From: Coriobacteriales bacterium
GTDB taxonomy: Bacteria > Actinomycetota > Coriobacteriia > Coriobacteriales > UBA8131
NCBI GenBank assembly: GCA_031288185.1
Contig: JAITRZ010000008.1
Location: 1-56,099, forward strand
Direction of reading: 5' to 3'
DNA length: 56,099 nt
The notes beneath the pieces were generated by a model. The model ran no database searches and was not told where the DNA came from. It saw only the letters and a list, made by a program, of their open reading frames with translations. A program made the position numbers and the translations under genes. Below are positions 1 to 56,099 of the stretch, piece by piece. Every line of letters starts with the position of its first letter. Positions within the stretch are counted from its first letter, which is position 1.

Positions 1-891
1 GCCTCCACCAGCTACACCATTAACCTCACGAGCCCTCAAGGCTATCCTACCGTACGCTACTTCAGCACCAGTGATGCCTCTGCAACCTGGAGCCTTGATG
101 CAGGTACTACCGGTGCTACGCTCTCAGGTTCAGGTGCCACCCGCGCTGTGTCCATCCCCCAAGGTGCTACCGGCACCGCCACCCTTACCTCAGATGCCTA
201 CACCATCACCTTTGATGTTCAAGCTAACCGTGCGCCCTCTCCAACCCTCAAGCGTGGTGATACCTTCTATGCTTCAGGCTTTGACTGGCACATCCTCTAC
301 AAGGCAAGTAACACTGATGCTCTCGTCATAGCAGAACACATCATTGATAACCAACAAATCAACGCCACTGCCACCAACTGGGACACCAACATCCGCTGGG
401 ATGGTAGCGCACTGAGGGCGGCCCTTAACAACAACACCTATGCCTACAGCTATGACAACCTCACAGACATCAAGGCAAAGATACTCGACACCACCCTCTA
501 CACAAGGATAGGCTTTAGTGACGCACGCACCGCTCCCTATAAGACAGGAGGTGCCTCTGACAGCGGCCACAACGGCTACTATGAACTCACCAACCAAAAA
601 CTATTCTTCTTAAGTGAGGAAGAGGTATTTCGCACGATAGCCTACGCCACAGTCACCACCGATGCCGCAAGCCTGGATCTTACCCAAAACCTCTATGGCC
701 CAAGCGTTGTCCTCTTTGCTGATGCCAACGCACGAAGAACCTCCGGGCCAGGCTCCTACTACTGGCTTCGCTCTCCGCGCGGCGGCGCTAGCTGGGCCAC
801 CCTGGTCTACGCCTCTTCGGGCTCGGCCAATTTCGACAACGTGAACTACACGCTCGGCGTCCGCCCCGCTTTTCGCATGAATCTGTCGTAG
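1..891 (+). CDS. Surface protein with DUF6273-like C-terminal domain (5' end missing)
   Basis: The frame is open from base 1, so the start lies outside the window; 296 residues are visible. The first ~75 residues are Thr/Ser/Gly-rich with a bacterial Ig-like (Big) look. The rest resembles DUF6273, a C-type-lectin-like fold known from secreted coriobacterial and clostridial proteins. The hallmark is the tail: YYWLRSPRG, a variable stretch, then GVRPAF and the final MNLS. The protein is probably extracellular, but anchor and signal lie outside the window. The last ~130 bases are much more GC-rich than the rest of the gene and rich in NNC codons, as discussed under findings. Domain recognition is from motif memory; ligand and role are unknown. 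Confidence 0.7.
   Translation, partial: ASTSYTINLTSPQGYPTVRYFSTSDASATWSLDAGTTGATLSGSGATRAVSIPQGATGTATLTSDAYTITFDVQANRAPSPTLKRGDTFYASGFDWHILYKASNTDALVIAEHIIDNQQINATATNWDTNIRWDGSALRAALNNNTYAYSYDNLTDIKAKILDTTLYTRIGFSDARTAPYKTGGASDSGHNGYYELTNQKLFFLSEEEVFRTIAYATVTTDAASLDLTQNLYGPSVVLFADANARRTSGPGSYYWLRSPRGGASWATLVYASSGSANFDNVNYTLGVRPAFRMNLS
766..891 (+). other. Candidate diversity-generating retroelement variable region
   Basis: This is the 3' end of the DUF6273-like gene. Codons between WLRSP and GVRPAF are mostly of the form NNC or NNS (ggc, agc, gcc, acc, tac, ttc, gac, aac, ctc). That is the pattern expected if AAC codons of a template were mutagenised at adenines. The flanking residues (WLRSP, VRPAF) look fixed. 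An inverted repeat (arms 938-944 and 966-972) lies shortly downstream. No reverse transcriptase or template copy is in the window, so the assignment is inference only. Confidence 0.3.
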
Positions 892-989
892 AGGAGACGC
901 AAAAAGACAAATTTTGACGTGCGGCGTGGCCCGTATCAGGGCACAATAAAACCTGCTCGAAATCCGTGCCCTTGTGCACTTAAAGGGCT

Positions 990-1024
990 TACGCTATTAT
1001 GTTTTTAGTAAACAAAATAGCGTA
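990..1024. promoter_or_regulatory. Inverted repeat upstream of the membrane protein gene
   Basis: Perfect 8-bp arms (tacgctat at 990-997, atagcgta at 1017-1024) are separated by a 19-base AT-rich spacer, just before the start at 1038. It may be an operator or hairpin. The rest of the 892-1037 gap holds only the weaker inverted repeat at 938-972. Confidence 0.3.
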
Positions 1025-1037
1025 GACAGGATGCCAC

Positions 1038-1832
1038 ATGCAGATAAAACGAACCCGGGCAGGTCTTTGTGTATTTTTCCGCATGCTTTTTTTACTGGTT
1101 TTAGTGTTGATGTTGTTTTTCGGCCGTTGGGCCTGGGCGGCACCCGCCGCTGGAGCGGTGGAATCAGAGATAGTACCGTTTGACCTATTGCTGTTTGTGA
1201 CGGCCGTAATGGGGCTGTGTCTTCTTTGCTTGGTGATAGTTACCCTGGTGACCCAGCGCCGCTTTCGTCGGCAAAAACGGTTGCTGTGTCAAAATTATCG
1301 CTGCCCTAACAATCTGCTGGCCAAGATGGATGACCATGCCAGTTTTGACTACCGCGATTTTGAGACACCCTGGGAATTTTTACAGCGGCCAGCGGCAGAT
1401 AGCTCAGATGCCCAGGCTAACACACCTGCACCTGTTGGCGCGGCGATCCCTGCCAACAAACAAACATCCCATCAAGCTGCTTTCTCCATTGCGGCTTCGC
1501 AGGGCTTGAGCAAGCGCGTGGCACCTGCCATCCCGCCTATCAATCGCTTGGTGTCAGACTCTCTGCCGCGCCCCGATGTTGATACCACCGCTGACTTTGC
1601 CCTGGAGATGATAAGGCAGGTTATCGAGCGCCATCAGACTGTGGCAGACCAGAGAAGGGGCGAACCGCAACATGCGCCCTGTGCCCAGCCGTTGACACAG
1701 ACTGTCAGCCAAACTAGGTCGGTTGTTCAACTCTTTGCGCCGCAGCCCAGCCCTCATGTGGCCACCGCGCTTGAGCAACAGGGACAGTCAGGGCCATTGG
1801 CGGCCCCCTTGCGTCAGCGCAAGATAAGCTGA
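1038..1832 (+). CDS. Two-TM membrane protein, function unknown
   Basis: The protein has 264 residues. Two hydrophobic segments are visible, at about residues 11-35 (possibly a signal anchor) and 47-72, followed by a basic RRFRRQKR stretch and a long hydrophilic, Pro/Ala/Gln-rich tail (to 264) that should be cytoplasmic by the positive-inside rule. No catalytic motif is recognised. The ATG at 1038 has only a weak ribosome site (aggatg). It is the only gene between the surface protein and the convergent gltX. Confidence 0.55.
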   Translation: MQIKRTRAGLCVFFRMLFLLVLVLMLFFGRWAWAAPAAGAVESEIVPFDLLLFVTAVMGLCLLCLVIVTLVTQRRFRRQKRLLCQNYRCPNNLLAKMDDHASFDYRDFETPWEFLQRPAADSSDAQANTPAPVGAAIPANKQTSHQAAFSIAASQGLSKRVAPAIPPINRLVSDSLPRPDVDTTADFALEMIRQVIERHQTVADQRRGEPQHAPCAQPLTQTVSQTRSVVQLFAPQPSPHVATALEQQGQSGPLAAPLRQRKIS

Positions 1833-1862
1833 AACGAGTGCGCTGAAAACGCGCAGGAGGCG

Positions 1863-1952
1863 CGCGAAAGTCGCACCCGATGCCAGATGCCACTCGCGCG
1901 TCTAACCGCTGACAATGCGCAGAGGTCATCCCTTATCGCGAAAGTCGCACCC
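1863..1952. repeat. 16-bp direct repeat in the gap before gltX
   Basis: The same 16 bases, cgcgaaagtcgcaccc, occur at 1863-1878 and 1937-1952 (period 74) between two convergent genes. The remainder of 1833-1994 shows nothing else. Confidence 0.7.
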
Positions 1953-1994
1953 CTTCCTACCGCTCTCCGGCTAGGTTTCCAGCTACCTGCAAAC

Positions 1995-3593
1995 TCAACC
2001 GGCCAAATCCCCAGCTGCGCGCAAACGCTCAAGCGTAGGGGAGCGGCCAATCAGGACAAGCGACTCAAAGAGTGGTGGGGAGACCATATTGCCGCAGACC
2101 GCGACGCGCAGAGCCTGAAAGAGCCGCCGAGGCTTGACATCCAATGTGGTGGACAGCGCGCGTAGTGCCTCTTCAAGAGACGCATGCTGCCAGGACAGCG
2201 ATGTGGGCGTAAGCAGCTGTTCTGCAGCGGCCAGCAAGGCTTTGGTGCCAACAGGGCGCAAACACTTCTCTACCGATGCTTCATCAAAGGGCACTGTGCC
2301 AGCGCAAAACAGATAGGCCGTTTTGGCGTTGGCTTCAGCCAGCAGTTGGATACGCTCGCTAATAAGGGGATAAACGGCATGGTACCAATGGGTATGCGCC
2401 TCAATGTCAGCACAGATAGCGTCTTGTATGGTTGTTGGGCTGGCCGTGAGTGGGGGGCGGCCATCAAACAGGCCCTTTTGCACACGTTCAGCGTCCTGAG
2501 AGATGATTATCTGGGCCTGTTTGGCACTGAGATGTCCACGCCACATCCCATCAAACAGCAGGTAGGGCTGCCAGGCGGCCAGGAAATCAGCCGCTCCTAA
2601 CTTTTTGAGGTAAGCCTGGTTCATCCATAGCAGTTTTTGGGGGTCAAAAACGGCTGGGTTTTTGGATATACGGGCCAGTGAGAAGTGTTGGGTAAGGGTG
2701 GCGGCATCAAACAGGGTAGTATGGTCATCCAATGACCAACCCAATAGGGCCAGATAGTTGAGAAGAGCCGCCGGTAATACGCCCAGGTGGCGGTAACTTT
2801 GCACGGCGGTGGCTCCCTGGCGCTTGGACAGACGGCGGCCGTCGCTTCCCAGGATCATCGACAGATGCGCAAAGCGTGGTGGCGTATAACCCAATGCCTC
2901 ATACAGCAACAGCTGTTTGGGAGTGTTGCTGAGGTGATCATCGCCGCGAATCACATGGCTGATACGCATCAGGGCATCATCAACGCAGGCCACAAAGTTG
3001 TAGGTAGGACTGCCGTCTGAGCGTACCAGTATGAAGTCATCCAACTGTTCAGTGGACACTTCGACAACGCCAAACACCGCATCCTCAAAACTCAGCGTGC
3101 GCGGCATCAGTGGCAATTTCAGGCGCCAGGTGTGCGCCTCACCCCCAGCCAGGCGCTCGCGGGCCTGTTGGGCAGGAATCTGACGGCAGCGACGGTCATA
3201 CCCAGCGGGTCGGTGGGCGGTCAGTGCCTCCCTGCGCTGCATCTCCCGTTGTTCCGGCGTACAAAAACAGGGATAGACCGCCTCTTGCTGCTTCAGACGC
3301 TCCAGTTCCCGCCGATAGATGTCCTGACGCTGTGACTGCATATACGGACCAAAGTCGCCGCCAACTTCCGGACCTTCATCCCAGTTGAGGCCCAGCCAGC
3401 GCAAGGCATCGAGAATCTGCTGCGTGTGAGCGGCCTGCGAGCGCTCCGGATCGGTGTCCTCAATGCGCAGGATCAGGCTTCCGGCATGCGCGCGGGCAAA
3501 CGCCCAGTTATAAAGGGCGGTACGAGCGCCGCCAATGTGCAGATTTCCGGTGGGCGAGGGCGCAAATCGCACCCGAACCGGTTGGTCAGACAT
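1995..3593 (-). CDS. gltX: Glutamate--tRNA ligase
   Basis: Class I aminoacyl-tRNA synthetase that charges tRNA-Glu with glutamate. The nucleotide-binding motif FAPSPTGNLHIGG lies near the N-terminus and the KMSKS-loop equivalent RRLSKRQG near residue 257. Cysteines in the PCFCTPEQ segment and the following YDRRC fit the zinc-binding insert of the family. Length (532 residues) is slightly above the usual 470-500. I prefer the ATG at 3593, which begins SDQPVRVRFAPSP as homologues do. A GTG at 3602 is also in frame; neither has a strong ribosome site. The gene is alone on this strand, with a 300-bp gap upstream. Confidence 0.95.
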   Translation of the reverse strand: MSDQPVRVRFAPSPTGNLHIGGARTALYNWAFARAHAGSLILRIEDTDPERSQAAHTQQILDALRWLGLNWDEGPEVGGDFGPYMQSQRQDIYRRELERLKQQEAVYPCFCTPEQREMQRREALTAHRPAGYDRRCRQIPAQQARERLAGGEAHTWRLKLPLMPRTLSFEDAVFGVVEVSTEQLDDFILVRSDGSPTYNFVACVDDALMRISHVIRGDDHLSNTPKQLLLYEALGYTPPRFAHLSMILGSDGRRLSKRQGATAVQSYRHLGVLPAALLNYLALLGWSLDDHTTLFDAATLTQHFSLARISKNPAVFDPQKLLWMNQAYLKKLGAADFLAAWQPYLLFDGMWRGHLSAKQAQIIISQDAERVQKGLFDGRPPLTASPTTIQDAICADIEAHTHWYHAVYPLISERIQLLAEANAKTAYLFCAGTVPFDEASVEKCLRPVGTKALLAAAEQLLTPTSLSWQHASLEEALRALSTTLDVKPRRLFQALRVAVCGNMVSPPLFESLVLIGRSPTLERLRAAGDLAG

Positions 3594-3602
3594 ACTGCTC
3601 AC

Positions 3603-3902
3603 GCTTTCTGGATCAGGTTCGCGCGGGGTGTTAGCCCAAGCGAACAGGGCGTTTATGGCTTCCTGTCACCTGACAGTTTAACGCACCGGGCCGGCTCACG
3701 AGAGCAGAGAAAGCCCGCTTGGGCAGAGGGGCACTCAGGCAGACAAATGCCAGTATGGGTTAGGCGAATGAACAACAGGCAGATGCAAGTTGAGCGGTCA
3801 GGCAGAAAGGGCCGCGCAACGGAAGCGCCAACAGATTCAGGTTGAGCGGTCAAGGGGACACAAAGCCGCCCAGCTCTCAGGCAAAAGGGAACTGGGCAGC
3901 AC
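3603..3902. other. Gene-free stretch between gltX and the ATP-grasp gene
   Basis: No convincing gene is seen; the short open frames here lack ribosome sites and domain signal. The block contains a degenerate duplication around ttgagcggtca (near 3791 and 3843). It should hold the gltX promoter and the transcript end of the gene ending at 3903; no clear terminator hairpin was spotted. Confidence 0.4.
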
Positions 3903-5711
3903 TCAGGTCAACTCGCGCGGCCAGAGGGACGTCCTAACCGTACTCGCGCCAATGCCCAGGGAGCATTTCAAGGCCCTTGTTGCCTCACGGGATTTTGCGT
4001 CCTCACAGGCAAGGCCGCTAAGCATTACTCCCAGGCTGATACCGCCTTGAAAGCCCACAATCAGAGCGTGTTGGCCAGCGCGCACAAAGTTGCCGGCAAA
4101 CTGTCCGCCATAGCAGAACAGGCCGGTTAAGATGTTGTACTGAGACAGTGCTAACGGATCAAAGCGACCTGAGCGTAGTGCTGCCTGGGCAGTCTCCACG
4201 CTGCTAAACAACGGCCGGGCGCTGGCATCTTTGGGTACCGGCAGGGTGTTGAGGCTGGGAAACTGCCGGCAGTATTCCTGTACGATGTAGTTGTTGTGAC
4301 GGTGGGTATCAATCAGGCGGTCCCATTCATCGGCAGCCACCGCCTTACCCGCAAATACCCCGACGGTGCCATAGCCATCAACCGGTTTGATTATCCAATC
4401 ATTCTTGTTGGCTTTCAATTTGCTCAAGTCGATAGCGTCTTCTGATAGCCAGGTTGTATAGGGCACGGTGCGACGAACAAATTGTCGCTCGGTGGCGCTG
4501 AGGAAGACGGAGGTCTGGGGCAGGTGCAGCACGGTAAATATCGCTTTTGAGTGGGCGACCTGGCTGCGAAAACCGCCGATCATACACACCGCACCCTCGG
4601 CCACTGCCGCTACCAGAGCGGCTGCTCCATTAAGGTTCTGGGCGTTTGCGGCAGCCGTTTTGTCCACGCACGGGGACGCATGAAAGGAGGCGATCCGTCC
4701 GCTATCCCCACCGCTTCTTGTGGACGCAACCCCCCTATCGGGCGTAGCACTTGGATCAGATGCAACCCTTATATTGGACGCAAGGCTTGTGTCGGGCACA
4801 ATCCCCACATCGGGCGTAGCGCTTAAGCCGGGCAGGTTCAACAGGGCCGTCAGCACCTGATGGGGCAGCTGTTCTAACTCCGCGACGATTTCTGCAGTGA
4901 CTGCTCGCCGATAGACGGCATCAACCGGTTGCGGTCGCCCGTTGCTCGCGCCTGTGCCCCCGCTATCCTCGGCAAAAAGCCGTCCGTCTTGGTAATGGAG
5001 GCTCGCCATGTCCGCCACCAGGCAACGGATGCCGCAGCGGGTAAAACGACGTTGAAATTCCAGATGCTCATGCAGGGTAGCGCTTTGCCGGTAATCTACG
5101 ATGGCAACGGTAGGATTTGTCCGAGCTCCTGCGCTATGCTGGTAGAGGTTTAAGAAGCACTGCACCCAGTTGTCAAAGAGTTCCTGACCAGCCAGCGCAT
5201 GACGCTCGCTGAAACGTTGAAACGTCCGGCTTGTTGCGAGAGCATTGACAATTTCTCTATCCTCGTTCATAGCGCTGGAACCGTCAGTATTAAATTCGCA
5301 GAATTTGAAATTACCACTATGTTCATCAAAAAAGAGATCCAGGCGAGCCATCGGGATAGCACAATCATAACCGGTGGGCAGGCAGATAAGGCGCTCCAGC
5401 AGGTGCGAAAAGCCAAACAGCTGCCGGTAGGCGGGATCCTGCACATAGCGCGTTGTAATCTTATCCAGGATGGTGTAGGTGGTCGCTGCAATAGAGGCAT
5501 AGTACGCCAGCGTTGACCTATCATAGATTTTGGGCAAAAAACCCATACCTACCACCCGGTCATGGTACAGGGCGCTGGAAGCATTCAGATAGCTCTGGGC
5601 GGCAAGTCGGCCGTCTATATCACCCCCCAGAGAAAGAAAGTTTTCGCGGTACGCCGCTTCCAGGGCCACCATCTGAGACTTCTCGCGGTACGCCGCTTCC
5701 AGGGCCGTCAT
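3903..5711 (-). CDS. Glutathionylspermidine-synthase-like ATP-grasp ligase
   Basis: The central part (FKFCEFNTDGSSAMNEDRE) and the C-terminal WIIKPVDGYGTVGVF stretch resemble the pre-ATP-grasp and ATP-grasp parts of glutathionylspermidine-synthase-type ligases, which join a carboxyl to an amine using ATP. There is no amidase (CHAP) half. It follows gshA on the same strand, so a role in extending gamma-glutamylcysteine (glutathione or another thiol) is likely by context; the true substrate is unknown. The frame continues upstream into gshA, but homology-like sequence starts after a tandem repeat. ATGs at 5711 and 5672 each follow a gagaag ribosome site; 5711 gives 602 residues. A repeat-rich insertion coded at about 4680-4830 (PDVGIVPDTS-like) interrupts the domain. 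Family placement is moderate. Confidence 0.75.
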   Translation of the reverse strand: MTALEAAYREKSQMVALEAAYRENFLSLGGDIDGRLAAQSYLNASSALYHDRVVGMGFLPKIYDRSTLAYYASIAATTYTILDKITTRYVQDPAYRQLFGFSHLLERLICLPTGYDCAIPMARLDLFFDEHSGNFKFCEFNTDGSSAMNEDREIVNALATSRTFQRFSERHALAGQELFDNWVQCFLNLYQHSAGARTNPTVAIVDYRQSATLHEHLEFQRRFTRCGIRCLVADMASLHYQDGRLFAEDSGGTGASNGRPQPVDAVYRRAVTAEIVAELEQLPHQVLTALLNLPGLSATPDVGIVPDTSLASNIRVASDPSATPDRGVASTRSGGDSGRIASFHASPCVDKTAAANAQNLNGAAALVAAVAEGAVCMIGGFRSQVAHSKAIFTVLHLPQTSVFLSATERQFVRRTVPYTTWLSEDAIDLSKLKANKNDWIIKPVDGYGTVGVFAGKAVAADEWDRLIDTHRHNNYIVQEYCRQFPSLNTLPVPKDASARPLFSSVETAQAALRSGRFDPLALSQYNILTGLFCYGGQFAGNFVRAGQHALIVGFQGGISLGVMLSGLACEDAKSREATRALKCSLGIGASTVRTSLWPRELT

Positions 5712-5782
5712 CTGAGACTTCTCGCAGTATGCCAGCACCAGAGACTTTTCGCGGTACGCCGCTTCCGGGCCATCATATGAGG
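5641..5782 (-). repeat. 39-bp tandem repeat at the gshA / ATP-grasp junction
   Basis: Copies lie at 5641-5679, 5680-5718, a shortened 5719-5745, and 5746-5782. Each encodes an ALEAAYREKSQM-like peptide in the downstream frame. Two copies contain a ribosome-site-like gagaag six bases before an ATG. The last copy spans the gshA stop at 5773-5775. Confidence 0.9.
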
Positions 5783-7107
5783 TGCAGCAAGGTCTGGCGG
5801 CTGGTAATGAGGTCAGCCAGAGGGCGCAGATAGTGCCGTTCGTTGGCTGAAAGACCGTCCTGGGCCCAGCGGAGCAGTTCATCCAGCCACTGCGAGGCTG
5901 GCCTCCGGTACACAAGGGCCTGATAGCCATGCATGCGCAACGCTGTTTTGGCAAAGGCAACCTGCGCACTGTCCATGAATTCAAAGCGCTTCTCATAATA
6001 GGAAAGGGCTGCAGGGTTATAAAAGACCCCCTTGATCAACGCGACTAGAGCCAGCGTGTAGGTGAGCGGCATGGCATCAGCCTGGCGTATCTCAACGTAG
6101 GATTTGAGGCGCGTATCGTAAAAAAACATCGACAGGATATGCAAAATGGCCGCCTCGCTCAGGTCTGCGTCAGGGAGCAGGTTGGCAAAACTGCAAAACC
6201 CTCGGTAGGCAGGTTCCTCGTTGGACAGCGCAGGAGTAAAAATGGCCGGGGCTCGCAGCAGGTCTGCGGCATAACGCGCAAAACCAAAATCCTCATCAAA
6301 AGTTCCCGGTGCCACCAGGCTGCGCTCTGGGTCGGTGTCGTCCCAACAAACCATGCGCGCCATACGGGCCGGCATCGCCTGCGCCTTGTCAGGGGATAGG
6401 GGATGGTGAGCGTGGCCCTTTGCCACCTGCCCCACCGCCTGACCCTCAAACACCGGCGTATTATCCGTCACAAAGGCCAAAAGGGGCCCCAGGGCCGTGG
6501 CAACGCGCATCTTTAATACGGCATCGGCCTCACTAAAATAGTCCACAGAAATCTGGGTTGAAGCTGTGGCTCGCATCATACAGATGCCGTGATTACCGGT
6601 TTGGGCAAAGTGCTTGTCCATAAAAAAGTAGCGCTGCTTGGGTAAAAGCGTCAGGTCGCGCGCCCGGGCGCTGGGGTGATAGCCAAAGGTCGCAATCTCC
6701 AGCCCCAGGGGCTCCAGCACCGCGTCCAATTCATCACGAAACCGCCGGTAGTATTCCTCCAGTTCTGCAATCTGGCGCAGCGGTCCCACGCTTACCTCCA
6801 GCTGGCTGCCGGGTTCCAACGTAATGACGGTTTTGTCTCGCGCCAGGCCAAACAGATGCACCTTTGCGTCAGTGCCCACTTCCTGTATCTGTTGCGTATA
6901 GTATGGTGCCAACGCGCGTAAAACCTGCTCCACCCCTGGCTGTCCCTCAGTTGCTGATGCATAGGGCACAGCCGCGTGCTCGCCCTTTGTTACCACAAAA
7001 TGTTCCAGCTCAAAACCCAGGCTGTCAGTGGGCTGCGCGCGCGCCGCCGCATCCAAGTAGGAAGCAATGCTGTGGGCGGCCTTGCTTTGTTCCCATAAAA
7101 GTTCCAT
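5773..7107 (-). CDS. gshA: Glutamate--cysteine ligase (GCS2-type)
   Basis: Predicted to make gamma-glutamylcysteine from glutamate, cysteine and ATP. At 444 residues it fits the plant/actinobacterial GCS2 family (GshA/EgtA-like). Features seen: GFELEHFV near the N-terminus (metal/glutamate site), LEPGSQLEVS, and MMRATASTQISVDY in mid-protein. The start ATG at 7107 lies seven bases after a TACAAT box, with no ribosome site between, which suggests a leaderless message. The ATP-grasp gene follows immediately, its coding overlapping or abutting the stop. No canonical gshB is seen in the window. EgtA of ergothioneine synthesis is an alternative name, but no egtB/D neighbours are present. Confidence 0.88.
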   Translation of the reverse strand: MELLWEQSKAAHSIASYLDAAARAQPTDSLGFELEHFVVTKGEHAAVPYASATEGQPGVEQVLRALAPYYTQQIQEVGTDAKVHLFGLARDKTVITLEPGSQLEVSVGPLRQIAELEEYYRRFRDELDAVLEPLGLEIATFGYHPSARARDLTLLPKQRYFFMDKHFAQTGNHGICMMRATASTQISVDYFSEADAVLKMRVATALGPLLAFVTDNTPVFEGQAVGQVAKGHAHHPLSPDKAQAMPARMARMVCWDDTDPERSLVAPGTFDEDFGFARYAADLLRAPAIFTPALSNEEPAYRGFCSFANLLPDADLSEAAILHILSMFFYDTRLKSYVEIRQADAMPLTYTLALVALIKGVFYNPAALSYYEKRFEFMDSAQVAFAKTALRMHGYQALVYRRPASQWLDELLRWAQDGLSANERHYLRPLADLITSRQTLLHLI

Positions 7108-7114
7108 GTATGCT

Positions 7115-7120
7115 ATTGTA
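7115..7120 (-). promoter_or_regulatory. -10 box of gshA
   Basis: TACAAT on the minus strand, seven bases before the gshA ATG. No convincing -35 box at 16-18 bp spacing. The position implies transcription starting at or next to the start codon. Confidence 0.45.
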
Positions 7121-7182
7121 GCGCATTGTGCGCTACCAGCTTGTCACTTTTGGATATAGGCTTTCTAGGCATTATGGTTTTC

Positions 7183-7236
7183 CGAACTGTGCCGGTTTCC
7201 CAAACTGTGTCGGTTTTTCGAACGGTGTTTTGGTGG
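7183..7236. repeat. 18-bp tandem repeat upstream of metK
   Basis: Three adjacent imperfect copies (7183-7200, 7201-7218, 7219-7236) share the core aactgtgYcggttt; the third is the most degenerate. It sits in the divergent gshA-metK promoter region, 30 bases before the metK ribosome site. No SAM riboswitch is seen. Confidence 0.7.
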
Positions 7237-7269
7237 TGCTAGACTGCAAAACAATAGAAAGGCAGGACA

Positions 7270-8574
7270 ATGCCCCCTTCTCCTCAACAGAGCTCCCACG
7301 CTGCTTCAGCCGGCTCTTCAACATTGGCCAACTCCCCTGTTTTTACCTCTGAAAGCGTTACCGAAGGCCATCCGGATAAGGTCTGTGACCAGATATCTGA
7401 TGCTATTTTAGATGAAATCCTTACGCAGGAACTGCACCTGGAGGCCAGCGGGTACACAACGCCAGATGGCCACAAAACCAGGGCCAGCGACGCACGGGTG
7501 GCCTGTGAGACAATGGTCACAGAGGGACAGGTGTTTCTGGCTGGCGAAATTCGCACGGCGGCCTACGTGGACATCGATAAGCTGGTGCGCACTGTTGTGC
7601 GTGACATTGGTTATCATGATCCGGATTCTGGCTTTCACTACAAATCTATTGGCATTACCAATTCCATCCATGAGCAAAGTCATGACATCGCCCGTGGGGT
7701 GGATGCCTCCTATGAACACCAGCATGGCGTTGCTATTGCCGACCCCTTTGAAATGATCGGAGCTGGCGACCAAGGCATGGTTTTTGGTTTTGCCTGCACG
7801 GAGACGGACACCCTGATGCCCATGCCCCTTTACCTGGCACAGCGTCTGGCCGAGCGCCTGGCCCTGGTGCGCAAAGAGGGTATTTTGGAATACCTGCGTC
7901 CTGATGGCAAGACCCAGGTTAGCGTGCGGTATCAGGACGGACGGCCGCAAAACATCACCACGGTGCTGATCTCTAGCCAGCATCAGGATCTTCCCTTCAT
8001 TGAGAGTGAGCTGCCGGCGGCGCTGACCAAACACGTACTGCGTCCGGTTCTGGACAGCGTGGGCCTGGATTGGAAAGACGCTCAGATACATGTTAATCCG
8101 ACTGGCCGCTTTGTACTGGGCGGCCCAGCGGCGGACACGGGTTTAACGGGACGCAAAATAATTGTGGACAGCTACGGCGGTTATGCCCGCCACGGCGGCG
8201 GAGCCTTTTCTGGCAAGGACTGCACCAAGGTAGATCGCTCGGCGGCTTACGCAGCCCGCTGGGTGGCAAAAAACATTGTCGCCAGTGGCCTGGCGCTGCG
8301 TGCAGAGGTGCAGATAGCCTATGGCATTGGCATAGCTGAGCCGCTGTCGCTTTTAGTTGAATGCTTTAACACAAATACCGTTGCCCCTGAGCGTATCACC
8401 GCTGCTGTGCGCGCTGTGTTTGATCTGCGGCCGGCGGCCATCATCAGCGAGCTTAAATTGCTCCGTCCTATCTTTCGCCAAACTGCCACATATGGGCACT
8501 TCGGCCGCGCGTTGCCAGACTTCACCTGGGAACAAACGGATCGTACTGACGCGCTGCTGGCTGCAGTGCAGTGA
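7270..8574 (+). CDS. metK: S-adenosylmethionine synthetase
   Basis: Forms SAM from methionine and ATP; cytoplasmic homotetramer in the family. Conserved motifs: [16 protein letters not shown] near residue 30, [12 protein letters not shown] near 165, and the glycine-rich [15 protein letters not shown] near 300. At 434 residues it carries an extra ~20-residue Ser/Ala-rich N-terminus beyond the usual start. The ATG at 7270 follows a good ribosome site (aaaggcagg). Single gene, divergent from gshA. Confidence 0.97.
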
Positions 8575-8660
8575 GCCATTTCTGCCTTCTCACGTCGCAC
8601 AATGAGCAGTTCTCGCCTCAGGAATCGCGCATGAGCCATTCCCGCCCTAACAGGCCATGC

Positions 8661-8666
8661 TATACT
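8661..8666 (+). promoter_or_regulatory. -10 box of tRNA-Thr
   Basis: TATACT, 17 bases before the tRNA 5' end. The same hexamer precedes the genes at 14945 and 39075, so it may be the local vegetative -10 form. No good -35 box is visible. Confidence 0.5.
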
Positions 8667-8683
8667 TTGCAACCAGGCAAGCG

Positions 8684-8759
8684 GCCAACGTAGCTCAGCT
8701 GGTAGAGCAGCGCACTCGTAATGCGCAGGCCAGGGGTTCGAGTCCCCTCGTTGGCTCCA
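8684..8759 (+). tRNA. tRNA-Thr (CGT anticodon)
   Basis: The full cloverleaf can be drawn: acceptor gccaacg/cgttggc, D arm gctc...gagc, anticodon stem gcgca/tgcgc with loop ctcgtaa (anticodon CGT), T arm gggg-ttcgagt-cccc. The CCA end is encoded. Reads ACG codons. The accessory patch begins directly downstream. Confidence 0.97.
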
Positions 8760-8768
8760 TATCTAAAC

Positions 8769-8794
8769 ACCGTCATTGATATGTCAATGGCGGT
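8769..8794 (+). terminator. Hairpin after tRNA-Thr
   Basis: An 11-bp stem with one mismatch (accgtcattga / tcaatggcggt) and a 4-base loop, ten bases after the tRNA. No T-run follows, so it is a processing or weak termination hairpin. Confidence 0.45.
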
Positions 8795-8801
8795 GAGATA
8801 A

Positions 8802-8891
8802 TGTAAGTGCTACAAGGAAATCAAGAGCCTGAACGGGCTTACCTCCAACACCATCTTCGCCGGGGACAGGCTGAAGATACCGAAGAAATAG
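8802..8891 (+). pseudogene. Remnant of a LysM-domain protein (C-terminal end only)
   Basis: One frame encodes CYKEIKSLNGLTSNTIFAGD followed by RLKIPKK and a stop at 8889. That is the typical second half of a C-terminal LysM (peptidoglycan-binding) repeat. An in-frame stop lies immediately upstream (8799-8801) and no start exists, so the body of the gene is gone. It sits next to tRNA-Thr, a common integration site, which suggests the scar of a deleted element or phage lysin. The remnant is too short to name the parent. Confidence 0.6.
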
Positions 8892-8956
8892 GGTTTGCCC
8901 TCCTTTATATGTGCCCGCAAAGTCTGGCCTCACGGCCTTTCCCTATTTTAGGGAAC

Positions 8957-8991
8957 AAAAAAACCGCCCCGTGCACAGGGCGGCTCATTTT
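8957..8991 (+). terminator. Rho-independent terminator, possibly bidirectional
   Basis: Stem ccgccc (8964-8969) / gggcgg (8978-8983) with an 8-base loop, followed by ctcatttt and preceded by an A-run. It lies 70 bases after the LysM remnant stop and probably terminated that gene. Confidence 0.65.
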
Positions 8992-9008
8992 CTAAGAGGA
9001 GTGCTCCT

Positions 9009-9197
9009 TTGACTATCCTTTCGGAAAGCCCGGCCTCTCCTGCTCATACTGTATCATGGCCGGGCATCGAAATTCAACCTACCCTTAAAAGTGGGTATGA
9101 TACAGCTATCGCAAAAATGTATGAGGAAAGAAGTAGCTTTTGGAGTGGCTATGAAAAGATCTTTGAGGGTAAACGGCTAGTAGTATGCGTCAGTTAA
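9009..9197 (+). pseudogene. Small gene of unknown function, 3' end split by an IS element
   Basis: A TTG start at 9009 follows a gagga ribosome site (8996-9000). It encodes ~58 native residues (GYDTAIAKMYEERSSFWSGY in the middle) before the IS630-family element at 9183. Removing the element and one TA copy joins 9182 to 10407. The frame then ends GKRLVVVVCNI with a stop at 10425-10427, so only the last few residues are changed by the insertion (now VVCVS). No family is recognised. The frame may still make a near-normal product. Confidence 0.5.
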
Positions 9198-10404
9198 ATT
9201 AAGTGATATAATCGTTCCTGTCATCTATGGAGAGAGTATGGAGAAAGGAGTGGTTAGTATGAAACCCAAGTACTATCCGGTAGTCTTGGACAAAGAGGAC
9301 AGGAAGGCCATTGAGGCTGTGGCCAACGCAAACGGCCACAGCGAACAGATGAGAATGAGGGCAAGGATACTTCTGGCCTTAGACGAAAGCGACGGCGCAT
9401 CCAAAAGCCAGTCAGACATTGCCGATGTCTTAAAAACGTCCACATCAACCATCTACAAAACGTCTAAGGCATTTCATGACAAAGGCACCAAAGGCGCACT
9501 GACACGCAAGAAGCGCGCGGTGCCACCGGTGCTGTCCAAAATAGATGGGCTGGTGGAGGCCCGTGTGATAGCTATGGCCTGCTCCAAGGCACCCGGCGGT
9601 CATGCCCGCTGGACGCTTCGCCTTTTGGAGACCAAGGTCGCCGAGGCTGACGATCTACCCAACCTGTCTGACAACACGATCGCTCGCCTCTTAAAAAAAC
9701 GCCGCTTAAGCCTCACTTAAGTAAGTATTGGTGCATCCCACCTGAGCACACCTGTGTGTTCGCCGCCGCCATGGAAGATGTGTTGGAGGTCTATCGCAGG
9801 CCCTATGATAAGGCGCGACCGGTGGTTTGCATGGATGAAAAGCCCTATCAGCTGCTTTCGGATGCCCGGGACACGATAGCGATGAGCGGGACAAACCCCG
9901 TGCGCAAGCAGGACTACGAGTATGTTCGCCACGGCACCTGCTCGATATTTGTCTGGGCAGAACCTTTGGCCGCGCGACGGGCGGCAACGGCACTTGAAAG
10001 GCGTACCCGCAAGAACTGGGCCCATCAGGTCAAAGAACTCTTAGAAACCCACTACCCCGATGCGGAAAAGGTCGTACTTGTGATGGACAACCTCAACACC
10101 CATAACATCGCCTCGCTTTAAGGGGCATTCCCTCCTGATGAGGCCATGGCCTTGTCAAAGAGACTCGAGTGCCACTACACGCCCAAACATGGCAGCTGGC
10201 TTAACATCGCAGAGATAGAACTGTCGGTGATGGCAAGACAGTGTCTTAGCCGAAGGGTTGCTACGCTTGATGAGCTGAACTTTGAGCTGGATGCCTGGCA
10301 AGCAGACAGAAACGCCGATGGCGGTACCGGCTCTGGCAGTTCACCACCGAGGACGCTAGGGTACGTCTTCGTAGGCTATATCCTGTTATTTAATTGACGC
10401 ATAC
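9183..10404 (+). mobile_element. IS630-family insertion sequence (1222 bp)
   Basis: Terminal inverted repeats begin GTATGCGTCAGTTAAA on the left and, read inward, GTATGCGTCAATTAAA on the right (one mismatch). Both ends are flanked by TA (9181-9182 and 10405-10406), the target duplication of the IS630/Tc1-mariner superfamily. The only gene inside is a broken transposase. It inserted near the end of the small gene starting at 9009. Confidence 0.92.
9259..10393 (+). pseudogene. IS630-family transposase, disabled by two frameshifts and a stop
   Basis: Part 1 (to 9720) holds the helix-turn-helix region (SQSDIADVLKTSTSTIYKTS). A one-base loss near 9706-9712 ends it early; the next frame reads [12 protein letters not shown] and goes on. 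Part 2 carries the first catalytic Asp ([11 protein letters not shown]) and the second ([11 protein letters not shown]), then an in-frame TAA at 10119-10121 where a sense codon is expected before GAFPPDEA. Part 3 has the catalytic Glu (GSWLNIAEIELS), then shifts frame near 10316-10340 to finish FTTEDARVRLRRLYPVI with a stop at 10391. The ATG at 9259 has an aggag site; an ATG at 9238 is also possible. Confidence 0.92.
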
Positions 10405-10492
10405 TAGTAGTAGTCTGTAACATCTAAAAGTTTATACAATAAAGCAGGTGTGGTATCCTTCCAGCAATGAACCCAAACGGAAGGAGGCCTTG

Positions 10493-10642
10493 ATGGGAAG
10501 AAAGCCGTGTTCAATAGAGCCTGAATTCCCTGGCAACTATCATACCTACACCGGTGGCGTGACACCGAAGGCAGCATTCTGGGTCTTGGAAGGAGGAAAC
10601 ATGATGCGCTGGCCATTTCTCAGTTTCCGCATCGAGGCATAA
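10493..10642 (+). CDS. Small ORF (49 residues), function unknown
   Basis: The ATG at 10493 follows a strong ribosome site (ggaaggagg, 10481-10489). The peptide contains PGNYHTYTGGVTPKAAFWVL and ends SFRIEA. No family is recognised. It may be an intact small gene or the 5' end of a truncated one in this eroded region; about 65 bases without a gene follow. Confidence 0.35.
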   Translation: MGRKPCSIEPEFPGNYHTYTGGVTPKAAFWVLEGGNMMRWPFLSFRIEA

Positions 10643-10708
10643 GTTCTGGCATCGCGTCGGTTGGAAGATAACCGTAAGGCTCAAGTCGCATAGTAATCCG
10701 CTTGTCAA

Positions 10709-11173
10709 CTACCCGGCAATCAGAAACCCAAAAGCCCCCTGGCGGATTGGTTTGAATTTCTGTCGTTTGTTGGTTTGCAAAGAAACAATATCAAGCACAA
10801 CGGTATAGGTGAGATTGAAAAATGTGTTTATGAAATTATCATCAACGGCAATGGCGCTTAATTCTAGCACTCCGCTATCAAATTCCTTTGCCTTGCCCAC
10901 TATACGTGCGTATTGAGAAAGTATTTCTTTTCTATCCCTAAAATGAGAGCGCACAGCTGCTTGGCTATCCAGGCCCGGTTCTTTGCCAAAAAAGGTAATG
11001 TTAGTCATGTCAGTTGCTGACAGTGCTGAGGGCGATTCGCCTTCTGCAAGCGCAAAACAAACGTACAACGCCGCAGCGGTTATGAGAATAATCAGTAGTG
11101 TGGCGGCCATAATCATTTTTACGTAAGAGGAACAATGCGATTTCAGGGGTCTTGAGTGCTGATAGCTCTTCAT
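10709..11173 (-). CDS. Membrane-anchored hypothetical protein
   Basis: From the ATG at 11173 the product has 154 residues. It has a basic N-terminus, one hydrophobic anchor at about residues 19-43 (MIMAATLLIILITAAALYVC), and a mostly polar extracytoplasmic part. The mid-region LSQYARIVGKAKEFD and the beta-rich FNLTYTVVLDIVSL suggest a small folded exported domain, but no family is recognised. The frame extends to a TTG/GTG start near 11242, but the added 23 residues look non-native. It is separated from trpB2 by a strong hairpin, so it has its own promoter. Confidence 0.55.
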   Translation of the reverse strand: MKSYQHSRPLKSHCSSYVKMIMAATLLIILITAAALYVCFALAEGESPSALSATDMTNITFFGKEPGLDSQAAVRSHFRDRKEILSQYARIVGKAKEFDSGVLELSAIAVDDNFINTFFNLTYTVVLDIVSLQTNKRQKFKPIRQGAFGFLIAG

Positions 11174-11337
11174 GGTGACCAACGCCTTCCCTGCATACCC
11201 TTTATAAATACGTGTGTTGCGCCAAGCATATTCGCATAGCATAACATAGACAAATTCCTAAACGCAGTATCGCGCTTTGCAAATAATCTGGTCGAAACTG
11301 TTGAAACCATTGCAATCGTCTGGTCGACAGGGAAATG

Positions 11338-11376
11338 CGCAGCCTCTCGACCGGAGCGTCCGGTCGAGAGGCTGCG
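11338..11376 (-). terminator. Perfect 18-bp stem hairpin after trpB2
   Basis: The arms cgcagcctctcgaccgga and tccggtcgagaggctgcg pair perfectly around a gcg loop, 49 bases after the trpB2 stop. Only a short T-run follows on the minus strand (gcatttccc), so it is a strong but imperfect intrinsic terminator. Confidence 0.65.
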
Positions 11377-11424
11377 TTGCCTATCCAAAAGCAGCGAAAG
11401 CTAACGCTTATCCCTTAGCGCGCC

Positions 11425-12840
11425 TCAGCCCTGGGACTCATCTGCGAAGCCTTCCTGGATGCCGGGCAGGCGGGGGATGCTCTGAAAGCTGCGTGCTAGA
11501 TCAGCATCGGTGGGGATGTAGTCGCTCATGGTGCCGTCCAAGTAGCTGCTGTAGGCCGCGAGATCCAGCGTGCCATTGCCCGTCAGGCCAAACAAAATGG
11601 TTTTGGCCTCGCCGCTTTGCTTGCAGCGCAACGCCTCGTCTATGGCCACACGCACGGCATGAGCGGACTCCGGCGCAGGCAATGTGCCCTCAGCGCGAGC
11701 AAAGGTCACCGCCGCCTCAAACACCGAGGTCTGTTCCACCGCACGCGCCTCGTCCAGATAACCGTCGTGATAGAGCTGGGACAAAATTGGGCTCATTCCG
11801 TGGTAGCGTAATCCTCCGGCGTGGTTGGCAGAAGGCATGAAAGCATGGCCAAGCGTGTACATCTTAGCCAGTGGCGTTACCTGTCCCAAGTCACAGAAGT
11901 CATAGGCAAAGCGGCCACGGGTCATTGAGGGGCAGCTGGCCGGTTCTACCGCGATGAAATGAGGGGCGCGCTGTCCGGCCAGTCTGTCCTGCATAAACGG
12001 TGCCATCAGTCCGCCCAGGTTGGAACCACCGCCAGCGCAGCCAATCAGGATGTCAGGATATTCACCCAGTTTTTCCAGGGCGGCCTTGGCTTCCAGGCCA
12101 ATTATTGACTGGTGCATCAGCACCTGGTTTAACACACTGCCCAAGACATAGCGCCGGCCTTCGCTGGTCACCGCTCGCTCCACCGCCTCGCTGATGGCGG
12201 TGCCCAGAGAGCCAAGCGAGGCGGGGTCATCTGCCAACATCTTGCGGCCCACCTCGGTTGTGTTAGAAGGGGAGGCGTAGATGTCAGCACCGTAGGTGTG
12301 CATGATTATCTTGCGGTAGGGCTTTTGCTCATAGGATACCTTGACCATGAAAACGTCCAGTTTCAGTCCAAAATAGACGCAGGCCATGGACATGGCGGTT
12401 CCCCATTGGCCAGCCCCGGTCTCAGTGGTCAAACCTGTAAGCCCCTGGTCTTTAGCGTAGAAAGCCTGGGCAATGGCCGAGTTTAGCTTATGGCTGCCGC
12501 TGGTGTTTCCGCCCTCGTATTTGTAAAAGATCTTTGCGGGTGTATCAAGGGCCTTTTCCAGATAGTAGGCCCTTATCAAGGGCGAGGGGCGATACATCCG
12601 GTAAAAGTCCAACACCTGCTCAGGGATGTCGATAAGGCGGTCGCGGTCATTCAGTTCCTGCCGGGCCAGCTCCGCACAAAAGATCGGCTCCAGATCGGCC
12701 AATGTGACGGGTTGGAGCGTGCCCGGATGCAGTATCGGCGCGTGGTCTGTCGCCATGTCAGCGCGCACGTTATAAAACTGCTGGGGAATCTCCGCCTCTG
12801 ACAAATATACTTTGTAGGGCTCGCCGTGGTTGGTGCTCAT
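11425..12840 (-). CDS. trpB: Tryptophan synthase beta subunit, TrpB2 type
   Basis: PLP enzyme that condenses indole with serine to tryptophan. The 471-residue length, long N-terminal extension and EGGNTSGSHKLNSA motif (PLP lysine at ~118) mark the TrpB2 subfamily, which usually acts without a matched TrpA. Phosphate-binding glycine loop GCAGGGSNLGG lies near residue 270. The ATG has a good ribosome site (agaggagag). There is no trp operon around it: it stands alone behind a T-box leader, so tRNA charging probably controls it. TrpB2 may salvage indole rather than use TrpA-channelled substrate (inference). The exact physiological reaction is less sure than the family. Confidence 0.93.
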   Translation of the reverse strand: MSTNHGEPYKVYLSEAEIPQQFYNVRADMATDHAPILHPGTLQPVTLADLEPIFCAELARQELNDRDRLIDIPEQVLDFYRMYRPSPLIRAYYLEKALDTPAKIFYKYEGGNTSGSHKLNSAIAQAFYAKDQGLTGLTTETGAGQWGTAMSMACVYFGLKLDVFMVKVSYEQKPYRKIIMHTYGADIYASPSNTTEVGRKMLADDPASLGSLGTAISEAVERAVTSEGRRYVLGSVLNQVLMHQSIIGLEAKAALEKLGEYPDILIGCAGGGSNLGGLMAPFMQDRLAGQRAPHFIAVEPASCPSMTRGRFAYDFCDLGQVTPLAKMYTLGHAFMPSANHAGGLRYHGMSPILSQLYHDGYLDEARAVEQTSVFEAAVTFARAEGTLPAPESAHAVRVAIDEALRCKQSGEAKTILFGLTGNGTLDLAAYSSYLDGTMSDYIPTDADLARSFQSIPRLPGIQEGFADESQG

Positions 12841-13028
12841 AATCTCTCCTCTTCTGGGTTAGTCACCCATCTGTGCCCACTGCCGGTTGTGATGGCGCCC
12901 TCTCTGGCTGCCTCTTGGGCGATGCCGTCAGCCGGGAGGCGGTAGGGCACCCGTTGCCAGGGCGCAGCAAGGCTGTGGCTTGGGCAGGTACAGTAGCGGA
13001 GAGATGAGCGTGCTGTTGTTGTGACAAC

Positions 13029-13265
13029 AAAAAAAGCCCATGCCCTCCACATCAAAAAATGCGGGGACAAGAGCTTTTGCTCCTGCGGTGCCACCTCGCT
13101 TGACGAAATTATTCGCCCACTCATGAAGCGCCAACACGCCTCTGCTCTGTAACGGGAGCGCCCGTTTGAAACTACTCTGCCGGATTACCCACATTTCATT
13201 CCAACCCTCAAAGGCCCATTTGTTCGATCGCTTTCTGCCGGGATTTCAGCATCCCCAGCTCTCTG
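13029..13265 (-). promoter_or_regulatory. T-box leader upstream of trpB2
   Basis: On the minus strand the 14-base T-box core reads GAGGTGGCACCGC (13085-13097), followed by a GUCC-containing antiterminator partner. A terminator follows: stem agctc/gggct plus guccccgcau/augugg-agggc (13035-13075), then seven U's. Upstream is a stem I region; a UGG triplet followed by A at 13203-13201 is a candidate Trp specifier. The riboswitch senses uncharged tRNA and lets transcription continue into trpB2, whose ATG is ~190 bases past the terminator. A possible promoter (TTGCGC, 16 bp, TACCAT) lies near 13305-13340. The T-box core is solid; the specifier is tentative. Confidence 0.82.
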
Positions 13266-13427
13266 TAAGTGCGCCGCGAACGTTACTTCCTTATCAACGG
13301 TTTAAGGGCATGGTATCACTTTTTTAATAATGCGCAAGTGTTTTTTGTGAAAACTCACCGTGAAAATTTTGTGTGGTCATGGTTTCATGAGGGCGCACTG
13401 GCTTTCTTGCGGTCATGCCTGGGCTGC

Positions 13428-14228
13428 CTATGACCCGTCCTTCGTATTCATGGAGTGCAACTGCTCAGGCAGGACGGTAGGGTGGTGATAGCGGGTGTGC
13501 AGGTGCGTGGGGGTGCCTATAGCGCCAGCGGGGCACCAGTGGATACAGGCCAGACAGGCCATGCATCTGTCTGAGCGTATAGGTGCCAGTACCTCCTGGC
13601 CTTTTTCTGGTAATTGGATGTTTTGGGCCGGACAAACCTGGGCGCAGATTCCGCAGTGCCGGCAGTGTTTGTCAATACGAAAGACCAGGTTGCGCCTCCG
13701 GCTTTCAGTAAATCTACGCACTGCCTTGTCCAGAAGCCGATTAGCGCGGGGAAAATAATTTTCCTGTTTATAGCTTACAGATAAAGCAATATCACTGATG
13801 CGCGCGCGCATCTGTTCCTGGCGGCGGTTGATGGTGGCCTTTGAGGGATGCGCCAGTCCGACATTACCCATCATGCGCACACCGGCCGCGTAATTGAGCA
13901 TTGCCCCCTTTTGGCGCAGGAGTTCATCAATATCCCAGAATTCGTTACGACCAAACAGGGAATAGGTTGCTATCGCAAAATAGTACTTTTGAGCGGACAC
14001 TGGCATTGCCTCAATAAAGCCCCTGAGCATCTCAGGTATCGTAGCACGTTGCACCGGAAACACAAAACCCACGGTTTTGGCATGGGCGGCGGCGCTGTAG
14101 GGGTCGCCGCTGATTAATGATCCGGGAATAGAGATAGGGGCCGGAGCCTCCAGGCTTGCGGCCAGCGACTGTGCCACCGCCAGGCTGTTGCCGGTAGCGC
14201 TGAAATAGTAGATGGCGATGTCGTGCAC
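13428..14228 (-). CDS. EFR1-type flavodoxin/ferredoxin protein
   Basis: The N-terminal half is flavodoxin-like (IYYFSATGNS near residue 10, the FMN phosphate loop). The C-terminal half carries two 4Fe-4S clusters: CRHCGICAQVCP and CMACLACIHWCP. Such proteins are redox carriers in anaerobes. I choose the GTG at 14228 (266 residues), which follows gggagattttg and directly precedes the conserved start; the frame goes up to 14324 without support. It stands alone, divergent from the gene at 14945. Electron partners are unknown. Confidence 0.88.
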   Translation of the reverse strand: MHDIAIYYFSATGNSLAVAQSLAASLEAPAPISIPGSLISGDPYSAAAHAKTVGFVFPVQRATIPEMLRGFIEAMPVSAQKYYFAIATYSLFGRNEFWDIDELLRQKGAMLNYAAGVRMMGNVGLAHPSKATINRRQEQMRARISDIALSVSYKQENYFPRANRLLDKAVRRFTESRRRNLVFRIDKHCRHCGICAQVCPAQNIQLPEKGQEVLAPIRSDRCMACLACIHWCPAGAIGTPTHLHTRYHHPTVLPEQLHSMNTKDGS

Positions 14229-14944
14229 CAAAATCTCCCAAGATACAAACGGTATGAATGTGAGCAGATTTTTGCTTAATAAAACACCACTTTTGTCAGA
14301 CCGACTCACACTAACCTCAGACACTGACCTCGGCAGTGACCTGCCTGTTACTCGCCGTCCCTAGAACAGAGAACAGCGCTTTGGCCGCGATTGCGCGTTG
14401 CCTGAGAAATCCCAACAGAACTCAAGGTACCACCGCAAACCGTTTACGTCCGTAGCGGATGCCGTAGCGCGCAACTTGGATAGGGCGGATGGTGCCTACG
14501 CCTCCCCAATATGGGTCAACGGCAGCACTCACCGGGCCAGCGGAACAGCGGTGCTCACGTTGCCTGTTTACTTCCCGGCAAGCGCAGTTGATCCCCAGAA
14601 GAGCGCAAGCTATCTCCCGGCAAGCGCACGTTATCCCAGGTCACTTCTGTAAAGTACAAAGGTGTCTAGGGGCACCTTCTGCCGCAGTTTTTCGCTACGT
14701 CCGTCTTGCGCCTTGCGGCGCGTGTGATGCTATACTGCTAAAACAACACAGGGCGTTTGATTGTGGTGGTCACCCTGGCTCAGGCACGCTTCAGGCAGTT
14801 CACGCATCAAGACGAGCGTTGTTTGGCCAAACTGTAGGGAGGTGCCTGCGGTGGGTGACAGTCAGCAAAAAGCAGCCAGGATGCCTGACCAATCAGGACA
14901 TCTGACCCTTTAAGGCATTTGGCACGGTAACATAGGAGGCACCT
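14229..14944. other. Divergent promoter region, no gene seen
   Basis: About 700 bases without a supported gene; the open frames here have no ribosome sites or domain signal. It holds a 14-bp direct repeat, tcccggcaagcgca, at 14573-14586 and 14615-14628. A TATACT -10 box lies at 14731-14736, which would give a ~200-base leader for the + strand gene. A short ggtg/cacc hairpin sits near 14660-14675. Confidence 0.4.
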
Positions 14945-15424
14945 ATGCAAGTTGCACCAGGTAAAACTATGATCAGGGTCGCCGGTATCTTTTATATCGT
15001 CTTTGGTGCGCTTGGCATCCTTGCCGGCATTTTTTTCTTTTTGTTTGGCAACGCGCTTGCCCAGTTGATAGCAAACGCAAGCGTAAACACATCTGCTGAA
15101 GCTGTCCTGTCCAGCGATCTGGCGAAAATAGGCATGGTGATTTTGGGTCTGTGTGGTGTTATCCTGGGGACACTGGAGGTTGTTTTAGGCATAGTTGGCA
15201 TCAGGGCTTCTGATGATCCCTACCGGGGCCGCACGGTTATCCGTATCGGTTATGTGCTGGCAGCCTTGCAAATACTTTCCTTCATCCTTAATGTAGCGGT
15301 AACCTTTGGCGAAGGCGGCCGTGCAGAAAACCTGCTGTCCGCTGTCATAGGTCTTATTATCGGTTTGATCCTGCCGGCTCTTTTCATCATCGGCGGGCGT
15401 AAGAACCTAAATGTCCTGCGCTGA
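14945..15424 (+). CDS. Four-TM small membrane protein (DUF4064-like)
   Basis: 159 residues with four hydrophobic segments at about 8-38, 58-88, 98-118 and 128-152. There is a short extracytoplasmic Asn/Ser-rich loop (IANASVNTSAEA) and a basic C-terminus. The layout resembles the small DUF4064-type proteins of Gram-positives; the role is unknown. The ATG follows an excellent aggagg ribosome site with short spacing. About 225 bases separate it from moeA; no terminator is obvious. Confidence 0.75.
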   Translation: MQVAPGKTMIRVAGIFYIVFGALGILAGIFFFLFGNALAQLIANASVNTSAEAVLSSDLAKIGMVILGLCGVILGTLEVVLGIVGIRASDDPYRGRTVIRIGYVLAALQILSFILNVAVTFGEGGRAENLLSAVIGLIIGLILPALFIIGGRKNLNVLR

Positions 15425-15649
15425 GAGATGTGCTGAGAGATACAAGGCGTGCAAGGTCTCCTGACCACCACCCCTGCCACCTGCATCCGCTTACCGAAGG
15501 GACATCGCGCGATGCCGCAGAACAAGGCCAACTGACGCATCCTGCGCTGAGGCGCGGACTTGCTAAAGTTCTGCTCTTTCGCGCATAATGGTACTCTCAA
15601 TCTCTCGGCGGCAATGATCCCCCGAAGATCCCTTAGAGAAAGCAGGGGT

Positions 15650-16993
15650 ATGGGCGCTCAACAGTATTCTGGCCAGTATAAATCCACCGCGATGCTCAGC
15701 GTTGACCAGGCGCAGGAACAGACCCTCGCTCTATCCAGACTGCTTGAGGTCGAGCGGGTTGATATGGTGGATGCCCTGGGGCGGGTGCTGGCAGGTGATG
15801 TCTCCAGCGATAGTGACATCGCGCCTTTTGCAAACTCCGCTATGGACGGCTATGCTCTGCGCGCCGCAGACCTTGAAGGCGCCAGTGATGAGCGTCCGCG
15901 CAGTCTACAGGCTGTGGGACTGATTGGTGCTGGAAGGGTCTACGGACGCAGCCTGCAAGCCGGTGAGGCGTTGCGTATTATGACCGGAGCGCCCCTGCCT
16001 GAGGGTGCTGATACCGTGATTAAGTTGGAAGAATGCGAGGCGGTGGTTGGTGGGACATCTGCCGATAGTACCTATCCAGACGCTGCCGATAGCGCCCATC
16101 TTGGTTCTGCCGATTGTCCTCACACGGTTCGCTTCTTCAGGCAGCCGTCTGTTGGCGAAAACGTGCGTCCTCAAGGTGAAGAGGCGCGCGCCGGTGAGGT
16201 ACTGCTGCCGCATGGCACACCTCTCAGCGCGGCTTCCATCGGGCTTTTGGCATCCACCGGCACTGTTTCTGTACCCGTCTATCGACGTCCCCGGGTAGCA
16301 ATCCTATCTACCGGCGATGAACTGGTGCCGCCCTCAACACGTCCTGGTCCTGGTCAGATTCGCAATTCAAACTGTTATTCGCTGGCTGCGGCAGTGCATC
16401 AGGCCGGCGGGTTATTCACGATTGTTGGAGCGGTACCTGATGCCAGAGCCGCGCTTTCAGCTGCCGTACAAGACGCCTTGGCTGAGCACGACCTTGTTCT
16501 TATCAGTGGGGGAGCCGGTGAAGGTGATTTTGACCATGTGTCCGCCGTTGTGCGTGAGCTGGGGAAGCTGCACTTTAATAAGGTGTGCATGCGGCCGGGA
16601 AAGGCTCAGACCCTGGGCAGTATTGGTCAGGTTATCGTGTTTGGACTGCCCGGCAATCCCGCCGCCGCTCTGGTTGGACTAGAGGTTTTGGTGCGCCCGG
16701 CCCTGCTTAAGATGCAGGGCTTCCCGGTTTTGTATCGACCCTTTGTTCAGGCACGTATCACCCAGGAGATTAAAAAGCGAGAGGAACGACGCGTCTACCT
16801 GCGCGCGCAGTTCACACACGATGTCGTAAGTGGGGAGTTTGTGGTAACGCCAGAAAGAAACCAATCCTCAGCGCTCTTCTCTGCGCTGCACCGCTCTAAT
16901 TGTCTGTTGGTTTTGCCAGAAGGCCAGGCCCTCTTTCTCAAAGGCGAGTCTTTGCCCTGCCTGTTGCTGACCGTGCCCCCAGGGGCTTGGTAG
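15650..16993 (+). CDS. moeA: Molybdopterin molybdenumtransferase MoeA
   Basis: Inserts molybdate into adenylated molybdopterin. Motifs: NSAMDGYALR, GAPLPEGADTVI, ILSTGDEL, ISGGAGEGDFDHV (Ala where Ser is common) and FGLPGNPAAALVG. The ATG at 15650 gives 447 residues; one at 15692 is equally possible and nearer the family start. In mid-domain an unusual insert (ADSTYPDAADSAHLGSAD) is coded by a 24-bp repeat (16058-16081, 16082-16105, partial third copy). It is first of four Moco genes with short gaps, so likely the operon head. I see no Moco riboswitch in the leader. Confidence 0.94.
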   Translation: MGAQQYSGQYKSTAMLSVDQAQEQTLALSRLLEVERVDMVDALGRVLAGDVSSDSDIAPFANSAMDGYALRAADLEGASDERPRSLQAVGLIGAGRVYGRSLQAGEALRIMTGAPLPEGADTVIKLEECEAVVGGTSADSTYPDAADSAHLGSADCPHTVRFFRQPSVGENVRPQGEEARAGEVLLPHGTPLSAASIGLLASTGTVSVPVYRRPRVAILSTGDELVPPSTRPGPGQIRNSNCYSLAAAVHQAGGLFTIVGAVPDARAALSAAVQDALAEHDLVLISGGAGEGDFDHVSAVVRELGKLHFNKVCMRPGKAQTLGSIGQVIVFGLPGNPAAALVGLEVLVRPALLKMQGFPVLYRPFVQARITQEIKKREERRVYLRAQFTHDVVSGEFVVTPERNQSSALFSALHRSNCLLVLPEGQALFLKGESLPCLLLTVPPGAW

Positions 16994-17013
16994 CCTGCTT
17001 GTAAGGAACCATC

Positions 17014-18024
17014 ATGGCTTTTGATCAGCACGGCCGCGATATTGACTACCTGCGCATTTCGGTTACCGACCGCTGCAATCTGCGTTGTTTGTACTGCATG
17101 CCAGAAGAAGGCATACACTGGAAGCCGCACGCCGAGATGCTAACGCTGGAAGAGATTGCTCGTTTTGTACGCGTGGCGGCAGGTGAGGGCATCAAGCGTA
17201 TTCGTCTGACCGGTGGCGAACCGCTCGTGCGCCGGGGCATCACTGACCTGGTGCGTCGTGTAGTGCAGACACCGGGCATTGAATCGGTCGCCATGACCAC
17301 CAATGGAATACTATTACCTAAAATGGCACATTCTCTGTGGCAAGCCGGACTAAGCCGCGTCAATATCTCGCTGGACACGCTGGATGCCCAGCAGTACAGC
17401 CATATCACTCGCTGGGGCAGTATTGATGACGCCTTCAAGGGCATTGAGGTGGCGCTGGCAACCGGCTTTAAGCCCGTCAAGATTAATGCTGTGGTGGTGC
17501 GCAGTCTGCATCAGGATCTCCTGGCCTTTGCCCGCTTATCCATCGATCGCCCTTTACATGTTCGTTTTATCGAGTATATGCCCGTTGGCAATACCTGCGG
17601 TGGTGCCGGCCTGGGTTGGACGGCGGCCGATACCATTCCTAACGAGGAGCTGATCGACCTGCTTAATGATCAGGCCAGGCAGGTAGGTCTGGGGTCGCTG
17701 GAACCCATCAGTGAACTCGCTGTGACCCCTGATAACTGGGGTCCAGCCCGCTACTACCAGTTTGCTGGCGCCTTGGGCACCGTTGGCTTTATTTCTGCCC
17801 TAAGCCGTCATTTCTGTGGACAGTGCAATCGCCTGCGCCTGACTGCTGAGGGCGAGCTTTTACCCTGTCTGTTTAGCGATCTGCAATTTGATGCTAAGTC
17901 AGCCCTGCGCAGTGCTGATGAGCGGGCGCTCAGGCAGGTTTTGCGCCAGGCCCTGTCCACCAAACCAGCCTCCCACCACCATAGGGTTGGCACCAGTCGT
18001 CAGATGCACCAGATCGGTGGCTAG
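17014..18024 (+). CDS. moaA: GTP 3',8-cyclase MoaA
   Basis: Radical SAM enzyme for the first step of molybdopterin synthesis, with MoaC. The N-terminal SAM cluster is CNLRCLYC (residues ~22-29). The second cluster is CGQCNRLRLTAEGELLPC near residue 269, and the C-terminal Gly-Gly needed for catalysis is kept. 336 residues, the usual length. Ribosome site aagga before the ATG. It lies 20 bases after moeA and 24 before moaC. Confidence 0.97.
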   Translation: MAFDQHGRDIDYLRISVTDRCNLRCLYCMPEEGIHWKPHAEMLTLEEIARFVRVAAGEGIKRIRLTGGEPLVRRGITDLVRRVVQTPGIESVAMTTNGILLPKMAHSLWQAGLSRVNISLDTLDAQQYSHITRWGSIDDAFKGIEVALATGFKPVKINAVVVRSLHQDLLAFARLSIDRPLHVRFIEYMPVGNTCGGAGLGWTAADTIPNEELIDLLNDQARQVGLGSLEPISELAVTPDNWGPARYYQFAGALGTVGFISALSRHFCGQCNRLRLTAEGELLPCLFSDLQFDAKSALRSADERALRQVLRQALSTKPASHHHRVGTSRQMHQIGG

Positions 18025-18048
18025 CGTTTGAGCAGCAAAGGAGACACC

Positions 18049-18615
18049 ATGTCCAAACTAACGCACCTTGATAGCCAGGGCCAGGCCCGGATGGTGGATA
18101 TAGGTGCCAAGTTAGACAGCAGCCGCACCGCTGTTGCCCGTGGATTTGTGGCTATGATGCCCGCCACACTGTCATTGATTGTTGAGGGGCAGGTACCCAA
18201 GGGCGACGTTTTTGCCACGGCGCGCATCGCTGGCATCATGGCCGCCAAGCGCGCTCCTGACCTGATACCCCTCTGTCATCCGCTGCTTATCAGTAAAAGC
18301 GCTCTTAATTTAAGCGTAATTAATCCTGGTGAGCGTGCTGATGGCAAGGTTGGCATCCAAGTACAGGCAAGTTTAGGGGTTATTGGCAAAACCGGCATTG
18401 AGATGGAGGCGCTAACCGCCGTCAGCGTGGCCTGTCTGACCATTTACGACATGTGTAAGGCGGTAGACAGGGGCATGGAGATAAGCGAGATCAGACTGCT
18501 GAAAAAAGACGGCGGCGCCTCTGGTCTTTGGTTGCGTGAAGCAAGTTTGGATAACGAGAACGAGTGCGAGCCGACCGGAAGTGAGCTAACCGACCCCGCG
18601 CCGCACCCGCGCTGA
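18049..18615 (+). CDS. moaC: Cyclic pyranopterin monophosphate synthase MoaC
   Basis: Converts the MoaA product to cPMP. Contains [39 protein letters not shown] and KKDGGASG (the usual KSGG region, slightly changed). 188 residues; the last ~25 are an acidic/Pro tail beyond the normal end. The ATG at 18049 follows aaaggag; the frame also runs from a TTG at 18028. Confidence 0.96.
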
Positions 18616-18733
18616 CACTACCTGCGCGTGATACAGGCAGGTGGTTTTTCTATGCTTTCTGACACTGCCCGCGCAAACCGATTGGGCGCTCTGCGCTTGT
18701 GCCAGAAACAGCGGTGCCTCAAGGAGGGAAACA

Positions 18734-19201
18734 ATGAGCCTTACCCTGTCCATAATCACCTGTTCCAGTACACGTACCCTGGCTGAAGACAGCGCGGGTG
18801 CGGCGCTGGATCAGCGGATAGCTGATGCTGGCTGGCAGCTGGTCAGTCATGTAGTTGTTAAAGATGAGCGCGCGCAAATAGCCAAGGCCATTTTGGCCGC
18901 TGCCTCCGCCAGCGATATAGTGTTGACCTGCGGCGGCAGTGGCCTTTCTTTGGGCGACGTAACACCGGAGGCCACTGCGGATGTTTGCGAGCGCCCGGTT
19001 CCCGGTATCGCCGAAGCGATGCGGGCTGCATCTATGCTCAAAACGCGCCGGGCCATGCTCTCACGCGCCGTTTGTATGCAGCGCGGTCTGTGCCTGGTGC
19101 TCAATCTACCCGGCAGCCTCAAGGCGGCCACAGAATGTTTTGATGCCGTCGCTGACCAGTTTGAACACGCGGTATCCATGATGAGGGGCGACGGCCACTG
19201 A
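18734..19201 (+). CDS. mogA: Molybdopterin adenylyltransferase-like MogA/MoaB
   Basis: Adenylates molybdopterin before Mo insertion by MoeA. 155 residues of the MoCF-binding fold: TCSSTRTLAEDSAG near residue 10, and TCGGSGLSLGDVTPEAT, the GGTG-type substrate loop, near 60. Strong aaggaggg ribosome site before the ATG at 18734. The gap after moaC is 118 bases. The stop lies inside a duplicated 44-bp block. moaD, moaE and moeB are not in the window. Confidence 0.92.
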   Translation: MSLTLSIITCSSTRTLAEDSAGAALDQRIADAGWQLVSHVVVKDERAQIAKAILAAASASDIVLTCGGSGLSLGDVTPEATADVCERPVPGIAEAMRAASMLKTRRAMLSRAVCMQRGLCLVLNLPGSLKAATECFDAVADQFEHAVSMMRGDGH

Positions 19202-19300
19202 GCCTTGCCACAGAAAAACGGTTCTGTCGAGCCGCCCATGGCACCGCCTGTAGCCACCACTGAGCCTTGCCACAGGAAAACGGTTCTGTCGAGCCGCCCA
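19195..19300. repeat. 44-bp direct repeat between mogA and aspS
   Basis: Copies at 19195-19238 and 19257-19300 (period 62) differ at one base. Copy 1 contains the mogA stop. Each includes a cagaa/ttctg hairpin (cagga/ttctg in copy 2) and lies between convergent genes, so it may act as a duplicated terminator. Confidence 0.9.
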
Positions 19301-19302
19301 GC

Positions 19303-21147
19303 CTACAGCAGTCTTATACCAAGTTCACGCAGTTGGCTGTGTTCCACCACCGCTGGCGCTCCGGTTAGGGGATCGGTGGCGCTGGCGGTTTTGGGAAAGG
19401 CAATGACGTCGCGAAGGGACAGATAGCCGCCCAGCAGCATCACCAGGCGATCCAAGCCCAGAGCTATGCCGCCGTGTGGTGGGGCTCCAAATGCTAAAGC
19501 GTCAAGCAAAAACCCAAACTGTTCCTGAGCCTGCTGTTCGCTCAATCCCATCACTTCAAATATCTGCAGCTGCTGATCGCGGCGATAGTTACGCAAGGTA
19601 CCACCACCCAACTCCAGCCCGTCAAACACCAGGTCATAGGAGTAACTGCCACAGGCGGCAGGGTCGGTTTGTAGTTTATCTAGATCCTCTGTCCTGATAC
19701 GGGTAAAGGGATGGTGATTGGCAACAAAGCGTTCAGCCTCGGTATCGTAGTGAAACATCGGAAAATCCCGCACCCAGCATAGTCCATGAGCGCGGCGGGG
19801 GAGGGCCAGCGCCTTTGCCATATGCAAGCGTACCGCGCCCAATACGCTGTTTACAACCTGCGAGCTGTCAGCGCCAAACAGCAGCAGATCGCCTGGCCCG
19901 GCAGCCAGCGCCGTCTTGATCTGCTCAAGTAACGCCTCACCCAAAAACTTCAGTATCGGAGAATGCTCCTCCCCGTTTCCGTCAAGAGCAATCCAGGCCA
20001 TACCCTTAGCTCCCAGCTCTCTGGCTAAGGCGGTGGCCCTGTCTATCTCGCTACGAGAGAGCCGCTCGCCGCCGGGGACGCAAAGCGCCTTTATCACCCC
20101 GCCACCTGATGCTGCCTGACTAAAGACCTTAAATTCGCTGTCAGCCACGATGCCGGAAACATCGTGCAGTTCCATTCCAAAACGGATGTCCGGGCGATCA
20201 CTGCCAAAACGCTCCATCGCCTCACGGTAGCGCAGCTGGGGCAAAGGAAACTCAATGACAGACGCTTTCGTATCGTCTAAAAGCAGCGGACGCGGCTGGC
20301 CCGGCGCATCCTCGCGCAGGGCCACTTCCATCCCGGCCATCGCCAGGACTTCAGCCAGGATCGTCTCAGTTAGCGCTATTATTTCCGCTTCACCCACAAA
20401 GCTCATTTCAATATCCAACTGGGTAAATTCCGGCTGACGATCAGCGCGCAGATCTTCGTCCCTAAAGCAGCGAGCAATCTGATAGTAACGCTCGATGCCG
20501 CCAACCATCAACAGTTGCTTATAGAGTTGCGGCGACTGAGGCAAAGCATAGAAACTACCCTTGTGCGGACGTGAGGGAACCAGGTAGTCACGGGCACCTT
20601 CTGGTGTAGAGCGACCCAACATCGGCGTTTCGACCTCCAGGAAATCGTGCTGATGTAAAACCGTATGCAGGGTGGCCGTCACGTCGGAGCGCAGCTTCAA
20701 GGCCTGGTACACCTCCGGCCGTCGCAGATCCAGGTAGCGCCAGCGCAGCCGGGTTGCCTCGTCAGTTTCCGTATCGTCCGTAAGGGGAAAGGGTGGGGTT
20801 TTGGCACTGTTTAGTATTTGGCAATCCCGCGCAAGCACCTCTAGGGTGCCGGTGGGCATGTTTGGGTTGATCGTTCCTTCGGGTCGCGCGCGCATCAGGC
20901 CCACAACGCTGATAACCCACTCGGGACGCATCTGCTCGGCCCGGGCAAAAACTGCCGGCGAGCAGTGATCAGGATCAAAAACGCATTGAGTTAGACCAGT
21001 GCGATCCCTCAAATCAACAAAAATCAGGCCCCCGTGGTCGCGGCGATGGGCTACCCAACCCCGCAAACTCACCTCGCTGCCACTGTCGGCGAGCTGGGGC
21101 TCACCACATCGGAGCGCGCGCGTATCTCGCTGGTGATGGTCTTTCAT
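19303..21147 (-). CDS. aspS: Aspartate--tRNA ligase
   Basis: Class II synthetase. Order: N-terminal OB anticodon domain (SLRGWVAHRRDHGG), motif 2 (FRDEDLRADRQPEFTQLD), GAD insert, and motif 3 (GGIALGLDRLVMLL) near the C-terminus. The ATG at 21147 gives 614 residues, near the usual ~590. The frame also runs to 21195, which would overlap hisS. It follows hisS with a 28-base gap, so the pair is one transcript. The 3' end abuts the duplicated block before mogA. Confidence 0.96.
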   Translation of the reverse strand: MKDHHQRDTRALRCGEPQLADSGSEVSLRGWVAHRRDHGGLIFVDLRDRTGLTQCVFDPDHCSPAVFARAEQMRPEWVISVVGLMRARPEGTINPNMPTGTLEVLARDCQILNSAKTPPFPLTDDTETDEATRLRWRYLDLRRPEVYQALKLRSDVTATLHTVLHQHDFLEVETPMLGRSTPEGARDYLVPSRPHKGSFYALPQSPQLYKQLLMVGGIERYYQIARCFRDEDLRADRQPEFTQLDIEMSFVGEAEIIALTETILAEVLAMAGMEVALREDAPGQPRPLLLDDTKASVIEFPLPQLRYREAMERFGSDRPDIRFGMELHDVSGIVADSEFKVFSQAASGGGVIKALCVPGGERLSRSEIDRATALARELGAKGMAWIALDGNGEEHSPILKFLGEALLEQIKTALAAGPGDLLLFGADSSQVVNSVLGAVRLHMAKALALPRRAHGLCWVRDFPMFHYDTEAERFVANHHPFTRIRTEDLDKLQTDPAACGSYSYDLVFDGLELGGGTLRNYRRDQQLQIFEVMGLSEQQAQEQFGFLLDALAFGAPPHGGIALGLDRLVMLLGGYLSLRDVIAFPKTASATDPLTGAPAVVEHSQLRELGIRLL

Positions 21148-21175
21148 GGATGTTTGTCCCTGTCTTCTCGATGTT

Positions 21176-22540
21176 CTACGGTGAGCTCGTGCCACCTGGC
21201 TGTTTCGCTGCTGTATTGCCGCTGGTAGCGCTAACCCTGGTGTTCAAAACGGTGACAATTTCTTCCAAGTTTAGCGCCTGTTCGCTGTGGGCGGTCAAAG
21301 AACGAAGCGTAAAACGACCTTGGGCACGTTCTTCAGGCCCAACAATCAGGCAATAAGGAGAGCCCAAGCGGTCAGCCAGTTTGATCTGAGAGCGCAGTGA
21401 GCGGTGTTGGTGATCCATCTCTGCGCTCAGGCCGCGGCGGCGCAGCTCGACGCAAAGCATAAAAGCGCTGCTCCGGCTTTCGTTGTCAACTGCGGCTACA
21501 AAGACTTGGGGTGAGGGCAGGTTCACATTCAGCGCGCCCAGCGCCTCCAGCACCAGTTTAATGCGTTCCAGGCCAACGGCAAAGCCCAAGCCCGGTGTTG
21601 GGCGCGCCCCAAACATTTCTAGCAACTTGTCATAGCGGCCACCACCACCAATGGCGTTTTGGGCGCCCAGCCCCGCATCAACCTGCACCTCAAAAACTGT
21701 GCGCGTGTAGTAGTCCAGGCCGCGTACCAGGCGCGGATCCTCAACAAAGTTCAGTTGCGCGGCTGTGAGCAGTGACTTTACAGCAGCATAGTGTTCCAGG
21801 CAGGAATCACACAGCATGTCAGTAATCTGTGGCGCCTGGGTAAGCAGTCGCGCGCAGTCAGGGTTTTTGCAATCAAAAGCCCTCAGTGGATTGGTGTCGG
21901 CCCGCTGCTGGCACTGTGTGCAGAGGCCATTGGCGTGTTCTAGGATAAAACGCCGCACCTGCGCGCGCCAAGCCGGCCGGCAGTTATCGTCACCCATGGA
22001 ATTGATTTTGAGCGTCATGGCATCCATCGGGATGCCCAAAACCTCAAAATACTGCATAAGGAGCACGATAAGCTCCGCATCCGCCGAAGGCTCGGCGGCT
22101 CCCAGGCATTCCACGCCTATCTGGTGAAACTCCCTGAGCCGACCCTTCTGTGGTCGCTCATGCCGGTACATTGATCCAACATACCAGTATTTGCTACTTG
22201 CGGTACCAGGTAGAGCTAGTTTGTGCTGCACCACCGCTCGCGCCACTCCCGCTGTACCCTCTGGACGCAGTGCCATCTTTTCCTCCGCGCGCAATGGCTC
22301 GCCGTGTTGCAGCCGGCGGGTAGCGTCCAGTGATAGCACGTTAAACATCTCTTTGCTCACCACATCGGTGGCTTCGCCGATGCCGCGCGCAAAGACCTCG
22401 CTGTTTTCAAAGTGTGGAGTGGCAAGCAGTTGATAGCCATAGAGGATAAAGAGCGCTGATGCTTGTTGGATCATTTCAACCAAAGCCTGAGCTTCCTGGG
22501 GAAGTAGATCCTTGGTGCCGCGCGAACTTTGCAAACTCAT
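21176..22540 (-). CDS. hisS: Histidine--tRNA ligase
   Basis: Class II synthetase, 454 residues. Seen: RGTKDLLP at the N-terminus, motif 2 (YRHERPQKGRLREFHQ) near 125, histidine-A loop GLDYYTRTVFEV near 270, and the C-terminal anticodon domain (QVFVAAVDNES onwards). The ATG at 22540 has a gggag element 13 bases upstream, a little far. It is first gene of hisS-aspS. No T-box is recognised in its leader. Confidence 0.96.
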   Translation of the reverse strand: MSLQSSRGTKDLLPQEAQALVEMIQQASALFILYGYQLLATPHFENSEVFARGIGEATDVVSKEMFNVLSLDATRRLQHGEPLRAEEKMALRPEGTAGVARAVVQHKLALPGTASSKYWYVGSMYRHERPQKGRLREFHQIGVECLGAAEPSADAELIVLLMQYFEVLGIPMDAMTLKINSMGDDNCRPAWRAQVRRFILEHANGLCTQCQQRADTNPLRAFDCKNPDCARLLTQAPQITDMLCDSCLEHYAAVKSLLTAAQLNFVEDPRLVRGLDYYTRTVFEVQVDAGLGAQNAIGGGGRYDKLLEMFGARPTPGLGFAVGLERIKLVLEALGALNVNLPSPQVFVAAVDNESRSSAFMLCVELRRRGLSAEMDHQHRSLRSQIKLADRLGSPYCLIVGPEERAQGRFTLRSLTAHSEQALNLEEIVTVLNTRVSATSGNTAAKQPGGTSSP

Positions 22541-23093
22541 AAACGCGTTGTACTCCCTTGCTGGTGGTGGGGTGGCTGCTGGCCTGGATAACGAGGTAGC
22601 CTGGGTTATTGTACAGCAAGGCGTCAGGGCGAGCGGTCATAAACGGAGATTCCACGGTTGTGTGCGATGGCCAGCGGGCGCGGATAATCGTTTTAATTGG
22701 TCTGCCACGGAGATGAGATGCGCCTGCCCAATAAACCGTCCGCCGCCTGCCTGAGCAGAGCAATCATGGCGCCACCTGACACATGAGTGTAAACGGGCAT
22801 GTGAACAAACAGGTGGGCAAACAGGCGAACAGTTGTGCAAACAGGCGCGCCCGCTCTTTTTAAGCGTGAACTGATACGCCTGGTTTTTGTGATCACAAAG
22901 GGTTCACCTGCCTTTTTCCTGATGTGCGTACCGTTTTTGTAAACACTCAAATTGCAAAGTTAGATTATAATAATCTGTCAGATTGGGCTGAGGTTGCAAC
23001 TTTAGCCCGGTACGTCAGAGCAGAGGGCACCACAGCGGTGGCAGGTACGGTACTGCAGGGGCTGCGCGTGTCGGGACACACCAAGGAGACCCT
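22541..23093. other. Divergent promoter region between hisS and the FIST gene
   Basis: 550 bases without a supported gene. gcaaacaggcg occurs at 22817-22827 and 22837-22847, with a related copy just before. A TATAAT -10 box at 22966-22971 inside a near-palindrome (agattataataatct) probably serves the + strand gene with a ~115-base leader. On the minus strand TACAAT lies near 22610 for hisS. Confidence 0.45.
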
Positions 23094-24251
23094 ATGATCG
23101 AAGTGCGCACCGCAAGAACCAATGAGATTGATGAAACTGGCGCGGCCGTAGACCAGATTATCCAAACCATTGACCCCACAACTTTGCGCGCGCACAGCGC
23201 CGGTATCCTATTTTGCCACTTCGACTATGTGGAAAGTGGTGTGATTGAGGCTTTGCACAAGGCCCTGGGCTTTGACATTATCGGTATGACCTCCACGTCT
23301 AATGCCACCCAAAGTGGTTTTGACATGTATGGGCTCAGCCTGGCCGTGCTAACCAGTGATGACGTGCACTTTGAGGCCGCGATGACCACAGCCCTAACAC
23401 GCGATACCTTTGCCGCTGAGATTGAGTCTACCTATCAGACAACCCAAAAGGCGCTTGGCGCAGCGCCAGCTCTTTCCTTCACCCTGATACCCTACATGGA
23501 GGCCATCAGCGCCGCAGAGATGGTGCGGGTCTACAACGACAGTTGTGGCGGCAAGCCCTTTTGGGGCTCGGTGACCACCAGCGTTGAACTGTTCTTTGAC
23601 CAGTGCTTTACCGTCTTTAATGAGCGTATCATCGAAGACGGCTTTGCGATGTTGCTTCTTGCGGGCGATGTGCAACCAGAATTCATTTGCAACTCCATTC
23701 CCAACCAACTAATTTCCGGACGTCGAGCCCTGGTTACCAAAAGCCGTGATTATCGGATATATGAGATTGACGACAAGCCGGCGGTTGACTTCTTAAACAG
23801 TTTTGACCTCAATGTTAGTCCCACGAGCCTTCCCGTTAATAATCCGATGCTTGTCTACTATAAAAATTCTCCCAATCCTGTGGCGCTTGGTATCTACACC
23901 ATCTTTGAGGATGGTTCGCTGCTGCTGGGCGGGCCTATTTCTGATGGCGACACGGTGACGGTTGGTAACATGACCAGAGAAGGCATCTTTCAAACCACTG
24001 AGGAGTGTCTGGAGCGTATTCAGTCAATGCAGGAGCCAAGGGGTGTGCTGATACTTCCCTGCGTGACCCGCTTCTACTTCCTCTCGCCCACCATGAACGA
24101 TGAGCTGGAGTTGGTGAGGGAACGGTTAGGTGTGGGTGAGGTGCCCTATCTGATGGGCTATTCAGGTGGTGAAATCTGTCCAGTGAAGGACGAGAGCGGC
24201 CAGTTGGTCAATCGCCTGCATAACTACACGATAGCAGCATGTGTCCTCTAG
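23094..24251 (+). CDS. FIST-domain sensory protein
   Basis: 385 residues matching FIST N plus [16 protein letters not shown] in the first half, [21 protein letters not shown] at the centre, and [12 protein letters not shown] plus [12 protein letters not shown] at the C-terminus. FIST domains are thought to bind small ligands such as amino acids. No TM segment, so cytoplasmic. Ribosome site aaggag. The stop overlaps the start of the hybrid kinase by 13 bases, implying translational coupling and a joint signalling job. The ligand is unknown. Confidence 0.88.
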
Positions 24252-26419
24252 CCGATACTGAAAACCAAAGCGCTGAGTTGCTTGCGCGTATTAAATATCT
24301 GGAAGCAGAGTTAAGGGAAGCGCAGAATGCCAATCGCAAGGCTCAGCGCGAAATTGGCCATCTAACCCAGGATATACAGCGCGAGCGCCTGGTTGCCGAA
24401 CAACGGGTGCGTGAGCTGGCAATTAGCTCGCATATGCAGCAGGAGCGGGATCGTTACCTGCGCCTGGTGCTGGAAAACACTCCTTCCATCATCCTGTTTC
24501 TGGACATCAATTCCCGTGTGGTGTTTTGCACCGATTCCTTTTTGATGCGCGCCGGATTCAAGGATCTCAAGGAAGTGAGCGGGCGGTCATACTTGGATGT
24601 TCTAACCAGGTTAATTCGCGAAAAAGACCTGGATAAACTGCGCGAAGAAGCGCGTCACGCCGCCACAAGCCTTCGATCCATAGAGGTTTTGTTGCACACC
24701 CGGCCCACGCCCCAGTGGCCAACTGAGCAGTATAACGCCATTTTGACGCCACTGTTCTCCGAGCAAAATCCACGGCCTGATTTTCTCCTGGTTTTTCACA
24801 ATATCACCGCCCTTCAAGCCGCCCGCGAAAAGGCTGAGCAGGCCTCGCAGGCCAAGGGTGATTTTCTCTCCAACATGAGTCATGAGATTCGCACGCCGAT
24901 GAACGCCATCGTTGGCATGACCACCATTGGTAAACGCGCTACTACCCTTGAGCGCAAAGATTACGCGCTAACTCGCATCGAAAGTGCTTCCCTACACCTC
25001 CTGGGCATCATTAACGACATCTTGGATATGTCTAAGATAGAGGCCAACAAGATGGAACTGTCGCTGATGGAGTTCAACTTTGAAAAGATGATTCAAAAGG
25101 TTGTCAATGTTATCAATTTTCGCATTGAGGAAAAACGCCAGCGCCTTTCAGTGTTTATCGATCCAGCCATCCCTCGTCGTCTCTTTGGCGATGATCAACG
25201 CCTGGCGCAGATTATTACCAATCTGTTGGGCAATGCCAATAAGTTTACGCCAGAAGATGGCTACATCAGCCTGGCCGCCGACCTGCTGAGCATCAATCGG
25301 GATCAGTGCCACATCAAAATCGCGGTGACTGATTCAGGCATCGGTATTGATAAGGAGCAGCAAAAGCACCTGTTTAGCTCATTTAGTCAAGCCGATGCCA
25401 GTACGTCCAGGCGCTTTGGCGGTACCGGGTTGGGCCTTGCCATCTCCAAACGGCTGGTGGAAATGATGGACGGCCGTATCTGGGTTGACTCTGAGATGGG
25501 GAAGGGATCCTCCTTCAACTTCGAGGTGAGCCTAAAGCCGCTGGAACTTGCATCCACAACGCGGTTGCGTGACGACGCAAACTGGGAAAACCTGCGTATT
25601 TTGGCCGTCGACGACAGCCAGGACATTCTGGATTATTTTGCGGATCTGGCCGCAGCCTATGAGATTTCCATTGATAGAGCCAAAGATGGTGCAACAGCGC
25701 TTCAGATGATCAGGGACAAAGGCGCTTACGATATTTATTTTATCGATTACCAGATGCCCGGCATAGACGGCATCGACCTGGCTTCTCAGATTCACCAGGA
25801 CAGCGCTGAGCGCAATGTGGTTATCATGATAAGCGCCACCAACTGGTCTGATATTGAAGATCGCGCCCGTCGGGCCGGCATCGAGTTTTATCTGCCCAAG
25901 CCACTGTTTCCCACCGCGTTGATTGATGCCATCAAATCCTGTATGGACAGTGGTTCTGGGCAGGACATTCAATCTGATATATCACCGTCCGACATCGGTC
26001 GCGACTACTCTGACTATCGTTTGCTTTTGGCCGAGGATGTAGAGGTTAATCGTGAAATTGTACAGGCCCTTCTGGAGCCGACCAATCTCACTATCGACAT
26101 TGCGCCCAACGGTAAACAGGCCTTAGAAATGTTCACGGCTGATCCCTATAGATATGATGCCATCTTTATGGACGTTCAGATGCCAGAGATGGACGGTCTG
26201 ACGGCTACCCGAAATATCCGCGCGCTTAGTTTTACCTCAGCAAAAACCATTCCAATTATTGCCATGACAGCTAACGTTTTTAAGGAAGACATCGAAAAGT
26301 GCATTGCCGCCGGCATGGACGACCATGTGGGCAAGCCTATTAACCTGGCTGATGTCCTGGCCAAACTTGACGAGTATCTGCCGCTGCTGCGCCGGGCCAG
26401 AACCCGCCAGGATCGGTGA
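24239..26419 (+). CDS. Hybrid sensor histidine kinase (PAS, HisKA, HATPase, two receivers)
   Basis: 726 residues, no TM segment. Order: coiled coil (~10-60), PAS (~75-195), HisKA with phospho-His in [10 protein letters not shown] (H215), HATPase_c ([25 protein letters not shown]), receiver 1 (~452-570, Asp503 in FIDYQMPG), and receiver 2 (~594-715, Asp645 in FMDVQMPE). Both receivers keep acidic pocket, Asp and Lys (KP). Coupled to the FIST gene, which probably supplies ligand sensing to this soluble kinase. There is no output domain, so a phosphorelay partner must exist elsewhere. Confidence 0.95.
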
Positions 26420-26530
26420 CTTTTCGTGGCGCGACAACCGTCTCTTCCCAATAAAGCCGCGCCGGGTCAGAGCCAGCGCAAACGGACGATCTAATCCTGA
26501 GTCGCCTTGGTTATAAGGTCTGAGGTGGCC

Positions 26531-28321
26531 TTACGATGGCAGTGGGTTTTCACCACCGCTGTCCGTGTCACTTGTGGTTTCTGCACCGCCCGTTGCGCCT
26601 GCACCGCCCGTTGCGTCCACGTCACTCGCTGTGTCCGCGCTGTCTGCCGTGTCCGCGCCGCTCGTGGCACCAGCGCTATCCAATATGTTTGCGCTCTCTG
26701 ATGTCAGGTCGATGCGCAGTTGATTAGGGTCGATTATCTGATTGAGGACATCAGTTTCCAGGCTGTGCGCAAAACTCTGCACCAGATGATCTTCGATATG
26801 GCGGTAACCGGGAGTGCCGCGATCAATAAAGAATAGAAACTGTCTTAGTACGTCGTCCAGGCTCACCATCTGATGACGTTGGTTGCGCAGAGACTCGCTG
26901 TAGGCGTGTTCTACCGCTCGTCGGCAGGACATTACCACGTCATAGCGCGACAGGCCGTCGCTAAACCGGGCCAGAAGCTGCAGATCCAGGTCGTGAAAAG
27001 AGGGGTGGTTCTTGGAAAAGCGTCTGAGTACGCGCAACCGTTCGTTGCGATTGGGCAACTCGATGCTGATTTCACGAAGCGGGCCAAGAATGCTTTCCAG
27101 TTCTTCACCTACAATCAGGGGTTCGCTGTCCAGTGAAACGGTGGAGGTAGCGATGGTGAACACACCCCCACGCGCCTCCAGGGCTCCCAGATAACTGAGG
27201 ATTTCAGTTTGCAGTGAGCGCCAGTTGCCGTGGTGTGTGCCGGGTGTAAAGCCCCTGGGATGGCCGGAAAATCCTGGCCCCTCATCACTGGTCCTAAAAC
27301 CAAAGGGACTGTGGCCGCTGGACAGAGCCTGTTCTTCACCCCAGAACAAATCCTGGAGGATGTCGATATTCTGTATCACCAGTGTGCAAGGATTGGGCAA
27401 CTCCGGAATGCGCGGCGGTCCAAACACCGTGCGCCTGACTGGGGCCATGATCTTTATTGTGCCATCACCATTGTCGTTTATATCCACCACTATCGTTACC
27501 ACCGGCCAACCAATCTCAGTGGCGGTTGCCTGGGCAAAGACACCGTTGTCCTCGCGTGAAGGTCCTATAAACATAAAGTTCTGGCTAAGCACCGGACCAG
27601 AGATACCGTGAAAGGATTCTGCCTGCTCAATGAAGTCGCGGGTGAGTTCATCTCCGGGATCAATGATGCCAAACTCGCGCATTTTAGCCTTGGGTGTCTC
27701 AAAGCCGGCCAATTCGCTGTAGCGAATATCTAGATGAGTATCGTCAGTTTCCTGCTCCGGCGTGCGAACACGGGCTTCTCCCTCGTCTTTATCGCCTTGG
27801 CTGTGCTCCACCTCCGACGTGAGCCGGGAAGCCAGCGCGTTTAGGTTGATCATATTATTGCCATCGGGAACCTGGTGCAGCAGTCCTTCGGCAATCTGCT
27901 CTACATCAACGCCGGCTTCGCGCAGCTCGTGCGTTAAAGCCATCGCCATGTCCTCAATCTCTGCCTTATTAAGGCCCAGGCCCGCAAGCTGGTTCACGGC
28001 CAGCCCCTGCAATTGCTCCAGGGCCTCGCGGGTTTGCTCTGAGGAGTTATAGGGCGCCAGGTCATTAAAGATGGCCTCGGCGGTGGAACGGTCGCCCTGC
28101 TCGCAGGCTAACAGCCAGGCCTGACGCAAGCCACTCAAGACGCGCTCATCGGGTTTATGGTCCTGTTCAACCGCCGCCTCAAAGGCCGCGCAATACAGGT
28201 GAATGGCCAAACGCTTGTTGCCGTCCTTGCGCGCGTTGTCTGCTGAGTTCAGCAAAAACACAGCGCGGTTATTGTCTGGTTTATCAAGACCGGTGTTGTT
28301 CTTATCTTCCATGATTTCCAT
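26531..28321 (-). CDS. AAA+-like protein with degenerate Walker A
   Basis: 596 residues. The N-terminal ~110 residues look helical and TPR-like. The central part from ~205 follows an AAA+ layout: FIGPSREDNGVFAQATATEIGWPV where GxxxxGK[ST] should stand (the P-loop Lys/Ser are lost), CTLVIQNIDIL at Walker B, ELPNRNERLRVLRRF and GLSRYDVVMSCRRA in the lid. The last ~50 residues are a Thr/Ala/Asp/Gly repeat tail. ATP hydrolysis is doubtful, so it is likely a pseudo-ATPase or scaffold. Family assignment is from pattern only. An ATG at 28312 is an alternative start. It converges on the hybrid kinase gene. Confidence 0.6.
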   Translation of the reverse strand: MEIMEDKNNTGLDKPDNNRAVFLLNSADNARKDGNKRLAIHLYCAAFEAAVEQDHKPDERVLSGLRQAWLLACEQGDRSTAEAIFNDLAPYNSSEQTREALEQLQGLAVNQLAGLGLNKAEIEDMAMALTHELREAGVDVEQIAEGLLHQVPDGNNMINLNALASRLTSEVEHSQGDKDEGEARVRTPEQETDDTHLDIRYSELAGFETPKAKMREFGIIDPGDELTRDFIEQAESFHGISGPVLSQNFMFIGPSREDNGVFAQATATEIGWPVVTIVVDINDNGDGTIKIMAPVRRTVFGPPRIPELPNPCTLVIQNIDILQDLFWGEEQALSSGHSPFGFRTSDEGPGFSGHPRGFTPGTHHGNWRSLQTEILSYLGALEARGGVFTIATSTVSLDSEPLIVGEELESILGPLREISIELPNRNERLRVLRRFSKNHPSFHDLDLQLLARFSDGLSRYDVVMSCRRAVEHAYSESLRNQRHQMVSLDDVLRQFLFFIDRGTPGYRHIEDHLVQSFAHSLETDVLNQIIDPNQLRIDLTSESANILDSAGATSGADTADSADTASDVDATGGAGATGGAETTSDTDSGGENPLPS

Positions 28322-28377
28322 CTCTCATGCGCACGTGACCTATCGACGGTATCTCACTGGTTTAGACTGACGCTTAG

Positions 28378-28419
28378 GATCAAGAGCCCTGCCTGCGGGA
28401 TCGGGAGCCTTGCTTGCGG
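28378..28419. repeat. 21-bp tandem repeat upstream of the AAA+-like gene
   Basis: Two adjacent copies (28378-28398, 28399-28419) of gatcRRgagccYtgcYtgcgg, between the AAA+-like gene and the 3' end of the first CmpB-like gene. Confidence 0.8.
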
Positions 28420-28503
28420 TCAGTCTTGGATTCCGTCCGTTATCAGAGTTATAGCACAGTTTGCAAGCATTGGAGCCAGACGTTACGGGAACATCATACT
28501 ATG

Positions 28504-29196
28504 TTACGAGAACTTAACCAAGCACAGGAGCAAGAAACCTGCCACCGCCACGGCACTAAGCACGTTAACGAGCCTATGCGGCTGCCGATTCAAGCAGTTT
28601 TCAGTTTGAGGATAGATACACCAGACGTAGAGGGTGGCCAGGGCTCCCAGGAACAGATCATTGATAAGCCAGGCCTGCTCCAGCACATTTAGGGGCAGTC
28701 CTGAGTTGTCCCAAAGCGGAAATTCACCAAGGTGGTTGGGCTGATTCAGTAGAAGCCCCATGCCCAGTTCCAAAAGCAGACAGAGCAAAACACTGGCGCC
28801 AAAACTTATGGCTAGGGCCGCTTTTTTATTGCTGCAACGTTTGACAAGTTGCTCTTTCAGCGGCACCAGCACCAGCGCGCAAAGTACAGCGGCCACGCCA
28901 TAGACCAAAAACGGATAGAACGGATCATCCCAAACCAATGACTGGGGGTCATAGATGCCAAACAGCCGCATTAGTGTGCAATAGAGCAACTCAAGCCAGT
29001 GGCCAAGCAGGGAGTAAAAACAGAAATACAGCCCCAGGTTGCGCCAGTAGCGCCCGCGTGTAAAGCGGTAGACGCGGCGGCCAGTCCGGCTTTGTTTCAG
29101 GGGCGCCGCGGCAGAAAGGCCCGAGGGTTGTTGAAAGGGACGAACACGATGGGATTGGTTTTTGTTTGGGAAGCGCGTCTGCGTTTTGGGGGGCAT
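28504..29196 (-). CDS. CmpB-type 'putative ABC transporter permease' membrane protein
   Basis: 230 residues from the ATG at 29196; a further in-frame start lies at 29286. After a basic ~45-residue N-terminus come several TM segments and the family signatures FCFYSLLGHWLELLYCT and LELGMGLLLNQPNHLGEFPLWD. This family is common in Coriobacteriia and Clostridia. It is named an ABC permease only by old homology, and no ATPase is nearby. The neighbour at 29486 is a clear paralogue. Function unknown. Confidence 0.78.
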   Translation of the reverse strand: MPPKTQTRFPNKNQSHRVRPFQQPSGLSAAAPLKQSRTGRRVYRFTRGRYWRNLGLYFCFYSLLGHWLELLYCTLMRLFGIYDPQSLVWDDPFYPFLVYGVAAVLCALVLVPLKEQLVKRCSNKKAALAISFGASVLLCLLLELGMGLLLNQPNHLGEFPLWDNSGLPLNVLEQAWLINDLFLGALATLYVWCIYPQTENCLNRQPHRLVNVLSAVAVAGFLLLCLVKFS

Positions 29197-29485
29197 CACA
29201 GCGGAGGTTCCTTTGGTTGATGGATGGGTAAGCCTTTTTTGAAAAGTATAGCCGTGCTCAACCAAATACCGAACGTGATACAACAACTGAGGCCGTTTTG
29301 TTAACCAAGTTCGCTCTACAGCATGTTTTCTTGACTGGGTCAGGATTACCGGCTTGTCCTACGGTTGAGTGATGAGAATTTTATCGACCAAGTTCGCGCC
29401 ACAACTCAGCTTGTTAAGCAATCCCGTGTCGCAACCAACTCCGTGCCGCAACCAAGCCCCATAGGTAAGAGGTTCAGTAAGGTGC

Positions 29486-30553
29486 CTAAGGGCTGTCAGC
29501 GGTGCTCAGGACAACGTATTTAATGCAGTACAGGGCCATCAGTATAGAAAAGAACACGACGATGGCCACAAATACCACCTGCATCACATCATTGGAAAAG
29601 TGTGCGAGCAGGCGCTCCAGTATCGGATAGAATACCCAAACCATCAAGGTAGAAACCAGGCCAAAAGCCAGGGCATTTTGCAGACATATCTGTCCCATGA
29701 AATTAAAGGCCATGTTGCGATAGTCCCATAGCGGAAGATTGCCGGCGGCATCAGGCTGATTGAGCAGCAGGCCCATCATCAGTTCAATGGAGGTACAGAC
29801 CAGTGTGTTGAGCACAAAGCTGAAGATAAGTGTGGTAACGATGTTGTGCGTTTTGCTGAGCAACCAGTTCTTGATAGGATACAGGAGCAAAATACAAGCC
29901 ACCGCGCCAATGCCGTATACTACAAAGGGGTAAAGCCAATCAATCCAGATCTGGGAGTTGGGATCATAGGTGCCGGACAGGATGCCCAACCGGATGAACG
30001 TGCAGTACAGAGCCTCAAGCCAATGGCCAATAATGGAAAAAACACAAAAGTAGATAATCAAGTTGCGCCAAAAGCCCCAGGTTTTTGGTTGCCAGAGTCT
30101 TTCGTGTTCTGCACGGACGCTTTGTGCGGGCTTAAAGGTAAAGGGCTGCACAAGTTGGGCCCTAACCCTTCGTGATGTCATGAAATAGACCACTGCAAGC
30201 ACTCTGACCCAGACAAAGGGGTTAAGCAAAAAATCAAAGTCTGGCTGGCCCTTAAGTAATGAATAGCCCACAAAGCTCACGCCCAAAACCACAGCACTGA
30301 CTATCAAAACCACATATTTGGTAATGCGTTTGCGCTGGTAGATAAGCCAGAAGAGGATTCCGTAGCAGACGACCTCAGAAAAATCAACATAGTCTTCGAA
30401 ATCAAAATGATAACTTGATTTAACAAATAAGACCAAGGCCAGAATATTAACGGCAATGTCCAGGCCAAAGTAGACCTGCCAAAAGCGGATGAATCCCAGA
30501 TGCTTGGGATTGTCATAGACCTTGTGCGCCTTACGTTTCTGCACGCCTCGCAC
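29486..30553 (-). CDS. CmpB-type membrane protein, longer paralogue
   Basis: 355 residues. Extra N-terminal TM segments (~25-45, 55-75, 80-102, 110-128) precede the shared core: FCVFSIIGHWLEALYCT near 180 and IELMMGLLLNQPDAAGNLPLWD near 265. The core is closely similar to the protein coded at 28504, indicating tandem duplication. GTG starts at 30553 or 30544 are possible. The 199-base gap to the next gene carries two accaagttcgc copies (29304, 29387). Role unknown. Confidence 0.78.
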   Translation of the reverse strand: MRGVQKRKAHKVYDNPKHLGFIRFWQVYFGLDIAVNILALVLFVKSSYHFDFEDYVDFSEVVCYGILFWLIYQRKRITKYVVLIVSAVVLGVSFVGYSLLKGQPDFDFLLNPFVWVRVLAVVYFMTSRRVRAQLVQPFTFKPAQSVRAEHERLWQPKTWGFWRNLIIYFCVFSIIGHWLEALYCTFIRLGILSGTYDPNSQIWIDWLYPFVVYGIGAVACILLLYPIKNWLLSKTHNIVTTLIFSFVLNTLVCTSIELMMGLLLNQPDAAGNLPLWDYRNMAFNFMGQICLQNALAFGLVSTLMVWVFYPILERLLAHFSNDVMQVVFVAIVVFFSILMALYCIKYVVLSTADSP

Positions 30554-30621
30554 CTCTACCGTACTGTAAAGCGGTAGGTTAGTCGTATAGGGTCACGGGC
30601 CTCAAACACCGGCGTTGTCCC

Positions 30622-31938
30622 CTATAGTGCGGTAGAGCGGTAGGCTGGCCGGATGATGCGTTTACCTGAGACGATCTCCTCGAAACGATGTGCCGCCCAG
30701 CCAACCATGCGCGCACTGGCAAAGAGTGGCGTAAACAGGTCAGCGGGAATGCCAAGCAGTGAATACACAAAGCCAGAATACATATCTACATTGGCGCAGA
30801 GCGGCTTATCGGAGCCTTTTTCGCGCGCAAGAACCTCTGGTGCCAGGCGCTCAATCAGCTCCAGCAGCCTTAGTTCATCCATAAACTCCGTACCTTCAGC
30901 CAGGCTGGCCGCCGCGCACCGGCATATCTGAGCTCGCGGGTCAGACAGTGTGTAAACAGCGTGACCTATGCCATAAATCAACCCGCTCCCGTCAAAGGCC
31001 TGTCCACGGACAATCCTGGTCAGGTAGTCGGCCACCTGTCCTTCGTCCGTCCAGTCGGCCACCTGTTCTTTGATGTCACGCTGCATCGCCAGCACCTGAT
31101 GGTTGGCGCCGCCATGGCGCAGTCCCTTGAGCGCTCCCATCGCCGCAGCATAAGCTGAATAAGCGTCAGTGTCGGCAGAAGTCAGGGTGCGCACGGTAAA
31201 GGTAGAATTGTTGCCGCCGCCGTGTTCAGCGTGCAGACACAGCATAATGTCCAGCATCCTGGCTTCAGCTGGATCAAACTGACGGTCAGGGCGCAACATG
31301 GACAGTATGGTTTCAGCGGTGGACTGTCCGGGGATGAAGCGGTGCATGATCATTGAACCGTTAAAGAAGCGGGCCTGCTTAGCATGGTAGCCCAGCACCA
31401 TAATACGCGGTACCCGTGAAATCAGGGACAGGGCGGTAGACACCTCATGGTCGGGGCTGCGAGACTCGGCCTGCTCGTCACAGGCATACAGTAGCAGCAC
31501 CGAGCGAGCGAGGATGTTCATCAAGTCCACGGGGGTATCTTTCATGATTAATGAAGCGGTAAAACCATCGGGCAGTTCGCGCTGGCTGTCCAGGTGGGCA
31601 ATGAAATCCGCCGATTGGTCGGCGCTGGGAAGGTACCCTGACAGCAACAGATAGGCCACTTCTTCAAAGTTGAAGCGCTTAGGCGCGTCAGTGCTGGCCA
31701 CCAGCTCGTTTATGTCACGACCACGATAGTTCAGCCGGCCCTGATCCGGCTGCTTGATGCCATCTACTAACGTATATCCGTGGACGTCGGCGATGTTGGT
31801 AAGCCCTGCCACCACGCCGGTGCCGTCAGCATTGCGCAGTCCACGCTTGACGTCAAAGCGCTTAAACAACGCTGGATCGATAGAGTTGATAGCTTCAAAC
31901 TCTTGGTATAGTGATAGATTATCAGTGGTGTCCGGCAT
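30622..31938 (-). CDS. gltA: Citrate synthase
   Basis: Condenses acetyl-CoA and oxaloacetate. 438 residues with the catalytic set: His in LCLHAEHGGGNNS, His in GLRHGGANH, Asp in CANVDMYSGFVY near 370. N-terminal RGLRNADGTGVVAGLT and LNYRGRDI are typical of the Gram-positive/anaerobe branch. The ATG follows aggaacc. Stands alone; no aconitase or isocitrate dehydrogenase in the window, so it probably supplies glutamate precursors. 2-Methylcitrate synthase activity cannot be excluded. Confidence 0.94.
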   Translation of the reverse strand: MPDTTDNLSLYQEFEAINSIDPALFKRFDVKRGLRNADGTGVVAGLTNIADVHGYTLVDGIKQPDQGRLNYRGRDINELVASTDAPKRFNFEEVAYLLLSGYLPSADQSADFIAHLDSQRELPDGFTASLIMKDTPVDLMNILARSVLLLYACDEQAESRSPDHEVSTALSLISRVPRIMVLGYHAKQARFFNGSMIMHRFIPGQSTAETILSMLRPDRQFDPAEARMLDIMLCLHAEHGGGNNSTFTVRTLTSADTDAYSAYAAAMGALKGLRHGGANHQVLAMQRDIKEQVADWTDEGQVADYLTRIVRGQAFDGSGLIYGIGHAVYTLSDPRAQICRCAAASLAEGTEFMDELRLLELIERLAPEVLAREKGSDKPLCANVDMYSGFVYSLLGIPADLFTPLFASARMVGWAAHRFEEIVSGKRIIRPAYRSTAL

Positions 31939-31981
31939 CAGTGGTTCCTGTCATTTTGACGTTGTGGCGGGTCTTTTTGAA

Positions 31982-32041
31982 TCATTGTCTTAGTGGCATC
32001 TGGGCCCGTCGCTCATTGTCTTAGTGGCATCTGGACCCATC
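31982..32041. repeat. 29-bp tandem repeat upstream of citrate synthase
   Basis: 31982-32010 and 32013-32041, two mismatches, core cattgtcttagtggcatctg. It lies in the citrate synthase leader, 40 bases before the start. Confidence 0.9.
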
Positions 32042-32193
32042 AAAACTATGCGTAATGGTACCACAGGGGCTGTCTTTGCTAAAAGTCAGGATAATTTGCT
32101 GTAGTTTTAAACAAATTAATGGACGGCGGAAACGGATGATGGGGCAAGGGCTGCTTGGGCGTCTTGTTTGCTCAGGTGTGGTGGGAGACCAAC

Positions 32194-33240
32194 CTACCTC
32201 TTGAGAAGCAGGTCAAGCATCAGGCGGTTGTTAAGATCAAAGGCAGCTTCGGGCTGAATCTCTTGGGCGCACTTGGTGTAGTAGAGGCGCTTGAGTTCCT
32301 GCGTCAGTACCTCACGACTCTTGCCAGCACGGCTGCCGTCAAAAACCAGTTGAGCCGCTCGTCTTGCTTCGCGGCCAGCGTTTACAAGAAAGCGCCGTGC
32401 ATCCTTGCCCTCTGCTACGTGGCGGTGGTTGAGCAGTATCCACTTCGGGTTCAATGCCTGGGCTCGCTCAATGGCACGCAAACTGCCTTCATAGCTAACC
32501 AAATAGGCAGGCATCACCTCATCTTGATTGAGATAGACGCCCAGGCTTTCTGATCCCAGCAGCAGTTGTTGTTGCTCGCACCAAAGCATGGCGCTGCAGC
32601 GGGTGTGACCTACTGCCTCCACTACCTCAAAACGCTGGCTGCCCAGCTCAAGCAGTTCTCCATCAGAGCAGGCGTGGCTTACGGCCAGCGTATCCAGGAA
32701 GTCTGCGTCATCAAACGTCAGGCCGCGCTCTTGTGCCACACGTTGGTTGAGGTCGCGTATGCTCGCGACAGCCGTGGGACGCTCAAAAACCCGCTTTGCG
32801 TGTGCCATTGCCACCACCGGCAGGTTGGGCCAGCGCCGTTTACACCAGGCACTGCCTGATGCATGGTCGTAGTGGCTGTGGGACAGAAACAAGCAATCCG
32901 GCGACCGTCCACCCAAAAGCCGCTCGACGTTGCACACAAGGCCCGGCGCGCTAAAACCAAAGCCGCTGTCATATAGCAAACTAAAATCAGAAGCCAGCAG
33001 CAGGTAGGCTTCGCCGCCGGGGGCAGCGCCAACGGCATGAATCTCTATCTGTTTGTTGGAAAAGAGGCAGGTGTCCTGAAGCTGCTTGCCTGCAGACAGG
33101 CTTCCGCCATCAGATTGACTCACCGCAGAAAATCCCTGCCCCTGTGGGTGTCTGGCCAAGGGGAAGCAGTCATTATCAAGCTGGCTGTCTGCGCTCAGAT
33201 GGTGAAACCTGAACGGTCTGGTGCCGGAAAACACGCTCAC
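32194..33240 (-). CDS. Metallo-beta-lactamase-fold hydrolase
   Basis: 348 residues. The metal motif is SHSHYDHASG (HxHxDH) near residue 120, with VEAVGHTRCSAML and LLNHRHVAEG for later ligands. The first ~65 residues (Ser/Gln-rich) are not part of the fold. The start GTG at 33240 overlaps the nitroreductase stop (GTGA), so the two are translationally coupled. Substrate unknown; glyoxalase II-like or thioesterase-like hydrolases share this architecture. Confidence 0.85.
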   Translation of the reverse strand: MSVFSGTRPFRFHHLSADSQLDNDCFPLARHPQGQGFSAVSQSDGGSLSAGKQLQDTCLFSNKQIEIHAVGAAPGGEAYLLLASDFSLLYDSGFGFSAPGLVCNVERLLGGRSPDCLFLSHSHYDHASGSAWCKRRWPNLPVVAMAHAKRVFERPTAVASIRDLNQRVAQERGLTFDDADFLDTLAVSHACSDGELLELGSQRFEVVEAVGHTRCSAMLWCEQQQLLLGSESLGVYLNQDEVMPAYLVSYEGSLRAIERAQALNPKWILLNHRHVAEGKDARRFLVNAGREARRAAQLVFDGSRAGKSREVLTQELKRLYYTKCAQEIQPEAAFDLNNRLMLDLLLKR

Positions 33241-33746
33241 AGCAGGATGTCAGATAACGCAAGGCTGCGCGCGTGGAACTCTGAGGGCCTGGCATCGTCT
33301 TGCGCAAAACCCACCGGCAGCACCGCCACGGGTTCCAGGTTTTCAGAAAGCCCCAGCAGTTCTGCGGCTTTGGCCGGGTCAAAATACATGACCCATACCG
33401 ATCCCAGGCCCAGATCGGCGGCCGCAAGCATCAGGTGGGTGGTAACGATACTGGCGTCAACAACGCCACTGTGCGCTCCATCAAAAGAACGCCTCCAGGC
33501 GGCCGTGCGCGCAAAGCAGACCACAAACACCAAAGGAGCGCCAAAGCGACAGGGAGTAAACTCATCCACCAGCGTCAGTTCCTGCGTTGAGCGCAACACC
33601 TTGATGCGCTGAGGCTGGTTATTGTGTGCTGTTGGAGCCACCAGCGCCATCTCCAGCAGCGCGTCGATCATCTCTTGTGGCACCGCATCGGGCTTAAAGG
33701 CGCGCAGTGAATAACGCCGTTTGGCCAATTGGGCAAAATCAGACAT
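33237..33746 (-). CDS. Nitroreductase-family FMN oxidoreductase
   Basis: 169 residues from the ATG at 33746, which follows gcgagg; the frame extends to 33821 without homology. KRRYSLRAFKPDAV near the N-terminus, APTAHNNQPQRI, and the FMN/dimer segment LAAADLGLGSVWVMYF fit the family. The substrate could be a nitro compound, quinone or flavin. Coupled to the downstream metallo-hydrolase by a GTGA overlap. Confidence 0.88.
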   Translation of the reverse strand: MSDFAQLAKRRYSLRAFKPDAVPQEMIDALLEMALVAPTAHNNQPQRIKVLRSTQELTLVDEFTPCRFGAPLVFVVCFARTAAWRRSFDGAHSGVVDASIVTTHLMLAAADLGLGSVWVMYFDPAKAAELLGLSENLEPVAVLPVGFAQDDARPSEFHARSLALSDILL

Positions 33747-34484
33747 GGATACCTCGCAAACATCGTGACGGGCCGGATGGACAGGACAGGGCAAGGGCAG
33801 GATAGCGGGCACCTCACACAATCACGCTAAATCAGGGCTGAGGCCAGGGCTTCAGGCCGCTTTGGCACCCTGGATGTAAGGCCTATCTTAACACTGCTGT
33901 GCTTGCAATGACAGATTCAGCTCCTATCACGCAACCAACACGTAACCAACAGGGACTCGAAGTCACATGGATGAAAAGCCTGCCCAAAGAAGGCGCAACA
34001 CTTCGCTGGATGGAGACCATGAGTTCGCTCTACTTCATCATAACAAAGCCCACTGTGAGGCAAAGTACAAACAGGACGGTTCCAAGTACCTGTGAGGCAA
34101 AGTACAAACAGGACGGTTAGTACATAACCTGGCGTTCTGTTGACAACCGTGTTCAGGCTGGCGTTTGGCATCATCGCTTTGCCCACGTTTGCCGGGGTGA
34201 CATCTGCTGTCGCCTGCCTGAGAGCGAGGCCCTGACACGCTTAGAATAAGCACAGGCTCCTCCCTGTCCCAGGTGGTGATCTGTGTCATTTCTGTAATTT
34301 CTAACACAGAGACGGTTTCTCTTGCGCCATTCACCCGATTGGCGGTAACCTTTCTGTTCACCCGTTGGATTTACTTTCATAGGAACAAGTTTTATGTGCG
34401 TCACAAAAGTTGTATACGCATCACGCAACGTCACACAAACATGCCGTTAAGATACTCGACAGCGCGTCTGACGATTGGAGAAGC
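33747..34484. other. Gene-free region before the sigma factor, with a 29-bp direct repeat
   Basis: No supported gene in ~740 bases. ctgtgaggcaaagtacaaac followed by aggacggtt occurs at 34053-34081 and again at 34090-34118 (identical, period 37). The sigma factor promoter should lie near 34380-34470, where tgtgcgtcac and caacgtcac recur. No other element is recognised. Confidence 0.6.
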
Positions 34485-35003
34485 ATGAACACCATAGCGG
34501 CAGAGCCCCTTCTTGATACCACGGAGGTGATAAACCGCTATAAGGATATGGTATATGGCATTGCCCTGACGCATACTCGCAATCGCAGCGATGCCGAGGA
34601 TGTCTTTCAGGACGTGTTTTTGGTCTACCATCGTAAACAGCCACCTTGCGGTGATGAGGAGCGCCTGAAAGCCTGGCTTATTACAACAACGCTTTACTGC
34701 GCAAAGCAGCTGATCACCAGTTCCTGGCGGCGAAAAGTTGTCTTGCTGCATGAATATCCTACTGAGGCAAGCTCGGAGGAGGGGTTTCACTTTCGTACTG
34801 ATGAACAGGATAGCGTATTCTCAGCCCTTCAGGAGCTTCCCCGTGCCTACCGTACGGTTCTTCACCTCTTCTATTTTGAGGATATGCCTCTGGCGCAGAT
34901 CGCTTTGGCGCTGGACATTAAGTTGGGAACGGTGAAGGCGCGACTTTCGCGCGGTCGCTCCCTTATGCGCGACCGGTTGAAGGGAGAGTATTTTTATGCG
35001 TGA
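34485..35003 (+). CDS. ECF-type RNA polymerase sigma factor
   Basis: 172 residues. Region 2: VINRYKDMVYGIALTHTRNRSDAEDVFQDVF (core and -10 binding). Region 4: LPRAYRTVLHLFYFEDMPLAQIALAL with recognition helix LGTVKARLSRGRSLMRD. The ATG at 34485 follows ttggagaagc; the frame runs from 34410. The next gene overlaps by 8 bases and has a membrane anchor, the usual arrangement for sigma plus regulator. Confidence 0.94.
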   Translation: MNTIAAEPLLDTTEVINRYKDMVYGIALTHTRNRSDAEDVFQDVFLVYHRKQPPCGDEERLKAWLITTTLYCAKQLITSSWRRKVVLLHEYPTEASSEEGFHFRTDEQDSVFSALQELPRAYRTVLHLFYFEDMPLAQIALALDIKLGTVKARLSRGRSLMRDRLKGEYFYA

Positions 35004-37488
35004 TCCTATCTTTCAAGATATGCGTGGGCAGATGAAGCCGGACGATGAGGTGCTGGATCGCCTCAAAACGGCCCTGGAGGCCGATCTGACCAATCAGGTG
35101 GCAGAGGGATCCTTCGCACCAGCGCCAACGGGGGCTCCTCAGACAGCCGCCCTTGCGAATGGTGACGTGAACCCTGATTCTTCTGCCTGCCCAGATGGCG
35201 ATGTGAACCCTGATTCTTCTGCCTTCCCAGATGGCGATGTGAACCCTGGTTCTTCTGCCAGCTCTAGCACCGCGTTGCATTCCCCTGTGATGTCCGCTCC
35301 TCCTCCATCTGCCCTGGGTAGTGGGCGAGACAGAAGGCGAGGGCGTTTTTCTGTTGCGCACCTTTCGGCTGCGGCCGTTCTTGTTGTCGCCGTCATAGCG
35401 GCAAGTATCTTCTTTTCAGGGCGCCTGTCACCTGAACCCCATATGTCCCTTGAACCCACAACGCCGCAAACTTCTACGCTTACGGTGGGGGCGGGGGTTG
35501 CGCGCGCGCCCTCTGACTATCAGGAACTCTATCGCCTTTTGGATTTGCATCGCGCCTACAGCGGCTCTAAAGCTCTTTTGGGCGCTGAGGTGGCCTCTGA
35601 TGTGACACGTTCAGAAATAAGCGCGGACGCTGCTTTTGTAGAATCCCCCCAGGCGGATACGGGAGCAGCAGGAGCGCAAGGAGAGACAGGAGCGCAAGGA
35701 GAGGCATCGCCAGCGCCGATGGCGTCTTTGGCACAGGAAGCAGGAGAGCCGGTGGTTTCAGCTGGGGAAGAGAAGCAGGCTACGGGTTCCTACTCTGAAA
35801 CAAATGTGCAGGTCAAAGGCATAGATGAGGCCGATATTATCAAGACAGACGGTTCCTTCCTTTACGTGCTCGCACAAGACGAACTCACCATCCTCAAAGC
35901 CGCCGGTTCTGAAACTAAAGAACTGGCCCGTGTGCGCTTTGCGCAGAATCAGGAGGACACCTCATACCGTTTTACTCCGCAGGAAATGTACCTTAGTGGC
36001 TCGGTGCTTGCCGTTATTGGCGCTCGCAGCCAGTTTGCTGCCACGTATGAAAAAGGGGAGACCGACGGCGCCCGTGACATTGCTGCGTTTGGATACGCGC
36101 GCGCGATTGAAACGGAACTTATTTTGTACGATGTGAGCGATCCTTCTGCGCCAAAATTGCTTAATCAATTCTCGCAAAGCGGCAGTTACGCGACTTCGCG
36201 CCTCTTTGATAACACGCTCTACCTCGTAAGCAGCTATTACCTTTCCGGTGAACCCGTTAGTGACAGGCCGGACAGCTATATACCGCTCATTGGCGAGGGC
36301 GAAATCCGCGCCTGCATGGATATTGAAGACATACGTATCATGCCGGATATTCAGCAGCCCACCTATACGGTCGTCACTTCCTTTGACCTGGGCTCATGCG
36401 CGCGCGTTGATGAAAAAACGGTACTTGGCAGCGCGGAAACAATCTATATGAGCTCTGATAATCTCTACCTTGGTTCATCCGTTTTCACAAGCGAGGTCAA
36501 AGAACCCTATGCTGATAGCGTGTATATGGTTGAGGAGCATGTTGAGAAGCGCCTTACTCAACTCATTCGCATCGGTATCTCTGCCGGAGCGCTTGACGTT
36601 GCGGCCCAGTGTGTTGTTGACGGTGAACTGCTCAATCAGTTTTCGCTGGATGAATACGCGGGAAATCTCCGTCTCGTTGTCACCCTGCACAACACGAGTT
36701 ATCGTGTTCTTACCGATGCTAGCCACAACGTTGAGACCATTCAGTATGACGACCAACAGGTCTCGACCAACGCGCTGTATGTACTGGATCAGTCAATGGA
36801 GACCATAGGAAGTGTTGAGGGTTTGGCCCAGGATGAGCGTATCTACAGCGCGCGTTTTGCCGGATCAGTAGGCTATATGGTGACCTATCGTCAAATGGAT
36901 CCGCTGTTTGCCTTTGACCTCTCTGATCCCAGGGCCCCCCGGATCACAAGCGAACTCAAGATACCGGGTTTCAGCACCTACCTGCACCCCTTTGGCGAGG
37001 ATCGTCTGCTGGGACTTGGTTACAGCGCGACAGGCGCTGTGCGTGAGGGGGTCAAGCTGAGCATGTTCAACACCGCTGATGCCTTTAATGTGACTGAACT
37101 GTTTGCGCAGAGCGTTGATGCCCGCGAGTCTGAAGCCCTCTCTAACCACAAGGCCGTATTGGTTGATGTCGCGCGCACTATAATCGGATTTCCCGGCATT
37201 AAAGATTTTGGCGGCGGAGAAATATGCTATTTTGTATATTCTTATACGGATACCGGCGGTTTTATGTTACGGGGTGAGTTGTCCCTGAGTGCGTCTGCCC
37301 TTTCCTGGCAGGGGATTCGCGGCCTGTTCATTGATGACTATCTCTATGTATTTTCAGGCGACTGGCTTGACATCTTTGACTTGGTGACCCTCACCAGCGT
37401 GGGTTCTGTCCGCTTGAGCGATGCGGCCCTGTCTGCGTCCAAGGAGTCCACAGCCATTGAACCATCACTGCCCCTCGCGGTAGACTAA
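34996..37488 (+). CDS. Membrane-anchored beta-propeller protein, likely anti-sigma partner
   Basis: 830 residues. N-terminal ~115 cytoplasmic residues include a short helix (DEVLDRLKTALEADL) where anti-sigma binding would sit, then a 12-residue repeat (NGDVNPDSSACP-like, three copies). One TM segment lies at ~119-142 (AAAVLVVAVIAASIFF), then an Ala/Glu/Gly-rich linker (GAQGETGAQGE). From ~270 (NVQVKGIDEADIIKTDGSFLYVLA) comes the secreted C-terminal beta-propeller domain (pfam09826-like). Ribosome site ggagag. Overlap with the sigma gene and the topology suggest an extracytoplasmic sensor controlling it; this is inference. Confidence 0.85.
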   Translation: MRDPIFQDMRGQMKPDDEVLDRLKTALEADLTNQVAEGSFAPAPTGAPQTAALANGDVNPDSSACPDGDVNPDSSAFPDGDVNPGSSASSSTALHSPVMSAPPPSALGSGRDRRRGRFSVAHLSAAAVLVVAVIAASIFFSGRLSPEPHMSLEPTTPQTSTLTVGAGVARAPSDYQELYRLLDLHRAYSGSKALLGAEVASDVTRSEISADAAFVESPQADTGAAGAQGETGAQGEASPAPMASLAQEAGEPVVSAGEEKQATGSYSETNVQVKGIDEADIIKTDGSFLYVLAQDELTILKAAGSETKELARVRFAQNQEDTSYRFTPQEMYLSGSVLAVIGARSQFAATYEKGETDGARDIAAFGYARAIETELILYDVSDPSAPKLLNQFSQSGSYATSRLFDNTLYLVSSYYLSGEPVSDRPDSYIPLIGEGEIRACMDIEDIRIMPDIQQPTYTVVTSFDLGSCARVDEKTVLGSAETIYMSSDNLYLGSSVFTSEVKEPYADSVYMVEEHVEKRLTQLIRIGISAGALDVAAQCVVDGELLNQFSLDEYAGNLRLVVTLHNTSYRVLTDASHNVETIQYDDQQVSTNALYVLDQSMETIGSVEGLAQDERIYSARFAGSVGYMVTYRQMDPLFAFDLSDPRAPRITSELKIPGFSTYLHPFGEDRLLGLGYSATGAVREGVKLSMFNTADAFNVTELFAQSVDARESEALSNHKAVLVDVARTIIGFPGIKDFGGGEICYFVYSYTDTGGFMLRGELSLSASALSWQGIRGLFIDDYLYVFSGDWLDIFDLVTLTSVGSVRLSDAALSASKESTAIEPSLPLAVD
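35158..35265 (+). repeat. 36-bp in-frame repeat, three copies
   Basis: 35158-35193, 35194-35229 and 35230-35265 encode (D/N)GDVNPDSSAxP on the cytoplasmic side of the propeller protein. Copies differ at few bases, so the expansion is recent. Confidence 0.93.
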
Positions 37489-37632
37489 CGCGTCTCCCTG
37501 CCCTCTGTTGTGGGAAACAAGACAAAAGGGGCAAGACAAAACGGTTCATCTGTCTTTCAAAAATGCCAATAAAATAGGCACAATACAGATGCCGTCCCCT
37601 TTTCTCTTGTACCACGCAGTCACCCGCGCCTG

Positions 37633-37661
37633 ATGACACACCCCCGCGCTTGTGCTACACT
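37633..37661 (+). promoter_or_regulatory. Promoter of the pilin-like gene
   Basis: ATGACA (-35, 37633-37638), 17-bp spacer, TACACT (-10, 37656-37661). A perfect ctgtca/tgacag inverted repeat (37667-37682) sits at the expected start of transcription and could be an operator or a 5' stabilising hairpin. The leader to the ATG at 37767 would be ~100 bases. 37489-37632 holds nothing else recognisable. Confidence 0.55.
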
Positions 37662-37783
37662 ATGCGCTGTCAAAAATGACAGGGAGTAGACAGTAGAGAC
37701 AGGCGTTGCCAAAACAGGACAGCGTAAAAACAGTTACCAAGATAGGCAATCTGAAAGGAGTAAATCATGTCACAAATTTCGCC

Positions 37784-37795
37784 GGGGGGGGGGGG
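37784..37795 (+). repeat. Poly-G tract (12 G) after a start codon: candidate phase-variation switch
   Basis: A strong ribosome site (aaaggag, 37754-37760) precedes ATG 37767. Five codons later comes G12. With 12 G's the frame stops at 37800-37802 (TAG). With 11 or 14 it would run uninterrupted into the pilin frame to 38832. Confidence 0.7.
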
Positions 37796-37890
37796 CTCAT
37801 AGCTTAGCTCTTCTCTCATCCACCGGCACCTATGAGGGCGCGAGTGTACGCGCCAAAGACGCCGCCCAGGCCCCTGCGCCAGGCGGTTTT

Positions 37891-38832
37891 TTGTACCCTG
37901 ATATAGCACAAATGAGAACACAAGAAGCATCGGCCGCGTGGGCCCCTCGCACAGGGGGAGATGCCCCTGGTGACGGTTTAAGCCGCACCGTCTTAGCATG
38001 GGCCCCTCGCACAGGGAACGCCGGCTCAAACAATCCTCGACCTCGTCGCCTCGATAACGTTGCGTGCCACTCCCCTTCAGTTCATCACCAGGGCTCCTCG
38101 GCCCGTGGAACTCACCGGACACCTCCTGTGCGAGGGGCTGCACAAGACCCACCACAGATACATAGACTGACCGGCACTAAAGGTTTTACCCTCGTGGAAC
38201 TCATCGTTGTGATCGTGATTTTGGGCATTCTGCTTGCCATAGCCGCCCCGGCGCTTACGGGGTATATTGACAAGGCGAAGTGGGCCGATATGGAACTCCG
38301 CATAAAAACTGCCAAGACCGCCTTCCAGACCATGATCAATGAAACCTATGCAGAAGAAGGCGGCTTCACCCTGTATGCGCAGGGCTCCGCCCCCGCAGAC
38401 GCATTGTTCCTCTCCCTCACACACTATGCCAATCCTGACGGGTATTATTTCAATGGACTCACTTCCCTTGGAGTACAGGAGTATGAGTCGCTCACGGCTG
38501 ATAAAACGGGAATCGCAAAGGGTGACCTCGATGATGGGCGCGCGTTTTCAGCCATAACAACCTCTTCGGGCGCAATGGTCTTTTTCAGGTTTGTATACGA
38601 TGAGTATCGCTACAATGATGGTTCATATGCTGTCTACGGCGGCACGTATGTTTACTTTATAGAAAACAGTGCGGATCCGGATCCGACCTCGGATATTGTT
38701 CTCTGGATGGACAATATGGAAACGATGTATCCCGGCATAAAATCTACCTTTACAAGCGGTGTGAGCGTATACAAAATGCATCATGCTGGTCGGCCCGATT
38801 CTAGTGGCGATACATGGGAGAAGCTTTACTAA
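37891..38832 (+). CDS. Type IV pilin-like prepilin
   Basis: The prepilin signature GTKGFTLVELIVVIVILGIL (from 38173) is a type III signal peptide: Gly before Phe, Glu at +5, then a hydrophobic helix. It continues as a ~215-residue soluble domain rich in Tyr/Asp, possibly a pilin or pseudopilin head. The frame is open back to the poly-G tract. The TTG at 37891 is only the first start-like codon; GTG 38128 would give a normal ~18-residue leader but has no ribosome site; ATG 37767 has one, but needs 11 or 14 G's. No pilin ATPase, prepilin peptidase or platform gene is nearby, so it relies on machinery elsewhere. Confidence 0.75.
   Translation: MYPDIAQMRTQEASAAWAPRTGGDAPGDGLSRTVLAWAPRTGNAGSNNPRPRRLDNVACHSPSVHHQGSSARGTHRTPPVRGAAQDPPQIHRLTGTKGFTLVELIVVIVILGILLAIAAPALTGYIDKAKWADMELRIKTAKTAFQTMINETYAEEGGFTLYAQGSAPADALFLSLTHYANPDGYYFNGLTSLGVQEYESLTADKTGIAKGDLDDGRAFSAITTSSGAMVFFRFVYDEYRYNDGSYAVYGGTYVYFIENSADPDPTSDIVLWMDNMETMYPGIKSTFTSGVSVYKMHHAGRPDSSGDTWEKLY
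37939..38138. repeat. Two direct and one inverted copy of a 14-18 bp motif
   Basis: tgggcccctcgcacaggg is identical at 37939-37956 and 37999-38016 (period 60). Its reverse complement core cctgtgcgaggggc lies at 38125-38138, just before the prepilin signal sequence. Inverted pairs could be recombination sites or just a duplication. Confidence 0.85.
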
Positions 38833-38908
38833 CTTCAGCCCTGCTGCGGCATGCGTGCGAAACGGGTGATGGTTTGGAAGAAGCCTTTGCTTGTCGCGTA
38901 CCCCCCAT

Positions 38909-38991
38909 TCCTGTGTCGCGTGGGTCTTGTCTGGTACGATTGCTTCAATCTGCATGGGCATTACCCCACTCCTGTGTCGCGTGGGTCTTGT
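38909..38991. repeat. 22-bp direct repeat upstream of murD
   Basis: tcctgtgtcgcgtgggtctt plus gt at 38909-38930 and 38970-38991, identical, period 61. It occupies the gap between the pilin gene and the murD promoter. No other feature in 38833-39063. Confidence 0.9.
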
Positions 38992-39063
38992 GTTGGGGTC
39001 TCGTGTCCCGCCTGTCCAGGAAAATGTGCGCTCCTGCCACTGAAAACGCGCAGGGAAACGTGT

Positions 39064-39069
39064 ATACTT
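39064..39069 (+). promoter_or_regulatory. -10 box of murD
   Basis: TATACT five bases before the murD ATG at 39075. With the usual 6-7 bp to the start of transcription the message would begin at the ATG (leaderless). Confidence 0.45.
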
Positions 39070-39074
39070 TATCT

Positions 39075-40607
39075 ATGTGCGCAAATGAAGCTATCAACAA
39101 AGTACGCGCCGTCAAAGAAGTTCCCTGTTTTGGCGCTGTTTGCCTGCTTGGATTGGGTGTTACCGGCCAGGCAGTGGTGGCGTACTTTCTTGCACATCCG
39201 CACAGCTTCACCTCTCTTACCGTCTATGCTGGGCCCTCCACCCCTGAGACGCTGGCGTATGTGCGTGGCCTGCCTGCGGAGGTACAGGTGCATAGAGACA
39301 GCGAGCGTGTGCGCGGCAGCTTTGACACAACGGTGGTTAGCCCTGGCATCGCGCCTGCCTCTTTGATGTATCAAAGCGCGCTGGCGACCTCCAGACTCCT
39401 GATCAGTGAGCCTGAATTGGCCTGGCGGGTTTCCGGCCAGCGCTGGATAGCGATTACCGGCACTAATGGCAAGACAACCGTAACAGAATTAACGGCCCAT
39501 CTGTTACGTAACGCTGGCATTGCGGCCAGGGTAGGGGGCAACATTGGCACTCCCTGCATCCAGGTGGTGCGCGAACGCGCGCCCGATGAGTATCTGGTGG
39601 CTGAATTGTCATCATATCAACTGCATTCTATGCGAGACTTTGCGCCAGAAATTGCGGTGCTCTTAAACATTACTCCCGATCATCTGCATTGGCATGGCGA
39701 TCTAGCGGCCTATGTAGCGGATAAATGCAAAATTGTACAAAATCTGGCCTCTGAGCGACCGGCGGTTGTTGATGCCACACTGCCTGAAACCCGTGAGGTC
39801 GTGCGCCATCTGCGGCGCGAAGGCAGGCGCGTTATCCCCCTGGGTACGGCTGCCGGTATCACTGAGAGCATGGTCGAGCGTTGCGGTGCAGCCGAGGCAG
39901 CCTATGTGGATGGGCAAAGCGGCCGGCTCACGCTTAAGGTTGACGGCCGGCTGTTTGAGTTGATAGCGGCCGAGCGCCTGCAGCTCCAGGGCGCTCACAA
40001 TTATGAAAACGCTCTGGCTGCGGCCGTTTGCGCGGCCAGCGTGGGCCTGTCCGCCGCGCAGATTAGCGCGGGCCTGGCCAGTTTCAAGCCGTTGGAACAT
40101 CGCTTTGAACCGTGCGGACAGGTAGAAGGCGTTAACTTTGTCAATGACTCCAAAGCCACCAACACCGATGCCGCCATTAAGGCCATCATCGCCTTTGCCG
40201 ACGATGGAAATGTGCGTACATCCCAGGTTTTGGTGATGTTGGGGGGAGTGGACAAGGGAGTGGAGCTGGATGGTCTGGTAGCCGCCTGCCAGGCCAACTG
40301 CAAATATGCTATCTGTTATGGGCAGGCCGCTCAGCGTTTTTACGCTGCCCTGGCACCGGCCCTGCCAACCATTCTGGAACCGGACTTTGGCGCGGCTTTT
40401 GCGCGGGCCACACAGTTGGCCCAGCCAGGGGATACCGTTCTTTTGGCTCCAGCCTGTGCCTCATTTGATGAATTTGCTTCTTTTGAAGCCCGCGGCGAGG
40501 CGTTTAAGCGCGCGGTTCAGCAGCTGGGTGTTGAGCGAGACACCCAGCAAAAGCTCACCCTGTCCGCCGCCTCTTCTGGGGCGGGTAGGCGAGGGCATCA
40601 CTCATGA
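39075..40607 (+). CDS. murD: UDP-N-acetylmuramoylalanine--D-glutamate ligase
   Basis: Adds D-Glu to the peptidoglycan precursor. Rossmann-like N-terminus (AVCLLGLGVTGQAV), Mur-ligase P-loop ITGTNGKTTVTEL near 135, LNITPDHLHWHG, and C-terminal NDSKATNTDAA plus LAPACASFDEFASFEARG. 510 residues, slightly over the normal ~450 because of a tail after ERD. I choose ATG 39075 (MCANEAIN); the frame is open from 38814 but that part is non-coding-like. No ribosome site, but a -10 box just upstream. Overlaps ftsW by ATGA. Confidence 0.95.
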   Translation: MCANEAINKVRAVKEVPCFGAVCLLGLGVTGQAVVAYFLAHPHSFTSLTVYAGPSTPETLAYVRGLPAEVQVHRDSERVRGSFDTTVVSPGIAPASLMYQSALATSRLLISEPELAWRVSGQRWIAITGTNGKTTVTELTAHLLRNAGIAARVGGNIGTPCIQVVRERAPDEYLVAELSSYQLHSMRDFAPEIAVLLNITPDHLHWHGDLAAYVADKCKIVQNLASERPAVVDATLPETREVVRHLRREGRRVIPLGTAAGITESMVERCGAAEAAYVDGQSGRLTLKVDGRLFELIAAERLQLQGAHNYENALAAAVCAASVGLSAAQISAGLASFKPLEHRFEPCGQVEGVNFVNDSKATNTDAAIKAIIAFADDGNVRTSQVLVMLGGVDKGVELDGLVAACQANCKYAICYGQAAQRFYAALAPALPTILEPDFGAAFARATQLAQPGDTVLLAPACASFDEFASFEARGEAFKRAVQQLGVERDTQQKLTLSAASSGAGRRGHHS

Positions 40608-42718
40608 TAAACACCCAACAAAGGCCCCCCGCATCCACTCAAGGCGGTGGCCGCCAAGGCACTCGCTTACGTAACGGGGCCAACCAGCCCTCGCGCGTGT
40701 CCAGCACAGGCGCCGGCGGTTGGGTGGCTACCAACGCTCTGGCGACGCGCATCGCGTTTGTGAGTATCGTGGCGCTGCTGCTTGTCTTTGGCCTAGTGAT
40801 GATGTTTAGTGCTTCCAGTGTCATCAGCTACAGCCTTGAGGAAAATCCAGCGGCACTGTTTTCCCGGCAGATAATCTATGCTGTTTTGGGTCTGATTTTG
40901 GCGGTTGTACTGGCTTTATTCAACTATAATTTGCTATTTGATAAAGCCGCTTTTTTTTCCTATCTCTTCTGGCTGGTGATTGTTGGGCTGATAGGCTACG
41001 CATTGCTGCAGGATACGGCCATCCTGGGTTCCCATCGACAAATTGACCTTGGCCCGGTTAGCGTGCAACCGGGAGAATTTGTCAAAATAGCCATCCTGCT
41101 GGTTTTGGTGCATCTGGTAGAACGCGTCTCTGCCACCGGTTTGCACTGGCAGCTGGTTTTGTGCATGTTGGCGGCAATCCTGATTCCGCTGGTACTTTTG
41201 GCGGCACAACCGGATCTGGGAACCCTGCTTATAGCGGCTGCGGGCATTCTCGCTGTACTATGGATGGGCGGTTTTCCCAAACGTATTGTTTTTGTTATTG
41301 TTGTAATCCTGATAGCGGCGGCATTGGTCATGGTGCTGGTTGCGGATTTCAGACAAAGCCGTATTGGCGCTTTTTTGAACCCACAGGCTGATCCTCTGGG
41401 CAGTGGCTATCAGATACTCAATGCTTTTTATGCTTTTGGAGACGGTGGTGCCTTTGGCGTGGGCATTGGCATGTCTAAGCAAAAGTTTGGTTATCTGCCC
41501 GAGGCGCACAATGATTTCATCTTTGCCATTGTTGGGGAAGAATTGGGACTGGTGGGGGCTTTAGCGGTAGTGGCCCTGTTCTTTGGGTTGTTGATATTTG
41601 GGCTTGCTATTGCTCGCCAGGCTCCCAATCGTGGTGGCACTCTGATAGCTGCGGTGGCTACCGTTCTGATAAGCACCCAGGCTTTTTTGAACATGCTTTG
41701 TGTGGTGGGCGCTGCGCCGGTAACAGGCAAGCCACTTCCCTTTTTCAGCGCCGGCGGTTCATCACTGCTCTCCACAATGTTTCTGGTTGGGCTTATCCTT
41801 TCGGTATCGATGCACACCCATCAGGCAGCGCCACATGAACTGCGGCGCGAGCAACTACGGCTGATTGATGGCGGCAGAAACCGGCATAAGGAAGTGAGCA
41901 GGCCGGGTGAAAAGAGGCCGAGAAGAACGGAGGAACCCGTTGCGCTACCCATTTCAGCGCTTGAGCGTATTTTTGGGCGCGGATTAGTGAATATGCCCGA
42001 GCACGCATCTGGACGTGCATCTGCTGCTAGGCCCGCATCTGCAGCAAGGTCCGCACGTGTTTCCTCTGCCAAGAAAGACACGGCGCGCATTCCTGTTGCC
42101 ATTAGTACCGCCATAGCCAGGCACCCCACCACAGCACCAGCCGTTTCCCTGGGAGCCCTGCGCAAAAATCGTAGCGGATTGGCACAGCGCGTTGCCATCA
42201 AACCCTCTGTCCCAATGCTCTCTACCCCATCACGCTTTGCTGTAGCGCGCCCAGCCCCAACGCGCCCAGCCCCAACACCAACACCTCCGACCCCAATGCT
42301 TCCCTCACGTCTGGTGCCGATTATTCCCCTGCGCGCTCAGGAAACATACGGGCGGGTCGCGACCCACAGGAGGGCTCACAAAGGCACAACCAAAAGCGTT
42401 ACCAATAAAGGTATAGTGGGGAGTGCGTCCCAAGATGTGGATGAAAGCGCTACTCGCGGCGGCACAACCAAAAGCGTGGCCCAGAGCAGAACCCAAGGTA
42501 TGGCTAAAAGCACGACCAACGGTAGTACACTACCTTGCATAGCCCAAAGCGCTGCTCACAAAAACGCATTTCAAAGCACAACCCACCGGCGTACGATCCA
42601 AAGCACACCTCACAAGGGCATGGCCGGACGCACCAGTCGGTCGTCCGCGCCTCGCCCTGTGACAGTGCCACAGCGTCGTAGCGCTCATAAGGCTGCTGTT
42701 CACCACCCGGAAAACTAA
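40604..42718 (+). CDS. ftsW: FtsW-type lipid II polymerase with very long C-terminal tail
   Basis: SEDS glycosyltransferase for division septum synthesis. Ten or so TM segments between ~45 and ~405, with PGEFVKIAILL, GMSKQKFGYLPEAHNDFIFA and PFFSAGGSSLL. After ~410 the protein goes on for ~295 residues of basic Ser/Thr/Ala/Pro-rich sequence with recurring (T)TKS(V/T) and QST(T/P)H units, which should be cytoplasmic. Normal FtsW ends near 400-520. RodA is the alternative; position between murD and murG supports FtsW. ATGA overlap with murD, 6 bases to murG. Confidence 0.92.
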   Translation: MINTQQRPPASTQGGGRQGTRLRNGANQPSRVSSTGAGGWVATNALATRIAFVSIVALLLVFGLVMMFSASSVISYSLEENPAALFSRQIIYAVLGLILAVVLALFNYNLLFDKAAFFSYLFWLVIVGLIGYALLQDTAILGSHRQIDLGPVSVQPGEFVKIAILLVLVHLVERVSATGLHWQLVLCMLAAILIPLVLLAAQPDLGTLLIAAAGILAVLWMGGFPKRIVFVIVVILIAAALVMVLVADFRQSRIGAFLNPQADPLGSGYQILNAFYAFGDGGAFGVGIGMSKQKFGYLPEAHNDFIFAIVGEELGLVGALAVVALFFGLLIFGLAIARQAPNRGGTLIAAVATVLISTQAFLNMLCVVGAAPVTGKPLPFFSAGGSSLLSTMFLVGLILSVSMHTHQAAPHELRREQLRLIDGGRNRHKEVSRPGEKRPRRTEEPVALPISALERIFGRGLVNMPEHASGRASAARPASAARSARVSSAKKDTARIPVAISTAIARHPTTAPAVSLGALRKNRSGLAQRVAIKPSVPMLSTPSRFAVARPAPTRPAPTPTPPTPMLPSRLVPIIPLRAQETYGRVATHRRAHKGTTKSVTNKGIVGSASQDVDESATRGGTTKSVAQSRTQGMAKSTTNGSTLPCIAQSAAHKNAFQSTTHRRTIQSTPHKGMAGRTSRSSAPRPVTVPQRRSAHKAAVHHPEN

Positions 42719-42724
42719 CAGGAC

Positions 42725-43861
42725 ATGCGGTTTGTGATTGCCGCCGGCGGCACCGCCGGCCATATCTATCCAGCCCTGGCCGTGGCGGAATATCTGCAAA
42801 ACGCCGGCCATGAGTTAACCTTTGCCGGTAGTCCGGAGGGTATGGAAGCTCGGTTGCTTGCCGATACCGACATCGCCTATGTAGCGTTTGCCGCCAGGGG
42901 CTTCAGTCGTCAGCATCCCCTGTCGCTTCTTAGTTCTGCTGCCCTGCTGGCGCGTTCCAGCCGCCAAGCGCGACGCTGGCTACGTACCTACGCCCCCCAG
43001 GCGGTGGCATCCTTTGGTGGTTATGTATCAGTACCGGTGGGCCAGGCGGCGTCAGAGTTGCACATTCCCCTGCTGGTTCATGAACAAAACTCCTCTCTTG
43101 GTCTGGCCAATCGCCACCTGGCGGGGCGGGCACAGGTGCTGGCGCTCACGTATCAGGCTGCGGCCGCTGGCTTTGCTGGCAAGCGGCACGCTCCTACTTG
43201 TATCGCGCAGACCGGCACTCCGGTGCGCGCCGAGTTCACCAGCCTTGCCGATGTATCCCATGCCAACCGGCTGCGCTGTCAGTTGCGCGCAAATTTGGGT
43301 ATTAGCCAGGAGGCCACGTTACTTTTGGTGTTTGGCGGTTCGCAGGGCGCGCGCCATATCAACAGCACCCTGAGCGCTTTGGCTCAGCGACTGCTCACCA
43401 ATCCACAGTTGGCAGTGCTCCACAGCACCGGCACGCGAGATTTTGCCACAGTACGTGCAAAGCTGAACACGCACCTGTCTCAGGCGGAGGCGAGCCGCTG
43501 GCACCTCATCGACTACTGTACACAGATGCCCGCTGCTCTGGCTGCGGCTGACCTGATAGTAGCCCGGGCCGGAGCCAGTTCGCTCGCGGAAATTGCCGCC
43601 GCCCGCCGCCCGGCCCTGTTGGTGCCGTATCCCTATGCCACAAACAACCATCAGGAGCACAACGCTGCTGCCCTTGTTGCGGCTGGCGCGGCCGTCATGG
43701 TATTGGATCGGGATCTGGATACTCCTCTGTTTGTTGAGCAGCTGGAGGCGTTGCTGGCCGACACTGAGCGTCGCGAGTGCATGGCTCAGGCCGCCACTCT
43801 GTTGCCCAGCCAAGACGCCACAGCAGAGGTGGCTCGGCTGCTTTGCGAGATTGCCCTGTGA
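42725..43861 (+). CDS. murG: UDP-GlcNAc transferase MurG
   Basis: GT-B enzyme making lipid II at the cytoplasmic membrane face. GGTAGHIYPALAVAE at the N-terminus, HEQNSSLGLANR near 120, GGSQGARHIN near 205, ARAGASSLAEIAAARRPALLVPYP near 280. 378 residues. Starts six bases after ftsW. Weak ribosome site (aacaggac), consistent with coupling. Its last codons and stop are duplicated 153 bases downstream. Confidence 0.96.
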   Translation: MRFVIAAGGTAGHIYPALAVAEYLQNAGHELTFAGSPEGMEARLLADTDIAYVAFAARGFSRQHPLSLLSSAALLARSSRQARRWLRTYAPQAVASFGGYVSVPVGQAASELHIPLLVHEQNSSLGLANRHLAGRAQVLALTYQAAAAGFAGKRHAPTCIAQTGTPVRAEFTSLADVSHANRLRCQLRANLGISQEATLLLVFGGSQGARHINSTLSALAQRLLTNPQLAVLHSTGTRDFATVRAKLNTHLSQAEASRWHLIDYCTQMPAALAAADLIVARAGASSLAEIAAARRPALLVPYPYATNNHQEHNAAALVAAGAAVMVLDRDLDTPLFVEQLEALLADTERRECMAQAATLLPSQDATAEVARLLCEIAL

Positions 43862-44015
43862 CGCAGGTGCCGACCAATGATGCTCAGGCTGCTGGTTTAG
43901 GCTGCGTACGCTGTTGGTACGGGTCCTGAAAGATTGCCATAGGGCACAGCGCTCGACATTGCACAGAGGTGATTGATGCTGAGGAAAGTCTTGCTTTGCG
44001 AGATTGCCCTGTGAC
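43839..44015. repeat. 24-bp direct repeat copying the murG 3' end
   Basis: tgctttgcgagattgccctg plus tgac at 43839-43862 and 43992-44015, identical, followed by gcagg/acagg. Copy 1 contains the murG stop. gcgctcgaca also recurs around it. The 290-base gap 43862-44151 holds no gene. Confidence 0.9.
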
Positions 44016-44137
44016 ACAGGCGCTCGACAGCACTTGGCTTCCCCCGCATTTCCCGCTTACCGCGCGGCGCCGGACGGCCCTGGTAGACGCGTTTGCCAGT
44101 GAACCAACGTCTGGGGCTGCTGTCGTAGAACAAAACG

Positions 44138-44143
44138 TATAAA
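44138..44143 (+). promoter_or_regulatory. -10 box of hypC
   Basis: TATAAA eight bases before the hypC ATG, with no ribosome site between. The transcript would start at or next to the ATG. Confidence 0.35.
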
Positions 44144-44151
44144 CTGTACGC

Positions 44152-44388
44152 ATGTGCTTAGCGATACCTGCAAAAATTATCACGGTTTGCGCTGACGGGA
44201 TGGCCAGCGTCGATATTTTGGGCGCAAGCCGCACGGTGGCCCTGGATCTGGTTCCCCAGGCTGGTTTGGGCGATTTTGTGTTGGTGCACGCCGGTTACGC
44301 CATTGAGGTGATCAGCGAGAGTGCCGCCCGCGAGACGTTGGATCTGATTGCTGAATTTCCCGAACTGCTCGGACAGGCACCGGACTAA
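44152..44388 (+). CDS. hypC: [NiFe]-hydrogenase maturation chaperone HypC
   Basis: 78 residues starting MCLAIPAKI, with the catalytic Cys2 that carries the Fe(CN)2CO unit with HypD. DFVLVHAGYAIEVI fills the OB-like barrel. Start of hypC-hypD-hypE; hypA, hypB, hypF and hydrogenase genes are not here. Confidence 0.95.
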   Translation: MCLAIPAKIITVCADGMASVDILGASRTVALDLVPQAGLGDFVLVHAGYAIEVISESAARETLDLIAEFPELLGQAPD

Positions 44389-44405
44389 GAGACCGGGTCG
44401 CCGCA

Positions 44406-45536
44406 GTGGATGCTCAGCTGTTAAGCAAATTCAGGGATGCCGGTCTAGCGCGAGAACTGCTGGACACCGTTCAGGTTCTGGCTGGGCGACTGGCCAATGC
44501 TGGCCGGCAGCTCCGCTTGATGGAAGTTTGTGGAACCCACACCATGGCCATCGCGAAGAGCGGCCTGGCCAGTATTCTTCCCCCAAACATCCAGCTTATC
44601 AGTGGACCGGGCTGTCCGGTTTGCGTAACCGCCAATCATGACATCGACAGGGCCGTGGCGTTAACCCGCCTCAAGGATGGCGAGAAGGTCACCGTCGTTA
44701 GCTTTGGCGATATGTTAAGGGTACCCGGTTCCAGCAGTTCTCTGGCGCGTCAGAGGGCGGAAGGAGCCGGGGTGGAGGTGGTATATTCACCCTTGGACGC
44801 GCTTAAGATGGCAGCCGAAGACCCCAGTACCCACTTTGTGTTTGTGGCTGTTGGCTTTGAGACCACTGCGCCGCTGACGGCGGCCACCATTCAACGCGCT
44901 GCCAGCCTGGAGCTTACCAACTTCTCGGTACTGGCAATACATAAGCGGGTGCCACCGGCTCTGGAGGTTTTAGCCACTGATGCTGACGTGCGATTGGACG
45001 GCCTGCTACTGCCCGGTCACGTTGGTACCATCCTGGGCCTTGCGCCCTTTGATTTTCTGGCCCAACGGTTCAACATTCCGGCGGTTGTCTGCGGTTTTGA
45101 GCCGGTGGACATACTCCTTGCCATCACCATGCTGCTGCTGCAGCTGATCGATGGACACGCGAAGGTAGAAAGTGCCTATAATCGGGCGGTTCATGTCAAC
45201 GGTAATCCGCAGGCAAGGGCTGCCCTCGATGCCGTTTTTACCCGTTGTGACGCCACCTGGCGAGGATTAGGCCAGATCGTCGATTCTGGCCTGCAACTTC
45301 GAAGCAACTACCGGCGTTTCGACACCGGAGAGCGTTTTTCCCTGGAGACTCTTACTGAGCCGGAGTTGCAAACACAAGGGTGCTGCTGTGGCGAAGTGCT
45401 GCGCGGCGTGCTCACCCCAGATGGTTGTTCGCTCTATGGACAGGTCTGTACGCCGGACAACCCCGTTGGCCCTTGCATGGTATCCAGTGAGGGTAGCTGC
45501 GCGGCCGCCTTTCGCTACCAAACAGGTGTGTGGTGA
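44406..45536 (+). CDS. hypD: Hydrogenase maturation protein HypD
   Basis: Scaffold for Fe(CN)2CO assembly. MEVCGTHTMAI near 40, SGPGCPVCVT near 67, GFETTAPLTA near 155, and C-terminal cysteine cluster CCCGEVLRG...CSLYGQVC...GPCMVSSEGSCAA for the 4Fe-4S cluster. 376 residues. GTG start at 44406, 17 bases after hypC, weak ribosome site. The stop overlaps the hypE start by one base. Confidence 0.96.
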   Translation: MDAQLLSKFRDAGLARELLDTVQVLAGRLANAGRQLRLMEVCGTHTMAIAKSGLASILPPNIQLISGPGCPVCVTANHDIDRAVALTRLKDGEKVTVVSFGDMLRVPGSSSSLARQRAEGAGVEVVYSPLDALKMAAEDPSTHFVFVAVGFETTAPLTAATIQRAASLELTNFSVLAIHKRVPPALEVLATDADVRLDGLLLPGHVGTILGLAPFDFLAQRFNIPAVVCGFEPVDILLAITMLLLQLIDGHAKVESAYNRAVHVNGNPQARAALDAVFTRCDATWRGLGQIVDSGLQLRSNYRRFDTGERFSLETLTEPELQTQGCCCGEVLRGVLTPDGCSLYGQVCTPDNPVGPCMVSSEGSCAAAFRYQTGVW

Positions 45537-46732
45537 TGCCTACCTCTGACGTGGTAACGATGGCTCATGGCACCGGCAGCAGCAGCAGCCAGCGATTGAT
45601 TCGCGATTATTTTGCCAATTGTTATGGCAATAAATTTCTGCTGACGGGCGACGATGCGGCGCTGCTTGATTTCACCGGTCTCAACGCGAAATTTCTTGAT
45701 CCCACAGCCTCTGGCACAACATTCCTGGATACCAAAGGCCCTGGCGCGACGCTTCTTAAATCCACAGGTTCTGCCACAATGGTGCCTGATCCCGCACAAG
45801 ATGGTGTCCAGAAGGGTGTCAGTCCTGATGCGCCACCCTTGCGTCTAGCCTTTTCAACCGACAGCTACGTGGTGCGGCCCCTGTTCTTTGCCGGCGGCGA
45901 CATCGGCCGTCTGGCGGTGGCTGGTACCGTCAACGATGTGAGTACGGCCGGGGCCCGACCCTTATATCTGTCCCTCGGCTTTATTCTGGAGGAAGGCTTT
46001 GCGCTGGCTGAGCTACGGCGGATTTGTGAGAGCATTGCGGCCTGTGCCCGTGAGGCGGGGGTTTTGATAGTCACCGGCGATACCAAGGTTGTGGAGCGCG
46101 GACATGGTGACGGCGTCTACATCAACAGTACGGGCATTGGCGTGTTGCCAGCAGGCTACACGCTTTCAGGACGCAACTGCCGTCCCGGAGACATCATCCT
46201 GCTTAGTGGCAGTTTGGGCGATCACGGCATTACGATCATCTCGGCTCGCGCTGGGCTCAGTTTTAACAGCCCCCTAACCAGCGATGTAGCCCCCTTAAGC
46301 GCGATGGTGGCCGCTGTTTTGGCCGCCGCTCCCGATGTCCGCTGCTTCCGGGATCCAACACGCGGTGGATTGGCCTCGACCTTAAATGAACTGGCGGCTC
46401 AAAGTGATACGGCTTTGGTGGTGGATGAGGCAGCCGTGCCTGTCAAAGACGCTGTGCGTGGCGCCTGCGACCTGTTGGGCTACGATGTGTTTCAGGTTGC
46501 CAATGAAGGAAAGATGGTCGCGATAGTACCCCCAAATCAGGCGACAGCCGCTCTGGAGGCCATGCGCCAAAGCCCCTATGGCACCCAGGCCGCCAGGATC
46601 GGCCAGGTTCTTGACGGCACGCGGGACAGCACGACATCGCTGGAAAACTCCCGTGCTTACCTGCAAACCGCTTTTGGCAGTCTGCGACTTTTGGACATGT
46701 TAAGCGGAGAACAACTGCCGCGTATTTGTTAA
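45536..46732 (+). CDS. hypE: Hydrogenase maturation protein HypE with decapeptide-repeat insert
   Basis: Dehydrates the carbamoylated C-terminal Cys to thiocyanate for cyanide ligands. MAHGTG near the N-terminus, GTVNDVSTAGARPLYLS, DTKVVERGHGDG, FRDPTRGGLASTLNE, and the conserved C-terminal PRIC. The usual length is ~335-350; here 398. The excess is four 10-residue repeats coded at 45686-45805 (AKFLDPTASG, TTFLDTKGPG, ATLLKSTGSA, TMVPDPAQDG) placed before the STDSYV strand. Start ATG 45536 (GTGs at 45530/45533 also in frame), stop/start TGATG with hypD. Confidence 0.95.
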   Translation: MPTSDVVTMAHGTGSSSSQRLIRDYFANCYGNKFLLTGDDAALLDFTGLNAKFLDPTASGTTFLDTKGPGATLLKSTGSATMVPDPAQDGVQKGVSPDAPPLRLAFSTDSYVVRPLFFAGGDIGRLAVAGTVNDVSTAGARPLYLSLGFILEEGFALAELRRICESIAACAREAGVLIVTGDTKVVERGHGDGVYINSTGIGVLPAGYTLSGRNCRPGDIILLSGSLGDHGITIISARAGLSFNSPLTSDVAPLSAMVAAVLAAAPDVRCFRDPTRGGLASTLNELAAQSDTALVVDEAAVPVKDAVRGACDLLGYDVFQVANEGKMVAIVPPNQATAALEAMRQSPYGTQAARIGQVLDGTRDSTTSLENSRAYLQTAFGSLRLLDMLSGEQLPRIC

Positions 46733-46771
46733 ATGGAAAAACTGTTTACCCATCTGCGGCTCCTCTGGAAG

Positions 46772-46870
46772 CATCTGGGCTGGCACCCTGTGGCCTCATC
46801 TTGGGCAGAACCATCTGGACTGGCATCCCGTGTCCCCTTTGGAGCAAATCATCCGGGCTGGTGTTACGGG
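46772..46870. repeat. Three imperfect 21-bp repeats after hypE
   Basis: catctggRctggcaYcc-type copies at 46772-46792, 46812-46832 and 46850-46870 (periods 40 and 38). Located between convergent hypE and capA genes; the gap holds no gene. Confidence 0.75.
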
Positions 46871-46954
46871 TTCCGTCTTTGATCAAAGTTACCTGTCGGA
46901 TTGCCCCTTGCTAACAAGGTGTTCCTGCCGCCCGTACAGGTTCAACGTATAGGT

Positions 46955-48340
46955 TTAACGTGACCAGCTTAATGGTGGCCCCAAAAGCTCGCGGATCTGC
47001 TCAAAGGCTGCCAGGGCTCGTTCCAGATGGCCGGAGGCAGCCAGCGCCGGGTTATCAGCAACGGTATCTGTCTGTGCGATGGTCGTATGCACGGTACGCT
47101 CGCCGTTATGGTAGCGATCCACCCACAGCGGCAAATAGTCCATCGTAAGGGCTGTGACCTGCTTTTCATTGGTGTTATAACTCAGTTGGACGTTGGCCAG
47201 TATGCCCTGCTCGTTTTCTGCGTCCATGCCTGATTCCAGCCGCTGGTTAGAGATATAGTTGCCCATTGCCCAATACACCGGCACTGGCGTGCCACCACCG
47301 GTTGGCTCCAGAAGTTCCATTGGTTGTAAAACATGCGGATGAGAGGCAAAGATAATGTCAGCGCCCGCATCGGCAACCAACTGGGCCATCTCCCGCTGCT
47401 CGTCACTGGGCTGCTGAGAATACTCAATGCCATTATGAAAATAGCTGATGACCAGATCTGCGCCTGCGGAGCGAGCAGCTTCAATCTGAGCGACGATCTC
47501 GGCCTTGTCGTCCTGAGACCCGCTGGTATAGGAGTTAATCAACGGATCAAGTTCCTCACTCATTGGCAGGCCATTAATGGCACGATTGCCTCCCAGGGCC
47601 GACGTTTCATAGGTATAGGCAACCACGGCGATGCGCAAACCCTTGATACTGTAGAGTGCATAGCCCGGCTCGCTGGCCTCCAGACGGCTGCCGGCCACCA
47701 AAAGACCGTTCTCACGGAGCAGGCGCACGCTTCGCAGCACCCCCTCGGCGTATTGATCCAGCATGTGATTATTGGTCGTAATAGCAACATCAAAGCCAGC
47801 AGCGGCGACGGCAGGAGCCATCTCATCAGCCATGTTAAATATGGGATAACCTGACGGCTCACCGCCGCCAAATGGGGCCTCGATGTTGCAGATGGCCAGG
47901 TCTGCGGCGCTCACCACGTCGGTCACAAATTGAAAATAATCGCCAAACACCGCATTACCCAAGCTGTCATAACGTACCTGGTTGGGATAGTGCAACATGA
48001 TGTCCCCAGCGGCGACGATGTCAAGCTGCACCGTTGGCGACGGTTGGGCCTGAGCTTGCGGAGGGGTGTCTTCCTCACCGTCAAAGGGACGAGTGGCAGC
48101 ATTCAGGCGATCACGTAATGACTGACCGTCGTCCACTGATTCATCAAGGCCCGCACAGCCGCTGCTCAGGGCTAGCATAGCGGTTAGGAGAAACACCACC
48201 AACAGGTGAGCTACTTGGCGCATGCGCCTGATAACGCGCGTGTGCATTCTGCCAGGAGGGCTACCAACACCACCACACAAGCACTGCCTGATAACGTGCG
48301 CATACATTCTGTTGCTGTCTGATGCCTGTTTTGTACCCAT
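46955..48340 (-). CDS. capA: CapA-family lipoprotein
   Basis: PgsA/CapA-type metallophosphoesterase-like domain: DIVAAGDIMLH, NIEAPFGG, TTNNHMLDQY, SYFHNGIEYS, ASHPHVLQP and YWAMGNYIS. A lipoprotein signal ends LALSSGC. The ATG at 48340 has the best ribosome site (aagggg) and gives 461 residues. That leaves ~65 residues before the lipobox Cys; ATGs at 48307, 48247 or 48223 would give a more normal signal. The two upstream starts lie in a 26-bp duplicated block (48226-48251, 48286-48311). Exported and anchored. Polyglutamate genes are absent. Confidence 0.88.
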   Translation of the reverse strand: MGTKQASDSNRMYAHVIRQCLCGGVGSPPGRMHTRVIRRMRQVAHLLVVFLLTAMLALSSGCAGLDESVDDGQSLRDRLNAATRPFDGEEDTPPQAQAQPSPTVQLDIVAAGDIMLHYPNQVRYDSLGNAVFGDYFQFVTDVVSAADLAICNIEAPFGGGEPSGYPIFNMADEMAPAVAAAGFDVAITTNNHMLDQYAEGVLRSVRLLRENGLLVAGSRLEASEPGYALYSIKGLRIAVVAYTYETSALGGNRAINGLPMSEELDPLINSYTSGSQDDKAEIVAQIEAARSAGADLVISYFHNGIEYSQQPSDEQREMAQLVADAGADIIFASHPHVLQPMELLEPTGGGTPVPVYWAMGNYISNQRLESGMDAENEQGILANVQLSYNTNEKQVTALTMDYLPLWVDRYHNGERTVHTTIAQTDTVADNPALAASGHLERALAAFEQIRELLGPPLSWSR

Positions 48341-48572
48341 CTGATGCCCCTTCCGCCACCACTTGTCCGTCCCAATCTTACGACCTAACTCCACAATAGC
48401 GCCAGAGCTCGCAATGTGCAAGTACACGACGGGTTTCGCGGGCATTTTTATGAGAGAGCGCAGCTGGGAAGGGGAGGGCCCTACCAGCGCAGATGGACCC
48501 GGAGAAGGGGATCGGTTAGCGCGCTAGGCTCAGAGAAGGGGCCCTATCAGTGCAGATGGGTTGGACAGAATG

Positions 48573-49466
48573 TCAGGCAACCACAAAGCGTGTGGCTCCA
48601 GGCAAAATAAAAGCCTCAAAGGGGGTGTGAACCCCCACGGCCTCGCCGTCATACTGGATTTGCAGCGGTGGGTCAGAACATACGCGTACGCTGGCAGAAC
48701 GACGTAGCTCAATTGCATCGGCGCGGCCGGGAAAGTTACCCAAAGAGTCCAGAAACGCCGCGAAAAGTGCCGGCAGCAATTCGACGCTGTGCTGCTTTTT
48801 TACGATAGCCACTTCAAACAATCCATCGGCGGCATCATTGCCGTGGGTGATGGAGAGATCGGGAAATATCTGGGCAAAATTAATAACAAGAACAGCAATA
48901 CCGTCCATCTCAAGCACCCCATCGTCCACTTCCACTACAAAGTGGGCCACCGTAGGATTGGGTTCTGAGAGCGCCGCGCCAAGATAGGCCAAGGGACCAA
49001 GGGAATTTTTGAGCCTTTCAGCCCGTCGCATGATGGTGGCATCATAGCCGGCACCGGCGATAACGGCAAAACCAGCCGTTTGACGCGCTTCTGCCGATCC
49101 AAAGCTGATTTCACCGATGTCGTAATTGGCCGTATTCATATGGCGGGCGATCTGGGCCAGTGTGCTGGGTTCCTCAGAACTGTTTATATTAATAGCAATA
49201 AGATTGGCGGTGCCAGCTGGAAACGGCAATATCGGCAGACCGCTGTAGCGCAGTTCGTAGCAGACAGCGGCAATGGTCGCGTCACCACCGGAAGGAACCA
49301 CCAAGTCAAAGTCACGGGCATCTTTCAACATGGAACTAACCGGGGCACTGCCATCTGTCGCCCGGATAGTGATCTCGTCACCGTTGCGCAAAAAATTACG
49401 CAAGAAATCGTGGATGGCACCGCTGCGCAGCCCAGACACCAGGTTATCGATCACTAAAACGCGCAT
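48573..49466 (-). CDS. Diacylglycerol/lipid kinase family protein
   Basis: 297 residues from ATG 49466 (ribosome site agggaga); 49484 also in frame. The PSGGDATIAAV loop replaces the usual GGDGT ATP site, PFPAGTANLIA follows, and the C-terminal SDPPLQIQYDGEAVG segment fits YegS/DagK kinases. Probably phosphorylates a membrane lipid or long-chain base. Divergent from rnd. Confidence 0.88.
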   Translation of the reverse strand: MRVLVIDNLVSGLRSGAIHDFLRNFLRNGDEITIRATDGSAPVSSMLKDARDFDLVVPSGGDATIAAVCYELRYSGLPILPFPAGTANLIAININSSEEPSTLAQIARHMNTANYDIGEISFGSAEARQTAGFAVIAGAGYDATIMRRAERLKNSLGPLAYLGAALSEPNPTVAHFVVEVDDGVLEMDGIAVLVINFAQIFPDLSITHGNDAADGLFEVAIVKKQHSVELLPALFAAFLDSLGNFPGRADAIELRRSASVRVCSDPPLQIQYDGEAVGVHTPFEAFILPGATRFVVA

Positions 49467-49616
49467 GCTTCTCCCTTGGTTCAACCGTAGGTTCTAATCT
49501 TATCAAAACATCTTGGCCGTAAGACAGGACAGGGCAAAACTGCTCTGTTTGGTCAACGGGCGAAGTGCTACCATAGAAGCAATAATCATGATACTGACAA
49601 CCAGGAAAGATCGTTT

Positions 49617-50828
49617 GTGCAAAAAGAGAGTAGCTATATCACAACCTCAGGCCAGCTGCGGAACCTGAGCGAGCAGGCCTTGACTGCAACGGCTGTGGCC
49701 ATCGACACCGAGTTCATCCGTGAAAAGACCTTCTGGCCCAAACTGTGCCTGCTGCAGTTGGCCTTTGACCAGCACAGTGTCATCATTGATCCTTTGCGCG
49801 TTACCGACCTTTCACCGTTAGCTGCGCTGTTGACCGCGCCCGGTATCGTTAAGGTCTTTCATTCCAGCGAGCAGGATCTGGAGATTATATTTCATAAACT
49901 GGGGTTGGTACCCAATCCACTGTTTGATACCCAGGTGGCGGCAGAATTACTGGGCATGGCGCAACAGGTGTCACTGTCAACGTTGGTGCGTGAATATTGT
50001 GGCATCAGGCTTAGCAAAGCTGATTCCTTTACTGACTGGCAGGCCCGTCCACTCACCAATTCACAAAAACAGTACGCCCTGGATGACGTGCGCTATCTGC
50101 CGCGCATCTACCATGATATGCACTCCCAGCTCAGCGCATTGGGACGCCTGTCCTGGCTTGAGGAGGATTTTGCGGCACTGGGCACCGAAAGCCGCTATCG
50201 ACCCAATCCTGATATGGCCTGGCAACGCGTTAAACACGCATCCACCTTAACCCAACGTCAACTGGGAATTTTACAAGAGTTGGCCAAAAGTCGTGAAGAA
50301 ATAGCGATGTACCGCGATCTGCCGCGCCGGTGGGTTGTCTCCGATGAATTGCTTGTACAAATAGCAAAAACTAGTCCGCAGAATCTTCAAGAGCTGCACC
50401 GCCTGCGCGGCGCGCAAAATCAGCTGGGCCGGCGTTGGGGTAACGCAATGCTTCAGGCGGTGCAGCGCGGCCTGTCCCTCGTTCCTGAACAACTGCCTGA
50501 GCGCAAGGGTTTGCAGATAGGTGCCGTTTGCGCTTCAGCAGCTGTTGATCTGCTGCGCTCCCTGCTCAACCAGCGTGCTCGTCAAAACGGGATAACCGCC
50601 GCGATGCTGGCCAACAAGGATGATCTGCTGCGCCTGGCCTCTGGTCAGCGCGCCAACATCAAAGTGCTGGAAGGCTGGCGCTATCAGATAGTGGGCCGCG
50701 AACTCCTGGAGCTTATGGAAGGCACCTTGTCTTTGCGCATACAGGGTGAGGAACTGGAAGTGAACCGCCACAAGGCGACATTGGAAGCGGGTTGCCAAAA
50801 GGAAATGCCGGAAGCGGGTTGTCAGTAG
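49617..50828 (+). CDS. rnd: Ribonuclease D
   Basis: 3'-5' exonuclease of the DEDD family for tRNA/RNA processing. AIDTEFIREKTFWPKLCLLQ (Asp/Glu), FHSSEQDLEII (Asp), QKQYALDDVRYLPRIYHDM (Asp, Tyr), followed by HRDC-type helices (~205-380). 403 residues. GTG start with aggaaag. The last residues (EAGCQKEMPEAGCQ) come from a 27-bp tandem duplication covering the stop. Confidence 0.94.
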   Translation: MQKESSYITTSGQLRNLSEQALTATAVAIDTEFIREKTFWPKLCLLQLAFDQHSVIIDPLRVTDLSPLAALLTAPGIVKVFHSSEQDLEIIFHKLGLVPNPLFDTQVAAELLGMAQQVSLSTLVREYCGIRLSKADSFTDWQARPLTNSQKQYALDDVRYLPRIYHDMHSQLSALGRLSWLEEDFAALGTESRYRPNPDMAWQRVKHASTLTQRQLGILQELAKSREEIAMYRDLPRRWVVSDELLVQIAKTSPQNLQELHRLRGAQNQLGRRWGNAMLQAVQRGLSLVPEQLPERKGLQIGAVCASAAVDLLRSLLNQRARQNGITAAMLANKDDLLRLASGQRANIKVLEGWRYQIVGRELLELMEGTLSLRIQGEELEVNRHKATLEAGCQKEMPEAGCQ

Positions 50829-50965
50829 GAAATGCCGGAAACAAGCCGCCAACAACCGTCTGAGGAGATAGCAAGAAACCAGGACACAGCACGGGGCTGA
50901 AAGCCGATTGGCGCATCGGAAGTCCCTGATGCCAACAGCGACGAGAAACCAGGGTACGGCACGGG
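50783..50965. repeat. Two direct repeats at and after the rnd 3' end
   Basis: ggaagcgggttgYcaRWagg-type 27-bp copies at 50783-50809 and 50810-50836 (stop in copy 2). Then agaaaccagg..acRgcacggg copies at 50874-50895 and 50944-50965 (period 70). Confidence 0.85.
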
Positions 50966-51003
50966 ATTAAAAAAGGCCTGAACGCGGCATTTTGTAGCGA
51001 TCC

Positions 51004-51846
51004 CTACACGTTACGCTGATCCTTGTTTTCCGGCGGATTGTGGGGGTTGAGGTGGCGGGCCTTGAGCTTGGCCATGCGATTGTTGTAATACATCTGCAAA
51101 ATTGTCAGTACCAGCGACAGCAACAATCCAAAATACAACATCAGATCCAAACCATCAAAATCGATACCTACGATGTGCAATTCAAAGCCCAGAGCCTCTA
51201 TGACCAGCTTAAGCCCAACAGCCACAATGAAGGTTAGTGCGAGTATTTTAACCTCTGGATTGGCGTTGATAAATTCAGCAATGGGATTGGCAAAAATGAT
51301 CATCACCATAACGGCCGCTATCACCGCGATGATCATGATAAGCAGTATGTCTACCATGCCAACCGCAGTGATGACCGAGTCCAGTGAGAATATGATGTCC
51401 ATAACGGCGATGGTGCCAATAGCCTGCGGCAGGCCAATGCGCCTTTGCGGCTTTGCCGAGGGCACCAGGCGCGCCTCCTCCTCTTTAAGGGAGAGCTTCT
51501 CGACAAGCTCCTGTATGCCCTTGAAGACCAGGTAAGCACCACCGGCAAGCAAAATGAGATCCTTGCCAGAAATTGCTGGATCCATGCCGGGTAACGCGAA
51601 GGGCAAACTGAAAAGCGTCAGGTGTAGGGATATGATCCAGGAAGCAAAGCAGAGCAGGATAATGCGCATGATCAACGCTGCCACCAGCCCAAAGCGGCGG
51701 CCAAAAACCTGCTTACTCTCAGGCAGACGATCAGTGGTAATGGCAATAAATACTAGATTATCTACGCCAAGAACCAATTCTAGAAACATCAGGGTGAGCA
51801 ACTGAACCCAGGCTTCCGGCGTAGCAAAGATGCTGATGTCGAACAG
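51004..51846 (-). CDS. TerC-family integral membrane protein
   Basis: 280 residues with about seven TM segments. Signatures: LMFLELVLGVDNLVFI (conserved acidic/Asn pair), MDIIFSLDSVITAVGM, and the C-terminal SLVLTILQMYYN. The family exports metals such as Mn2+ or acts in tellurite resistance/protein metalation. The only ATG-like start in the annotated frame (TTG 51801) cuts into TM1. The normal TerC N-terminus (FDISIFATPEAWVQL) is present upstream and begins at CTG 51846, five bases after aggag. No yybP-ykoY riboswitch is seen. Confidence 0.92.
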   Translation of the reverse strand: MFDISIFATPEAWVQLLTLMFLELVLGVDNLVFIAITTDRLPESKQVFGRRFGLVAALIMRIILLCFASWIISLHLTLFSLPFALPGMDPAISGKDLILLAGGAYLVFKGIQELVEKLSLKEEEARLVPSAKPQRRIGLPQAIGTIAVMDIIFSLDSVITAVGMVDILLIMIIAVIAAVMVMIIFANPIAEFINANPEVKILALTFIVAVGLKLVIEALGFELHIVGIDFDGLDLMLYFGLLLSLVLTILQMYYNNRMAKLKARHLNPHNPPENKDQRNV

Positions 51847-51877
51847 TTTAACTCCTCACTACCATGGCATAAACAGC

Positions 51878-51909
51878 AGCGATCCCGCAGATCGCTCGTG
51901 CCGATTATA
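51878..51909 (-). promoter_or_regulatory. Promoter and 5' hairpin of the terC gene
   Basis: Perfect -10 TATAAT on the minus strand (51904-51909). At the expected transcript start is a perfect 7-bp hairpin agcgatc-ccgca-gatcgct (51878-51896, plus-strand order). Leader to the CTG start is ~50 bases. No good -35. Confidence 0.55.
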
Positions 51910-51966
51910 ACCTATCGGTTTTGGGTCAGGGTAAGGAGGCGGAGCCTGTCGGTTTGACGGTTAGTG

Positions 51967-52046
51967 CAGGTTGGCGGCAGTCGATACATTGGATGCGGTG
52001 AGGGGCACAGCTCATGTCAGCTCACGCCAGCCCAGGTTGGCGGCAG
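51967..52046. repeat. 14-bp direct repeat at the 3' end of the flavoprotein gene
   Basis: caggttggcggcag at 51967-51980 and 52033-52046, period 66; the second copy lies inside the final codons of the flavoprotein gene. Confidence 0.75.
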
Positions 52047-53181
52047 CGTGTCTACCGGCGCGCCAACCACTGGCCCAGGCAAAGTGCAGGTTAAAGCCAC
52101 CGGTTGCGCCATCAATGTCCAAAGCCTCTCCACAGGCATAAAATCCCTGGCTGTGTCGGGACATCATTGTATAGGGATCAAAGTTATGGGTATCCAGACC
52201 ACCACGCAGTACCTGGGCCTGGTGGCGCTTTGGTAGCTCACGCACGGTAAAACGCATATCGGTCAAAGCCGTGGCCAGTTGTCTCAGATCGATAGCAGTG
52301 GCACTGGCCCCTGAACTGACAGAAGCCGCGCGCAGCACGGCTAAGGCCAGGCGGGGATGCACAAGACCATCCAGAAACTGTCTGGCGCTGTAGCTTGCAA
52401 GGTGCTGGCGACGGGCCGCAAGCAGTTCCTGTAAGCTATCTTCATGATGATTGGGCACCAGATTTAAGCTGAGCAGGTCGCCACAGGCGGCATGACGCGA
52501 CAACTCAAAGATCATTATCCCAGACAGTGCTTTATCTTTGAACAGTAATTCGCCAGTTTGAGTAGCTATAATGCTTTCATTGGGTTTTGAGATAAGCCGC
52601 GCGCGGCAATGTGTCCGTACACCACTGAGTCCCTTCAGGTCGCCGCTGACCCCCAAAGGTCCCAAGATTGGACGCCAGGGGATAGAGCTGTGCGCGCCCA
52701 CCTGGGTCGCTAGTCTGTCGTTACCGGTGGCCAGAATCAGCTTTTTGGCTCTGAGGCGCAGGGGATGAATTGCCAGGGCAGAAGAATCCACCGCTGTGAC
52801 CTCAGTGTCGGTTAACAGCTCAACGCCTCTGTGTTCAACACGATTGCGCAATACCTGCAACACTGACGCGGCGCTATTGCTCAAAGGGTAAATGCGACCA
52901 CTGCGGTCGGCGTGAGTTTCCAGGCCCAGTTGGGAAAACAGCTCCACCGCTCTTGTACACGTAAAACGGGCCAACAGAGGCGCTACAAAGTCAGGGTGAT
53001 TGTACGCTGCTGCTGCTTCTGGTGTGTCCAAGGACAGATTGCTTAAGTTGCAGCGACCATTACCGGTTCTCAGCAACGACTGGCCCAGCCGCTCAGAGCG
53101 CTCCACAATACAGACCTGGGCACCCGCCTCAGCCGCAGCGATTGCCGCCATCAGGCCGGCCGCACCGCCTCCAACTACCAC
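52012..53181 (-). CDS. HI0933-type NAD(P)/FAD-dependent oxidoreductase
   Basis: 389 residues. FAD dinucleotide fold VVGGGAAGLMAAIAAAEAG at the N-terminus, GNGRCNLSNL, LILATGN near 150, and C-terminal GFYACGEALDIDGATGGFNLHFAWASGW. The family includes YhiN/HI0933; substrate unknown. GTG at 53181 is the only listed start but cuts the first beta strand. The frame is open ~25 bases further (SKTRQVV) without ATG/GTG/TTG. An out-of-frame ATG with aaggg lies at ~53209, so a frameshift or unusual start is possible. Confidence 0.88.
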   Translation of the reverse strand: MVVGGGAAGLMAAIAAAEAGAQVCIVERSERLGQSLLRTGNGRCNLSNLSLDTPEAAAAYNHPDFVAPLLARFTCTRAVELFSQLGLETHADRSGRIYPLSNSAASVLQVLRNRVEHRGVELLTDTEVTAVDSSALAIHPLRLRAKKLILATGNDRLATQVGAHSSIPWRPILGPLGVSGDLKGLSGVRTHCRARLISKPNESIIATQTGELLFKDKALSGIMIFELSRHAACGDLLSLNLVPNHHEDSLQELLAARRQHLASYSARQFLDGLVHPRLALAVLRAASVSSGASATAIDLRQLATALTDMRFTVRELPKRHQAQVLRGGLDTHNFDPYTMMSRHSQGFYACGEALDIDGATGGFNLHFAWASGWRAGRHAAANLGWRELT

Positions 53182-53360
53182 TACCTGCCTAGTTTTGCTG
53201 ATATTTCATGCCCTTCTGTCATGTCGTCAAGGTGAAGCCTGTGCATACCATCAAAACAGTCACAGTCATTGTGCCCATCCTGCGCTCTTAGGTGGAGAAC
53301 AGTACCCTGAAACACAACAGGCCAGAAACCAAAAAAATGACCTCTGACCTGCGAAATCTT

Positions 53361-53435
<75 letters not shown>

Positions 53436-54029
53436 TAAAACTAAATGCCCTTGAACGTTCATCTGCTATAGCACAACTGAGCCAATCACTTTTGGGCAAA
53501 CGACAGTGTAGCAGAATTACGTTGCTCGCAACAGCATATCAGCATTCAGACAGATCGAAGGGAAAGGGAAGGAAAAACCCAACCTTCTGCATCCATGAAA
53601 AAGCTTCTTCCACCGCCAGGAATTAATGTACCACAAGATCCGATCACCGCATACAGGAACAAATCGTGAAACCTAAACCTTTGAGCGGCTCATCATCCGT
53701 CGACGCAACGTGTGCAGGCCCAATCCCGTCTCAGACAGCAGATGATAGACTGGAAAGGGTCAACCACCTGCATGCAAAAACAACCCGCTCAGATTACTGT
53801 TACGATTTTCTCTAGGCTGCTGCGCGGCATGTAGACCGTCCACTCCCTTCTAGGCATGTTGTGTTACCTGTAGGGTTTGGCGTGGCCTGGTGGGTCGCTG
53901 ACAGGCGTTGCAATTTGTTAACGATATAGTGCCGGTTTGGGCAAAACGGCTCTCTGAACTGCGTAAGCTACAACCGACCTGTTAAAATGAACGTAGTATT
54001 TACTCGTATGGATTTATGGAGGCATTAGT
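53436..54029. other. Gene-free stretch before the zinc peptidase
   Basis: ~590 bases. Only a 24-residue frame (MKKLLPPPGINV..., from near 53595) and, on the minus strand, a short stop-terminated frame (SETGLGLHTLRRRMMSRSKV, near 53675-53745) stand out; both may be gene remnants. A TAAAAT -10 box near 53982 precedes the peptidase gene. Confidence 0.35.
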
Positions 54030-54701
54030 ATGCAAATAAGCTATCTTGCGCTTATCATCATAGTCATGGTTTTGGGTTTTGGTGCCCAGGCGCTCATTCG
54101 CGCCACGTACAATAAGTGGAACAAAGTGAAACTGTCCGCTGGACCCAGCGGTGCTGAGGCAGCCCGAAAGATGTTGGATGCCCATGGGCTCAGTCAGGTG
54201 AGCGTTACGCAGGTGGAGGGCACATTAAGCGATCACTTTGATCCGCGCACCAACGTGGTCTCACTTTCAAGTGAAGTGTATCAATCTCGCTCAGTGGCTG
54301 CGGTGGCCGTCGCGTGTCATGAGTGCGGCCACGCCGTGCAAACCGCGCATCAGTACATGCCCGCGCGTATCCGCTCTGCCATTGTGCCGGTAGTCAGCGT
54401 GGCTTCTAACCTCTGGGTCATCGTCTTATTGGCGGGCATCTTTTTGAGTATGCTCAATCTGATCTATATAGCCATCGCCATGTTTGCGGCAGTGCTGGTG
54501 TTTCAGATAGTGACCTTGCCGGTTGAGTTTGATGCGTCACGGCGGGCTTTGGCCTTCATCCGAACAAGTGGCTGGCTGGCGCCTTCTGAAAATACCGGGG
54601 CCGCTCGTGTCCTGCGCGCCGCCGCCCTGACCTACGTAGCCGCCGCCTTGGCCTCTTTGCTGCAGCTTCTTTATTTTATCGGTGCCTTCGGCCGACGCTG
54701 A
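54030..54701 (+). CDS. Zinc metallopeptidase, YugP family
   Basis: 223 residues. TM1 at the N-terminus (LALIIIVMVLGFGAQ), zinc motif ACHECGHAVQ (HExxH) near 97, two more TM segments (~117-157), VEFDASRRAL (third ligand region), and a C-terminal TM (~195-217). Membrane-embedded peptidase of unknown substrate. Ribosome site ggagg before ATG 54030. Confidence 0.92.
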   Translation: MQISYLALIIIVMVLGFGAQALIRATYNKWNKVKLSAGPSGAEAARKMLDAHGLSQVSVTQVEGTLSDHFDPRTNVVSLSSEVYQSRSVAAVAVACHECGHAVQTAHQYMPARIRSAIVPVVSVASNLWVIVLLAGIFLSMLNLIYIAIAMFAAVLVFQIVTLPVEFDASRRALAFIRTSGWLAPSENTGAARVLRAAALTYVAAALASLLQLLYFIGAFGRR

Positions 54702-54807
54702 CTTGCTGGGCGTGGGCGACTTTGCGTACAGGCATCGATCCTCTAAGCACTTCGCGCATGCAACCCGTTATGCCTGTTGCCGGTGCCGGCAACAGGCACG
54801 CGTATGC

Positions 54808-54906
54808 TGGGTCGGTTCGTATGTGCCCGCATGATGAACGGTACTGGGTTTGTCACAGGACTACAAATCAACCATGGGTCGGTTCGTATGTGCCCGCATG
54901 ATGAAC
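54808..54906. repeat. 32-bp direct repeat at the xseA start
   Basis: tgggtcggttcgtatgtgcc plus cgcatgatgaac at 54808-54839 and 54875-54906, identical, period 67. The second copy contains candidate start ATG 54888; the first has in-frame ATGs at 54831 and 54834. Confidence 0.93.
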
Positions 54907-56099
54907 TCGCTTTCAGGGCACAGTCAGACGGCCCGCAGGCAGCCATCGTAGCGCAGACCGATGACTCGCGAATCGTCACGCGCAAGCCGGATGTCTTGCC
55001 GCAATTAGACAGTGCTGTTGGGTGCGTCAGCTCGTCAATCGCTTCGCGCGAGACAGCCGCTTCGCCGCAACCACTTAGTGTGAGTGCTGCCTTGCGCATC
55101 GCCAAATCTCAACTGGAGGACATCACCCTTACCATTGTTGGTGAACTGTCCGACCTTTCGGACAATCCCCGCTATAAAGCCGTCTACTTTACCCTTCGTG
55201 ATCGGGACTCGGCGCTACCCTGTTTGATCTGGCGTAGCAATTTAGCGCGTATGGAGTATCAATACGGTGAGGATGCGGTGAAATTTGAACAGGATGCGCA
55301 TTATCGCGAAACCACGGCAAGGAGGGACAACACCGGGCCTGTGCCTGTCCGTTCAGATGCGTATGCACAAGGGGCTAAGAGTGGCAACAGCGGTGTGGGG
55401 GTTGATTATCATATCCTGGATAATGATGTGCCTTCGTCCCTTGAAAACGCTGCCTGTTTCTTACCTAACGGCACCGCGCTTTCGGATAACCGTGCGTCCG
55501 CACACGAACAAACTACGTCTACCTTTTGTGCAGGAACCCTTGACAAGGGCAACGCAGACTACGCCTACCTATACGCTGATTCCCAGCAACCGGAGGCGCG
55601 TAGGGGGGATCGCCTGGTTGCGCGCGACCCGGCCGGGCGCGCGGATCTCCAAAAACCGGCACTGCGTAATGGTATGTTGGTGGAAGTCACGGGACGTTTT
55701 AGCTTGTATGCCGCCAAGGGTCGGATGCAATTTGATGTCAGGTATCTCAATTTGGCGGGGGAGGGCCAACTGCGCCTTGAAGTAGCGCGCCTGTCCAGCC
55801 GCCTCCAGGCCGAAGGTCTGATGGATGCCAGCCGCAAGCTGTCAATCCCCACCTTGCCCACATCCATTGCCTTGGTTACCTCACCACGCGGTAAGGCCGT
55901 ACATGATGTTCTGCGCACCCTGCGTCGGCGTTGGCCACTGGCTCAGGTTCTGTTGTTTGGTACCGCCGTTGAAGGCACTGGCGCCCCGCCCCAGATTATC
56001 CTAGCCCTGGCGGCGGGCGCGCCCGCGGCCGCCGCGGGCCGACTGGTGGTACGGGGCGGCGGCGCCGTTGAGGATGTGATGCCCATGAAAGACGAACAG
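54888..56099 (+). CDS. xseA: Exodeoxyribonuclease VII large subunit (3' end missing)
   Basis: Open to the end of the window (404 codons). SVSAALRIAKSQLEDITLTI and AVYFTLRDRDSALPCLIW form the first half of the N-terminal OB fold. NGMLVEVTGRFSLYAAKGRMQF completes it only ~130 residues later. Then SIALVTSPRGKAVHDVLRTL and VVRGGGAVEDVMPMKDEQ of the catalytic region. The ~130-residue insertion (about residues 122-255) is polar and low-complexity. There is no ribosome site at any start; ATG 54888 is chosen, with 54834, 54831 or GTG 55080 possible. XseB is not seen. Confidence 0.9.
   Translation, partial: MCPHDELAFRAQSDGPQAAIVAQTDDSRIVTRKPDVLPQLDSAVGCVSSSIASRETAASPQPLSVSAALRIAKSQLEDITLTIVGELSDLSDNPRYKAVYFTLRDRDSALPCLIWRSNLARMEYQYGEDAVKFEQDAHYRETTARRDNTGPVPVRSDAYAQGAKSGNSGVGVDYHILDNDVPSSLENAACFLPNGTALSDNRASAHEQTTSTFCAGTLDKGNADYAYLYADSQQPEARRGDRLVARDPAGRADLQKPALRNGMLVEVTGRFSLYAAKGRMQFDVRYLNLAGEGQLRLEVARLSSRLQAEGLMDASRKLSIPTLPTSIALVTSPRGKAVHDVLRTLRRRWPLAQVLLFGTAVEGTGAPPQIILALAAGAPAAAAGRLVVRGGGAVEDVMPMKDEQ

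Follow-up and report, generated by a model that had tools for sequence, protein, structure and literature searches.

What would be made by a glutamate–cysteine ligase (GCL) gene and an ATP-grasp ligase gene that lie side by side in a genome with no detected bacterial glutathione synthetase (GshB)? We examined this question in a 56,099-nucleotide stretch of DNA from a Coriobacteriales bacterium (hereafter, the window). The two genes, which are separate in the window, and their surroundings are as follows:

1995..3602, minus strand, gltX, the downstream neighbor (TIGR00464 over cut-off)
3903..5711, minus strand, circularly permuted ATP-grasp ligase, predicted to catalyze step 2 (gamma-Glu-Cys + X + ATP)
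5644..5733, minus strand, tandem repeat of a 39-bp unit in 2.3 copies, where the GCL and ATP-grasp genes meet
5773..7107, minus strand, GCS2-type GCL (444 aa), predicted to form gamma-Glu-Cys from Glu + Cys + ATP
7270..8574, plus strand, metK, the divergent neighbor (TIGR01034 over cut-off)

The predicted first-step enzyme

The product of 5773–7107(−) matched the Pfam family GCS2 (PF04107) with 96.5 bits against a gathering score of 21, and the profile of its family (A2) aligned at full length with plant GCL (2gwc and 6gmo, E ~1e−73 to 1e−74). Its predicted fold (pLDDT 92.7) matched that of plant GCL 2gwc with a Z score of 45.5 and an rmsd of 2.1 (403 aligned). The protein is a GCS2 ligase of the plant GCL type, and cysteine-dependent activity is predicted for it. 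None of the NCBIfam equivalog cut-offs was reached; the score for the plant GCL model TIGR01436 was 164 bits (cut-off 463, E 3e−48). Identity with EgtA was considered and rejected, the score for TIGR03444 being 87 bits, under the cut-off of 370.8.

The predicted second-step enzyme

The mechanical ORF of the ATP-grasp ligase spans 3903–5996(−) and encodes 697 aa; its start at 5996 was counted as mechanical because this position falls within the GCL gene. In-frame ATGs occur at 5711 and 5672, both past the GCL stop, and because of the 39-bp repeat, the exact start (5711 or 5672) is uncertain. Pfam detected no amidase domain in this ORF. Its scores were 29.5–30.1 bits for CP_ATPgrasp_2 (PF14403; cut-off 32), 21.5 bits for CP_ATPgrasp_1 (cut-off 23.1), and 15.8 bits for bacterial GshB (PF02955; cut-off 23), and nothing was matched with GSP_synth (PF03738) even at E 0.1. 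Among its relatives, one in which the two genes are fused (L025) scored 39.2 bits for PF14403 (cut-off 32), and 3 of 26 alignment members matched PF03738 (best 1e−7). The PDB sequence search with the single protein found nothing, and in the profile search Cp1B was the best sequence match (E 1e−4). The enzyme, which reached no curated family at cut-off, appears to belong to an undescribed family.

The predicted fold of the ATP-grasp ligase (pLDDT 86.2), for which 3n6x was the top Foldseek match, gave Z scores of 25.7 with YgiC, 25.0 with Gss (2io8), 24.9 with homoglutathione synthetase (3kal), and 24.6 with human glutathione synthetase (GS; 2hgs), and only 9.3 with E. coli GshB. In single pairwise comparisons, its profile aligned at full length with E. 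coli Gss (E 7e−6, 381 columns) and with YgiC plus Gss (E 3e−6, 371 columns). The predicted fold places the enzyme beside YgiC/YjfC, glutathionylspermidine synthetase, and the glutathione synthetase of eukaryotes, and not beside bacterial GshB. The following elements were recognized in the protein:

5274..5345, minus strand, catalytic motif R111-x-D113 ... E127-x-N129-x-D131 ... S133-S134 (numbering from 5675)
4896..4913, minus strand, S-loop Y255-R-R257-A-V-T, similar to Y-F-R267-D-G-Y in human GS
4656..4811, minus strand, disordered insert (residues 289–340, pLDDT <50), missing from most relatives
4347..4388, minus strand, ATP-lid motif K430-P-x-x-x-Y435 ... G443, from the alignment of 95 rows
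4029..4082, minus strand, C-terminal R532 and A-loop GG-I-S-L-G, the likely acceptor site

The conservation alignment was drawn from 101 ATP-grasp ORFs, leaving 94 once seven duplicate loci were removed. R111 and D113 were kept in 95/95 rows, and E127 and N129 in 93/95; R257 was present in 94/95, and R532 in all 92 rows long enough to include the position. In the ATP lid, P431 and G443 were found in 95/95 rows, Y435 in 94/95, and K430 in 93/95. The RxD...ExN motif is common to TryS, Gss, YgiC, human GS, and Cp1B. Human GS is described as carrying the same catalytic motif and as holding the glutamyl carboxylate by R267 (PMC2845819), and alanine mutants of the motif residues in Cp1B as dead or weak (PMC12568646). 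By motif order and spacing only, R125/D127, E144/N146, R267, and R450 of human GS correspond to R111, D113, E127, N129, R257, and R532. At the place of the S-loop, Gss and YgiC have VWKTWAWE and LFKLYPWE, with T (Gss) or L (YgiC) where the ATP-grasp ligase has Arg257. The preliminary description had called the enzyme a "glutathionylspermidine synthase type" protein; the fold and the remote profile match agree with this label, but the fold is equally that of eukaryotic glutathione synthetase, and the S-loop arginine follows the latter rather than Gss/YgiC. Meanwhile, the GG-x-x-x-G A-loop is present in the clade of the window and absent from Clostridia and most Eggerthellaceae, which have other loops. 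Because this likely acceptor-binding loop varies across the family, the product may differ by clade.

Co-occurrence, fusion, and replacement of the two genes

The genome scan found 345 relatives, of which 80 were kept; 40 kept loci had no GCL in the fetched DNA, and 30 genomes among these were tested for GCL. In 60 Coriobacteriales relatives, the ATP-grasp gene was found in 46 and GCL in 42: all 42 GCL genomes were among the 46, and none was among the other 14 (Fisher p 2e−10, a count that treats related genomes as independent). When both were present, they lay within 600 bases of each other in 28 of 42 genomes and on other contigs or far apart in 13; in one of the 28 (G027) they were on opposite strands. 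In five relatives they were fused, and these represent five tree-separated lineages, for which the tree forces five changes. GCL was undetected in four ATP-grasp genomes: in G009 the ATP-grasp gene is truncated at a contig edge, in G014 (89% complete) the catalytic motif is intact, and in G044 and G052 the ligase has lost Glu127/Asn129.

In Lachnospirales, GCS2 occurred in 12 of 13 genomes with the ATP-grasp gene and in 2 of the 62 tested (out of 183) without it, a comparison uncorrected for relatedness; the 13th ATP-grasp genome carries PF04262, the E. coli-type GCL. Stand-alone PF04262 was found in 9 of 10 ATP-grasp genomes lacking A2-type GCS2, all nine being Clostridia, and in 0 of 10 with it. 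The two PF04262 proteins examined matched approximately positions 9–400 of the 756-position GshF model, that is, the GCL half only. The presence of GshB in these swap genomes was considered and rejected, the four PF02955 matches over cut-off belonging to the RimK family. In Olsenella KH3B4, the ATP-grasp catalytic motif is present and neither GCL type was found. In a sample of the phylum, ATP-grasp matches occurred in 34 of 296 genomes; by the listed E-values, matches <1e−100 (17 genomes) were all in the order of the window, and the remainder look like other permuted ATP-grasps. The pairing of the GCL and the ATP-grasp ligase is functional, not accidental.

Missing standard pathways and gene neighborhood

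In the genome of the window (88.9% complete), PF02955 (GshB) and PF04262 (E. coli-type GshA) had no match, and no glutathione peroxidase-type gene was found. Glutathione peroxidase was rejected as a marker of thiol use, as it occurred in 21 of 60 genomes, several of them without the pair, and did not track it. The mycothiol pathway was also rejected: MshC was over cut-off in 0/60 relatives, the genome of the window included, and the sub-threshold matches, which were also seen in all 14 control genomes, were for that reason taken to be CysRS. The preliminary description had reported a GCS2-type ligase followed by an ATP-grasp protein without an amidase domain and no gshB, and had found this notable because high-GC Gram-positives usually use mycothiol; the two genes are confirmed, and so is the lack of gshB in the genome of the window.

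Of 93 non-duplicate loci, 20 contained a MetK-like cluster and 35 a GltX-like one. A tRNA is located at 8684–8756. Judged by eye, the gene clusters beside the pair or the unlinked GCLs included no recurrent redox, transport, or regulatory gene bearing on a thiol pathway, and promoter, terminator, and Rfam scans gave nothing further apart from that tRNA.

Proposed pathway and alternative explanations

We consider it probable that the two enzymes constitute a complete two-step pathway to a glutathione-type tripeptide thiol, either glutathione or a close analogue. The plant-type GCL would link the gamma-carboxylate of glutamate to cysteine; the ATP-grasp ligase, standing in for the only remotely related GshB, would then phosphorylate the cysteine carboxylate of gamma-Glu-Cys and link this to a small amino acid. 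The likeliest such acceptor is glycine, which would yield glutathione; any other would yield a close analogue. Here, gamma-Glu-Cys as the substrate, an amino acid as the acceptor, and a redox role for the product are what we infer. The earlier proposal that glycine or another amine is added to gamma-Glu-Cys is retained insofar as a second amide bond is the best reading. Because the S-loop arginine is as in glutathione synthetase, unlike Gss/YgiC, an amino acid is a likelier acceptor than a polyamine; a polyamine or other amine is possible but less likely.

In the polyamine case, the ligase would join gamma-Glu-Cys or imported glutathione to, for example, spermidine, as do Gss and YgiC/YjfC, the latter being peptide-spermidine ligases according to their annotation and to work cited in PMC12568646. 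Both YgiC and Gss rank at the top of the fold matches, the profile aligns with each at full length, and Clostridia and most Eggerthellaceae members lack the GG..G A-loop. Arg257 in place of T or L, the absence of an amidase partner, and the GS-like A-loop in the clade of the window nevertheless make this explanation unlikely. Still less probable is that the GCS2 enzyme couples glutamate to a partner other than cysteine, yielding a gamma-glutamyl compound without a thiol. The superfamily does have non-GCL members such as YbdK (fold Z 33.5), and no NCBIfam equivalog cut-off was reached; however, plant GCL is much closer in fold and in model E-value (3e−48 versus 2e−8 for YbdK), and an E. coli-type GCL substitutes in nine genomes. 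There is a similarly slight chance that the ATP-grasp ligase works on some peptide or amino acid outside this pathway, its link with GCL reflecting only shared regulation or inherited gene order, as metK and gltX are likewise inherited neighbors and the genes are apart in those 13 genomes. Against this, the co-occurrence holds even without adjacency, and the five fusions and the exchange of GCL type also point to a joint function.

Within the preferred tripeptide-thiol pathway, a more specific version can be advanced only tentatively: Coriobacteriales and some gut Clostridia may make an undescribed gamma-Glu-Cys-X, in which X is not glycine, via a new permuted ATP-grasp family, with clade-specific acceptor loops that would make X differ between the termite-gut-type Coriobacteriales, the Eggerthellaceae, and the Clostridia.

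The lineages with the ATP-grasp ligase include cultured human-gut genera and strains (Gordonibacter, Adlercreutzia, Collinsella, Roseburia-like strains, and [Clostridium] symbiosum). Because the second-step enzyme fits no curated family, annotation based on GshB/GshF would call such lineages glutathione non-makers. If the pathway is correct, many gut anaerobes own a glutathione-type thiol, with consequences for oxygen tolerance, xenobiotic metabolism, and gut sulfur traffic, and an evolutionary route is added in which a GCL and a synthetase from families other than those of GshF were fused anew.

Comparison with known systems

We found no description of this pair in the CC-licensed literature searched; it may have been predicted before, most likely in the work of Iyer et al. 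(2009) on amidoligases. E. coli GshA and GshB are likewise a gamma-Glu-Cys ligase and an ATP-grasp ligase encoded by separate genes, but here the GCL is a plant-type GCS2 enzyme and the ATP-grasp ligase is circularly permuted. GshF has the same GCL-then-ATP-grasp order as the five fused relatives, although both halves are from other families here; the two Clostridia examined pair a stand-alone protein resembling the GCL half of GshF with this ATP-grasp ligase. EgtA of ergothioneine synthesis is also an actinobacterial GCS2-type GCL, but the present GCL scores far under the EgtA cut-off and has different partner genes. Cp1B of the E-64 pathway also couples a carboxylate to amino acids; however, it is fungal, acts on trans-epoxysuccinate, and has no GCL partner. 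The E. coli Gss synthetase domain, YgiC, and YjfC are top fold matches with a remote full-length profile match, whereas the present ligase has no amidase, a different S-loop, and a GCL partner. Eukaryotic glutathione and homoglutathione synthetases share with it the fold, the permutation, RxD...ExN, the S-loop arginine, and the C-terminal arginine, but it has no match to their Pfam family, approximately 14% identity, and A-loop residues that differ and vary among clades.

Locus and first enzyme

The window is contig C71 of a 1.81-Mb genome (completeness 88.9%), in which the gene pair is arranged as follows.

5773–7107 (−), ORF for a GCS2 protein of 444 aa, the glutamate-cysteine ligase (GCL)
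ORF ending at 3903 (−), ATP-grasp ligase, directly downstream of the GCL gene, its frame overlapping the GCL gene end
metK, upstream of the pair and divergent
gltX, downstream of the pair

The mechanical start of the ATP-grasp ORF (5996) falls within the GCL gene, and an in-frame ATG at 5711 or 5672 is the likelier start. The junction of the two genes holds a 39-bp tandem repeat. An 18-bp tandem repeat (2.9 copies, 7176–7228) lies between metK and the GCL gene, and a transposase-like gene at 9238–10121 (+), IS630-like as judged from its sequence, is split over two ORFs and apparently broken.

The GCL passed the Pfam GCS2 cut-off, and the NCBIfam model of plant GCL matched it better (E = 3e−48) than those of EgtA (1e−24) and YbdK (2e−8), with scores below the equivalog cut-off of each. 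A profile of 22 relatives matched plant GCL structures over its full length (E about 1e−74), and the predicted structure (pLDDT 92.7) fitted plant GCL 2gwc best (Z 45.5, rmsd 2.1, 403 residues), followed by YbdK (Z 33.5) and E. coli GshA (Z 18.6).

Pairing of the two enzymes

The GCL and the ATP-grasp belong together, as indicated by their co-occurrence, adjacency and fusion, by exchange of the GCL type, and by joint absence of the GCL and of Glu127 and Asn129 in the ATP-grasp. Among the 60 Coriobacteriales relatives, 42 had both genes, 4 the ATP-grasp alone, none the GCL alone, and 14 neither (Fisher p = 2e−10, shared ancestry ignored); in the 42, the genes were adjacent in 28, 3 kb apart in one, and far apart or on other contigs in 13. 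The ATP-grasp occurred in 13 of 196 Lachnospirales genomes, and a GCS2 enzyme was present in 12 of these 13 versus 2 of the 62 tested genomes without the ATP-grasp (shared ancestry ignored); the remaining ATP-grasp genome carries an E. coli-type GCL. No GCL was detected in 4 of 46 ATP-grasp genomes, and neither GCL type was found in Olsenella KH3B4, whose ATP-grasp motif is intact; such absences are soft because most genomes are incomplete MAGs. One Eggerthellaceae MAG (L072:5989–8920) encodes the ATP-grasp in two tandem copies (492 and 487 aa), and a second copy also occurs in genomes G056 and G473.

Five distinct loci (L058, L068, L117, L027, and L098) encode a fusion of the two enzymes that begins with the GCL, and well-supported branches of the tree force five changes, each a gain or a loss. 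In an ATP-grasp from an Atopobiaceae-type genome (L028:4863–7748, −), a GDSL/SGNH hydrolase domain forms the N-terminal part (PF13472, E = 9e−11), and the open frame of the G570 ATP-grasp is similarly long.

Thirty genomes, chosen for having no GCL near their ATP-grasp, were tested for a GCS2 enzyme, and 20 encoded one elsewhere. A stand-alone E. coli-type GCL (PF04262) was found in 9 of the 10 ATP-grasp genomes without a GCS2 enzyme versus 0 of 10 with it (shared ancestry ignored); among Lachnospirales lacking the ATP-grasp, 14 of 62 had PF04262, which is therefore not universal. Eight of the nine swap genomes share a clade and L089 belongs to a different one, which indicates at least two swaps. 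In the two PF04262 proteins examined (L146 and L151), the GshF model matched over the GCL half only. Matches to PF02955 (bacterial GshB) in four swap-set genomes were rejected as GshB, the proteins being of the RimK family. Four Lachnospiraceae genomes (L158–L161) have a RimK-family ATP-grasp, with a neighbour that reads as Mur/folyl-ligase-like in three of them. Directly upstream of the PF04262 GCL in a Clostridiales MAG (L151:94–2709), a divergent 460-aa protein is encoded that weakly matches plant GCL (TIGR01436, E = 2e−11).

Predicted fold and proposed substrate site of the ATP-grasp ligase

No Pfam or NCBIfam model reached its cut-off against the window ATP-grasp. Its predicted structure (pLDDT 86.2) gave nearly tied matches to YgiC (Z 25.7, rmsd 3.4, 358 aligned), glutathionylspermidine synthetase (Gss; Z 25.0, rmsd 3.6, 379 aligned), soybean homoglutathione synthetase (Z 24.9, rmsd 3.8, 415 aligned), and human glutathione synthetase (GS; Z 24.6, rmsd 3.8, 419 aligned); bacterial GshB gave Z 9.3. 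The family profile spans the whole synthetase domain of E. coli Gss and YgiC, and its alignment to trypanothione synthetase covers the catalytic stretch.

Across 95 aligned rows, R111 and D113 occur in 95 and E127 and N129 in 93. Alanine mutants of their Cp1B equivalents (R139, D141, E163, and N165) lost most or all activity, according to the Cp1B report (PMC12568646). The two ATP-grasps without Glu127 and Asn129 both come from genomes without a GCL; their frames (L034:4851–6329 and L035:4599–6401) are open, but Glu127, Asn129, and Lys430 are substituted, and they may be either decayed or repurposed.

According to PMC2845819, GS binds the glutamyl carboxylate through its S-loop arginine (human Arg267), the cysteine part through Arg125 and Ser149, and the glycine carboxylate through Arg450 and the A-loop. 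Matched by motif order and spacing rather than superposed coordinates, the S-loop of the ATP-grasp family reads Y/W-R-R257 (R257 in 94 of 95 rows), compared with Y-F-R267 in human GS, whereas Gss has WKT and YgiC FKL; the C-terminal R532 is invariant. The A-loop of the window's clade, mostly GG-I/V-T/S-L/V-G/P, is near those of human GS (GGVAAG) and soybean (GGVLPG), and the A-loops of Eggerthellaceae and Clostridia differ in a clade-specific manner.

Proposed reaction and relation to known systems

Because two different GCL families supply gamma-Glu-Cys, the swap argues that this is the substrate of the ATP-grasp. On our best reading, ATP would activate its cysteine carboxylate to an acyl phosphate, which an amino acid would then attack. 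Judging by the GS-like S-loop and the C-terminal arginine, the acceptor is probably an amino acid, with glycine as the default, and the altered A-loop makes other small amino acids possible. In our judgement, glutathione as the product has slightly less than an even chance, and an amino acid other than glycine is rather unlikely. A polyamine acceptor appears improbable, and other readings of the reaction share the remainder. The neighbourhoods examined held nothing pointing to use of the predicted thiol, and the distribution of GSHPx genes does not follow that of the pair.

Two-step glutathione synthesis is textbook knowledge, as is its fused form. In the family libraries and CC-licensed papers searched, we found no description of this second-step family, of its association in Coriobacteriales and Clostridia with a GCL of the plant type, or of the fused form.
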